Assembly (NCBI GenBank): GCA_021736135.1
Contig: JAIPGO010000025.1
Coordinates: 1-41,938 of the forward strand
Source of the DNA: Candidatus Cloacimonadota bacterium
Lineage (GTDB): Bacteria > Cloacimonadota > Cloacimonadia > Cloacimonadales > TCS61
Direction: 5' to 3'
DNA length: 41,938 bases
Shown here: positions 1-41,938 of the stretch, piece by piece
Layout of the letters: every line of letters begins with the position of its first letter
Position numbering within the stretch: the first letter of the stretch is position 1
Translations under genes and position numbers: made by a program
The notes under the pieces: generated by a model
Database searches by the model: none
The model's input: the letters and a program-made list of their open reading frames with translations, nothing else
What the model was told of the DNA's origin: nothing

Positions 1-344
1 GGATGGTCTGGATACGTTTTCAGGGCATCCCTGCCCTGATTGTATAAAAAGAACCAGACCAGGGATGGTCTGGATACGTTTTCAGGGCATCCCTGCCCTG
101 ATTGTATAAAAAGAACCAGACCAGGGATGGTCTGGATACGTTCGCAGGGCATCCTGCCCTGATTGTATAAAAAGAACCAGACCAGGGATGGTCTGGATAC
201 GTTTTCAGGGCATCCTGCCCTGATTGTATAAAAAGAACCAGACCAGGGATGGTCTGGATACGTTTTCAGGGCATCCCTGCCCTGATTGTATAAAAAAGAA
301 CCAGACCAGGGATGGTCTGGATACGTTTTCAGGGCATCCCTGCT
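1..344. repeat. Tandem array of a ~62-bp double-hairpin repeat
   Basis: Six near-identical head-to-tail units begin at 1, 63, 125, 186, 247 and 310 (periods 62, 62, 61, 61, 63). The last is cut short near 344, and the array probably continues left of the window. Each unit holds two perfect palindromes: CCAGACCA-GGGA-TGGTCTGG, spanning unit junctions, and TCAGGGCA-TCCC-TGCCCTGA, joined by a short GATACGTTT link and an AT-rich tail. The two 4-nt loops, GGGA and TCCC, are complementary to each other. In copies 3 and 4 the second loop has lost one C. There is no coding potential. This looks like a REP-like or satellite-type structured intergenic repeat; its function is unknown. Confidence 0.9.
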
Positions 345-394
345 CACCATTGAATTATAATTCAAATCTTAGCTGCGAAACTTGAGTTCCGTAA

Positions 395-600
395 TTATCT
401 CAAATATTTGGCAACACAGTACATATTAATGGCTAATGTTTTCAACATCTGACTGGATATCATCTTCATCAAACCTCGATAACGTGATCGACTTCCTCCT
501 GTCTTATAATTGAAACGCTAATTTGTGGCTTTTATACCACTTCGGAATCTATATACATCAATAAATTCCTTCCTACTTTCATATTCTCTACGGAAGTGAT
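395..600 (-). pseudogene. Remnant of a DDE transposase (C-terminal part)
   Basis: Read on the minus strand, this stretch encodes an interrupted peptide containing REYESRKEFIDVYRFRSGIK, then ATN, a TAG stop at 518-520, and then RFNYKTGGSRSRYRGL and MLKTLAINMYCVAKYLR, ending at a stop at 395-397. The (Y-R-x-R-S/A-G-I-x-A-T-N) block followed by an R-x-R-G-L and L-K-x-L-A-I-N-x-x-x-x-x-x-Y-L tail is typical of C termini of IS1182/IS5-like DDE transposases. Upstream the frame is lost: a TAA lies in frame, and a neighbouring frame looks more protein-like, which suggests a frameshift near 595. No intact start or inverted repeats were found, so this is a decayed insertion sequence. The family assignment is from memory of such C termini. 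Confidence 0.65.
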
Positions 601-828
601 ATTTTTTGGAACTAATTGTATAATTTTATCCTCAATGTTTTTTAAAGATTAAGTCCAATTATAAATCTTTTTTTGGCAAGGTAAAAAAGAGATAATATAT
701 TGAAATGTATGGCATTACATTTTAGTTATCTTTTATGAAGTCAGGTGTTCTGAAATTAACCCGGTTAATTTACTCCAAAGGCGGAGGTTTAAAGACCATT
801 TGCAAAGTAACTCAGATGAGAATCCTGC

Positions 829-1611
829 TCAAGTCAGGGAGAATATTTCTTCTTCAAAACCCGTATAAATATTGAACCTTTTTCCCCTGGTGAAACCGAT
901 TATATAAACCTTATATTTCCAACCCAGGTGTATGGCTTCGGAAGTTGCTGCTGATTGGGAAACAATGAGTGGAATTCCCAGGCGCACGCACTTTTTCACA
1001 ATTTCCGAGGAAATTCTGCCACTACAGAGAAGATAGTGCTCATTAAGGTTCTTTTCCTTCTGCAAAGCCATACCGGCAACTTTGTCCACTGCATTATGCC
1101 TGCCGATATCATCTGCAAAAAAAACAATTTCTTCATTATGAACCAGTCCCGCGCTGTGAACGCCTCCGGTTTGCTGAAAGAGAACCGAATTGTGCTGAAA
1201 CTGTTGCATCAGTTGCAAAACACTATCAAGGTCAATCTTAAACGGAGGAAATGCTTCCCTGCTTCCGGTCAAAGCAGAAGTCAAACTTGATCCGCAGCCT
1301 GAGGTTTTTTCACCTGTCTGGAAAAAATTGCTCAGCCTGGCAGACGGGATCTGCAGTTCAAAGTTGATGGAATAATCCTCCTGAGAAAAAGTACTGGATA
1401 TAATCTCTTTCATATGCAGCACCAGCCCTTCCGAAAGCAGAAATCCCAGTGCAAGCGCTGTTAGGTTTTCCGGCAGACAGGCCATAGCTGTCAATCGCTG
1501 TCCGTTGATGTATATAGTGAAGGAGATTTCCCTGATCACCACATCTGTAAGCATCTCGAAAATACCATTCTTGTATCTTTTTATTTCTTTAAGCAACCTT
1601 AAATCATCCAT
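829..1611 (-). CDS. fdhD: FdhD-type sulfurtransferase for formate dehydrogenase maturation
   Basis: FdhD passes sulfur from a cysteine desulfurase to the molybdenum/tungsten bis-MGD cofactor of formate dehydrogenases in the cytoplasm. The 260-residue protein has the family length and landmarks in order: LTALALGFLLSEG near residues 50-62, the loop cysteine in SGCGSS (C106), GGVHSAGL, DDIGRHNAVDKV, SGRISSEIV, the SQSAATSEA segment and a C-terminal GFTRGKRFNIYT. The E. coli enzyme has a CxxC pair in the loop; here the second position is Ser109, so a single cysteine remains. The start at 1611 has a GAGAGGA ribosome-binding site just upstream. It is divergent from the hydrogenase operon, which suggests related anaerobic formate/H2 metabolism, but no formate dehydrogenase gene lies in this window. 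Confidence 0.93.
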   Translation of the reverse strand: MDDLRLLKEIKRYKNGIFEMLTDVVIREISFTIYINGQRLTAMACLPENLTALALGFLLSEGLVLHMKEIISSTFSQEDYSINFELQIPSARLSNFFQTGEKTSGCGSSLTSALTGSREAFPPFKIDLDSVLQLMQQFQHNSVLFQQTGGVHSAGLVHNEEIVFFADDIGRHNAVDKVAGMALQKEKNLNEHYLLCSGRISSEIVKKCVRLGIPLIVSQSAATSEAIHLGWKYKVYIIGFTRGKRFNIYTGFEEEIFSLT

Positions 1612-1878
1612 ATTTTCCTCTCAATAGTGACAATCCAAATGAAGACGATATATTAGGCAATAATAAAAATGTGCTATTTACACTCTTTATCTATTTTTTT
1701 GCTTGTCAGCATATGGCTCCTTTTGCTTTTGGATTGAAAGATTGTGCCTGAAATAGAGAAAATTATCTCTACGATGAAATAGTTTTCAACTGTTCCCGGT
1801 AGTATGGAAACCAGGCTACCCCGACTCTGGGGTGAAATTTTTTATTTTAGTATATTAAAAAATAGATCAGGAGAATTT

Positions 1879-2247
1879 ATGAAGACACTGGCAGAATTGA
1901 GGATGATTAGAGAAAAGGCGCAGGAAGAGATGAAGCTGCGAGAGAGCAATTACTTGTTTAAAGTAGTTGTTGGTATGGGTACTTCCGGTATCGCCATGGG
2001 GTCCCGGGAAGTAATGAAAGCTATTCTGGAAGAGATTGCTCAGCGTGGCATCAAAAATGTGCTGGTCACCCAGACCGGTGAGAAAGGACTTTCCTCTCTG
2101 GAACCGGTGGTTGATGTGATTGAAGAAGGCAAACCCACAATTACTTATGGCAACATGGATATCGCCAAAGCCCGTAAAATGGTGGCAGAACACCTGGTAA
2201 ACGGTAAAGTTGTTAATGAATATGTGGTTTCAACAGAAAATTTATAA
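1879..2247 (+). CDS. hndB: HndB-like thioredoxin-fold subunit without cysteines
   Basis: This 122-residue protein resembles HndB, the small thioredoxin-like [2Fe-2S] subunit of NADP-reducing/bifurcating [FeFe]-hydrogenases. It shows an N-terminal helix (MKTLAELRMIREKAQEEM), then VVVGMGTSGIAMGSREV, VLVTQTGEKGLSSLEPVVDV, TYGNMDIAKAR and a VNGKVV end. In usual members the G-T-C-G-I and T-G-C-x-G-L-C motifs carry the cluster ligands. Here these positions are Ser36, Glu68 and Ser72, and the whole protein has no cysteine, so it should not bind an Fe-S cluster. A longer reading from 1804 is possible, but AGGAG at 1869-1873 sits correctly before the ATG at 1879. It is the first gene of the hydrogenase operon, 22 bp before the NuoE-like gene. 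A structural or regulatory role in the complex is inferred. Confidence 0.85.
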   Translation: MKTLAELRMIREKAQEEMKLRESNYLFKVVVGMGTSGIAMGSREVMKAILEEIAQRGIKNVLVTQTGEKGLSSLEPVVDVIEEGKPTITYGNMDIAKARKMVAEHLVNGKVVNEYVVSTENL

Positions 2248-2269
2248 AAAAAAATAAAGGAAGTAAGCT

Positions 2270-2728
2270 ATGTACGAAGAGATATTTAAAAAATATACTC
2301 CGGAAAAGGAAAACCTCATTTACATACTGCACGAAATCCAGGATACGCACCCGCAACAGTATATCTCGGAAGAGGCAGTAGAGTGGGTGGCTGAATATCT
2401 TCAAATTGAGCCTTCCCACATTTTTGGCGTTTTAACTTTTTACACGATGTTCAGCACTAAACCCCGCGGTAAAAATATAATCCGACTCTGCGAGTCGCCC
2501 CCCTGTTTTCTGCGGGGCTCGGAAAAGATGCTGAAAAGGCTGGCACAGCTTCTCAAGGTGAAAGCAGGTGAAACAACTTCCGATGGTTTATTTACTCTGG
2601 AATTATGCGCCTGTCTGGGCGTTTGCGGTAATGCACCGGTTATGATGATCAATGAAGACGTGTATGGCGATCTTACGGAAGAGAAACTGGATAAAATCAT
2701 TGCCTCATATACAGGAGGTGAAAAATGA
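2270..2728 (+). CDS. hndA: NuoE-like [2Fe-2S] subunit of trimeric/tetrameric hydrogenase (HndA/HydC)
   Basis: This 152-residue NuoE-family subunit carries one [2Fe-2S] cluster for electron transfer between the flavin subunit and the rest of the complex. The four expected ligands are present: C74-x4-C79 in LCESPPC and C115-x3-C119 in CLGVC, followed by NAPVMMINEDVYGDLT, typical of the family. An extra Cys113 precedes the second pair. The helical N-terminal part (residues 1-65) includes EPSHIFGVLTFYTMF, the usual contact helix. The ribosome-binding site AAAGGAAG precedes the ATG. Its stop overlaps the start of the next gene (ATGA), which implies translational coupling with the NuoF-like subunit. 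It is an equivalent of Thermotoga HydC. Confidence 0.93.
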   Translation: MYEEIFKKYTPEKENLIYILHEIQDTHPQQYISEEAVEWVAEYLQIEPSHIFGVLTFYTMFSTKPRGKNIIRLCESPPCFLRGSEKMLKRLAQLLKVKAGETTSDGLFTLELCACLGVCGNAPVMMINEDVYGDLTEEKLDKIIASYTGGEK

Positions 2729-4284
2729 AATTCTATCGCAGTCACATATTAATAGGCATTGATGATTCGTCACTGGCAGCCGGTGTAAAAGAAATTGAAG
2801 CATTGCTGCGCAGCGAACTCCAGAAGAATAACCTGAGTGATGAGATCAATATACTGGAAACCGGAACTCTTGGTTTATTCGGAACCGGCGTGAGTATGAC
2901 GGTATTTCCCGAACAGGTAACGTATGTGAACCTTACGGCTGCTGATGTTCCCGAAATAGTCAGTGAGCATTTTCTGAAAGGACGCCCCGTCACCAGATTA
3001 GCCTTGAAAGCGCCTTTAAAGAAACATTATGATTATAATTATAAAAACCGTATCGTGCTTGCCAATAGCGGTAAGATCAATCCGGAAGATATTAAGGATT
3101 ACCTGGCAGCCGGCGGATATGAAGCCTGGGAAAAAGCTTTATTAATTATGCAGCCCGGTGAAGTTGTGGATGAAGTGAAAGCTTCGGGTCTGCGCGGTCG
3201 CGGCGGTGCCGGTTTTCCCACTGGACTTAAATGGTCATTTACCGCTCCCATTAAAGCAGAACAGAAACTTTTTGTGATCAATGCCGACGAAGGTGAACCG
3301 GGTACTTTTAAAGACCGTCTCATCATGGAAGGTGACCCGCACAAATTGCTGGAAGGTATTATGATCGGTTCTTATGCAGTGGGGGCGACTAAAGCTTATA
3401 TTTATATCCGTGGTGAATATAAACTCTGTATTCACCGCCTGGAAATTGCCATTAAAGATGCTTATGAATATGGGCTTCTGGGGAACAATATTTTTGACAG
3501 TGGCTTTGATCTGGATATCTATATCAAGATCGGCGCTGGAGCTTATGTGTGCGGTGAAGAAACTGCGCTCATCGAGTCAATGGAAGGAAATCGTGGCAAT
3601 CCGCGCTCAAAACCGCCATTCCCGGGAGTACAGGGTGCCTGGCAGTTGCCCACCGTGGTCAATAATGTGGAAACTATTGCGAATGTGCCCGCAATTATAA
3701 CCAATGGCAGCGAATGGTATAAAGGCTATGGTCCTGATGGCTGCAGTGGCACCAAGGTATTCACGATTATGGGAGATGTGAACCTTCCCGGTCTCTGTGA
3801 AGTGGATATGGGAACGTCATTAAGAACTATTATTGATGAATTCGGCGGAGGCGTTAAAGAGGGACATCAGTTCAAGGCTGCCCTGGTTGGCGGCGCTGCT
3901 GGTGTTTTTCTGCCTATAGAACGCCTGGATGTGAACATGGATTATAACAGTCTCAGAAATTACGCGGCTGTGCTGGGTTCCGGCGCCATTCTCGTGATGG
4001 ATGAGCGTGCCGACATCGTGGATATGCTTTATTCAGTTATCCGCTTCTTCCGTCATGAATCCTGTGGTAAATGTTCACCCTGCGCTAATGGCAATGAAAT
4101 GCTTTATAAACTGATCAGTAAAATCAGAAAAGGTAAAGGAGCCCCGGAAGACCTTTATAATATGGACAAGGTCGCCGAAGCAATGTTCCATTCTTCTTTC
4201 TGCGCTCTGGGTCAAAGTCTGGTTATGCCTATCAGAAGCGCTATTGAGCATTTTAAAGCTGATTTTTTAAAAAGAATTAATTAA
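2725..4284 (+). CDS. hndC: NuoF-like FMN/NAD(P)-binding hydrogenase subunit (HndC/HydB)
   Basis: This 519-residue flavoprotein subunit would bind FMN, NAD(P)H and a [4Fe-4S] cluster. Residues 1-95 form a thioredoxin-like domain, but the cysteines seen in HydB/HndC are missing: the T-G-C-x-G-x-C motif reads TGTLGLF, and the first 140 residues have no cysteine. The flavin core is intact: GLRGRGGAGFPTGLKW (155-170), INADEGEPGTFKDR (185-198), GAGAYVCGEETALIESMEG (270-288) and the TVVNNVET segment. Cluster ligands are C447, C450 and C453 in ESCGKCSPC, and C493 in FCALGQ. The protein ends soon after (residue 519), without the C-terminal two-cluster ferredoxin domain of Thermotoga HydB. A four-base overlap with the gene before and a 21-bp gap to hydA place it firmly in the operon. 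Confidence 0.94.
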   Translation: MKFYRSHILIGIDDSSLAAGVKEIEALLRSELQKNNLSDEINILETGTLGLFGTGVSMTVFPEQVTYVNLTAADVPEIVSEHFLKGRPVTRLALKAPLKKHYDYNYKNRIVLANSGKINPEDIKDYLAAGGYEAWEKALLIMQPGEVVDEVKASGLRGRGGAGFPTGLKWSFTAPIKAEQKLFVINADEGEPGTFKDRLIMEGDPHKLLEGIMIGSYAVGATKAYIYIRGEYKLCIHRLEIAIKDAYEYGLLGNNIFDSGFDLDIYIKIGAGAYVCGEETALIESMEGNRGNPRSKPPFPGVQGAWQLPTVVNNVETIANVPAIITNGSEWYKGYGPDGCSGTKVFTIMGDVNLPGLCEVDMGTSLRTIIDEFGGGVKEGHQFKAALVGGAAGVFLPIERLDVNMDYNSLRNYAAVLGSGAILVMDERADIVDMLYSVIRFFRHESCGKCSPCANGNEMLYKLISKIRKGKGAPEDLYNMDKVAEAMFHSSFCALGQSLVMPIRSAIEHFKADFLKRIN

Positions 4285-4305
4285 AAAAAATATGGAGGAA
4301 ACAGT

Positions 4306-6078
4306 ATGTCAAAGATGATTAATCTTACTGTTGATGGTATTGAAGTTCAGGTTCCCGAAGGAACAGCGATCATCTCCGCAGCTAAGAAAGCGGGTAAAAA
4401 TATCCCTACTTTGTGCTATCATCCCGACTTGCCAGCAACGGCAAACTGCGGCGTATGCGTAGTGGAAATTGAAAAATCTCCCCTCAAGCGCGCCTGCTGC
4501 ACTCCCGTCTGGGAAGGTATGAATGTTACCACAAACAGCCATAAACTGCGTGAGTTAAGAAAAACTCTTGTTGAACTTACCCTGAGCAATCATGATGTAG
4601 TCTGCCCCACCTGCGTGCAGAACGGAAAATGCGAACTGCAGGACCTGGCATATCACCTGGGTATTCAAGCCTCGGATCTGCCTTCACTGCTTGAGAAAAA
4701 ACCCATAGATTACAGTAGCCCATCCATCGTGCGTGACCCCAATAAGTGTATCAACTGCGGACGCTGTATCACCGTTTGTGCTCAGACCCAGACGGTTTTC
4801 GCGCTGACTCTGGATGGTCGTGGATTCGAGACTATGGTCACAACGTCCTTTGATCGCGGAATGGCGAACAGTCCCTGCGTTAATTGCGGTCAGTGCACTG
4901 TATATTGTCCAGTGGGTGCCTTGCGTGAACAGACACATATTGACAGCGTCTGGGATGCACTTTTAGATCCTGATAAATATGTGATCGTGCAGGAAGCCCC
5001 GGCAGTGCGCGCCACCCTGGGTGAAGAATTTGGGATGAATCCCGAAGAAGTAACTGTCGGAAAAATGTATGCCGCTCTGCGTAGTATGGGCTTTGACCGT
5101 GTGTTTGACACTAATTTTACAGCCGATCTCACGATTATGGAAGAAGGAATGGAGCTGATCAACCGCGTTGTGACCGGAGGCAAACTTCCGGTAATTACAT
5201 CATGTTCCCCCGGCTGGATCAAATTCATGGAAACCTATTTCCCCTGCGTAGCAGAGAATGTATCCACTTGTAAATCTCCCCAGCAGATGTTTGGCACTAT
5301 GATCAAGACTTATTTTGCTGAAAAAGAAGGTATTGATCCCTCTAAGATAGTCAGCGTTTCCATTATGCCCTGCACTGCAAAAAAGTTCGAAGCCCAGCGT
5401 CCTGAAATGCGCGACAGCGGTTTTCAGGATGTGGATTACGTGCTCACAACCCGTGAACTTATCCGCATGATTGAAGAAGCAGGCTTAGATTTCAAAAACC
5501 TTCCCGATGAAAAAGCCGATAACCTCATGGGTGAATATACAGGAGCAGCCACGATCTTTGGCGCTACCGGCGGCGTGATGGAAGCTGCCGTGCGTACTGC
5601 CTATTTTGTGCTTGCCGGTAAAGAAATGGCCGATCTGAACCTTACACCCTTCCGCGGTATGGCTGGTATCAAGGAAGCCAATCTCGTGGTTCCCTTAAAA
5701 GACGGCGGTGAACTGCCCCTCCATGTGGCAGTTGCTCATGGTCTGGGAAATGCCCGTAAACTTATGGAAAGAGTCGTTGCCGGTGAAGTATTCCATTTCA
5801 TTGAGATCATGGCTTGCCCAGGCGGATGCGTTGGTGGCGGTGGTCAGCCTTTCGGCAGCAGTATTGCCGACCGTGCCCGTCGTGGACAGAGCCTTTATAA
5901 AGAAGATGCAGCGGCAGTGAAGCGTACTTCTCACTCCAATTCGGAAGTGATGAAAGCTTATGCGGATTTCCTGGGTGAACCAAATTCACATAAGGCACAC
6001 CAGCTTCTGCATACCAATTATTTCGAACGCAGCAAGGTAACCGGTGATTGCGTGAAAGCAGTAACTCACAAACATTGA
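4306..6078 (+). CDS. hndD: Catalytic [FeFe]-hydrogenase subunit (HndD/HydA)
   Basis: This 590-residue catalytic subunit makes or consumes H2 at the H-cluster. Its domains in order are: a plant-type [2Fe-2S] domain (C37, C48, C51 and C64 or C65), the His-Cys [4Fe-4S] motif H96-x3-C100-x2-C103-x5-C109, and two ferredoxin-type [4Fe-4S] motifs (C148-C158 and C191-C201 regions). The H-cluster domain follows, with L1 TSCSPGW (298-304), L2 IMPCTAKKFE (353-362) and L3 EIMACPGGCVGGGGQP near residues 502-517. L1 has Ser301 where the common TSCCPxW has its second cysteine. The modular layout matches soluble HydA/HndD enzymes of electron-bifurcating type; bifurcation itself is inferred. AUGGAGGAA gives a good ribosome-binding site. 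It is the last gene of the operon and is followed by a strong terminator. The maturases HydEFG are not in the window. Confidence 0.95.
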   Translation: MSKMINLTVDGIEVQVPEGTAIISAAKKAGKNIPTLCYHPDLPATANCGVCVVEIEKSPLKRACCTPVWEGMNVTTNSHKLRELRKTLVELTLSNHDVVCPTCVQNGKCELQDLAYHLGIQASDLPSLLEKKPIDYSSPSIVRDPNKCINCGRCITVCAQTQTVFALTLDGRGFETMVTTSFDRGMANSPCVNCGQCTVYCPVGALREQTHIDSVWDALLDPDKYVIVQEAPAVRATLGEEFGMNPEEVTVGKMYAALRSMGFDRVFDTNFTADLTIMEEGMELINRVVTGGKLPVITSCSPGWIKFMETYFPCVAENVSTCKSPQQMFGTMIKTYFAEKEGIDPSKIVSVSIMPCTAKKFEAQRPEMRDSGFQDVDYVLTTRELIRMIEEAGLDFKNLPDEKADNLMGEYTGAATIFGATGGVMEAAVRTAYFVLAGKEMADLNLTPFRGMAGIKEANLVVPLKDGGELPLHVAVAHGLGNARKLMERVVAGEVFHFIEIMACPGGCVGGGGQPFGSSIADRARRGQSLYKEDAAAVKRTSHSNSEVMKAYADFLGEPNSHKAHQLLHTNYFERSKVTGDCVKAVTHKH

Positions 6079-6098
6079 TCACTTAGATTAATATATAT

Positions 6099-6132
6099 AA
6101 AAGGTCAGCAGATATCTGCTGACCTTTTTTTT
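6099..6132 (+). terminator. Rho-independent terminator of the hydrogenase operon
   Basis: A perfect palindrome, GGTCAGCAGAT/ATCTGCTGACC (6103-6124), is extended by flanking A/T pairs and followed by a run of eight T residues. It lies 21 bp beyond the hydA stop, so it should end the operon cleanly before the subtilase gene. Confidence 0.93.
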
Positions 6133-6198
6133 CTTGCCCAAATTAAATCCTGATCCATAAATGTAATCAGAATAAAATATCCTGTTTCCGGAGGTCAC

Positions 6199-7767
6199 AT
6201 GAAAAGACTTATGATTATATTTATGTTACTGTTTTCTGCTATGATCCTGCTCCCCGATGAATATGTTCCCCGTGAACTACTGGTGCAGTTTGCTAAAAAT
6301 GCCCCGGTAAAACCTCTACTCGAAACCGAAAAACTTATCCCTGTCAGTCAGCTTTCTGCCCGTCTGAACATCTGGCACTGCCGCATTGCAGATACACAAA
6401 GCGAAGCTTCTCATATTGCTGCCCTTTTGAAACTGCCACAAGTCAAATTTGCCCAGTTGAACCACGTGCTTGCCCTCCGAGCGACATTCCCTGACGATTC
6501 CTCTTTTGATGAACAGTGGTGCCATTATAATACGGGGCAAAATGGGGGTATCTTAGATTCCGATATGGACAGCCCCGATGCCTGGGATTATGATACCGGT
6601 GGCGTTACTGCCCTCGGAGATACAATCGTGCTGGCAATTGTGGATAACGGCACAGACTTGAATCATCCCGATCTGCGGTTTTTCAAGAATAACCTGGAAA
6701 TACCTGGCAATGGTATTGATGATGATGATAATGGCTATATTGACGATTATGACGGCTGGAATGCCTATAATCATACCGGTAATCCCGGTTCCGGCTCACA
6801 TGGTGCGCACTGCTGCGGCATAGCTGCTGCCCGAGGCAATAACGGCATTGGCGTTTGCGGAGTGAACTGGGGTGCTAAAATTATGCCCGTAGCCGGTTCT
6901 TCCAGTTCGGAAGCTACCGTAGTGGAAGCTTACGGCTATGTGCTGGAAATGCGCACTCTCTGGAATGAAACGCAGGGTGCTGCCGGGGCATTTGTGGTTG
7001 CCACTAATTCCTCTTTCGGGGTGGACGGTGGAGATCCTGCCGATTACCCAATCTGGAGCTCTATGTATGACAGCCTTGGTTATGTGGGTATCCTCAGTGC
7101 TGCTGCCACTGCTAATATCAGCTGGAACATTGATGAAACCCTCGATATGCCTACTGCCTGTACCAGTCCCTGGCTGATCACCGTAACCAATACAACCTCC
7201 CATGACGTCAAAAACGGTTCTGCCGGCTATGGACTGGAAACTATAGACCTGGGCGCCCCCGGTACTTCCATCTTTTCCACAGATACTAATGATTCCGGCT
7301 ACAGCTACAAAACCGGTACTTCCATGGCAACACCCCAGGTAACAGGTGCCGTGGGACTGCTCTTCTCTGCCGCACCGGAATATCTAATGCAGGATTATCT
7401 CAATGATCCCGGAACAGTAGCTTTACAGATCAAAGACGCCATTCTGGCAGGTGTTGATCCGCTTCCTGACCTGGATGGCACAACAGTCAGCGGCGGCAGA
7501 TTAAACCTGCATAATTCTCTGTTGCTCCTCGGTTCTCCCGCTTATGGCGATATAGATGATAATGGCAGTGTGGAAAGTTTTGATGCGGCTTTGATCCTGC
7601 AGTACTTTGTGGGAATTGACCCGGTGCCTTATGCCCCTCTGCCCTGGAATAACGAACTCCAGCTCAGAGCCGATGTTGACGGCAACACTTTCATCGAAGC
7701 TTATGACAGCTCGCTCATTATGCGTTATGCTCTGGGGATGATCACCAGTTTTCCCGTGGAAGAATGA
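6199..7767 (+). CDS. Secreted subtilisin-family (S8) serine protease with C-terminal dockerin-like module
   Basis: This 522-residue exported protease starts with a signal peptide (residues 1 to about 19, KR then hydrophobic). It continues with a propeptide-like region (20-95) and an S8 catalytic domain: Asp149 in VLAIVDNGTDLNHPDL, His201 in SHGAHCCGIAAA, probable oxyanion Asn306, and Ser375 in TGTSMATPQ. An acidic insert, NGIDDDDNGYIDD (171-183), looks Ca-binding. The C-terminal 73 residues (450-522) contain two EF-hand/dockerin-like repeats, GDIDDNGSVESFDAALILQY and RADVDGNTFIEAYDSSLIMR, ending FPVEE. The same module occurs in the convergent neighbour. The GGAGGT ribosome-binding site before ATG 6199 supports the start. 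The protease probably acts outside the cytoplasm and is tethered through its C-terminal module; substrate unknown. Confidence 0.9.
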   Translation: MKRLMIIFMLLFSAMILLPDEYVPRELLVQFAKNAPVKPLLETEKLIPVSQLSARLNIWHCRIADTQSEASHIAALLKLPQVKFAQLNHVLALRATFPDDSSFDEQWCHYNTGQNGGILDSDMDSPDAWDYDTGGVTALGDTIVLAIVDNGTDLNHPDLRFFKNNLEIPGNGIDDDDNGYIDDYDGWNAYNHTGNPGSGSHGAHCCGIAAARGNNGIGVCGVNWGAKIMPVAGSSSSEATVVEAYGYVLEMRTLWNETQGAAGAFVVATNSSFGVDGGDPADYPIWSSMYDSLGYVGILSAAATANISWNIDETLDMPTACTSPWLITVTNTTSHDVKNGSAGYGLETIDLGAPGTSIFSTDTNDSGYSYKTGTSMATPQVTGAVGLLFSAAPEYLMQDYLNDPGTVALQIKDAILAGVDPLPDLDGTTVSGGRLNLHNSLLLLGSPAYGDIDDNGSVESFDAALILQYFVGIDPVPYAPLPWNNELQLRADVDGNTFIEAYDSSLIMRYALGMITSFPVEE

Positions 7768-7797
7768 AAAAATCCCCCCCCTGATGGCGGGGGGGGG
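7765..7797 (-). terminator. GC-homopolymer hairpin terminator between convergent genes
   Basis: Eight C (7774-7781) and nine G (7789-7797) enclose a 7-nt loop. On the minus strand the hairpin is followed by ATTTTTT, the arrangement for an intrinsic terminator of the large minus-strand gene that ends at 7809. On the plus strand no T run follows, so it is a poorer stop for the subtilase transcript. Confidence 0.75.
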
Positions 7798-7808
7798 AAC
7801 AGCTATTC

Positions 7809-10800
7809 CTATTTGAGCATCAGCATTTTGCCGGATGAAATCTGAGATCCGATTTGAGCTTTGTAGAAATAAACACCGCTACCAGCAGTATTACCGTTTT
7901 CATCTGTTCCATGCCATTTCAGGTCATGGATACCTGCATTCAGTGAACCATTGAAAAGCGTATTGATCAATTGACCCTTTACATTATAAATATCCACCTT
8001 CACAGGTGTATTTTCTGCATTAACATTCAGCTTTATGCTGGTTACGGGATTAAAGGGATTGGGAAATATTTCCAGAACTAAATTTGCCAATTCGGAATTG
8101 TGATTTTCCATAATTACAGGCTGCTGCTGACATCCATTAACAGTAGCTTCTATCAGGATACAATGGTCAGCAGAATTCTGCTGATAAGGGATATTGAGAA
8201 TCTTCCCGGAAAGTTGAGAGCAGCTGGCAAAGGCAATCTGCTTTTCAGTCAGATTTACAGCCCAAAGGAGCTCTGTAGAGAATTGCGGAAAATCTATCTG
8301 AATATCAGCCGAATTTATTTTGATGACGGCACTATATAATTCACCCACTGCCCTTGCCGTCAATTCACCGTTTTGCAGGCAGAAAACCAGTTGAGCGAAA
8401 GGCGCACCTGTTCTGCCTTCTTCAACCGGAAAAATATCCAGTAAACCAACACTATATTGCAGTATCAAAGAAGCATCATAAGCTTCCGTTGCTTCATTAC
8501 CATCCACGTCACCTGCAATTAACTCCCAGGTCCAGGGTAGTGTTGCACCGGAAGGATTCAAGCCAACGGCATACTGCAGGATATTAGCAGCATCGAAGGC
8601 ATCTATCATTTCATCTGCTGTGACATCGCCATAGAGCCACGGCACGCCAGTTACAAAATCTTCCAGATTGCGGGGGTGCAAACCATATTCATAAAAACTG
8701 TAATCTACCAGCCCTGTGATGGAAACAAATTCTGCTCCCAATAAAACTTCCGGATTAGCAAAAAAACCATCATCAATCTGGCAAACCCCGCTGCCATCAT
8801 CTATATATGCTTCGCCATATTCACTAACATCGCTGGTAACAGCTACATCATTCACTTTCACCAGCACAGATTCATAGGCTTCTGAGGAAGCCAGTTCTGC
8901 CGTTGTGAGTTCTACTGGATCCGGCAAAGTATTACCGCTGCTGTTTACTACTAAAGATTCAACAAAACCCAGCTCAGTAAAGTTATAATACTCGTTGATC
9001 TCTCCAGTGATAGTTACATCATCACCTACAGCTACTTCATAGTCAAACTGATAGATATATAACCCGTTCCAAGCTCCACCCGCCGGGGAAGAAATAAAGA
9101 AATAATTATTATTATTGTATCCAAAGCCGGTAACAATACCATTTACTTCCACTATTTGCCCGAGATAGGGTGAATCCCCGGAAGGATCTTCAGTGAACTG
9201 AATATCATAAATACTTGCTTCCAGAATCTGAGTTCCATCATCAAAATCTTCCATATTGCGGGGCTGCAAACCATATTCATAAAAACTGTAATCAACCAGC
9301 CCTGTGATGGAAACAAATTCTGCTCCCAGCACTACTTCCGGATTAGTAAAAAACCCGTCATCAAGCTGGCAGGCTCCGCTGCCGTCATCTATATATGCTT
9401 CTCCATATTCATTAACTTCGCTGGTAACTGCTACATCATTCACTTTCACCAGCACGGATTCATAAGCTTCTGAGGAAGCCAGTTCTGCCGTTGTGAGTTC
9501 TACTGGATCTGGCAAAGTATTACCGCTGCTGTTTACTACTAAAGATTGAACAAAACCCAGCTCTGTGAAGTTAAAATATTCGTTGATAGCTCCAATGATA
9601 GTTACATTATCACCAATAGCTACTTCATAGTCAAACTGATAGATATATAAACCGTTCCAGGCTCCACCCGTCGGGGAAGAAATAAAGAAATAATTACTAT
9701 TGTTGTATCCAAAGCCGGTAACAATACCATTTACTTCAACTGTTTGCCCAAGATAGGGCGAATCCCCGGAAATATCTTCAGTGAACTGAATATCATAAAT
9801 ACTTACTTGCGGAATCTGAGTTCCATCATCAAAATCTTCCATATAACGGGGTTGCAAGCCATACTGGTCATAACCATAATCCACCACACCTGTGATAGAA
9901 AGAAATTCTACTCCCACCATTAATTGTGGATTAAACACAAATCCGTCATCAAGCTGGCATGCACCACTATTATCATCTATATATGCTTCCCCGTATTCAT
10001 TGGGGGCTATAGTCACTTCTACGTTATTTACCCGCACCAGAACGGATTCATAAGCTTCCGAAGATGACAGTTCTGAGGTTGTGATATCTACTGGAACCGG
10101 AACGGGATTGCCACTGCTTTCAATTATCAATTCTGTCAGATAGCTGATTTCTGTAAAACCATAATATTCACCAACAGTTCCGGTTAAGGTCACGGCATCA
10201 CCTTCTTCCACTTCATAATCAGATTGATAGATATAAATACCATTCCAGGCACCACCATCAGGTGAAGATAAAAAGAAATTTTCATAACCGCCGAACCCTG
10301 TGGCGGTTACAATCCCGCTGATTGTTACTTCCTGACCCGCTAAAGGGGAATCGCCAGATATTTCTGCGGTATATTGGACATCATAGATAGTAGTATCACC
10401 AATGGGCATCAATTCAAAATCAATTCCGGTTACATTAGCTCCTTCTTCCACAACCACGTCTTCGATAGTACCGGTGAAATAACCAGCCAGAACTGCCGAA
10501 ACATCATAAGTACCAGGTGATACTTCCAGCATATAAAAGCCGTTAGCTCCCGGATTTATTGAATAATCACCAGCCATAATGGTCACATCTGAAACCTCTC
10601 CGGTTCCACCTGCCAGACATACTGTTCCAGTGATGAATCCCGGTTCTATCGTATACCCCAGGTCTTCACTACAGCGGGGATTTAAACCAAATTCATCAAA
10701 ACTGTAATCAACAATCCCGATTATTGCAGCATATTCTTCTCCCACAACGGGATTATAATTAAACATGGCATCATCAGTCTGGCAATTTCCACTGCCGTCA

Positions 10801-11285
10801 CTTATATATGCCTGACCATAATTATCCAGCCCCTGAGTAACTATCACATTATTCACCTGCACCAGTACTCCCTCATAAGCTTCCGTACCGGATAGCTCAC
10901 TGGTGCTGATCACTACCGGAGCCGGAACGGCATTACCACTGGAAAGGATCACAACATTTTCCACATTGCTCAGCTCAGTAAAACCATAATACTCCTGCAC
11001 CAGAGCAGTTACTTCCACTTCATCGCCTAATTCCACACTATAATCAAAGTTATATACAAAGATACCTCTCCAGGCTCCACCTTCTGCATCAGTAATACAA
11101 AAATTGCTGTCAGACCCGCTGATATACCAGTTTGTGGCAGAAACTATCCCACTCACGGTTACCACCTGGTTAATCAGGGGAGAATCTCCAAAGGGATCAT
11201 CAGTGAACTGAACCTCATAAACGCTTACCCCCCGGGCATAAACTGCTATCGATAGCAGCAAAATAATCGCAAATATCTCTTTCAT
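7809..11285 (-). CDS. Large secreted OB-fold repeat protein with dockerin-like and FlgD/T9SS-like C-terminal modules
   Basis: I chose the ATG at 11283-11285 rather than one ten codons upstream, because AAAGGAG lies just before it and the protein then begins with a clean signal peptide (MKEIFAIILLLSIAVYARG). It is 1158 residues long. Four ~190-residue units (roughly 20-209, 300-494, 495-685 and 686-876) each have a YDIQFTED..GDSP-type start, an OB-fold-like strand set (VTVSGIV, GIFVYNFDY, VGDxVxxTG) and a second half with EAYESVLVKVNDV and QAYISDGSG. Such repeats occur in secreted nucleases and surface proteins, but no nuclease domain is seen. Between units 1 and 2 is a carboxypeptidase-regulatory-like domain (about 217-299). 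Then follow two dockerin-like repeats (about 880-955), a β-rich stretch, and a C-terminal sorting-type domain starting IFPNPFNPVTSI. Likely a cell-surface or secreted adhesin/scaffold; function unproven. Confidence 0.85.
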   Translation of the reverse strand: MKEIFAIILLLSIAVYARGVSVYEVQFTDDPFGDSPLINQVVTVSGIVSATNWYISGSDSNFCITDAEGGAWRGIFVYNFDYSVELGDEVEVTALVQEYYGFTELSNVENVVILSSGNAVPAPVVISTSELSGTEAYEGVLVQVNNVIVTQGLDNYGQAYISDGSGNCQTDDAMFNYNPVVGEEYAAIIGIVDYSFDEFGLNPRCSEDLGYTIEPGFITGTVCLAGGTGEVSDVTIMAGDYSINPGANGFYMLEVSPGTYDVSAVLAGYFTGTIEDVVVEEGANVTGIDFELMPIGDTTIYDVQYTAEISGDSPLAGQEVTISGIVTATGFGGYENFFLSSPDGGAWNGIYIYQSDYEVEEGDAVTLTGTVGEYYGFTEISYLTELIIESSGNPVPVPVDITTSELSSSEAYESVLVRVNNVEVTIAPNEYGEAYIDDNSGACQLDDGFVFNPQLMVGVEFLSITGVVDYGYDQYGLQPRYMEDFDDGTQIPQVSIYDIQFTEDISGDSPYLGQTVEVNGIVTGFGYNNSNYFFISSPTGGAWNGLYIYQFDYEVAIGDNVTIIGAINEYFNFTELGFVQSLVVNSSGNTLPDPVELTTAELASSEAYESVLVKVNDVAVTSEVNEYGEAYIDDGSGACQLDDGFFTNPEVVLGAEFVSITGLVDYSFYEYGLQPRNMEDFDDGTQILEASIYDIQFTEDPSGDSPYLGQIVEVNGIVTGFGYNNNNYFFISSPAGGAWNGLYIYQFDYEVAVGDDVTITGEINEYYNFTELGFVESLVVNSSGNTLPDPVELTTAELASSEAYESVLVKVNDVAVTSDVSEYGEAYIDDGSGVCQIDDGFFANPEVLLGAEFVSITGLVDYSFYEYGLHPRNLEDFVTGVPWLYGDVTADEMIDAFDAANILQYAVGLNPSGATLPWTWELIAGDVDGNEATEAYDASLILQYSVGLLDIFPVEEGRTGAPFAQLVFCLQNGELTARAVGELYSAVIKINSADIQIDFPQFSTELLWAVNLTEKQIAFASCSQLSGKILNIPYQQNSADHCILIEATVNGCQQQPVIMENHNSELANLVLEIFPNPFNPVTSIKLNVNAENTPVKVDIYNVKGQLINTLFNGSLNAGIHDLKWHGTDENGNTAGSGVYFYKAQIGSQISSGKMLMLK
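8655..9830. repeat. 588-bp tandem duplication inside the OB-fold repeat gene
   Basis: Two adjacent blocks, about 8655-9242 and 9243-9830, are nearly identical at the DNA level with an offset of exactly 588 bp (196 codons). For example, the TCTTCCA...TTGCGGGG stretch occurs at 8659 and 9247, and TCTGAGGAAG at 8881 and 9469. They encode units 4 and 3 of the protein. The other two units are much more diverged, so this is a recent in-frame duplication. Confidence 0.88.
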
Positions 11286-12134
11286 TCCAAACTCCTTTAT
11301 TTCTATACTCATCAATCTACTCCTATTTATTAAGTTATGATTATCTATCTTCTTCTCTTTCTCTCATTTTTATTTTCAGAGCAAATATTTTATTCTGTAT
11401 AATTAGTCCATAATTTTCCATTCCTACAAGGTATTGTTAGAATTAACATTCCCTCAATATTACAGAAAGTGAAGCACACACCATTAGTGCCTGGTCCGCC
11501 ATCATCTTGTTTTCAGTTATTTTGCTGATTCATTTCTTCCGTGCACCCTGAATTCTATCATTCTGTTTACTATGCAGAGAAATGGAGTTGTAGGAAAAAT
11601 ATTCCTAACAACCTGTCTCAACATATCCACACTCCATTGACGATTCGTAATGATTAGACCTTGAAACTTAATACGAAAGCCGGCGAAACTGGATTTTGGC
11701 GATGGACTGCAAAATTTATAATGAAGTAGTTTTTGCGTTGATGGATTATTCATATTATATAAGAACGAATAAAGATTCGCCTGATTTTGGATAGGAACGG
11801 ATAATTGGGCGAATCATCATTCGCCCAATAAACTTTCACCCGTTCTGTGTGTATATCACCGAAAATATTATGATAACAGCACTATTCAACAGACGATTTA
11901 CGTTGATAACTGCTTCTCTGTAAATGGAGCAGCCTGGCAGGCAAGGAGCGTCAAATAAAGGATTGACGATTTAATAATTACCGCTGAAGCTAGTACGGAA
12001 CTTCCAATTTCAACACACTTTCTTCCCTTCTCCCTTCCGTAATTACCACACTGTAGGTTAGCGCCGGATAATCCCGGTTCACTATTCGAGTTTCACATAT
12101 CGGGACACGAACCACGAGTCTCAGTTAACGAAAA
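11286..12134. other. Gene-free intergenic region with one strong hairpin
   Basis: About 0.85 kb between the OB-fold repeat gene and the heat-shock operator region. The only sizeable open frame (11517-11753, minus, 78 codons) has no recognisable motif or ribosome-binding site, and I do not call it. I see no tRNA or insertion-sequence ends. The one clear structure is the 11-bp inverted repeat at 11804-11829, listed separately. The left part should hold the promoter of the minus-strand gene, but I cannot place it with confidence. Confidence 0.6.
11804..11829. other. Perfect 11-bp inverted repeat in the intergenic region
   Basis: ATTGGGCGAAT (11804-11814), loop CATC, ATTCGCCCAAT (11819-11829). 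The hairpin is strong but is not followed by a T run on either strand, so it is not a typical terminator. It could be a binding site, a decayed mobile-element end or a processed RNA element. Confidence 0.7.
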
Positions 12135-12135
12135 A

Positions 12136-12162
12136 TTAGCACTCTTATTTTTAGATTGACAG
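12136..12162 (+). promoter_or_regulatory. Upstream CIRCE-like operator (left half perfect), overlapping a TTGACA box
   Basis: The CIRCE consensus is TTAGCACTC-N9-GAGTGCTAA. Here TTAGCACTC (12136-12144) is a perfect left half, followed after nine bases by GATTGACAG (12154-12162), which matches the right half at only five of nine positions. The degenerate half contains TTGACA (12156-12161), a possible -35 box, and an AT-rich TATATTATAG follows at 12171-12180. The spacing to that candidate -10 is too short for a standard σ70 promoter, so the exact promoter is unsure. HrcA, encoded just downstream, is the expected repressor. Confidence 0.7.
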
Positions 12163-12192
12163 TTTTTCTTTATATTATAGGAGTGGCACGGT

Positions 12193-12219
12193 TTAGCAGG
12201 CGGGGCATTAGAGTGCTAA
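12193..12219 (+). promoter_or_regulatory. Downstream CIRCE operator (right half perfect)
   Basis: TTAGCAGGC (12193-12201), nine bases, then GAGTGCTAA (12211-12219). The right half is perfect and the left half matches six of nine positions. It lies 31 bp before the hrcA start, in the place expected for autoregulation of the hrcA-grpE-dnaK operon. Together with the upstream element, the two perfect outer halves form an 11-bp inverted repeat (12135-12145 with 12210-12220) that encloses the promoter region. Confidence 0.85.
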
Positions 12220-12249
12220 TAAAAAAAGGAAAGGAGAATACTGGCGGGA

Positions 12250-13302
12250 ATGAAAAAGAATGAACAGAGACGGTGTGATGTATTGCAGTATCTGGTAGAT
12301 GAATATATAAAGAACCGGGAAGCGGTATCGTCGAAATTGATCTGTGAAAAATACCTGCCGGACAATTCTTCGGCAACGATACGGATAGATTTGAATCTTT
12401 TGGAGAAGGAAAACCTGATCTATCAGCCGCATACATCAGCGGGTAGAGTTCCCACGATACGCGGATACCGGGAATACCTGGAAATGGTTTGTCCGCAGTT
12501 AAATAAGACGGAATATCAGAATGTAACACTACTGCGGAATCTGCTGGTGCAGTATTACCGCGACACTCCGATGGCGCTGCATTACATAATGCAGCTTTTG
12601 GCGAAAGAGACGGATCAGTTATCCTTTGTTGCAGAGCCGCAGGTATCATATGGTTATCTGGAACATCTTGATGTTTTTCATATTTCGCGGAACAAGCTTC
12701 TTTTTGTAGTTAGTCTGGATTCAGGACTTGATAAGACAGTAATTTTAAAGACGGAAAATGAGATATCCCCACGCCAGTTGCGCATTATAGTGAAGCACAT
12801 TAATGAGGAGCTGGTGGGATTGCGGATCTATGATATTCAGAATAAATATCTTCAGGAGATCCAGGATAAATTTGGTAAGGAAAGCATACTGTTCAAGAAT
12901 TTTCTACGTGGATTGCATAATGCTTTGATCGAGATGTCTGGTTATTTCATCCATTTTGACGGGAGCGTGAAGTTTTTGGAGCAGCCGGAATTTGACGACC
13001 GGCATGCGATACTGAACTTTTTAAGTTTTATTCAGCGGCAGGACAGCCTGATCAATCTAATGCAGCGGCATGAGTTAAAGGGAGAATGCACGATATTAAT
13101 GGGAGAGGATCTAATACGGCCGGAGCTGGCGGAATATGCTTTGGTCTATGCCCGTTATGACATATATGGTGTACCGGGTTACCTGGGGATATTAGGACCC
13201 GTAAGGATGGATTACAGGAAGAATATTACGCTGGTGAGAGATTTCGCCAGGACGATAACGGAAACAACGAAGAAAGGAATGATGGTAACACGTAATGGTT
13301 GA
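12250..13302 (+). CDS. hrcA: Heat-inducible transcription repressor HrcA
   Basis: HrcA represses class I heat-shock genes by binding CIRCE operators and depends on GroEL for activity. The 350-residue protein has the usual length. Its N-terminal winged helix contains YLPDNSSATIRIDLNLLEKE and the diagnostic PHTSAGRVPTIRGYREY; the GAF-like middle region and the C-terminal YGVPGYLGILGPVRMDYRKN complete the family signature. The ATG at 12250 is 13 bases after AAGGAG (12231-12236), rather far. An in-frame CTG at 12241 lies at better spacing, so a non-ATG start adding three residues cannot be excluded. It is the first gene of the hrcA-grpE-dnaK operon behind two CIRCE elements, so it probably represses itself. 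Confidence 0.95.
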   Translation: MKKNEQRRCDVLQYLVDEYIKNREAVSSKLICEKYLPDNSSATIRIDLNLLEKENLIYQPHTSAGRVPTIRGYREYLEMVCPQLNKTEYQNVTLLRNLLVQYYRDTPMALHYIMQLLAKETDQLSFVAEPQVSYGYLEHLDVFHISRNKLLFVVSLDSGLDKTVILKTENEISPRQLRIIVKHINEELVGLRIYDIQNKYLQEIQDKFGKESILFKNFLRGLHNALIEMSGYFIHFDGSVKFLEQPEFDDRHAILNFLSFIQRQDSLINLMQRHELKGECTILMGEDLIRPELAEYALVYARYDIYGVPGYLGILGPVRMDYRKNITLVRDFARTITETTKKGMMVTRNG

Positions 13303-13870
13303 AGAAAGAGAAATAGAACAGGAAGCCGTGGACAAGGCAGAGGAAATAAAAGAAGAACCGGCACCGGAGACGCTGACAGAAAAGCTGGAACGCGAGAATG
13401 TGGAGTTGCGGGATAAATGGCTGCGGATAGCGGCGGAGTTTGAGAATTTTCGGCGGCGGACAACGGCAGAGAAGAGCGACTGGATACGTAATGCCAATCA
13501 GCGGCTGGTATTGGAATTATGCGATGTAACGGATAATTTTGAGCGGGCTTTGCATAATGCTGAAGCAGCGCAGGAAATGGCATCTTTCCGTAAAGGGATA
13601 GAGCTGATCTATAAGCAGATAGAAAACATTTTGAAGCGTGAAGGAGTGGAAAAGATCAAAACCGAGGGAGCCTCATTTGATCCCGCGTTTCATGATGCGC
13701 TGGCGCACATACCTTCGGAACTGGCAGAGAATACAGTGGCAGCCGTGATCCAGAACGGTTATACCATGAACGGGAAAGTGATAAGAGCCGCACGAGTGGC
13801 AGTAGCGAATGGTGAAAATCCGCAGACTGCGGAAAGTAATGATAAAAAGAAAAAAAATAAAAAGAAATAA
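13295..13870 (+). CDS. grpE: Nucleotide exchange factor GrpE
   Basis: GrpE releases ADP from DnaK and also acts as a thermosensor. The 191-residue protein shows a charged N-terminal tail, a long coiled coil (about 25-75, with RIAAEFENFRRRT), and the C-terminal β-domain motif GVEKIKTEGASFDPAFHDAL and GYTMNGKVIRAARVAVAN. It ends in a lysine-rich tail (KKKKNKKK). The start overlaps the hrcA stop by eight bases, which points to translational coupling; no strong separate ribosome-binding site is seen. Confidence 0.95.
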   Translation: MVEEREIEQEAVDKAEEIKEEPAPETLTEKLERENVELRDKWLRIAAEFENFRRRTTAEKSDWIRNANQRLVLELCDVTDNFERALHNAEAAQEMASFRKGIELIYKQIENILKREGVEKIKTEGASFDPAFHDALAHIPSELAENTVAAVIQNGYTMNGKVIRAARVAVANGENPQTAESNDKKKKNKKK

Positions 13871-13885
13871 ATCCAGGAGGATATT

Positions 13886-15841
13886 ATGGGAAAGATAATA
13901 GGGATAGATTTAGGCACGACTAATTCCTGCGTAAGCGTAATGGAAGGTGGGAAGCCGGTAGTAATTCAGAATGCGGAAGGCACGCGCACCACACCATCTG
14001 TGGTTGCTTTCACCAAAGATAAAGACCGTTTGATTGGTCAGCTTGCCAAGCGGCAGGCGGTAACCAATCCGAAGAATACGGTATCATCAATTAAACGTTT
14101 TATGGGCAGACAGTTAAATGAAGTGGCATCTGAGATATCAAATGTGACTTATGACATCAGAGGTGGTAAATTCAAGGAAGCTGTGGTTCATATCCCCATA
14201 GAGAATACTGATTATTCACCGCAGGAGATCTCGGCAATGATCCTGCGTAAGATGAAGGAAACTGCGGAATCACATCTGGGACAGGAAGTGACGGAAGCGG
14301 TAATTACGGTTCCTGCATATTTCAATGATGCACAGCGTCAGGCGACTAAGGATGCAGGGAAAATCGCGGGACTGGAAGTGAAGCGCATCATCAACGAGCC
14401 CACAGCAGCAGCTCTTGCTTATGGCTTGAATTCCAAGAAAGAAGAAAAAGTGGCAGTATATGACCTGGGCGGAGGTACATTTGATATTTCCATACTTGAC
14501 GTGGCCCAGGGAGTTGTGGAAGTGCTTTCCACGAATGGAGACACGCATCTGGGTGGTGATGATTTTGATAAGAAGATAATGGACTGGATATTGAGCAATT
14601 TCAAGAAGACGGACGGGATAGATCTTTCCAGTGATCCGATGTCATTGCAGCGCATCAAGGAAGCAGCAGAAAAGGCAAAAATAGAGCTTTCAGGAACCGG
14701 GACAACGAATATCAATCTGCCTTTTATAACGGCAGATGCTTCAGGACCGAAACATCTGAACCTTGATCTGACCAGAGCAGAATTTAACCGTTTAACCTCT
14801 GACCTGGTGGAACGCTCCATTGAACCCTGCCGCAAGGCCTTAAACGATGCACATCTGAAAACGAGTGACATAGATGAGATATTGATCGTGGGCGGCAGCA
14901 CGCGCATTCCGGCTGTTCAGGAAGCAGTAGAAAAATTCTTTGGCAAGAAAGTTAACCAAAGTGTAAATCCTGATGAAGTTGTAGCAGTTGGCGCTGCAAT
15001 TCAGGGGGGCATCATGGGTGGTGATGAAAGCCTGAATGATATACTTCTGCTGGACGTTACTCCGCTTTCGCTGGGCATTGAAACCCTGGGCGGAGTATTG
15101 ACAAAACTGATCGACCGCAACACGACAATACCGACTAAGAAGAGCCAGGTATTTTCCACGGCAGCGGATAATCAGCCGGCAGTAAGCATTCACGTTTTGC
15201 AGGGAGAGCGTTCAATGGCAAAAGATAACCGTACTCTGGGGCGTTTTGATTTGACGGATATACCTCCGGCACCGCGCGGGATGCCGCAGATCGAAGTGAC
15301 CTTTGATATTGATGCCAATGGCATACTGCACGTATCAGCTAAAGATAAGGGTACTGGCAGGGAGCAATCCATTAAAATAGAGCGGACGGGTTCATTGAAT
15401 GAAGATGAGATCAACCGCATGGTTAAGGATGCGGAAGCGCATGCCGAGGAAGATAAAAAGCAGCAGGAAAATATAGCAGCACGTAATGAGCTGGATGCAT
15501 TCATTTTCTCAGTGGAGAAAAGCCTGAAAGAGTATGGTGATAAGATACCTGCTGATGAAAAGGCAAAAGTGGAAGCTGCCGTGAAAGAAGCAAAAGAGAA
15601 ACTGGAAAAAGCAACCGGCAAGGAGGAATATGAAGCCATCAAGGAAGAACTGGCAAAGAAGGCCCAGAAGATGAGTGAAATACTCTATGCGGATATGCAA
15701 AAGCAGCAGGGCGCAGGTGGAGAACAGACTCAGGACGCGCATTTTGATCCCGGAAAAATGAAAGGAGCCACTCAGGAACAGCCAGAGGGTAATGATGGAC
15801 CCATCGAAGCCGATTTCGAAGTAGTTGACGAAGATAAATAA
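13886..15841 (+). CDS. dnaK: Hsp70 chaperone DnaK
   Basis: This is the ATP-dependent chaperone of the cytoplasmic Hsp70 system, working with DnaJ and GrpE. All landmarks of the 651-residue protein are present: [13 protein letters not shown] at the N terminus, [28 protein letters not shown], the [13 protein letters not shown] phosphate loop, [11 protein letters not shown], then the substrate-binding β-domain ([17 protein letters not shown]) and helical lid. It ends VVDEDK, close to the usual EEVD-like acidic tail. The AGGAGG ribosome-binding site is very good, fitting high expression. A hairpin terminator follows, so dnaK can be the main end of the operon transcript. Confidence 0.98.
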
Positions 15842-15851
15842 ATGAAATTTT

Positions 15852-15890
15852 CAGGCAATATACTTTACTGAGTATACTGCCTGTTTTTTT
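15852..15890 (+). terminator. Terminator/attenuator between dnaK and dnaJ
   Basis: CAGGCAATATACT (15852-15864) pairs with AGTATACTGCCTG (15871-15883) with one A·C mismatch, and seven T residues follow. This is a good intrinsic terminator shape. It lies within an otherwise co-directional cluster, so it may reduce dnaJ and rsmE expression relative to dnaK. Confidence 0.82.
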
Positions 15891-15924
15891 CTGGGCACCG
15901 ATGAATAAACGATAAAGGAATATT

Positions 15925-17079
15925 ATGGCAAAACGTGATTATTATGAAGTACTGGGGGTGGAAAAGCAGGCAAGCGCCGATGAGATCAAGAAAGCATACC
16001 GCAAGCTGGCGATGAAATTCCACCCTGATAAGAATCCGGATAATAAGGCAGCGGAAGAGAGTTTCAAGGAAGCATCGGAAGCTTATGAAGTACTGAGCGA
16101 CGCTGATAAGCGCAGCCGTTATGACCAGTTTGGGCATGCAGGCCTGGAAGGTGCTTTCGGCGGGGGTGGCTTTGGCATGAATGATTTCACCCATTTTGAT
16201 GACATCTCCGATATTTTTGGGGAAGGACTGGGCAGTATTTTTGAAAGCCTGTTCGGAGGCGGATTCGGACGCAGCCGCAGTGGCGGCAGACGAAACAAAG
16301 GCGAAGATATGCAGTTGACACTTTCCCTGACTCTGGAAGAAATAGCCAAAGGTGTGAATAAAAAACTGAAACTGAACGTGAAAGATAATTGCGAAAGTTG
16401 TAATGGAACCGGTTCGGCAGACGGGAAAACGAAAACCTGTACGCAATGCCAGGGTCGAGGGCAGGTAATGCAGATGCAGCGCTCGTTATTCGGACAGATG
16501 CAGACTGTAGTACCCTGCCCCACCTGTCATGGTAAAGGCACCGTCATTGAAAACGTCTGTAAAAAATGCCAGGGAGAGGGCAGAGTCGGCAAGATCAAGA
16601 CTATTGAAGTGCAAATCCCGGCAGGCGTAGCCGAAGGGCAGTACATCAGAATGCGTGGCAGCGGTAATAAAGGCAGAAATGGCGGGGAAAACGGAGATAT
16701 ACTTGTTCATATCACTGAAAAAGAACATCCGCGTTTTGAGCGAGAAGAGGCAAATCTGAAGCTGAGATTCCCCATTTCAGTGTCACAGGCAATATTAGGC
16801 TGCGAAGTACAGGTGGAGACGCTTTCGGGAAAAATAAAGATGAAAATTCCGGCTGGAACGCAGTCCGGTAAGACTTTTCGCCTGCGAGGACAGGGATTGC
16901 CTTATGTAAACAGCAGCTATACAGGTGATTTATTTGTGGAAGTGATAGTAATGATCCCCCATAAGCTATCGCGGGAGGAAAAGGAACTATACGAAAAGCT
17001 TGCTGCTTTGGAGAACACAGAACATTATAAACCGGAGAAAAGCTTTTTCAGCAGGATGATGCATTTATTTTTAACATAA
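15925..17079 (+). CDS. dnaJ: Hsp40 co-chaperone DnaJ
   Basis: DnaJ delivers unfolded substrates to DnaK and stimulates its ATPase. The 384-residue protein is a full type-I DnaJ: J-domain (1-70) with the HPD motif in [11 protein letters not shown], a Gly/Phe-rich linker (about 75-115, FGGGGFGMN), and four zinc-finger repeats [24 protein letters not shown] and CKKCQGEG. The C-terminal substrate-binding domains follow. A ribosome-binding site AAAGGAA precedes the ATG. It is 83 bp after dnaK with a terminator in between, and 20 bp before rsmE. Confidence 0.97.
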
Positions 17080-17099
17080 AAACTTAGAGGGAGATAAGC

Positions 17100-17837
17100 A
17101 TGCCTTCATTTTATTATCCAGAGATCGAAAAGGGACATTCGGTTTATACGGTAAAGGGTGAAGAATATCATCACATTATTCAGGTATTACGGAAACGGAC
17201 AGGGGACCAGGTATTGATCACCACCGGCAGGGGTATACTGGCGGAAGCAGAAATCCAGGAAGTAACGAAAAAAGAGCTTCTGATTTCAGTTACAAAAATT
17301 ACGGAGTTTAAACAGACACATCCCTATATGGCGCTTGGTTTTGCTCTGCTGAAAAACAGACATGACCACCTGATAATTGAGAAATGCACGGAACTGGGCT
17401 GCCAGGCATTTTATCCGGTTGAAACAGAAAGAACTATCCGTAAAGGTAATGATAATCTGAGTGATAAGCTTTTGAAAGTAGCCATAGCCGCCATCAAGCA
17501 ATGTGATAATGCCTGGCTGCCGGAAATAGGCGAATGCCATGATCTGGAAACAACTCTGCAGAAGATGCGTAGCGACGGATTTTTACCAGTAGTAGCGCTT
17601 GAAACGGGGGAAAGCGAACATTTATTTACTGTTCGGGAAAGTGCCGGAGACCAGCCACTGGGTTTGATTATAGGACCGGAAGGTGGGTTTTCGGAAGCAG
17701 AGCGGAAACTATTTGAACTGGAAAAAGTGCAGACTATAACTCTGGGAAATCATATCCTGCGGGCAGAAACGGCTGCCATCGCAGCCATTTCGTTACTGGC
17801 AGGAGTTAATCATTATCATAACAGGGATTATTATTAG
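17100..17837 (+). CDS. rsmE: 16S rRNA (uracil-1498-N3)-methyltransferase RsmE
   Basis: This SPOUT-family enzyme methylates U1498 of 16S rRNA using S-adenosylmethionine. The 245-residue protein has the PUA-like N-terminal domain (HHIIQVLRKRTGDQV) and the knotted C-terminal motifs: KCTELGCQAFYPVETERT, LIIGPEGGFSEAE and ITLGNHILRAETAAIAA. AGAGGGAG gives a good ribosome-binding site. The dnaJ-rsmE pairing is common in bacteria. It converges on the STAS gene with only 60 bp between; I see no clear terminator there. Confidence 0.95.
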   Translation: MPSFYYPEIEKGHSVYTVKGEEYHHIIQVLRKRTGDQVLITTGRGILAEAEIQEVTKKELLISVTKITEFKQTHPYMALGFALLKNRHDHLIIEKCTELGCQAFYPVETERTIRKGNDNLSDKLLKVAIAAIKQCDNAWLPEIGECHDLETTLQKMRSDGFLPVVALETGESEHLFTVRESAGDQPLGLIIGPEGGFSEAERKLFELEKVQTITLGNHILRAETAAIAAISLLAGVNHYHNRDYY

Positions 17838-17897
17838 AAATCCCGCCTTATCAATGAAGTATAAATCAAACATAGAGATAATTACAGTAAAGAATTA

Positions 17898-18239
17898 TTA
17901 ATTCGATTTAATTGACTGCAGGGCTTCATCAATGGTATCGAAGATATTGATAACCTTATGAGCCTGGGTCATATGCAGGACACGGGCAGCCTTATTACGA
18001 GGATTGGCAATGCAGAGGTAGCCCTGTTTCAGTTCAGCATGTTTAAATATCCTGATAATGGTTCCCAAACCAGTGCTGTCCATAAACTGCAGGTCTGAGA
18101 AATCCAGAATAAATATACTTGTCCGATTAAAATAATCATCAAATGCTTTACGCAGGTCTTTAGAATTTGAGGCGTCGAGTTCACCGCTGATCTTAACAAT
18201 GCCAATGTCATCCGCGAGGTTGAAGGAAATATCTATCAT
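17898..18239 (-). CDS. STAS-domain anti-sigma-factor antagonist (SpoIIAA/RsbV-like)
   Basis: This 113-residue single-domain STAS protein has a typical fold pattern: GIVKISGELDASNSKDLRKAF, FILDFSDLQFMDSTGLGTI and a C-terminal helix. Ser55 in MDSTGLG is the expected phosphorylation site. In partner-switching systems the unphosphorylated form binds an RsbW/SpoIIAB-type kinase and frees a sigma factor or another target. Its ATG overlaps the stop of the upstream gene (ATGA), so the two are coupled. The upstream protein carries an RsbW-like kinase domain and is the obvious partner. No sigma factor gene is nearby, so the final output is unknown. Confidence 0.92.
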   Translation of the reverse strand: MIDISFNLADDIGIVKISGELDASNSKDLRKAFDDYFNRTSIFILDFSDLQFMDSTGLGTIIRIFKHAELKQGYLCIANPRNKAARVLHMTQAHKVINIFDTIDEALQSIKSN

Positions 18240-19873
18240 AAGCTCTCCTTTTCAGGATTAATATTAAAAAAGATTTTTGTCTGGTTGATCATATCAATTC
18301 TCTTTCTTTCCTGACGATCTGAAAGAGTGACTATAATGGGCATACCTCTACCGGAGGTGGCATCAATATCAACAAGGTCAAAAGGATCGTTTTTGTCCAG
18401 TTTGGGCAGTTCCCAGGCGACACCTTTATCCCAGACGCTTATGGTCACCTGGTCTATAATATCCAAAGACAGCACAACCATAGTATCGGGTTTATTATTT
18501 AAACCATGGACGATGATATTGGTGAGTAATTCGGCAATTACCAGTTCTACCTGGAAGGAAAGTTCTTCCATGCCGGTATTTTCAAGGACAAACTGTTCGC
18601 ATTCCTTTCTAATGAGAGAGGTTTTGGTAAGAACAGATTTGAAAGTAACCAGGAGATTTTTTTTATTTATTTTATTGAGGGAATTTTTTCTGAACATGAG
18701 GAAAGTGAAATCATTGGTATGGAATTTATAATTTTGTTCATTCAAAGCACATGGGAAAAGATAGGGAATGAGAAAGTCATCGGTATAATCAAGGGAATTG
18801 AGCACAGATTTAATGCCGGATAAGCCTAAAGGGGAATTATGGGGTGCTTCATATTTTTCCAGGTTCCTGGAAAAGATGAAATTAAGTTTATTATCATTAA
18901 AGGCAAACTCGGTTTCCTCGAAAAGAGAAGGTAACTGTTCGAAATCTTCTTCTGTAAGGGAGCTTTCATTTCTTAACAGAGGACAAAAATCGCGAGTAGA
19001 CTTATCGAATTGAAGAATATTCACAGGACCGATCGCGGCATAGCGGACAAATTCAAAGTCGGAATCCACCAGACAGACGAGTAATTCCATTTCATTAATT
19101 AATATCTGGGAGCCGAGGATTTTTTTTAGACGGTCAAGAATGATTCCGGGACTGGCATTTTCGAGTTCGTTCTTGATGATAGTATCCAAGGTCATCTTGA
19201 TAGTGAGCATGATCATCGTGCTTTTTATATCATGCTGGGGCAGGTGACCCAGATAAGTTATATAACGTGTTTCCGAAATAGGTATAATATCAAAGAAATC
19301 CCCGCTGGGTGTGCTTTCGTCCACCACGTAGTTAGAAGAGAAGAGGATTTTCTTTTCCGGCATTAACCAGGAAGGAGCCATAGAAGACTGCATATGGGCA
19401 GCCCTGCTGCGGTTCTGAAAGATCAGTTCGTTGAGGTTTTTCAGTTTATTCTCATATTCCTGGGCTTTCATCTGCAGCACGATCTGCCTTGTTACCTTAC
19501 TCACCTGATTGATGACGGAATCAATGTTGACAGGCTTCATGAGAAATCCGTCCACTCCCAGGTTTATAGCTTTTTGCAGGTAATCAGTTTCACTGTGGGC
19601 AGAAATCACGATAACTTTAGTGGAATCATCAATCCTGCGAATTTCTTTGAGCATATCAAGACCGGACATAACAGGCATTCGGATATCGGTAAGAATGATC
19701 TGTGGTCGGTGAAGGTGAAAAAGCTCCAGGCCCTCTTTACCATTATCGGCAATATAGACATTGTTAACGCGGCGCTTCATGATCTCGGCAATAGAGTCCC
19801 TCATCAGTTTCTCATCTTCCACGAGAAGAACATCTATTGGTAATCTTTCGAAACTTAAACTCCCTTGTACCAT
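18236..19873 (-). CDS. Response regulator with degenerate PP2C/SpoIIE domain and C-terminal anti-sigma (HATPase) kinase domain
   Basis: This 545-residue protein appears to have three parts. Residues 13-128 are a receiver domain with the acidic pair D20/E21, phosphoacceptor D63 in ILTDIRMP, S91 and K113. A coiled-coil linker (about 129-165) follows. Residues 170-395 look like a SpoIIE/RsbU PP2C phosphatase: PSGDFFDIIPI (189-199) and a final NDFTFLMFR are kept. However, the D-x-S-G-H-G motif is replaced by TYLGHLPQHD and the Y-T/S-D-G motif by FSRNLEK, so metal-binding aspartates are missing and catalysis is doubtful. Residues 415-545 are an RsbW-like HATPase with the N box ELLTNIIVHG, DKG (482-484) and SGRGMPI. 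With its STAS partner it should form a phosphorylation-controlled partner switch. Upstream sensor not seen. Confidence 0.85.
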   Translation of the reverse strand: MVQGSLSFERLPIDVLLVEDEKLMRDSIAEIMKRRVNNVYIADNGKEGLELFHLHRPQIILTDIRMPVMSGLDMLKEIRRIDDSTKVIVISAHSETDYLQKAINLGVDGFLMKPVNIDSVINQVSKVTRQIVLQMKAQEYENKLKNLNELIFQNRSRAAHMQSSMAPSWLMPEKKILFSSNYVVDESTPSGDFFDIIPISETRYITYLGHLPQHDIKSTMIMLTIKMTLDTIIKNELENASPGIILDRLKKILGSQILINEMELLVCLVDSDFEFVRYAAIGPVNILQFDKSTRDFCPLLRNESSLTEEDFEQLPSLFEETEFAFNDNKLNFIFSRNLEKYEAPHNSPLGLSGIKSVLNSLDYTDDFLIPYLFPCALNEQNYKFHTNDFTFLMFRKNSLNKINKKNLLVTFKSVLTKTSLIRKECEQFVLENTGMEELSFQVELVIAELLTNIIVHGLNNKPDTMVVLSLDIIDQVTISVWDKGVAWELPKLDKNDPFDLVDIDATSGRGMPIIVTLSDRQERKRIDMINQTKIFFNINPEKESL

Positions 19874-20434
19874 GAGCCAGCCTTTAAAAATTTATTTCCT
19901 AAATAAACTCACCACACTAAAATCAAAAAACATAAAATTTATAATCAAGTCAATAAAAATCATTATATAATACTATTTTAACTGTGGAACTGAAAGTTTT
20001 CTGCTGACTCTCATACATTATATCAGGCAATCATTAATCGCTAAACATGTCTACAAAACCCAATATGCTTGATACTGCTCAGTTTAATGAGGAGAATATT
20101 CTGTTTATCAATTATCTTAATAACAGAAAGATAGTTTTAATTAATCCATCATAAGATTTTACATTCGGGTTAACGAAATCATAAGTTTCAAACCTGCGAA
20201 TAATAAGTAAACCCATTTTGTGCAATAGGATTTGATGAAGAGTAGTAAGATTTTGAGTACAGAGAAGAATGAGAATTTTTATGAATATTATTTTTATATT
20301 TATGAAAATTATCTAACTCTCTCTGTGCAAAAATATTGCAGCTATTCGCAAATTTCTACTGCATAATATGGGTTAGAAGCAGTTGTGATGCTTGACAAAC
20401 TGGGCGGGTGTTAAAGATTGCCCATGGAGTGTAA
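19874..20434. other. AT-rich intergenic region between divergent regulator gene and rsmG
   Basis: About 560 bp, very AT-rich in its left half. It must carry promoters for the minus-strand regulator and the plus-strand rsmG-par cluster. TTGACA at 20393-20398 is a candidate -35 box for rsmG, but no good -10 follows at proper spacing. A 35-codon frame at 20047-20154 (plus) has no ribosome-binding site and I do not call it. I looked for DnaA boxes (TTATNCACA) because of the nearby par genes and found no convincing cluster. Confidence 0.55.
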
Positions 20435-21073
20435 ATGGAATATTCGCATGTAATTAGAGAATATCTCAGTTCCTGTGGAATAACAGGGATAGAAGAAAAA
20501 CTGGAGCAGCTGACTGCTTTTCAGGGTTATCTGCGGGAAGCAAATGAAAAGGTGAACCTGATATCAAGGCAGGCGGATGCTGCCGATATCTGGTATAATC
20601 ACATTTTGGACAGCATTCTCATAATCAGATTCGTAAGTTTCAGTCAGGAAACAATACTGGATTTTGGCAGCGGTGGCGGGCTTCCCGGCATCCCATTAAA
20701 AATACTGTTTCCCGAAACCAGGATGTATCTGCTGGATTCGCGAAACAGGAAAATGGAGGCTGTAAGAAATATTTTAAAAAAGCTTGACCTGACAGAATGC
20801 TTTCCAATTACATCACGACTGGAAGAATTAGATAGAAGCTGGGAGGGATACTTTGACGTTATTCTCAGCCGGTCAGTTCGCCAGGAGCGTGTATTTAAAC
20901 AGGCAATGGAAAAGCTTTTAGTCCGGCAGGGCAAAGTGTTGCTATATAAATCGCAAAAACTGGATGACCTGGAGATTTTTCCCTTTTACAAGAGTTATAA
21001 TATTTCTCACCCACGGGTGGGGACCAGGATACTGATTGAGATAAAAAAAGAGATGTTTCACATGGAACATTGA
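20435..21073 (+). CDS. rsmG: 16S rRNA (guanine-527-N7)-methyltransferase RsmG (GidB)
   Basis: RsmG methylates G527 in the 530 loop of 16S rRNA. The 212-residue protein matches the family length and motifs: WYNHILDS (53-60), the SAM-binding LDFGSGGGLPGIPLKI (75-90), YLLDSRNRKMEAV, and VILSRSV. Translation starts at 20435 after GGAG (20424 region). Only nine bases separate it from parA. The last codons overlap a parS-like palindrome (21054-21069). rsmG beside parAB is the usual order near the replication origin in many bacteria. Confidence 0.93.
   Translation: MEYSHVIREYLSSCGITGIEEKLEQLTAFQGYLREANEKVNLISRQADAADIWYNHILDSILIIRFVSFSQETILDFGSGGGLPGIPLKILFPETRMYLLDSRNRKMEAVRNILKKLDLTECFPITSRLEELDRSWEGYFDVILSRSVRQERVFKQAMEKLLVRQGKVLLYKSQKLDDLEIFPFYKSYNISHPRVGTRILIEIKKEMFHMEH
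21054..21069. promoter_or_regulatory. parS: parS-like centromere site inside the rsmG 3' end
   Basis: TGTTTCACATGGAACA matches 14 of 16 bases of the widely conserved chromosomal parS consensus TGTTTCACGTGAAACA (differences at positions 9 and 12). It lies 14 bp upstream of parA, within the final codons of rsmG. The close match and the position beside parA-parB make it a likely ParB loading site. In-frame coding need (Met-Phe-His-Met-Glu-His) may explain the two differences. Confidence 0.8.
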
Positions 21074-21082
21074 GAGAGGCAG

Positions 21083-21853
21083 ATGACAAAGGTAATTGCA
21101 ATAGTTAATCAGAAAGGTGGTGTGGGGAAAACAACCACCGCAGTCAATCTGGCTGTGGCGCTGGGGATATTTGAGAAGAAAACGCTATTAATAGATTTTG
21201 ATCCGCAAGGGAATGCCACGAGTGGGCTGGGTATGGAAAAGAAGCAGCCCAATATCTATGATGCGCTAATCGGGAAAAGCAATCTCAAGGATGTTATTCA
21301 TCAATATGAAATTCTGCCGGATCTATTTATAGCGCCAGCCAGCGTAGATCTATCAGGCGCGGAAATAGAGCTGGTAAGTGAATTTTCCCGGGAGAACAAG
21401 CTGAAATTTGCTTTAGATGAGATCAAAGATGATTATGAGTTTGTGATCATTGACTGTCCGCCTTCACTCAGTCTACTTACGATCAATGCTCTTACTGCCT
21501 GCAATGAAGTGATCATTCCCATTCAGTGCGAATATTTTGCTCTGGAAGGAGTCGCCCAGCTTACTACTACCGTGGAAATGGTAAAAAAAGCTATAAATCC
21601 GACCCTGCATGTGCTGGGCATATTGCTAACCATGTTCGATCGGCGTCTGAATCTTTCACGGCAGGTGGCGCGAGAAGTAAGGCGCTATTTTCAGAGTAAG
21701 GTATTTGATACCATAATTCACCGCAGCGTAAAGATTTCCGAGAGCCCAAGTTTTGGGAAATCAATATTTCATTATGACATAACGTCAACCGGTTCTAAGG
21801 GTTATTTAGATTTAGCAAAGGAAGTCATAAGAAGATGTCAAGAGATAGCTTAG
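21083..21853 (+). CDS. parA: Chromosome-partitioning ATPase ParA (Soj)
   Basis: This Walker-type ATPase works with ParB-parS to segregate replicated origins. The 256-residue protein carries the deviant Walker A motif KGGVGKTT (11-18), LLIDFDPQGNATSG (switch I), and FVIIDCPPSLSLLTINAL (Walker B/switch II). Its length, without an N-terminal helix-turn-helix, is that of chromosomal Soj-type ParA. AGAGAGG provides a ribosome-binding site. It overlaps parB by 19 bp, so the two are translated as a unit. Confidence 0.96.
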   Translation: MTKVIAIVNQKGGVGKTTTAVNLAVALGIFEKKTLLIDFDPQGNATSGLGMEKKQPNIYDALIGKSNLKDVIHQYEILPDLFIAPASVDLSGAEIELVSEFSRENKLKFALDEIKDDYEFVIIDCPPSLSLLTINALTACNEVIIPIQCEYFALEGVAQLTTTVEMVKKAINPTLHVLGILLTMFDRRLNLSRQVAREVRRYFQSKVFDTIIHRSVKISESPSFGKSIFHYDITSTGSKGYLDLAKEVIRRCQEIA

Positions 21854-22695
21854 GAAAAGGATTGGAGGCATTGTTTGCCGCCGGACCGGAATCAACAGAT
21901 AGAACGACAGGAATAACAACCCTGAAAGTAGATAGCATATTACCAAACCGCTATCAGCCCCGAAAAGTATTTAATGCTGAGAAGCTGGCAGAGCTGGCTG
22001 AATCCTTAAGGCGTAACGGAATACTGCAACCGGTGATCGTGACCAGAAATGCAGACAGTAAGTATGAACTGGTAGCAGGAGAGCGGCGACTGGAAGCTGC
22101 CAAAATCGCTGGATTTACCGAGATACCCGTAATTATCAGGAGTATTTCTCCCCGGGAGCAATTGCAGTTTGCCATCATTGAAAACATCCAGCGGGAAGAC
22201 CTGAATGCCATTGAAGAAGCCTCTGCTTACCAGAGATTAAACGAAGAGTTTGGTTTAACCCATGTGCAGATCAGTGAGATTGTGGGAAAGGAAAGAACAA
22301 CGGTCTCCAACTGCATAAGAATATTGAAGCTTTCCCCTGCCATCCAGCAGATGATCATGGAGGGCAAGCTGACATCCGGACATGCACGGGCTATTTTGCA
22401 GGTGCCGGAGGGAATGCAGGAAGATTTTGCTGCCCGGATAGTCAATGAGGGCTTTACAGTGAGAATCGCTGAACTGGAAGCACGGAAAATAGCTACCGGC
22501 GGGAAGGTCGTTAAAAAGAAGCCAAAAAAAGACAAATCTGAGCTTATCAGTAAATATGAGAAAGAATTGAGAGAAAAACTATCTATCAAAATCAATATTA
22601 TTGATGAAAATAGTAAAGGCAGGATCAGTATCTTTTATAAAGACCGGAAAGAATTAGAAAAGATACTGGAGATACTTCGAAATTCATATGAGTAA
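21835..22695 (+). CDS. parB: Chromosome-partitioning protein ParB (Spo0J), CTPase DNA clamp
   Basis: ParB binds parS, loads as a CTP-dependent sliding clamp and spreads on DNA. The 286-residue protein begins with the typical SLGKGLEALFA, then the CTP-binding N domain with GERRLEAAKIAGFTEIPVI and ENIQREDLNAIEEA. A helix-turn-helix follows (LTHVQISEIVGKERTTVSN), then a basic linker (KKKPKKDKS) and a C-terminal dimerisation domain. All parts needed for activity are visible. It overlaps both the preceding parA and the next gene (8 bp), indicating one transcript. Confidence 0.96.
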   Translation: MSRDSLGKGLEALFAAGPESTDRTTGITTLKVDSILPNRYQPRKVFNAEKLAELAESLRRNGILQPVIVTRNADSKYELVAGERRLEAAKIAGFTEIPVIIRSISPREQLQFAIIENIQREDLNAIEEASAYQRLNEEFGLTHVQISEIVGKERTTVSNCIRILKLSPAIQQMIMEGKLTSGHARAILQVPEGMQEDFAARIVNEGFTVRIAELEARKIATGGKVVKKKPKKDKSELISKYEKELREKLSIKINIIDENSKGRISIFYKDRKELEKILEILRNSYE

Positions 22696-23314
22696 ATTCT
22701 GCTGCTATTTGCTGATTTTGCTGTTGTTATTATTTTTTGTGTATTATCTTGATAACCAGAAGGTGGTGAGGGAACTGAAACAACAGGAAAAAAACATTTC
22801 AGAACCCATAATCCCTGAGAAAGAGACTGCTGAAAAACAGGATTTAAGGCAACTGCTGGAAAAATATCTGCAATCTGCCAGATACTCAGATTATCAGCAG
22901 GTTGACAGCCTTATCGCCAACCGATTTCTACCGGAAATGCCCCCTGTAAAAGGTGAAATATTTATCAGTCAGCCATTTTCGGAGCTGCACCAGGGCGTTG
23001 ATATTGCCCTGCCAGAGGGGGATATTGTCTATGCAGCTGCGGCAGGTAAAGTAATCAAAGCTGCTTTTGATGAATATTTCGGTAATCTGATAATTATTGA
23101 TCATTTAAATGGTTATAACAGCTTTTATGGACATCTGAGTGAGATTATCGTGGATGAAAACTATTTCATCGAGAAAGAAGCCCCCATCGGACTCGCAGGC
23201 TCAACCGGTTTTAGTACGGCATCACACCTGCATTTTTCAATCAGCAAAAATCAGAAATTCATTGATCCAGAAGAACTATGGAAACAAACAGAAAAAACAA
23301 CAAGTTTGAATTAG
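22688..23314 (+). CDS. Membrane-anchored LytM (M23) peptidoglycan endopeptidase
   Basis: This 208-residue protein has an N-terminal membrane anchor (residues 3-20), a charged linker (21-90) and a zinc metallopeptidase domain. The zinc/catalytic residues are complete: H101-x3-D105 in HQGVDIAL, H149 in YGHLSE and H180-L-H182 in SHLHF. It should therefore be an active cell-wall hydrolase, or an enzyme that trims cross-links during growth or division, facing the periplasm. Its start overlaps the parB stop by eight bases, and its 3' end may overlap the next gene by 37 bp, so it bridges the par and atp clusters. Confidence 0.9.
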   Translation: MSKFCCYLLILLLLLFFVYYLDNQKVVRELKQQEKNISEPIIPEKETAEKQDLRQLLEKYLQSARYSDYQQVDSLIANRFLPEMPPVKGEIFISQPFSELHQGVDIALPEGDIVYAAAAGKVIKAAFDEYFGNLIIIDHLNGYNSFYGHLSEIIVDENYFIEKEAPIGLAGSTGFSTASHLHFSISKNQKFIDPEELWKQTEKTTSLN

Positions 23315-23568
23315 AAAGAAAGATGAAGTTGCACGGTAATAAAACCGATATCTCCTTTATGAAATACATTGCACTTGTGGGGCAACTGGGGCTGGTGATG
23401 GTGGTAAATATCATTCTCTGGTTTGCCCTCATACGCTGGCTTATATCATTGGCTGGTTTTAGTTTAAATCTGCAATTCATTGGTATAATAATTGGCATTG
23501 CTGCCGGAGGTTTCAGCAGTTACAAGCTGATGGAAAAACAGCTGAGGATAGATAAAAAGGATGAGTAA
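23278..23568 (+). CDS. atpZ: AtpZ-like small membrane protein of the ATP synthase operon
   Basis: This 96-residue protein has two membrane segments (about 32-52 and 63-83) and the AtpZ/ATPase_gene1 pattern (YIALVGQLGLVMVVNI and IIIGIAAGGFSSYKLM). AtpZ forms, with AtpI, a small Ca2+/Mg2+-transporting or assembly complex at the start of many F-ATPase operons. The start at 23278 overlaps the upstream gene by 37 bp. An in-frame ATG at 23323, after that gene's stop, would give 81 residues and is equally possible; neither has a strong ribosome-binding site. It overlaps atpI by eight bases. Confidence 0.82.
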   Translation: METNRKNNKFELERKMKLHGNKTDISFMKYIALVGQLGLVMVVNIILWFALIRWLISLAGFSLNLQFIGIIIGIAAGGFSSYKLMEKQLRIDKKDE

Positions 23569-23935
23569 TGCAAAATATATCAAGCAGATAATGAGGATTA
23601 TGTGCTTGACAATAGGTATAGCGCTTCTTTTTTTGCCTTGGCAGATGAAAAGCGTTGCCAGCTTTATTTCAGGAGCTATTCTTAGTCTGCTGAATATCTG
23701 GTGGCTCAGCCGGAATATTACAGGTAACCTGAGCCTGAATGAAAACAAGGCAAGGCTGGAAGTATTTAAGAATTTTTATCTTAGGTATCTGATTTTGATA
23801 GTTTGTTCGGTAATTCTGGTAAAATTTGCTGGTATCAATGTTATTTTATATGGCCTTGGGTTGCTTACAGGACAGATTGTGATCATAATCACACAGTTAC
23901 TGGAAAATGTCTCAGGCTCAAAAGGTCAGGAGTAA
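23561..23935 (+). CDS. atpI: AtpI-like ATP synthase assembly protein
   Basis: This 124-residue protein with four predicted membrane helices (about 13-28, 32-50, 72-88 and 92-113) matches the AtpI/UncI class in size and position. AtpI helps assembly of the c-ring in Na+-dependent synthases such as those of Acetobacterium and Propionigenium. That role would be especially relevant here, where two different c subunits must be put together. It overlaps atpZ by eight bases and ends two bases before atpB starts. Confidence 0.8.
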   Translation: MSNAKYIKQIMRIMCLTIGIALLFLPWQMKSVASFISGAILSLLNIWWLSRNITGNLSLNENKARLEVFKNFYLRYLILIVCSVILVKFAGINVILYGLGLLTGQIVIIITQLLENVSGSKGQE

Positions 23936-23937
23936 AT

Positions 23938-25218
23938 ATGGCAAAAAAGCAGGGTAGCCTGAAACCTGTCTTAATAGTTTTTGTAATAGTTGAGGCTTTG
24001 CTGGTGATTATAAGCGGCAGTTTCCAGAAGAAACTGGAAATAGGCTTTGAATCCGGCAGATTCGTATTTCATAATGTGGAAAGCCGTTATGAGCTTCAGG
24101 AAAAGATTACCGAAGATTTCCAAAAGGATGAATACGTTGTCATAGTAAACAATCTAAAACCTCACGAAATTAAGGATTTTACCCGATTTAAAAGCCTTCT
24201 GTTGTCACCCGACCCGGTTATGGAAAAGATTGTCTCGTCTCTGAGACTGCAAACGAAGGAAGTTCTGGAAAAAGATGATTTCGCAAAGAATATCCATAGC
24301 CAGGCTATGCTGCTGCACGAGCTGAACGAAAAGGTGATCAACAATAATAAATTTATGGAGAAAAGATTTCTCACTCTGCTTTCCAGCAGCGATCCCGAAC
24401 AACAATATCTCTCAGGTCTGGTTATGAATGATCAGCCGTTATCACGGCTTGATACTGCCCGTTTACACCGCATCTTAATGGAAAACAAGTTACCACATGA
24501 AATACTGGAACCTTTGGCGCATCTTCCCAGGATTTACGGCAGTTTTAAGGCATATAATTTTTTCCGTAACGTATTTGGCGAGGCAGCAGCCATAAGTGCT
24601 TTCAATTTACTGAGAATGCTGCTGATAGTTGATCTGGTGTTTTTCTTCGGCATATTCTTTATCAGAAGATCACTGGCCCACCACCCATCAGGCTCACAGC
24701 TCGTCATTGAAATGGTTTATAACGTTTTTGATGAATTTGTTAAGGATGCCGTGGGCAAAGATAGAACGAGTTTTACGCCTTACATTGTTACAATATTCCT
24801 CTTCGTCTGGCTATGTAATATGATTGGTTTGATCCCTGTTCCGGGATTTATGGAACCCACCAGAAACCTTAATGTTCCGCTGGGACTTGGGATAGTAGCT
24901 GTCTTTGTAGTTCATTTCACGGCTATCAGGGTAAAAGGGCTTTGGGGACATTTAGAGCATTATGTAAATCCTGTAAAAAATCCCCTGGCAGCCTTAGATC
25001 TGGTTTCAGAAATATCCAAAGTTGTTTCCATTTCTTTCCGTCTTTTTGGAAATATCCTGGGTGGAGCAATTATTATAGTCGTTGTATCTTCGCTGGTGAA
25101 TTATGTTGTATTACCGGTTGGATTGAATATGTTTTTTGGCATCTTTGTGGGGACGATTCAGGCATTTGTGTTCACGATGCTGGCTCTCACCTATATCGGT
25201 GTGGAAATAACGGAGTAA
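23938..25218 (+). CDS. atpB: ATP synthase subunit a with long N-terminal insertion
   Basis: This is the stator channel subunit of the F0 sector. I start it at ATG 23938 because AGGAG lies seven bases upstream and an earlier frame start falls inside atpI. The 426-residue product is well above the usual 220-300. After a first membrane helix (9-27), about 180 mostly charged residues follow (28 to about 205), probably periplasmic. The normal multi-helix a-subunit core comes next: a helix near 220-238, WLCNMIGLIPVPGF, EPTRNLNVPLGLG, and the essential arginine in SISFRLFGNILGG. Final helices contain MFFGIFVGTIQAFVFTMLALTYIG. Histidines and charged residues before the core may matter for ion specificity. 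It lies four bases before the first c-subunit gene. Confidence 0.92.
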   Translation: MAKKQGSLKPVLIVFVIVEALLVIISGSFQKKLEIGFESGRFVFHNVESRYELQEKITEDFQKDEYVVIVNNLKPHEIKDFTRFKSLLLSPDPVMEKIVSSLRLQTKEVLEKDDFAKNIHSQAMLLHELNEKVINNNKFMEKRFLTLLSSSDPEQQYLSGLVMNDQPLSRLDTARLHRILMENKLPHEILEPLAHLPRIYGSFKAYNFFRNVFGEAAAISAFNLLRMLLIVDLVFFFGIFFIRRSLAHHPSGSQLVIEMVYNVFDEFVKDAVGKDRTSFTPYIVTIFLFVWLCNMIGLIPVPGFMEPTRNLNVPLGLGIVAVFVVHFTAIRVKGLWGHLEHYVNPVKNPLAALDLVSEISKVVSISFRLFGNILGGAIIIVVVSSLVNYVVLPVGLNMFFGIFVGTIQAFVFTMLALTYIGVEITE

Positions 25219-25222
25219 ATTG

Positions 25223-25984
25223 ATGGAATTTACAGTAGAAATAATACGCGTTGCAGCATATATGGGTGCTGCGCTTAGTGTGGGCATTGCTTCCATAACT
25301 TGTGGAACCGGTGTTGGTTATATTGCGGGTATCGCCTCCCGCGGCATGATGCATCAGCCCGAATCACGTGATTCACTATTCCGGACAATGTTCATCGGGC
25401 AGGCGGTCACGGAAACCGGAGGGATTTTTTCTCTGGTTATCAGTCTCTTATTATTATTTGGTGGATTTGATGTCGTGGAAGGTGGCTGGCTGCGTGCTGC
25501 AGCTCTGCTGGCAGCCGGGCTGGCAATGGGTTTGGGTTCTTTAGGTCCCGTAATTGGTACGAGTTATGCCGGAGGTGAAGCCTGTGATTCCATTTGCCGA
25601 ATGCCTAAGTATAATCTGACTATTACCGGCAATATGCTCATCGGTCAGGCCCTGGCCCAAACGTCGAGTATTTTTGCCTTACTGGTAAGTTTACTGTTAT
25701 TATATTCTACGCCTTTGCAGGCAAGTATTCCCAATATCACAGCCGGGGGCATCCTTATCAGATCATTTGCCTATTTAGGCGCAGGACTTGCCATTGGCAT
25801 CGGCACGATTGGTCCCGGCATCGGTATAGGTAATGTAGCAGGAAAAGCGAGCAGAATGATGGGTCGTTTTCCCCGTCAACGAACTTATATCATGCGCACC
25901 ATGTTTCTGGGTGCCGCAGTATCGCAATCAACGGCAATTTATGCCTTGATAATTTCCTTTTTATTAATTTTTGCAGTAAAATAA
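25223..25984 (+). CDS. atpE1: Triple-hairpin ATP synthase c subunit (rotor), one carboxylate for three hairpins
   Basis: This 253-residue protein consists of three c-type hairpins (six membrane helices; about 8-80, 90-161 and 176-250). Each has the glycine-rich first helix, the R/H-x-P loop (HQPES, RMPKY, RFPRQ) and the second helix where the ion-binding Glu normally sits. Only hairpin 1 keeps it: [12 protein letters not shown] (E64). Hairpin 2 has [12 protein letters not shown] (Q146) and hairpin 3 has [12 protein letters not shown] (Q235). The first-helix partner positions are Y33, T113 and I202. So this is a V-type-like fused rotor protein with one third of the expected ion sites. ATG 25223 follows GGAG at 25212-25215; a TTG at 25220 is less likely. 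A single-hairpin c gene follows 19 bp downstream. Acetobacterium c1 is a two-hairpin precedent. Confidence 0.9.
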
Positions 25985-26003
25985 AAAATATTTGGAGGAT
26001 AGA

Positions 26004-26240
26004 ATGGATCAATTAGCACGCGCCGCAGCACTTTTAGGAGCTGGGATTTGCATGGGTATCGGAGCTTTGGGACCAGGCGTTGGAGAAGGCTTTGTAGCTG
26101 GAAAAGCCTGTGAAGGTATTTCCAGAGCACCGGAACACGCCAGCCTTATTACCAGAACAATGCTCGTGGGACAGGCAGTCTCAGAATCTACAGGTATCTA
26201 CTCTCTCGTGATTGCTCTGCTTTTAATTTTCTCAACATAA
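26004..26240 (+). CDS. atpE2: Single-hairpin ATP synthase c subunit with two-carboxylate Na+ motif
   Basis: This 78-residue standard c subunit follows the triple-hairpin version. The second helix carries [15 protein letters not shown] with E61, S62, T63 and Y66, the residues that bind Na+ in Ilyobacter-type rings. In the first helix, GPGVGEGF places Glu28 at the position of the usual Gln32. A Glu in both helices is the two-carboxylate motif described for the Fusobacterium nucleatum Na+ ring. The start at 26004 is set by GGAGG at 25994-25998; an upstream in-frame TTG is rejected because it lies on that site. It probably forms most of the rotor, mixed with the triple-hairpin subunit. Confidence 0.93.
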
Positions 26241-26265
26241 CCCAAAACGAAACAGGATTGTAAAA

Positions 26266-26742
26266 ATGATCAGCATTGATTATTCATTAATAATCGTCAT
26301 TTTGAATTTTGTGCTTTTGCTGATTGTCTTAAATAAGCTTTTATTTAAGCCAATGAAGAAGTTCCTCAGCGACCGCCAGCAGGAAGTGAAAAAAGAAATG
26401 ACCGATGCCCGTATTAACAGAGAAGAGGCAGTGAAACTGCTGAAGCAGAGAGATGAAGAGCTAAAATCTTCTTCAGAAGAGATCAGGAATTTGACAAAAC
26501 AGGCAAAGAGGGAAGCAGAAAAAAATTCAGAAGAAATTCTGAAAGAAGCAAAAGCCAGGGAAAGAGCAATTGTGAAAGAATCCGAAGAGATGATTGAGCT
26601 CCGGAAATCGGAAGCAGTTAAGGAAATCGAAGCTGATGTGATCAACCTTGTTTCTGAATTAACCGGCAAGATCATCGGTAAGAAAATTGATTCTGATACT
26701 GACAAAAAGCTGATCGATTCTCTGATGAAAGAGGGCAAGTAG
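26266..26742 (+). CDS. atpF: ATP synthase subunit b
   Basis: This peripheral stalk subunit has one N-terminal membrane helix (residues 7-25) and a long charged coiled coil (30-145, rich in Lys, Glu and Arg), as expected for b. Its length of 158 residues is typical. It connects subunit a with the δ subunit on the F1 head. Only one b gene is present, so the stalk is a b2 homodimer. The next gene begins directly after its stop codon. Confidence 0.95.
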   Translation: MISIDYSLIIVILNFVLLLIVLNKLLFKPMKKFLSDRQQEVKKEMTDARINREEAVKLLKQRDEELKSSSEEIRNLTKQAKREAEKNSEEILKEAKARERAIVKESEEMIELRKSEAVKEIEADVINLVSELTGKIIGKKIDSDTDKKLIDSLMKEGK

Positions 26743-27288
26743 TTGAACGATAAAATTATTATTAATAAGTATGCCAGTGCAGCCGCCTCCGCTTTCCCCG
26801 AAACTGAGCTTCAGCATGCTCTGGAAGACCTGAATATTCTCAGAACTGTATTTACTGACAACCAGAAAATCATCAATCTCCTGCAGTCTCACTTAATTTC
26901 TAAACTGCAGAAAAATGAGATTATTGAGCAAATCACAGGTGACCTTCATCAAAAATCAGTCTGGCAGAATCTCTTTCTTTTACTGATCAGTAATTTTCGC
27001 TTTACTCTGATCCTGCATATCATCTCAGCCACGCGGAAATTCATTCTGGCAAAGCAGGATAAGATCAACGTTTCGCTCAAATTTGCCCAGCAGCAGGATG
27101 AGGAAACCGTATCACGAATCCTGGAATATCTCAAAAAGGTATTTCACAAGAATATTGTTGCTGATATCGAATATGATAAATCCATAATCGGAGGTTTCAC
27201 GGCCGAAACTGAAGACATGGTTATTGACGGCTCCATTCAGAATAATCTGAAAAGATTTATTCAGGCGAGTTGTAAAAAATCAAATTGA
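26743..27288 (+). CDS. atpH: ATP synthase subunit delta
   Basis: This 181-residue OSCP/δ subunit links the b stalk to the top of F1. The family pattern is visible: an N-terminal six-helix domain beginning [10 protein letters not shown], a middle region with [16 protein letters not shown], and a C-terminal [25 protein letters not shown]. It starts with TTG at 26743, immediately after the atpF stop. GAGGG lies upstream, and there is no ATG that would keep the conserved N terminus. The rare start may lower translation of this one-copy subunit. Confidence 0.93.
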
Positions 27289-27298
27289 CGAGGTTATA

Positions 27299-28798
27299 AT
27301 GAAAATTCGACCTGAAGAAATAAGTTCCATTATCAAACAACGCATCAGTGCGTTTGATTTCGAGATTGATATTGCTGAAACAGGCAAAGTTGTGCAGGTG
27401 GGTGATGGTATTGCCCAGGTGCATGGTCTCACAAACGTGATGTCCAATGAAATGCTGGAATTTCCTAATGGACAGATGGGCGTGGCTCTTAATCTGGAAG
27501 AAAACACCGTTGGTTGCATCCTCTTTGGTGAAACCAATCTCATAAAAGAAGGTGATCTGGTAAAAAGAACCAGCCAGATCCTCCGGATTCCTGTGGGCGA
27601 AGCATTACTCGGCAGAGTTGTTGATCCCCTGGGTAAGCCTTTAGATGGAAAGGGCGAAATCGATACTTCTGAGTTTTCCCCTGTGGAACGTAAAGCGCTG
27701 GGTGTGATTCAGCGTCAGCCGGTGAAAGAACCACTGCAAACAGGAATCAAAGCGATTGATTCCATGATCCCGTTGGGCAGAGGTCAGCGTGAGCTGATCA
27801 TTGGTGACCGTCAGACGGGGAAAACTGCTATCGCCATCGATACTATTATAAATCAGAAAACAAGCGATGTTTATTGCATATACGTGGCAATTGGACAAAA
27901 GAAATCTTCTGTGGCAAAGATCGTGAAAAAACTGCAGGAAGCCGGTGCTATGGAATACACTATTGTGGTTTGCGCCTCGGCATCAGATTCTGCATCCCTT
28001 AATTATATTGCACCTTACGCTGGTTGCGCCATGGGTGAATATTTCCGCGATAACGGCAAACATGCCCTCATCATCTATGATGATCTTTCCAAACAGGCCG
28101 TTGCCTATCGTCAGATTTCCCTGTTGCTCCGCCGTCCCCCGGGTCGTGAAGCATATCCGGGTGATGTGTTTTATCTGCATTCACGGTTATTGGAAAGAGC
28201 TTCCAAACTCAGTGAAGAGCTGGGTGGCGGCTCACTTACTGCCTTACCGATCATTGAGACAAAAGCAGAGGATATTGCTGCCTATATACCCACGAATGTG
28301 ATCTCTATTACTGATGGTCAGATCTACCTCAGTAGTAAATTATTCAATTCCGGTCAAAGACCTGCTATTAATGCCGGTCTTTCTGTTTCACGCGTGGGTG
28401 GAAGCGCTCAGATCAAAGTTATGCGGGTGGCGGTGAAACAATTGCGTCTGGATCTGGCTTCCTTCAATGAATTGCAGGCTTTCGCCAAATTCGGCAGTGA
28501 CCTTGATAAAGCCACGCTGGATCAATTGCGCCGCGGTGAAAGATTGCAGGAAATCCTTAAGCAGGACCAGTATTTACCTATTGATGTCGCCAAACAGATT
28601 TTTATTATCTTTATGGCAAACCAGGGATTTTTAGATGAGATCGAACTGGAAAATATCGCCGTGGTTGAAGAAGAGCTTTTCAATACTCTTGATCTGGAAC
28701 ATAAAGATTTTATGAAAGAGATGGTTACTGCCAAAATGACGGATGAACTTGCCGCTGAGATGAAGGTAATCTGCGAAAAAGTCCTGAAGAAATTTTAG
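27299..28798 (+). CDS. atpA: ATP synthase subunit alpha
   Basis: This is the non-catalytic nucleotide-binding subunit of F1. The 499-residue protein has all standard blocks: an N-terminal δ-contact helix ([11 protein letters not shown]), a β-barrel, Walker [12 protein letters not shown], the [14 protein letters not shown] segment, and the signature [18 protein letters not shown] with the arginine finger region. The GACGAGG-type ribosome-binding site is weak. Co-directional spacing of 10 bp to atpH and 13 bp to atpG supports operon transcription. Confidence 0.98.
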
Positions 28799-28811
28799 GA
28801 TTAACTGATCT

Positions 28812-29669
28812 ATGGCAAATATTAGAGATATCAAAAACCGCATTGAGAGTGTAAAAAACACCCGCCAGATCACTAATGCCATGAAAATGGTTGCCGCTGC
28901 CAAGTTGCAGAAATCGCAGGCAAATATTATCAAGGCTAGACCCTATGCTGATCATATTGCGCAGATGCTTATGACCATTAAACATAAAAAAAATCAGGCT
29001 GATTCCAGAATTTTTGATGATGCTGCAAAAGCCGGGAAACGTGCCTTGATCGTGGTTACTGCTGATCGTGGGCTTTGCGGTTCTTTTAATTCACTCATAA
29101 TTAAACAGGCTGTGGAATATCTGAAACAGCACCCAAAATCCGAGGTGATCTGCATTGGTAAAAAAGGTTATGATGTTCTAAAAAAGAGACCGGGACTGGT
29201 TATTAAGGAAAAGTATCTTGGTTTGTTTAATGAGATGAATTTTGCCGCTTCCGCTGAAATTGCGCAGTTTATCAAAAATATCTTCTTCCAGTGGGAATAT
29301 GATGTTATTGATGTTGTGTATAACCACTTTAAATCAATAATGCAGCAGATTATTACTGTGAAAGCACTCTTTCCGATTCCTGATCTGGTGGAATCCGAAG
29401 GCATTTCAGTTTTGGATTTTATCTACGAGCCGTCTATGGATGAAGTAGTCGCGGAATTGAGCAATAAATATATCAACGTGGAAATTTGGCGTATTATGCT
29501 GGAATCATCTGCTTCCGAACAAGGCGCTAGAATGACTGCGATGGATAGTGCCACAGATAATGCCTCTGAGCTGATTGAATCTCTCACGCTTAATTATAAT
29601 ATGGTGCGTCAGGCTGCTATTACTAAAGAAATTATTGAAATTGCTTCCGGCGCGGAAGCTCTCAGTTAG
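28812..29669 (+). CDS. atpG: ATP synthase subunit gamma
   Basis: This 285-residue central shaft subunit turns inside the α3β3 hexamer. N-terminal RDIKNRIESVKNTRQITNAM and C-terminal EGARMTAMDSATDNASELI with LNYNMVRQAAITKEIIEI form the coiled-coil shaft and are typical of γ. The Rossmann-like middle contains VTADRGLCGSFN. The length is normal and there are no insertions. Confidence 0.97.
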   Translation: MANIRDIKNRIESVKNTRQITNAMKMVAAAKLQKSQANIIKARPYADHIAQMLMTIKHKKNQADSRIFDDAAKAGKRALIVVTADRGLCGSFNSLIIKQAVEYLKQHPKSEVICIGKKGYDVLKKRPGLVIKEKYLGLFNEMNFAASAEIAQFIKNIFFQWEYDVIDVVYNHFKSIMQQIITVKALFPIPDLVESEGISVLDFIYEPSMDEVVAELSNKYINVEIWRIMLESSASEQGARMTAMDSATDNASELIESLTLNYNMVRQAAITKEIIEIASGAEALS

Positions 29670-29673
29670 ATAA

Positions 29674-31082
<1,409 letters not shown>

Positions 31083-31083
<1 letters not shown>

Positions 31084-31478
31084 TGGCAGACCCAATAATT
31101 GAACTCAGGGTAATTCTTCCTCATAAATCCGTGTTTGACGGCACATGTGATCACGTAATCATACCGGGTATAGATGGTGATTTCGGTGTTTCTGCCGGAC
31201 ACACTCCTTTTATGACGGTTATCAGACCTGGTATTATGGAGATTTTTACAGGTGAAGATGTCACTAAATATGCTCTTCATGACGGATTTGTTTCCGTGGA
31301 AAACAGTAAAGTTACAATTGTCTGTGAAACCATCGAAAAAGCTGATGAAATTGATCGTGAAAGAGCAGAAGCTGCCAAAAAACGCGCAGAAAAGCGGATT
31401 AGAGAAAAACTCGAAGACACTGATTTCCGTAGAGCTGAGATCGCCCTGAAAAAAGCACTCATCAGACTCGAAATCTGA
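31083..31478 (+). CDS. atpC: ATP synthase subunit epsilon
   Basis: This 131-residue ε subunit has an N-terminal β-sandwich (LRVILPHKSVFDGTCDHVIIPGIDGDFGVSAGHTPF region) and a C-terminal pair of helices rich in Arg/Glu/Ala (EIDRERAEAAKKRAEKRI). Those helices can inhibit ATP hydrolysis. It is translationally coupled to atpD and is the last atp gene. No clear terminator follows, so read-through into the MATE gene is possible. Confidence 0.95.
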
Positions 31479-31511
31479 TCTTGAAACTGATGCGCATAAC
31501 TTGTTGTTCTC

Positions 31512-32894
31512 ATGGTTGCTGCCAGAATGAATAAGATGACTAATAACCATGTTCTAGCTAATGATAATATAGGCAAACTGCTCTGGAAACTCTCTCTACC
31601 GGCTATGGTGGGGATGTTCGTGATGGCGCTTTATAACATCGTAGATACCATTTTTGTGGGTCACATGGTCGGCACGAATGCCATTGCAGCTCTCACTGTT
31701 TCTTTCCCGGTGCAGATGATCGTGATGGGTTTTGGTATCATGAACGGAGTCGGCTCAGCATCGCTGATATCCATAAGTCTTGGTGAGGGTAATAGCGAAA
31801 AAGCGAACCATATATTCCATAATGCCCTGCTGTTAATACTATTCCTGGGATTTTTTTTTACCGTTACAATCCAGATATTTCTGGATAAAATTCTCGTACT
31901 TTTTGGCGCCGGTCCCGATATTTTACCTATATCACGTTTATATCTGGGCATCGTCACCTGGGGTGCCACCTTCCAGATTGCAGCTATGACAGGTAATAAT
32001 ATCATTCGCTCCGAGGGCCAGGCAAAATTTGCCATGATCTCCATGACTTCCGGTGCCGTATTGAATATCATTCTGGATGCAGTTTTTATTTTCATTTTCA
32101 AGATGGGCGTACGCGGCGTGGCAATTGCCACTCTTTCCGCCCAGATATTCCAGACCCTTTTCCAGTTTACCTATTTCAACAGTAAAAAAAGCGCACTCAA
32201 TTATAAGATCAGTCTACGGGAATTGAAACTTCCTATAATATCCAATATCTTCCGTATCGGAGTTTCTTCTTTTCTGCGCAATGCTGCCGGTTCGCTGATG
32301 ATGATCATTTTCAATAATGTGCTCAGGATCCAGGGCGGTACACTGGCTCTGGCGGCAGCAGGCGTGATCTTCCGGGTTCTGCATTTCACCTTTATGCCCA
32401 TCATCGGTATTGCCCAGGGTATGCAGCCCATTGTCGGATTTAATTTTGGCGCCAGAAGACTGGAAAAAGTCGTCAGTGTCTGGAAAAAAGCAGCCTTCCG
32501 CGCAACGGTTATTTCTGTAGTTGCATTTATTCTCGTTATGCTGTTTCCACGCCAGATCATCAGTATCTTTTCCACAGATGAAGAATTGCTGCTCATGGCA
32601 GGTAAAGCGATCCGCATAATGTTTGCCGGAAGTATCGTCATTGGTTTTCAGGTCACGGGAGCCACGTTCTTTCAGGCTATCAATAAAGCAAAGCCAGCGC
32701 TCATTCTCTCCATCAGCCGACAGATCCTCTTTCTGATCCCGCTTCTCTTGCTCCTGCCCCGTTTCTGGGGCTTGAATGGTGCCTGGATAGCCCACCCCAT
32801 CTCGGATGCTGTTTCCGCAATAATCACTGGTGTCTTTTTATGGAGAGAGATCAGATTATTGAGCGCGGAAAGATCAGCAGGAGTTTTTAAATAA
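31512..32894 (+). CDS. MATE-family multidrug/Na+(H+) antiporter
   Basis: This 460-residue integral membrane protein has about twelve helices arranged as two six-helix halves, as in MepA/NorM-like efflux pumps. The first half begins LLWKLSLPAMVGMFVMALYN and has DTIFVGHMVGTNAIAALTVS. The second half has GVSSFLRNAAGSLMMIIFNN and IIGIAQGMQPIVGFNFGA, characteristic of the family. It exports organic cations or metabolites in exchange for Na+ or H+. Three in-frame ATGs (31512, 31527, 31536) are possible; none has a strong ribosome-binding site. It lies 33 bp after atpC in the same direction and may share its transcript. Confidence 0.92.
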   Translation: MVAARMNKMTNNHVLANDNIGKLLWKLSLPAMVGMFVMALYNIVDTIFVGHMVGTNAIAALTVSFPVQMIVMGFGIMNGVGSASLISISLGEGNSEKANHIFHNALLLILFLGFFFTVTIQIFLDKILVLFGAGPDILPISRLYLGIVTWGATFQIAAMTGNNIIRSEGQAKFAMISMTSGAVLNIILDAVFIFIFKMGVRGVAIATLSAQIFQTLFQFTYFNSKKSALNYKISLRELKLPIISNIFRIGVSSFLRNAAGSLMMIIFNNVLRIQGGTLALAAAGVIFRVLHFTFMPIIGIAQGMQPIVGFNFGARRLEKVVSVWKKAAFRATVISVVAFILVMLFPRQIISIFSTDEELLLMAGKAIRIMFAGSIVIGFQVTGATFFQAINKAKPALILSISRQILFLIPLLLLLPRFWGLNGAWIAHPISDAVSAIITGVFLWREIRLLSAERSAGVFK

Positions 32895-33027
32895 GTAATT
32901 TACTCGCTAAGGCGTTGCAGATGGTTTTATCCTCCGCAATGTCAATTGTAGTGATGACGTCTGACGGAAGAGCGGTTACCATTAAGAAGAAACAAGACAA
33001 TCCGCAGGTCTTTGTTGTACCGATGTT

Positions 33028-33432
33028 TTCTACAAATAGATAATCCCTCCGGGATAAACGCCCAGGGTTGAATTGATGTTTTCTACAAATAGATAATTCC
33101 TACAGAATAAAGATAATGGGTGTTACTTATTTATTCTACAAATAAATAATCCCTTCGGGATAAACATCATGAATTATGCTGATGTTTTTCTACAAATAGA
33201 TAATCCCTACGGGATAATGATTTGGTTGTTGTGTCGATATTTATCTACAAATAAATTATCCCTACGGGATAAACTCTATGGGCTGGATCGATTTTTTTCT
33301 ACAAATAGATAATCCCTACGGGATAAACTCTATGGGCTGGATCGATTTTTTTCTACAAATAGATAATCCCTACGGGATAAACGACATTGTGGAGCAATAT
33401 TGTTCTATAAAGAGATAATCACAGTGGGATAA
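33028..33432. repeat. REP-like hairpin array 1, forward-oriented units (type A)
   Basis: Seven clear units (near 33028, 33081, 33134, 33189, 33243, 33298 and 33351) plus one degenerate unit (near 33403). Each has TTCTACAAATAGATA followed by a hairpin ATCCC-TAC-GGGAT and TAAA. Loops vary (TAC, TCC, TTC) while stems stay paired; the second unit has ATTCC with AGAAT, a partly compensated stem. The spacer between units contains a recurring GGGCTGGATCGAT in the last copies. The region 32895-33027 before it holds nothing I recognise. Confidence 0.92.
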
Positions 33433-33447
33433 ATATCATATTGGAAT

Positions 33448-33795
33448 ATGTTTTCCGCGTAGCAGATATCTATTTGTAGAATATAATGTATCACCCCCCA
33501 CCTTTTTCCGCGTAGCGGATATTTATCTGTAGAACAATATGTCTCACACCCCTGTTTTTTCCGCGAAGCGGATATTTATTTGTAGAATATTATATATCAC
33601 ACCTTACCTTTTTCCGCGTAGCGGATATTTATTTGTAGAACAATAAGTCTCACTCCCCTGTTTAATCCGCGTAGCGGATATTTATTTGTAGAATATTATA
33701 TATCACACCTTACCTTTTTCCGCGTAGCGGATATTTATTTGTAGAATATAATGTATCACCCCCCACCTTTTTCCGCGTAGCGGATATTTATTTTT
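33448..33795. repeat. REP-like hairpin array 1, reverse-oriented units (type B)
   Basis: Seven units whose CCGCG starts lie at 33455, 33508, 33561, 33614, 33667, 33720 and 33773, an exact 53-bp period. Each reads TTTTCCGC-GTA-GCGGA then TATTTATTTGTAGAA. The reverse complement of the tail is the TTCTACAAATA head of the type A units, so these are the same element in opposite orientation with a different stem (CCGC/GCGG in place of CCC/GGG). The last unit loses its tail before the transposase gene. Confidence 0.92.
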
Positions 33796-33852
33796 CTGGA
33801 CATAATATTTTCTTTATATAACTTAAACCATATAACTTAAGGAGAATATGAT

Positions 33853-34320
33853 ATGAAACCCGGTACATTTACCCAGCTTTATATCCATCTAGTATTTGCT
33901 GTTGAACATCGAGATTCGATGATCAGGGATAATGTAAAAGAAGATGTGATTAAGATCATGAGCAGCATAATTAACAACATGAAACATAAAACTATTTGTA
34001 TCAACACAATGCCTGATCATATCCACATATTGCTCGGATTGAATCCTTCCTTATCCTTATCAGAGACGGTTAAAGAATTAAAACGGGGATCAACCTTTGC
34101 ATTCAATGAAATTAAGCTGTTCCCCTGCCAATTTAACTGGCAAAGCGGATATGGCGCATTCTCTTACAGTAGATCGCAATTGGACAGTGTATGCAAATAC
34201 ATTCAGAATCAAGAAAAGCACCATCATAAGATATCATTTAGAGAGGAATATCAACAATTTCTGGAGAAATTTAAAATCGAGTACAATAAAGATTATTTAT
34301 TCATATTCCATGATAAATAA
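33853..34320 (+). CDS. IS200/IS605-type Y1 transposase (TnpA), RAYT-like by context
   Basis: This 155-residue single-domain HUH/Y1 transposase cuts and joins single-stranded DNA at hairpins. The metal-binding pair is in MPDHIHILLG (H56-x-H58). The nucleophile is Tyr116 in VCKYIQNQEKHH, with the helper Gln120 four residues later. Other family marks are FTQLYIHLVFAVEHR and WQSGYGAFSYSRSQ. AAGGAG precedes the ATG, so the gene seems functional. No accessory tnpB is present. It is placed exactly between two large arrays of hairpin repeats, which recalls REP-associated transposases (RAYTs), although its length is closer to plain IS200 TnpA. The upstream TATATAACTTAA-like direct repeat (about 33816-33840) may be part of an end or promoter. 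Confidence 0.92.
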   Translation: MKPGTFTQLYIHLVFAVEHRDSMIRDNVKEDVIKIMSSIINNMKHKTICINTMPDHIHILLGLNPSLSLSETVKELKRGSTFAFNEIKLFPCQFNWQSGYGAFSYSRSQLDSVCKYIQNQEKHHHKISFREEYQQFLEKFKIEYNKDYLFIFHDK

Positions 34321-34356
34321 TCCATGCAAAATTTAGAACATGGGAGGTGCGATGTT

Positions 34357-34820
34357 TCTCTACAAATAAATAATCCCTACGGGATAATGAATTGGTTGTT
34401 GTGCCGATATTTATCTACAAATAAATAGTCCCTATGGGATAAACTCTCTGGATTGGATCGATTTTTTTCTACAAATAAATAATCCCTACGGGATAAACCC
34501 TCTGGGCTGGATCGATGTTTTTCTACAAATAAATGATCCCTACGGGATAAACTCTCTGGGCTGGATCGATGTTTTTCTACATATAGATAATCCCTACGGG
34601 ATAAACTCTCTGGGCTGGATCGATGTTTTTCTACAAATAAATGATCCCTACGGGATAAACTCTCTGGGCTGGATCGATGTTTTTCTACAAATAGATAATC
34701 CCTACGGGATAAACTCTCTGGGCTGGATCGATGTTTTTCTACAAATAGATAATCCCTACGGGATAAACGACATTGTGGAGCAATATTGTTCTATAAAGAG
34801 ATAATCACAGTGGGATAAAT
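34357..34820. repeat. REP-like hairpin array 2, forward-oriented units (type A)
   Basis: Eight units plus the same degenerate ninth unit as in array 1 (TTCTATAAAGAGATAATCAC). From about 34500 to 34735 the period is exactly 54 bp (GGGCTGGATCGATG at 34504, 34558, 34612, 34666 and 34720). Each unit has the TTCTACAAATA head and a TCCC-TAC-GGGA hairpin; one has TCCC-TAT-GGGA. The last full unit and the degenerate unit copy 33351-33432 almost base for base. Confidence 0.92.
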
Positions 34821-34836
34821 ATCATATTGGAATATG

Positions 34837-35063
34837 TTTTCTGCGTAGCAGATATCTATTTGTAGAATATAATGTATCACCCCCCTCCTTTTTCCGCGTA
34901 GCGGATATTTATTTGTAGAACACAATGTATCCCCCCTCCTTTTTCCGCGTAGCGGATATTTATTTGTAGAACACAATGTATTTCCCCTCCTTTTTCCGCG
35001 TAGCGGATATTTATTTGTAGAACACAATGTATTTCCCCTCCTTTTTCCGCGTAGCGGATATTT
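34837..35063. repeat. REP-like hairpin array 2, reverse-oriented units (type B)
   Basis: Five units; the CCGCG cores are at 34894, 34945, 34996 and 35047 (51-bp period), preceded by a variant unit at 34837. That variant has TCTGC-GTA-GCAGA, which keeps base pairing by a compensating change relative to TCCGC-GTA-GCGGA. The final unit runs to within seven bases of the ABC permease stop codon (35070). The short open frame across these units on the minus strand only translates the repeat. Confidence 0.9.
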
Positions 35064-35069
35064 AAATCT

Positions 35070-36143
35070 CTATCTTTTCCGGTAATTCAGCACGGCTATG
35101 GTTTGCATAATTATTCCCATTACTATCAAAACAACCAGTTCCATCTGTAATTCCAGGAAGCCGGAGCCTTTGAGCATGATGCTGCGCATCACGCGGATGA
35201 AATAGGAGAGCGGGACAAATTTCGTCATTACTTTTGCCCAGTCCGGCATGGATTCAATGGGGGCAAAAAGTCCGCTGAGAAAGAGGAAGATCATCATCAT
35301 AAAAAACGCCAGGAATAATGCCTGCTGCTGATTTCCCGCAACCGTGGAGATGAATAATCCGATGCCGCACATAACCACCAGATAAAAGAAGAGATATACA
35401 TAAAGCAGCAGAATGTTTCCCAGATGAGGTACGCCAAACACGACGATCGCCAGAATAAGCCCCAGACTGAATTCCACGATGCCGATGATCAGCATCGGGA
35501 TCAGCTTGCCGAGGATATATTCATACTTGCGAATAGGTGTAACGTTGATCTGTTCCTGGGTGCCGATCTCTTTTTCCCGCACGATATTCAGTGCCGTGAG
35601 AATGATCCCGATCACTGAAACCAGCATCACGAGTATGCCGGGAACCATATAGCTCTTGTAATTCAATTCCGGATTATAAAGATAGCGGCTTCTGACCTGT
35701 TTTTGTTCCTGGACTGCCCATTTATTGATCACTCCGGCGATATAGGAAGCGGCAACTTCGGCTGTTGCCCCATCGATAGCATTCAGCCGTATCTGAATAT
35801 TTCCCGTTCTATCCTGCTGCAGATTTTTTTCAAATCCCGCTTCTATGGCAATTATGGCTTCCACTTCATCTTTCGCCAGCAGTTCATCATTCTTTTCCTG
35901 GTTGAGGTCAAGGGCAGTCAGTTCAAACCACTCATTAAAAGTAAAATCCTCGATCAGCTCGGCGGAGAGGCGGCTTTTATCAAAATCCTCAATTGCCAGC
36001 CGCAGTTGCTTGATCTCATAATCGGCAGCATTGGAAAGGATCAGAAGCTGAATTACGGGCATTGCCAGGATCACCAACAGCATGGGTCTGCTGCGGAATA
36101 TCTGGCGGAATTCCTTTTTGAGAATGATCAATATCGTGCGCAT
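35070..36143 (-). CDS. ABC-2 type exporter permease (YbhR-like)
   Basis: This 357-residue ABC-2 membrane subunit has one N-terminal helix (about 20-38), a large extracytoplasmic domain (about 45-165), and five helices in the C-terminal half. The ABC-2 signature region NIVREKEIGTQEQINVTPI precedes the second block, and PLSYFIRVMRSIMLKG is near the end. It is homologous in layout to the permease encoded by the next gene, so the pair likely forms a heterodimer, as YbhS-YbhR does. A G-rich ribosome-binding site (AGGGGGGGGAAC) precedes the ATG. It is the last gene of the exporter operon; the hairpin repeat array begins just after it and may act as its 3' end. Confidence 0.9.
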   Translation of the reverse strand: MRTILIILKKEFRQIFRSRPMLLVILAMPVIQLLILSNAADYEIKQLRLAIEDFDKSRLSAELIEDFTFNEWFELTALDLNQEKNDELLAKDEVEAIIAIEAGFEKNLQQDRTGNIQIRLNAIDGATAEVAASYIAGVINKWAVQEQKQVRSRYLYNPELNYKSYMVPGILVMLVSVIGIILTALNIVREKEIGTQEQINVTPIRKYEYILGKLIPMLIIGIVEFSLGLILAIVVFGVPHLGNILLLYVYLFFYLVVMCGIGLFISTVAGNQQQALFLAFFMMMIFLFLSGLFAPIESMPDWAKVMTKFVPLSYFIRVMRSIMLKGSGFLELQMELVVLIVMGIIMQTIAVLNYRKR

Positions 36144-36152
36144 GTTCCCCCC

Positions 36153-37247
36153 CTAATCATAACGCACCTTGAAGCGCCGTGCTGCCAGCAGCAGCAGGAT
36201 GACGGTTATCAGCAATATATAGCCCAGCGGCTGCAGAAAATAATATACGGGACTATCTTTCAGCATCACGTGACCAAGTGTTTCCACGAACCAGCGCGCC
36301 GGAAAAACTCCGGACAGCATCTGCAGCCAGCGAGGCATATTTCGAATGGGGTAGATCAAGCCGCTTAACAGCGTGGTGGGCAGCATTAATCCTGCCAGTG
36401 AGATCATCATGGCGATCTGCTGCGTATTGACCAGCGTGGAAACAAGCAGTCCGAAACTAAGCGCACAGACCACATAGAATCCCGAAAAAAGGAATAAGAG
36501 AACCAGCGAACCGCGGACGGGCACTCCGAAAACGAATACTGAAAGAGCGATGATCATCAGTATATTCACGAATGAGATGGCAATATAAGGGACCATTTTA
36601 CCGATGATGATCTGTCCCGGCTTAAGCGGTGAGATCAGCAGCACGTCCATCGTGCCGGTTTCTTTTTCGCGTGCCAGCGATACCGAGGTCATCATGGCAC
36701 AGATCAGCATTAAAACCACAGCCATAAGCCCGGGAACGCTCTTGAAAACACTCTTCAGGTCAGGATTATAATACATAAGCTGCTGCACATCCAGCAGATT
36801 TTTACGGTTTCCCGCCTGCTTCATAAATCTGCTGCTCATATTCATTATATAGACTTCAATCGTACGAGCAATATTAGGGTCAGAGGCATCAAGCAGCAGT
36901 TGCATTATGCCTGATTCACCCATCTGCAGACTTTTTTCGGCTTCCGGTTTGATCTTCAGCACTGCCTTAACCCGGTTACCCCTTAAGGCTTTTTCCACGT
37001 CCTGTTCATTATATAGCCGGATCAGGTCAAAATAGCGGGAATTCTCAAAACTGCGAGTCAGTTCACCGGACCAGTCGCTGTTATCCTGGTCGTATATGCC
37101 CAGGCTTACGTGATTGATCTCGCTGGTGAGCACAAAGCCGAAAAGCAGAACTTCGATGATAGGCAGCAGAATAATGATAAGCAGCGTCTTTTTATCCCGC
37201 CAGATATGCAGAAATTCTTTCCAGATAAATATCTTAAAGTGCTTCAT
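36153..37247 (-). CDS. ABC-2 type exporter permease (YbhS-like)
   Basis: This 364-residue permease has the same architecture as its neighbour: an N-terminal helix (LLIIILLPIIEVLLFGFVL), an extracytoplasmic domain, and C-terminal helices including AVVLMLICAMMTSVSLAREK with ETGTMDVLLISPLKPGQIII. I start it at ATG 37245-37247 (GGGAG upstream) rather than at an ATG twelve codons earlier inside the ATPase gene. It overlaps the ATPase gene by 14 bp and is nine bases from the next permease. Together they form the transmembrane part of a YbhFSR-like export pump. Confidence 0.9.
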   Translation of the reverse strand: MKHFKIFIWKEFLHIWRDKKTLLIIILLPIIEVLLFGFVLTSEINHVSLGIYDQDNSDWSGELTRSFENSRYFDLIRLYNEQDVEKALRGNRVKAVLKIKPEAEKSLQMGESGIMQLLLDASDPNIARTIEVYIMNMSSRFMKQAGNRKNLLDVQQLMYYNPDLKSVFKSVPGLMAVVLMLICAMMTSVSLAREKETGTMDVLLISPLKPGQIIIGKMVPYIAISFVNILMIIALSVFVFGVPVRGSLVLLFLFSGFYVVCALSFGLLVSTLVNTQQIAMMISLAGLMLPTTLLSGLIYPIRNMPRWLQMLSGVFPARWFVETLGHVMLKDSPVYYFLQPLGYILLITVILLLLAARRFKVRYD

Positions 37248-37977
37248 GGCTTTTCTCCCGTGCCAGTTGCAGAAATACGTCAAACATGCTCTTCTCCTTG
37301 AACTGCAATTTCAGGTTTGCCGGAGTATCCAGACCCTTGATTTTGCCATCCACCATCATGGATATCCGGTCACAATATTCCGCTTCATCCATATAATGCG
37401 TGGTCACAAAAACCGTGATCCCTCTTTCCGTGGCATTATAGATCATTTCCCAGAAACGCCGGCGGGTGATAGGATCAACTCCTCCGGTAGGCTCATCCAG
37501 AAAAACCAGCCGCGGTTCGTGGATTATGGCAATGGAAAATGCCAGTTTCTGCCGGATGCCTAAAGGCAGTGCCCCAATTAATCGCCGTTTCTGGCTTGCC
37601 AGTTCCAGGTCTTGCAGCAGTTTTTCACCCCGAGTAATAATCGCCTGCCGCGGCATTCGGTAAATCCCGGCATAGAATTCGATGTTTTCCCAGACGGTCA
37701 GATCGGAAAACAGCGAAAACTTCTGGCTCATATAGCCGATATTCAGTTTGATCTTTTCACTCTGGCGGTAAACGTCATAACCGGCTACGGTTGCCTGACC
37801 GCTCGTGGGCAGTAATAAACCGCACAGCATTTTCATGGCTGTGGTCTTGCCAGCTCCGTTTGCTCCCAGAAATCCAAATATCTCGCCTTTGTTTACCTCA
37901 AATGATATGGCATCCACGGCAGTGAAGTCACCAAACCGCTTCGTCAAATTTACCGTTTCAATTATTTTCTCTGCCAT
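37234..37977 (-). CDS. ABC exporter ATP-binding subunit (second)
   Basis: This 247-residue ATPase has Walker A GANGAGKTTAMKML, the Q-loop in GYMSQKFSLF, Walker B LVFLDEPTGGVDP and an H-loop FVTTHYMDEAEYCD. The signature motif is degenerate: ALPLGIRQKLAFS replaces LSGGQ-type. The ATG at 37975-37977 is chosen since AGAGGGCAG lies just before it; an upstream ATG would extend deeper into the previous gene. It overlaps that gene by 20 bp. It probably pairs with the other ATPase as a heterodimer equal to the two halves of the fused YbhF. Confidence 0.92.
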   Translation of the reverse strand: MAEKIIETVNLTKRFGDFTAVDAISFEVNKGEIFGFLGANGAGKTTAMKMLCGLLLPTSGQATVAGYDVYRQSEKIKLNIGYMSQKFSLFSDLTVWENIEFYAGIYRMPRQAIITRGEKLLQDLELASQKRRLIGALPLGIRQKLAFSIAIIHEPRLVFLDEPTGGVDPITRRRFWEMIYNATERGITVFVTTHYMDEAEYCDRISMMVDGKIKGLDTPANLKLQFKEKSMFDVFLQLAREKSHEAL

Positions 37978-38887
37978 CTGCCCTCTGCATATAATAAAGA
38001 AAACAGTCCTCAATGCCCGCTGCCTGCTCTGGCTGAAAACTGATCCCGCTTTCCGCTGCTGCTATTGCTGCTGTTAATTTACCTTTTATCGCCGGTTCAC
38101 AGGTAACATGAATGGTTTCCCCAAAGGAAAACACACTTTCCGCTTCCGGAAGCTTTCTGAGTTTCCTGATCAGTTGATTACGGTTGTGTTCCGTTTTCAG
38201 GATAATAACCGCTTTCGGAAAATCGGCAATGATCTGTGCCGGTCGGTCTATCTGTAATATCCTGCCTTCCTGGAGCAACGCAACTCTGTCACACTGCATG
38301 GCTTCATCCATATAGGGCGTGGCGACAAGCGTGGTGATCCCTTCCGCTGCCACTGTTTTCAGATTATCCCAGAATTCCCGGCGGGAAACGGGGTCCACTC
38401 CGGTGGTCGGTTCATCCAGAACTAACACTTTAGGTTTATGTATCAAGGCACAGCACAGCGCCAGCTTCTGTTTCATACCGCCCGAAAGGTCTGCTGCCCT
38501 GCGTTTTTTAAATGGTTCCAGCAATACGTAAATATCCCTGATCAGTTCATAATTCTCCTGCAGGGTCGAGTCAAATACCTGGGCAAAGAATTTCAGATTT
38601 TCCTCTACGGAAAGGTCGCCATACAAAGAAAACCGTCCTGCCATATAGCCGATGATCCGGCGTATCTCACGAAAATCCTTATCCGTATCCAGTCCGCAGA
38701 CTTCCGCTTTGCCGGCATCCTGACGCAGGAGGGTGGTCAATATTTTAAAAAGAGTGGTTTTTCCTGCCCCGTCAGCACCGATAAAGCCGAATATTTCGCC
38801 GGGTGCGGCAGCAAAATCCAGTTCCTGCAGTGCAACCTGAGAACCGAAACTCTTACTGATCCCGGCTGCTCTAATGTTATTTTCCAT
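37958..38887 (-). CDS. ABC exporter ATP-binding subunit (first)
   Basis: This 309-residue ATPase has Walker A GADGAGKTTLFKIL (37-50), the Q-loop in GYMAGRFSLYGDL, a canonical signature DLSGGMKQKLAL and Walker B VLVLDEPTTGVDP. The H-loop histidine is replaced: LVATPYMDEAMQCD has Pro where the partner has His. The same T-P change is, to my memory, present in the N-terminal half of YbhF. A C-terminal extension of about 80 residues follows the core. With the partner (degenerate signature, intact H-loop) the two would give one complete ATP site, a usual feature of asymmetric exporters. It overlaps the membrane-fusion gene by 11 bp. Confidence 0.92.
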   Translation of the reverse strand: MENNIRAAGISKSFGSQVALQELDFAAAPGEIFGFIGADGAGKTTLFKILTTLLRQDAGKAEVCGLDTDKDFREIRRIIGYMAGRFSLYGDLSVEENLKFFAQVFDSTLQENYELIRDIYVLLEPFKKRRAADLSGGMKQKLALCCALIHKPKVLVLDEPTTGVDPVSRREFWDNLKTVAAEGITTLVATPYMDEAMQCDRVALLQEGRILQIDRPAQIIADFPKAVIILKTEHNRNQLIRKLRKLPEAESVFSFGETIHVTCEPAIKGKLTAAIAAAESGISFQPEQAAGIEDCFLYYMQRADGRENN

Positions 38888-39770
38888 GCAACTGATCCGG
38901 CAGATACATCTCCACCGGCATTCCGATCTTGATCATACCGTCGTTGGGGCATTCCACCTGCACTTCATAAACCAGTTTCACGCGCTCATCCCTGGTCTGG
39001 ATAATTTTGGGAGTGAATTCCGCTTCTGCGGCAATATGGCTGATTTCCGCCCCTTGAATTGTTAATGAACCGTCACTTCCGTCTATGGTCAATAAAACCA
39101 TTTCTCCCAGTTTCAACAGTGGCAACTGGGTTTCGGAAACATACACTTTGGCAGTCATACGGGTTAGATCAGCCAGTTTGCAATAAGGCTTCCCGGCAAC
39201 TGCCATTTCACCGGCACTGTTATATTTTTCCAGGATAGTGCCGCTGACCGGTGCTCTCAGGAAATGTTTAGCCTTCAAGGCTTTTAGCTGCTCCATTTTT
39301 ACTTCGGTCAGTTGAATTTCCTGACGGCTGATCTTCCTGGCTTCTCCAGCCTGCCGGATGCGCAAATCCATCACGCGCAATGCTGCCAGAATGTCATCCA
39401 GGTTCTTTTCGGCAGTTGCTTCTGCTGCCCTTAATTTCTCAAAACGCTCCTTATCTATTTCCAGATTGGCTTTTTCCTGCTCCAATACGGCAATCTCGCT
39501 ATCTCTGCTGCCGGCAGCCAGACGCTTCAGTTTAATGGTTTCCTCCGCTTCTTTGATCTGAAGCTGCACATCGGTGGTATCCAGCAGGGCAATAATATCA
39601 CCGGCTGCCACTTTTTCACCCTGTCCTTTGATGTAAGTGATCCTGCCGTTAACTTCACTTGCCGGATAGGTGGCATCAGCACTGAAGGTGCCGTAAGCAA
39701 ACGCATCCTTATGACTGCTGCAGCCGGCAAGCATCGCCATTATAGCCAGCATTAATACGAAATATTTCAT
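38877..39770 (-). CDS. Lipoprotein periplasmic membrane-fusion protein (HlyD/YbhG-like)
   Basis: This 297-residue adaptor connects the ABC exporter with the TolC channel. It starts with a lipoprotein signal: hydrophobic stretch and lipobox LAGC with Cys17, so it is anchored by lipid rather than by a membrane helix. The first biotinyl-lipoyl half (GRITYIKGQGEKVAAGDIIA), a long α-helical hairpin (about 70-155), the second lipoyl half (LRAPVSGTILEKYNSAGEMA) and a β-barrel follow in the usual order. It overlaps tolC by four bases and the ATPase by 11 bp. Confidence 0.93.
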   Translation of the reverse strand: MKYFVLMLAIMAMLAGCSSHKDAFAYGTFSADATYPASEVNGRITYIKGQGEKVAAGDIIALLDTTDVQLQIKEAEETIKLKRLAAGSRDSEIAVLEQEKANLEIDKERFEKLRAAEATAEKNLDDILAALRVMDLRIRQAGEARKISRQEIQLTEVKMEQLKALKAKHFLRAPVSGTILEKYNSAGEMAVAGKPYCKLADLTRMTAKVYVSETQLPLLKLGEMVLLTIDGSDGSLTIQGAEISHIAAEAEFTPKIIQTRDERVKLVYEVQVECPNDGMIKIGMPVEMYLPDQLHGK

Positions 39771-41026
39771 AATGTTCCTCCCATAATGAACAGCTTCATT
39801 ATTTTCTGGAATGAAAGACTGATCTCCGTTGCCGCCTGCTGCAGTTCAATTTCCTTGAGTCTGTTTAATTGCTGCAGATAATCTTCCGTGCTGATCATCC
39901 CCTCATTCAGTTTACTCTCATAATTTTCCGTTATCTGTTGCAACAGTGCAATTCGCTCATCCTGGAGCTGCAGTTCCTCTCGAAGATGCTTAATATCATT
40001 ATCTTTTTCGATCAGGGTCAGTTCAATCGCCTCTTTTTTTGCGTTATAGCTGTTTCCAAAAGCTTCCGCCAAACACTGATGAATGTTCTTTTCCCGTCTC
40101 CGGCTGCCCCAGTCCCATATCTGCCAGTTCAGATTTATACCGCCCCGGTAATAAGTATGTGCATCCTTCGAAAAGATATCGTAACCCGGATTCCCCCACG
40201 CATAAGTACCATTCAAACCCAGTTGCGGTAATAATCCCGCACCGGCTATTCTACTCTGCGTCTTTTCCATTTCCGCTTGCAAAAGCAGGTTTGACAGTCC
40301 CGGACTGACTATTTCTGAAGGATAAAAAAGGTCTGCCTCATAGTTTTCCAGTTCGCTGTCTTCCGCTAAGGTCAGTCCCGTCATCCGGCTTAATTTGGCT
40401 AAAAATTCACGTTCCTGATATTTGACCTTAAAAACTTCCTCCGCTAATTGCCAGAGCTGCTCCTGCACCAGCAGACTGCTGTTTTCTTCCAATATTCCCG
40501 CATCAATGCCTGCTGTCACTTTGCGCAGTTCCGCTGTCAGATTTTCCTTGTACAGATTCAAAATTTCCTGCTGCCGCTGCGCCAGTAAGATCTGATAAAA
40601 AATGCTCGTTACCAGCAGACGGCGTTCCTGAAGTTCATTCTCTACTCCCTTCAGACGGCTTTCATACTGCAATCCGGAAAGTTCTTTGCTGTTTTTGATC
40701 GCTCCCCCGTCATATATCACCTGCTGCAACTGTAAGGAAAGATTGTAACTGGTCTTTGACTGCTCAGGAAAATCTATCTCAAATGGTATACCTGCCAGAT
40801 CTATTGCCGTGCTTTCACTCTGCCCGTTATAACTGCCGCTGATGCCTAATTGCGGATAATACCTGCTGCCTGCCGCTTTTCTGCTTGATTCCTGTAATTC
40901 ACTAAATATCGCCTGATTTGCCTTGCCGGCATATTGCTCTTCCGCCTTTTCCAGACATTCCTGCAAGGTTATGCCCGGCAGAAGTAATGGTAATATCAAC
41001 AGTAAAATTATCAAATCCCGCTTCAT
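39767..41026 (-). CDS. TolC-family outer-membrane efflux protein
   Basis: This 419-residue outer-membrane channel protein has a signal peptide (MKRDLIILLLILPLLLPGIT) and the internal twofold repeat of long helices typical of OEP/TolC (TSYNLSLQLQQVIYDGGAIK and GGINLNWQIWDWGSRR). It forms the exit duct for the exporter and shows that the cell has an outer membrane. Its ATG comes one base after the TetR stop, with a GGGAGAA ribosome-binding site inside the end of the regulator gene. Confidence 0.94.
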   Translation of the reverse strand: MKRDLIILLLILPLLLPGITLQECLEKAEEQYAGKANQAIFSELQESSRKAAGSRYYPQLGISGSYNGQSESTAIDLAGIPFEIDFPEQSKTSYNLSLQLQQVIYDGGAIKNSKELSGLQYESRLKGVENELQERRLLVTSIFYQILLAQRQQEILNLYKENLTAELRKVTAGIDAGILEENSSLLVQEQLWQLAEEVFKVKYQEREFLAKLSRMTGLTLAEDSELENYEADLFYPSEIVSPGLSNLLLQAEMEKTQSRIAGAGLLPQLGLNGTYAWGNPGYDIFSKDAHTYYRGGINLNWQIWDWGSRRREKNIHQCLAEAFGNSYNAKKEAIELTLIEKDNDIKHLREELQLQDERIALLQQITENYESKLNEGMISTEDYLQQLNRLKEIELQQAATEISLSFQKIMKLFIMGGTL

Positions 41027-41027
41027 A

Positions 41028-41675
41028 TCAATTCTCCCGTAAAACTGCCTGCATTATGAACTGCAGGATCACTTCTTCGCGCTCTGCTATCAATTGTGCA
41101 TATTCAGATTCACTTCTGTTAAGTATTTTGCGGATGATCGGGGCTCCCAGCTGCGGAAAAATGCTCATAGAAACCAGATTCAAAATCAGGTTCTCTGCAG
41201 TTATCTGATTGATCCTGCCGGATTCATATTCCCTTTGCAGTTCGAAGTTCATACTGTCTAACCACAAACGGTATTGTCCTTTTTCCAGAAACTCGTCTAT
41301 CATGCCCGGATTGCGGCTTACCTCCATAAAAAGAAATCGCACTATTTTCACGTTCTTCGTGATCGCCCGGTAATATTGCCGTAATCCCACTTCCAGTTTC
41401 TCCCGAAAATTTTCTGTTTCCGAAATCTCGAAACGTAATTTCGCAATCGTTTTACCTACCGTAGCATCCAGAACCGCTCGAAATAAACGCTCCTTAAGCC
41501 GGAAATAATAGTGTAGTGCTGATTTCGATATTCCTGCCCGGTCCGCAATGCCCTGCATGCGCGTGCCTTCATAACCTCGCGATATAAATTCCTCTATCGC
41601 TGCCTGTAATATACGCTCTTCAGGCTGCAGCTCTTCGGTTTTCTGATTCTCCATACTTTTATCATCATCTTTCAT
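41028..41675 (-). CDS. TetR-family transcriptional regulator of the exporter operon
   Basis: This 215-residue regulator has the N-terminal helix-turn-helix: ERILQAAIEEFISRGYEGTR then IADRAGISKSALHYYFRLKE, typical of TetR/AcrR. The C-terminal ligand-binding helices are not classifiable by eye. The start is ATG 41673-41675, since AAGGAGG lies eight bases upstream; a start 14 codons earlier would place coding sequence over the operator and has no such site. It is the first gene of the seven-gene operon and probably represses it until an inducer, likely an exported compound, binds. Confidence 0.92.
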   Translation of the reverse strand: MKDDDKSMENQKTEELQPEERILQAAIEEFISRGYEGTRMQGIADRAGISKSALHYYFRLKERLFRAVLDATVGKTIAKLRFEISETENFREKLEVGLRQYYRAITKNVKIVRFLFMEVSRNPGMIDEFLEKGQYRLWLDSMNFELQREYESGRINQITAENLILNLVSMSIFPQLGAPIIRKILNRSESEYAQLIAEREEVILQFIMQAVLREN

Positions 41676-41702
41676 ACAAATAACCTCCTTAACCAGACAG
41701 TC

Positions 41703-41716
41703 TGACCACTCGGTCA
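41703..41716. promoter_or_regulatory. Palindromic TetR-type operator
   Basis: TGACC-ACTC-GGTCA is a perfect 5-bp inverted repeat with a 4-bp spacer, 28 bp upstream of the regulator ATG. TGACC/GGTCA half sites are frequent in TetR/AcrR operators. Beside it, AGACAGTCT (about 41696-41704) is another short palindrome. The position fits autoregulation of the exporter operon. The remainder of the window (41718-41938) is AT-rich with no gene. Confidence 0.72.
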
Positions 41717-41938
41717 AACCACAGAGTCAAAGAGTAGATTCAGCGATTTTTCGTCAAATTATTTCTTTAGCATATTAATATATATCAATTCAAGTGTAGT
41801 AATAAGCATCACGTCATAAATATCTGTAACTTTTAACTTGTTCTTTTAAATTCTATCTGCGTTGTTCATCGCTTTAATATCAAAGGATATTGAAGCTCTT
41901 CTCGCCTTGATATAATTCAAAATTACTGCGTTAAATTG

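Follow-up and report, generated by a model that had tools for sequence, protein, structure and literature searches.

Published relatives of HndB belong to multi-subunit hydrogenases. The Hnd enzyme of Solidesulfovibrio (Desulfovibrio) fructosivorans is reported as tetrameric, with HndB as its fourth subunit (PMC10084766, PMC7820892), and this subunit is described as probably lacking any redox centre (PMC10084766). The [FeFe] hydrogenase of Acetobacterium woodii contains an extra subunit of about 15 kDa, HydD, described as apparently having no cofactor site (PMC3315566, PMC6288185); its operon also includes hydE, for whose histidine-kinase-like product a part in assembly or in signalling has been proposed (PMC3315566). 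For the NiFe enzyme of A. mobile, HydD is reported to be missing from the purified five-subunit complex, with a role in maturation or regulation assumed (PMC8880783), and not to be part of the holoenzyme (PMC9304861). A cofactor-free HndB/HydD is already in print, and a non-redox HndB is not in itself new (PMC10084766, PMC3315566, PMC6288185).

A homologous domain forms the N-terminus of the diaphorase subunit HydB, where it is reported to stabilize the C-terminal domain of HydC (PMC8880783). What the B5-type [2Fe-2S] branch of bifurcating hydrogenases does is a matter of dispute, the B5 cluster of HydB being regarded either as a dead end (PMC8880783) or as part of a gate (PMC11406978). A HydB sub-type without B5 and B3/B4 has been described from Hydrogenedentota (Zheng and Huang 2024; PMC11406978).

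The hndB locus of a Cloacimonadota genome

The gene considered here lies near one end of a contig from a Candidatus Cloacimonadota bacterium, of which 41,938 nucleotides (the window) were analysed. An original prediction, made from the sequence alone, held that its product is a HndB-like hydrogenase subunit of conserved thioredoxin-like fold that has lost every iron-sulfur ligand, and that selection seems to maintain it for a non-redox role. The features concerned are as follows.

829..1611, minus strand: fdhD, formate dehydrogenase accessory sulfurtransferase, divergent neighbour (PF02634 and TIGR00129)
1869..1875, plus strand: probable ribosome-binding site ahead of hndB, AGGAGAA, read in the sequence
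1879..2247, plus strand: hndB, 122 amino acids, no cysteine, cluster-free thioredoxin-like subunit (translation, alignment, tree and model)
2270..2728, plus strand: hndA, NuoE/HydC-like thioredoxin-like [2Fe-2S] subunit with its ligand cysteines present (Pfam PF01257, 175.6 bits)
2725..4284, plus strand: hndC, NuoF/HydB-like FMN/NAD(H) subunit of the short, non-bifurcating type (profile matches and motifs)
2725..3009, plus strand: N-terminal part of HndC (residues 1-95), a thioredoxin-like domain in which other residues (G11, S16, T48 and F52) stand at all four [2Fe-2S] ligand positions
4306..6078, plus strand: hndD, H-cluster subunit of a group A6 NADH-dependent [FeFe] hydrogenase (NCBIfam NF040763, 825.7 bits, cut-off 765)

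The order HndB-HndA-HndC-HndD confirms hndB as the first gene of a hydrogenase operon, with hndA beginning 22 bases past its end. HndD falls in NCBIfam group A6, in keeping with a non-bifurcating NADH-dependent [FeFe] hydrogenase. The very start of the contig (window 1-343) is occupied by a tandem array of a 61-base unit, in 5.5 copies with 97% matches.

Ligand positions and fold

Translation and an alignment of 149 non-redundant HndB sequences bear out the absence of cysteine. Residues S36 (codon 1984-1986), E68 (2080-2082) and S72 (2092-2094) occupy the exact columns that hold cysteine in 92 of the 149, and no cysteine was found elsewhere in the protein, the additional residues of a longer in-frame start at 1804 included. 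Read from its sequence, HndB cannot bind the usual cysteine-ligated [2Fe-2S] cluster.

Family assignment depends on similarity and context. HndB matches no Pfam family at E 0.001, and matches the NCBIfam 2Fe-2S ferredoxin model NF041612 weakly (30.2 bits against a cut-off of 150). It is 45-87% identical to the other 12 sequences in alignment A1 and about 31-57% identical to cysteine-bearing HndB. Full-length similarity and a position beside HndA-, HndC- and HndD-type genes place it in the HndB/HydD family, although it lacks the three cysteines (36, 68 and 72) usual in the HndB compared here; the triad is doubtful as a family-defining trait because the published HndB and HydD are termed cofactor-free. 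A cysteine-bearing homologue carries the automatic name '(2Fe-2S) ferredoxin domain-containing protein', and ligands need to be checked before clusters are counted from such names.

The structures closest to an AlphaFold2 model built with 55 natural sequences as input (pLDDT 88.6) are the thioredoxin-like domains at the N-terminus of bifurcating diaphorase subunits (9bp5_B, Z 17.9, 1.6 A over 94 residues) and the [2Fe-2S] ferredoxin of Aquifex, likewise thioredoxin-like (1m2a_B, Z 16.6, 1.1 A over 91 residues). By sequence, the best PDB chains were portions of NuoF-type subunits, 584 to 602 residues long, and none of the chains found was named as a free-standing HndB. The conserved fold of the original prediction is thus supported by model and structural matches: HndB has the fold of a thioredoxin-like [2Fe-2S] ferredoxin without its cysteine ligands, and the fold is predicted to be intact, with solely the ligands gone.

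Distribution and history of the cysteine loss

HndB sequences were counted after removal of near-duplicates at 85%, with fused ORFs of at least 330 amino acids and cores below 95 amino acids dropped; the loci were hand-picked from match lists, and the shares given are not population frequencies. All three cysteines (CCC) are present in 92 of the 149 non-redundant sequences and none in 56; the remaining one, at locus L039, reads SCC, contains a stop inside the match and looks disrupted in this region. In this division into 92 and 56 the three cysteines behave as one unit, present or absent together.

Within the phylum, 101 of 114 genomes match HndB, matches to HndC domains included. The 60 loci picked among these matches and the window contain 61 HndB, of which 48 lack all three cysteines, 12 are CCC and one is that of L039. 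The closest named records are from Candidatus Cloacimonadota (e.g. Candidatus Stygibacter frigidus, 82%). Record titles place the cysteine-less motif beyond the phylum in Bacillota/Firmicutes, Mcinerneyibacteriota and Aminicenantes, and further in Deltaproteobacteria/Syntrophorhabdaceae, Spirochaetales and Hydrothermota. HndB matches occur in 225 of the 299 genomes around L166, the Firmicutes record; a Bacillota sample of the 30 best matches and 40 chosen further down the list, minus two fused, gave 68 free-standing HndB, 67 of them CCC, the exception being the starting genome L166 itself. That most HndB of this sample keep three cysteines rules out a family that never carried ligands. A plasmid search yielded only two homologues, both with three cysteines. 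In the Spirochaete sample (L338-L341), cysteine-less HndB occurs in HndA-HndB-HndC operons of the bifurcating type, with no HndD within the stretch examined.

The genome of the window encodes two further HndB copies, 87% and 73% identical and with identical cysteine-less motifs; these three copies, together with the clade described below, rule out a recent or single-genome loss. A sequencing or frame error as the cause of the missing cysteines is next to impossible: nothing in the window gene suggests one, disruption is apparent in one relative, at L039, and the recurrence of the motif in dozens of genomes and in all three copies refutes it.

A tree of HndB was built with the three cysteine columns excluded; it rests on 118 columns, has many open forks and was left without an inferred root. 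The hndB of the window falls in a clade of 52 (51 cysteine-less sequences and L039; support 96) that unites Cloacimonadota with other phyla. Mapping the presence or absence of cysteine on this tree takes five changes, at least three of them forced by starred branches, and other cysteine-less HndB (L276 and L277; L306, L319 and L321) therefore arose separately. On the sequences compared, the clade of the window represents an old loss of all three ligands that extends clade-wide across several phyla. The cysteine-bearing state is probably the older, since it occurs in several separate parts of the tree as well as in the HydB domain homologous to HndB. The predicted ligand loss is accordingly real relative to most HndB but not peculiar to this gene or genome, and the cysteine-less motif is shared with related genomes.

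Constraint on the former ligand loop

Compared with nine relatives, hndB shows dN of 0.073-0.223 and, in the five of nine pairs with computable dS, dN/dS of 0.048-0.094, similar in magnitude to the values for HndA, HndC and HndD. Since dS is near saturation and the values are rough, they indicate strong constraint rather than its exact size. In the clade of the window (n=50, with L049, L276, one L277 copy, L306, L319, L321 and L039 omitted), Q65, G67, E68 and G70 of the former ligand loop are invariant (50/50), position 69 is Lys in 46 and Arg in four, and S73 is kept in 49, whereas the 92 CCC sequences mostly have Ile, Ala or Met at position 69. On this alignment, the loop is recast into an invariant Glu followed by Lys or Arg, which is no mere drift. 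The conservation points to a non-redox role under selection, as originally proposed, although HndB and HydD had previously been published as proteins that probably carry no cofactor.

The same alignment bears on whether a cluster might still be held through the oxygen ligands Ser36, Glu68 and Ser72. Serine stands at two of the three cysteine positions, and among the best fold matches are structures of two Aquifex ferredoxin variants, Cys55Ser and Cys59Ser, which keep their cluster. Those ligands would all be weak oxygen ligands in a protein with no cysteine, and alanine occurs at position 36 in three of 50 clade members and at position 72 in eight, which makes retention of a cluster very unlikely indeed.

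Paired loss in non-bifurcating HndC

HndB is not the sole subunit of this operon to have lost a [2Fe-2S] site; the loss originally noted for HndB is real and has a counterpart in the N-terminal domain of HndC. According to Losey 2020, non-bifurcating enzymes are recognized by Thr/Ser and Lys/Ser/Ala in the NADH-site motif, by the absence of GGPSG and by the absence of a C-terminal [4Fe-4S] domain, and the list given there already includes Candidatus Cloacimonas (PMC7311640). HndC of the window has PGTFKDR, equated with T. maritima HydB 232 and 234 by an assignment made here, has GGAAG instead of GGPSG, and lacks a C-terminal 2x[4Fe-4S] domain (no CxxCxxCxxxC); it thus agrees with the non-bifurcating type in residues and domains. 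A further mark of the type is Tyr at the position of T. maritima HydB 367; the candidate motif, placed without reference to that numbering, reads EWY in the window and EWF in the relatives L058, L060 and L068.

In a tree of HndC built without the N-terminal domain, the 50 non-bifurcating HndC whose domain is readable and cysteine-less all fall in one clade (support 99). Ten non-bifurcating HndC from the Bacillota sample keep their N-terminal ligands, as do most of 104 bifurcating-type HndC (all four ligands in 97, three in five, two in one and one in one). Among 60 distinct loci with both HndB and non-bifurcating HndC (HndC2), after L367 was dropped as a duplicate of L159, both proteins are cysteine-less at 45, both cysteine-bearing at 10 and mixed at one, with four unreadable (L038, L049, L078 and L175), so that the states agree at 55 of 56 readable loci. 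The mixed locus, L336, has two HndB genes, one CCC and one cysteine-less, and a non-bifurcating HndC with a cysteine-less N-terminal domain. At 67 loci with bifurcating HndC only within the stretch examined, some of them on short contigs, HndB is CCC at 41, cysteine-less at 25 and SCC at one; the agreement therefore concerns non-bifurcating HndC. Because each loss is about one event on its own tree, these figures represent one correlated change and a partial second case rather than many independent ones. At L042:3864-5747, a bifurcating-type HndC carries a HndB-like N-terminal domain that is cysteine-less at the triad (MSTSGIAAGA ... AQTGEKGLQ), which suggests that HndB and the HndC N-terminal domain can substitute for each other.

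Cysteine-less HndC N-terminal domains vary at the replaced positions, position 52 being F, T, S, M, V, Q, I or E. Such variation is expected of a dead site and would suit a HndB that is likewise a relic under weak constraint, hitch-hiking in the operon. HndB itself combines low dN/dS with invariant residues and a clade-specific charged pair, and has been duplicated with its module; its survival as a relic is very unlikely.

HndB as part of the NADH module

Gene neighbourhoods link HndB to the NADH module. Non-bifurcating HndC genes (64 in all) lie directly behind HndB-HndA in 41 cases, behind bifurcating HndC-HndA in 20 and in another order in three; in the 20 modules where bifurcating HndC-HndA precedes HndC2, HndB, if present, sits further upstream. 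On another contig of the same genome, C133 (L056), a paralogous HndB-HndA-HndC is followed by formate dehydrogenase, a FocA-like ORF and a MobA-like ORF, all three named by eye rather than by family search, and L058 and L064 have the HndB module and formate dehydrogenase arranged in the same way. The formate dehydrogenase gene of C133 (L056:5269-7959) contains an in-frame TGA within VDHCARL-TGA-HSSTVAGLA, which probably encodes selenocysteine, by analogy with a known motif. As this paralogous module precedes formate dehydrogenase, HndB belongs with the NADH (diaphorase) module and not solely with the hydrogenase. In many genomes (L072, L092, L095 and L157-L174), a bifurcating-type and a non-bifurcating-type HndC share an operon that has just one full HndD, as though the hydrogenase came with a choice of two NADH modules.

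The C30 copy in this genome adjoins an ORF resembling a histidine-kinase-type ATPase (named by eye), as HydD is accompanied by hydE in A. woodii (PMC3315566). This neighbour, and the absence of HydD from the purified five-subunit enzyme and holoenzyme of A. mobile (PMC8880783, PMC9304861), favour the main rival reading, in which HndB serves maturation, assembly or regulation without being part of the finished enzyme. Against it, HndB of S. fructosivorans and HydD of A. woodii are described as subunits (PMC10084766, PMC7820892, PMC6288185), and hndB stands directly ahead of HndA-HndC2 in the 41 modules counted above. A role outside the enzyme is a real though minor possibility.

Proposed role

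HndB is probably a structural or gating subunit, free of any cluster, in the NADH module HndA-HndC that feeds the [FeFe] hydrogenase; its presence in the complex, the docking of the HndA [2Fe-2S] domain and the absence of iron are parts of this reading that we infer. Acting as a protein-protein element without electron transfer, HndB would keep the mobile [2Fe-2S] domain of HndA in place against HndC or gate it, as has been described for the N-terminus of HydB, a homologous domain. Weighing against this reading are the absence of HydD from the purified A. mobile complex, the near-single event behind the agreement of HndB and HndC, and the cysteine-less HndB beside bifurcating HndC at 25 of 67 loci. 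With the N-terminal domain of HndC also cluster-free, the side branch of [2Fe-2S] centres would be gone, which would fit a non-bifurcating NADH-H2 enzyme.

A bolder extension, speculative and fairly unlikely, treats HndB and the N-terminal domain of non-bifurcating HndC as a matched pair of dead [2Fe-2S] domains. The double loss and the Glu-Lys/Arg loop would have made a docking surface of what had been a side branch for electrons, and one HndD (or formate dehydrogenase) would thus be served by a non-bifurcating NADH module, in many genomes beside a bifurcating HndC, so that the system could pick between NADH alone and NADH with ferredoxin.

A clade that lacks both the HndC cluster and the HndB triad while both folds stay strongly constrained separates structural from redox roles, and provides test enzymes for the B5-type branch.

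Comparison with known systems

A literature search of the main text of openly accessible papers returned no account of HndB and the N-terminal domain of HndC losing their ligands together, nor of a clade-level, all-or-none cysteine loss or an invariant Glu-Lys/Arg loop in HndB. The clade structure of cysteine-less HndB, the loop and the coupling to ligand loss in HndC are what is new here, and the paralogous HndB-HndA-HndC set ahead of formate dehydrogenase is a further addition.

HndB of S. fructosivorans shares the family name and the partners HndA, HndC and HndD with the protein of the window, as judged by description rather than by sequence; its enzyme is bifurcating, whereas HndC of the window is of the non-bifurcating type. 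The A. woodii operon with hydE resembles the C30 copy, a likeness of gene order and published description only, and its [FeFe] hydrogenase is again bifurcating, unlike the type of HndC in the window. The ferredoxin of Aquifex aeolicus has the same fold as HndB but binds its [2Fe-2S] cluster through cysteines that HndB lacks. In the cryo-EM account of StnABC, a single [2Fe-2S] centre, B2, is placed in StnB, and that account offers no support for a cluster in the 3-Cys domain (PMC10482914). FdsB of the NAD-dependent formate dehydrogenase of Rhodobacter capsulatus is described as having an N-terminal domain that shares this fold but binds no cluster; like HndC of the window, it is a non-bifurcating NuoF-like protein with a cluster-free thioredoxin-like domain, but the account of it describes no separate HndB (PMC7171172). 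Operons of the Losey non-bifurcating type in the Bacillota sample retain three cysteines in HndB and four in the N-terminal domain of HndC in 10 of 10 cases, whereas the window has lost both sets.

Follow-up and report, generated by a model that had tools for sequence, protein, structure and literature searches.

The window, a contig of 41,938 nucleotides from a Candidatus Cloacimonadota bacterium, carries a gene for a Y1 transposase, tnpA, between two arrays of short hairpin units. The question raised by this locus is what kind of system such an arrangement represents; the original prediction took it for a REP/RAYT-type system outside Proteobacteria. Our analysis indicated that the window probably holds a REPtron-like locus, in which a Y1 transposase of subclass 1.2 lies among its cognate hairpin units. 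The system works like a REPtron but is not a RAYT.

The transposase and its hairpin arrays

The window TnpA matched Y1_Tnp (PF01797) at 1.1e-25 with its catalytic HUH and Tyr intact, and carried the motifs DHIH, WQ and YIQNQEKHH. It scored 70.5 bits with the IS200 model NF033573, above the cut-off of 55, and 29.3 bits with the RAYT model NF047646, far below the cut-off of 80; the Y...NP motif was absent. The nearest solved relatives by sequence were the TnpA proteins of ISDra2 and IS608, and the AlphaFold2 model (pLDDT 95) matched ISDra2 at 5.5e-9, with the RAYT 4er8 at rank 30 (5.1e-5). The window protein is a TnpA_Y1 of subclass 1.2, a class-1 (IS200-like) protein nearer to IS608 and ISDra2 than to the RAYTs of class 2. 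It matches subclass 1.2 of Quentin et al. (2018; PMC6006769) in the signature Y---Q--HH, in DH[IV]H and WQ, in size and in low copy number, and the Y...Q..HH signature was present in 72 of 74 intact relatives. Quentin et al. reported the subclass from Bacteroidetes, in <4% of the species surveyed; they describe its copy number as low, its role as unknown and its genes as generally lacking associated hairpins, the last being a descriptive statement and not a defining feature of the protein. Whereas no secondary structures are listed for it there, arrays of at least two units were found here at 61 of 81 loci, and other phyla were added. A search of the open-access literature returned no paper tying subclass 1.2 to hairpin repeats.

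The arrays were recovered at the positions and in the order originally described, with forward A units, a degenerate unit and reverse B units on each side of the transposase gene (Table 1). Read on its own strand, each unit follows the plan TTCTAC-AAATARATA-(5-bp stem)-(3-nt loop)-(stem)-AAA, the A unit being TTCTAC-AAATARATA-ATCCC-TAC-GGGAT and the B unit, on the minus strand, TTCTAC-AAATAAATA-TCCGC-TAC-GCGGA. Linkers within an array are near identical, and the array junctions (33234-33533 and 34620-34919) are 97% identical, so the arrays are largely copies of each other in which the number of units changed later. The neighbours of tnpA encode MATE and ABC-2 transporters. Comparison of the units with Rfam gave no real match to a known RNA, and a CRISPR-like array was rejected, the linkers being repeated rather than unique spacers and cas genes being absent nearby.

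Table 1. Positions of the transposase gene and of the hairpin units in the window.
Feature	Position	Strand	Description
Array 1	33028-33799		Seven A units, one degenerate A-like unit, seven B units
Array 1 A units (n=7)	33028..33381	+	Box TTCTAC-AAATARATA, stem ATCCC/GGGAT, loop TAC/TTC/TCC, spacing 53-55 bp
Array 1 A unit starts	33028, 33081, 33134, 33188, 33243, 33297, 33351	+	
Degenerate A-like unit, array 1	33403..33433	+	TTCTAT-AAAGAGATA-ATCAC-AGT-GGGAT; also in array 2
Array 1 B units (n=7)	33451..33799	-	Hairpins 33454-33784; stem TCCGC/GCGGA, loop TAC/TTC, spacing 53 bp
Array 1 gene-proximal B unit	33772-33799	-	Core AAATAAATA kept; CCAGAA replaces TTCTAC
tnpA	33853..34320	+	155 aa, Y1 HUH transposase, TnpA_Y1 subclass 1.2; between both arrays
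Array 2	34358-35073		Eight A units, degenerate unit, five B units
Array 2 A units (n=8)	34358..34767	+	Starts 34358 to 34737; spacing 54-55 bp
Degenerate A-like unit, array 2	34789..34819	+	Identical to array 1 copy
Array 2 B units (n=5)	34837..35073	-	Hairpins 34840-35058; spacing 51-53 bp
Array 2 outermost B unit	35046-35073	-	Core degraded, without TTCTAC

Folded as single-stranded DNA, the A unit gave a hairpin of -3.8 kcal/mol (z about -3.0) and the B unit one of -4.8 kcal/mol (z about -3.4). The compensated stem changes described earlier were present (TCTGC/GCAGA at 34840, ATTC/GAAT at 33081), together with one uncompensated change (TCTGC/GCGGA at 33454). For the analysis of covariation, 47 distinct units of the same genome were picked by the 15-nt 5′ box alone, ignoring the stem, and four units with a stem shifted by one base were omitted from the alignment. 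The results showed that 93.2% of stem cells pair, against 64.5% in shuffles, and that stem covariation reached 0.709 against a shuffled value of 0.220 +- 0.029, the shuffle count not being a probability because the units are mutually related. Double changes occurred at all five pairs, and covariation fell to 0.04-0.14 when the partner was slid by one base. The claim that the folded form is under selection was thereby borne out on units chosen without regard to their stems.

A conserved unit plan around related genes

Order-level relatives carried the gene in 52 of 99 genomes, with their own kinds of repeated hairpins near it. A wider set of 80 loci with flanks was found in named genomes by protein profile alone, mostly in Bacteroidota, with Ignavibacteria, Chlorobiota and one Poribacteria MAG. 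The comparison with related genomes that had been proposed for this locus revealed the same unit plan around their genes: the fixed pattern of box and hairpin occurred within 700 bp of tnpA at 64 of the 80 loci and more than 2.5 kb away at 4, corresponding to 1.52 units per kb within 700 bp against 0.012 per kb beyond 2.5 kb. Hairpins in general reached 5.6-6.1 per kb within 500 bp of tnpA on either side, compared with about 1.2 per kb further out, and repeated hairpins 2.3-2.6 per kb near the gene and almost none further out. Most relatives had one to three copies of the subclass-1.2 gene; one genome (G106, locus L171) had ten.

A position-weight model trained, without location, on 399 gene-near hairpins, with 253 hairpins as controls, returned, in positions counted back from the loop, CTAY (-18 to -15) followed by AAAnATnnC (-14 to -6). 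The motif held 3.95 bits in the gene-near hairpins against 0.74 in the controls, gave an AUC of 0.81-0.85 on held-out loci and, when trained without the window, ranked the window units above 96-97% of control hairpins. Stems of relatives were mostly RYCCC or similar, and loops mostly TAC, TTC, TAAC or TCC. The GTAG originally noted in both loop and flank therefore survives in part: the flanking CTAY is conserved in relatives, whereas the GTAG of the loop (CTAC on the unit strand) is not, and it was rejected as a REP mark.

The layout around the gene was also regular. The nearest upstream unit was reversed at 48 of 58 loci and the nearest downstream unit forward at 56 of 66, the combination (-,+) being found at 38 loci and (+,-) at 1; thus the box faces the gene and the units point outward. 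Successive units usually lay 49-53 bp apart, and 80 of 147 spacings were 45-56 bp. Although CTAY positions had played no part in unit selection, CTAY (TTAY counted too) preceded 123 of 146 later units against 23 of 117 first units of arrays, a difference whose p value of 4e-27 overstates independence. In first units the core is kept and the tetranucleotide is not; in last units homology stops just past the hairpin. These arrays can be written as core-(linker-CTAY-core)n, the core being AAAnATnnn plus the 5-bp hairpin and the linker roughly 27 nt ending in CTAY, and 61 loci across phyla share one phase. Cores often stand 1-29 nt from the start or end of tnpA. In the window, the two B arrays fit the edge rule, with first units CCAGAA-AAATAAATA and ATAGAG-ATTTAAATA, but the A arrays break it, beginning with a full CTAC and a partial linker unlike most first units. 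We also examined an IS608-type guide rule, by which pairing with a guide 5′ of the hairpin selects the cleavage site. Columns -15/-14 and -6 were interdependent but not complementary, and confounded by descent; the dependence followed no complementarity rule, and pairing of CTAY with the four bases preceding the stem was not confirmed.

Dispersed units in relatives and in the genome of the window

Three relatives were searched for dispersed units, and reversed control patterns gave 0 matches in all three. G078, with a single tnpA, had 45 matches, whose stem GTCTC/GAGAC is also that of its tnpA locus; the 37 copies inspected all lay between genes, mostly as direct dimers at 52-53 bp, and conservation dropped upstream of about -14 before the stem, with no long flanking element in common. 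G077 had 34 matches with stems GTCCC/GGGAC or GTTCC/GGAAC, and G080 had 14, every one at tnpA. Elsewhere, G106 carried about ten units on contigs mostly without tnpA; Bacteroidota copies were few and mostly near the gene, and most Flavobacterium had units at the tnpA locus only. Further palindromes (GAGCTCGCTGCGCGAGC, GGCGGGCTACGCCCG) adjoin the dispersed units of G078 (L235-L254), suggesting composite BIME-like mosaics.

In the genome of the window (4.14 Mb), the A pattern with up to three mismatches gave 18 matches, 15 of them in the window, and the B pattern 13, 10 of them in the window; reversed A and B control patterns gave 0 matches across the 4.14 Mb. The original prediction had named units found only here as an outcome that would speak against it. 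In this genome such confinement held for the exact A and B stems. It did not hold for the unit type, copies of which are scattered here, inside a MITE, and in relatives. Another 50 or so sites carry the box, many of them at the ends of contigs; there the units form inverted pairs, their A-like (AGTCC/GGACT) and B-like (TCCCC/GGGGA) stems flanking a long variable palindrome. These pairs occupy the centre of a 430-bp element bounded by GAGACTGTTCAAC ends and by 8-bp duplications that were read by eye (ATGCAACC, TCCCATTT, TAAGACTT). This MITE of about 430 bp is present in at least 25 copies, many at contig ends (L086-L138, e.g. L131, L138 and L124; L018-L020; L031-L033), and its long GC-rich internal palindrome has a loop that occurs in two orientations, GGCGGAGCC and GGCTCCGCC. 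The autonomous, MULE/Mutator-type partner of the MITE is probably a 1.83-kb insertion sequence (L146, G000 C105, about 293-2120 in the locus), which encodes a MULE/Transposase_mut protein, has the ends GACACTGTTCA/TGAACAGTCTC and is probably flanked by a duplication of TCCGCCCT. Since the related units lie inside a DDE-type MITE, the last mover in this genome was probably another transposase, and dispersal of A and B units by TnpA was not supported here.

Besides the window tnpA, the genome holds one 46% paralogue, a second subclass-1.2 tnpA (L002, G000 C123:6153-9545) with its own units, TCTCTYATTAG plus an 8-9 bp stem. Its hairpin families are CCCCCGAT/AATCGGGGG, CACCCAAAT/ATTTGGGTG and GTGGC/GCCAC, and unit variants with double-compensated stems occur on seven other contigs. 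A unit family of its own for each gene is a trait of REPtrons (PMC6006769). The genome is rich in palindromic elements in general. A repeat with the same start, TTCTACAAATTAACA-CGGTTAATTTACTCCAAA, but a different palindrome (L140, G000 C14:5300-7300; L100, L106, L111) forms a tandem array of about 99 bp and scattered copies, and long near-perfect palindromic repeats (CCAAGAGTTTTGAACGGTACTCCGGGCAAGACTTTTG...; ATCACCCCGTAGCTGCCCACATCACGTGATAAC...) lie at L019 1150-1230, L020 1085-1225 and 1800-1870, and L002 815-950.

Known systems and competing explanations

The protein class and fold are those of IS200/IS605 elements such as IS608 and ISDra2, in which a hairpin serves as the recognition element, as it would here. 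The tetranucleotide junction 5′ of the hairpin here resembles the TTAC that precedes the left end of IS608. PATE-type elements are non-autonomous derivatives of IS200/IS605. IS200/IS605 elements have a single pair of left and right ends, whereas inverted multi-unit arrays, one to three genes and units in trans are found here. REP/RAYT systems of E. coli, Pseudomonas and Stenotrophomonas resemble this locus in several ways: a Y1 gene of low copy number has cognate hairpins on both sides, the hairpins form inverted pairs and clusters, stems are specific to the genome, and copies are dispersed between genes (dispersed cognates occurring here in G078, G077 and G106). They differ in having GTAG/GTGG at the 5′ foot, whereas the units here have a RATA/nnTC foot and CTAY 9 nt before the stem, and in lacking the regular tandem arrays of about 50 bp with fixed phase and the 155-aa class-1 protein. 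A further likeness is with the short, perfect 5-bp REPs, with a 4-nt loop, of the Marinomonas REPtron Mb (PMC8266576). Cleavage by RAYTs takes place at a CT dinucleotide on the 5′ or 3′ side of the REP, with GTAG as a possible guide (PMC8266576), and the conserved CTAY includes CT. GTAG- and CGTC-tagged REPs likewise form dispersed palindromes and dimers, and CGTC hosts include Bacteroidetes and Chlorobi; in CGTC REPs, however, the stem is 8-9 bp and the loop 4-5 nt long, and the authors describe no association with transposase genes as their rule (Di Nocera et al., 2013; PMC3733652); identity with them was rejected on these grounds. The proposal of a REP/RAYT-type system outside Proteobacteria, which rests in its taxonomic part on the named relatives, accordingly stands for the way of working (low-copy Y1 gene, cognate hairpins, genome-specific stems, intergenic copies in relatives, structural conservation) and falls for family membership, the protein being of class 1 rather than class 2 and the units lacking the 5′ GTAG/GTGG foot.

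Three other explanations were weighed. The locus might be a conventional IS200/IS605-like insertion sequence whose transposase moves its own element only, the hairpin ends having been multiplied passively by slippage or unequal crossing-over into functionless by-products. The kinship of TnpA in fold and sequence with ISDra2 and IS608, the close and symmetrical flanking of the gene, and the near-identical linkers, as after recent tandem duplication, are consistent with this, and arrays would also grow by slippage once a first duplication existed. We nevertheless regard it as unlikely, because neither the dozens of dispersed units beside one tnpA in G078 nor the G106 units that lie apart from tnpA are copies of a complete insertion sequence; inverted pairs and arrays take the place of a single left and a single right end; the array phase recurs at 61 loci across phyla; and a usually multi-copy family is here mostly at one to three copies per genome.

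Movement of the units by other transposons, with the hairpin pairs being parts of a DDE-type MITE and the arrays at tnpA coincidental, draws on the dispersed units inside the 430-bp element with its TIR and 8-bp target duplications, and on the C105 Mutator/MULE element with similar ends and a matching duplication. Against this, the TIR GAGACTGTTCAAC was not found on the window arrays, the association with subclass 1.2 recurs in 80 independently found loci of other phyla, and the conserved stretch in G078 ends near the unit. This explanation is largely refuted as a general one and very improbable for the locus; it stands for the dispersal in the genome of the window. Still more improbable, in our judgement, is a host function of the arrays as structured RNA or DNA (terminators, stabilisers of mRNA or protein-binding sites), with a domesticated transposase maintaining them. 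The intergenic position of all the inspected dispersed copies in G078, the window array between two convergent transporter genes, the selection for folding seen in the stem covariation, and the side roles of this kind known for REPs (PMC3733652) would suit such structures, whereas a conserved T-tract and an Rfam match are lacking, the conserved unpaired box and CTAY are unnecessary for a terminator, and the close grouping of units at tnpA speaks foremost for an enzyme substrate.

The association with the gene, the unit plan, the stem covariation, the orientation, the array edges between CTAY and AAA, and the dispersed cognates beside few transposase genes together argue for the REPtron-like locus; the confinement of the exact A and B stems to the window in their own genome, the position of the dispersed related units there inside a MITE, the confinement of units to tnpA in several relatives (G080, most Flavobacterium), the unusual start of the A arrays of the window and the unconfirmed guide rule count against it. 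In such a locus, we infer that TnpA would bind the hairpin on single-stranded DNA, either on the lagging strand or in an exposed cruciform, and that its tyrosine Y116 may cut between CTAY and AAA, a candidate cleavage and joining site suggested by the array edges. Cut units could then be joined to other CTAY sites, so that TnpA would be the maker of tandem arrays that expand and shrink, the piece by which they grow being the unit of about 50 nt bounded by two sites cut after CTAY. In some genomes, joining in trans may seed unit copies between genes. We lean modestly towards the broader view that subclass-1.2 Y1 transposases form a third, widespread transposase-plus-REP lineage distinct from RAYTs, with units of roughly 50 nt exchanged at CTAY-AAA junctions between tandem arrays and scattered sites, and with stems that diverge between genomes and match the local gene.

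In the survey of Quentin et al., subclass 1.2 had neither a role nor a partner DNA. The hairpin arrays likely give it both, and many more Bacteroidota members are reported here. Because the substrate is shared and its layout fixed, the biochemistry of subclass 1.2 becomes directly testable. The findings suggest more than one origin, from IS200-like enzymes, of domesticated REP-type transposases acting on single strands, and subclass-1.2 units would account for a class of short palindromes between genes in Bacteroidota and allied phyla.
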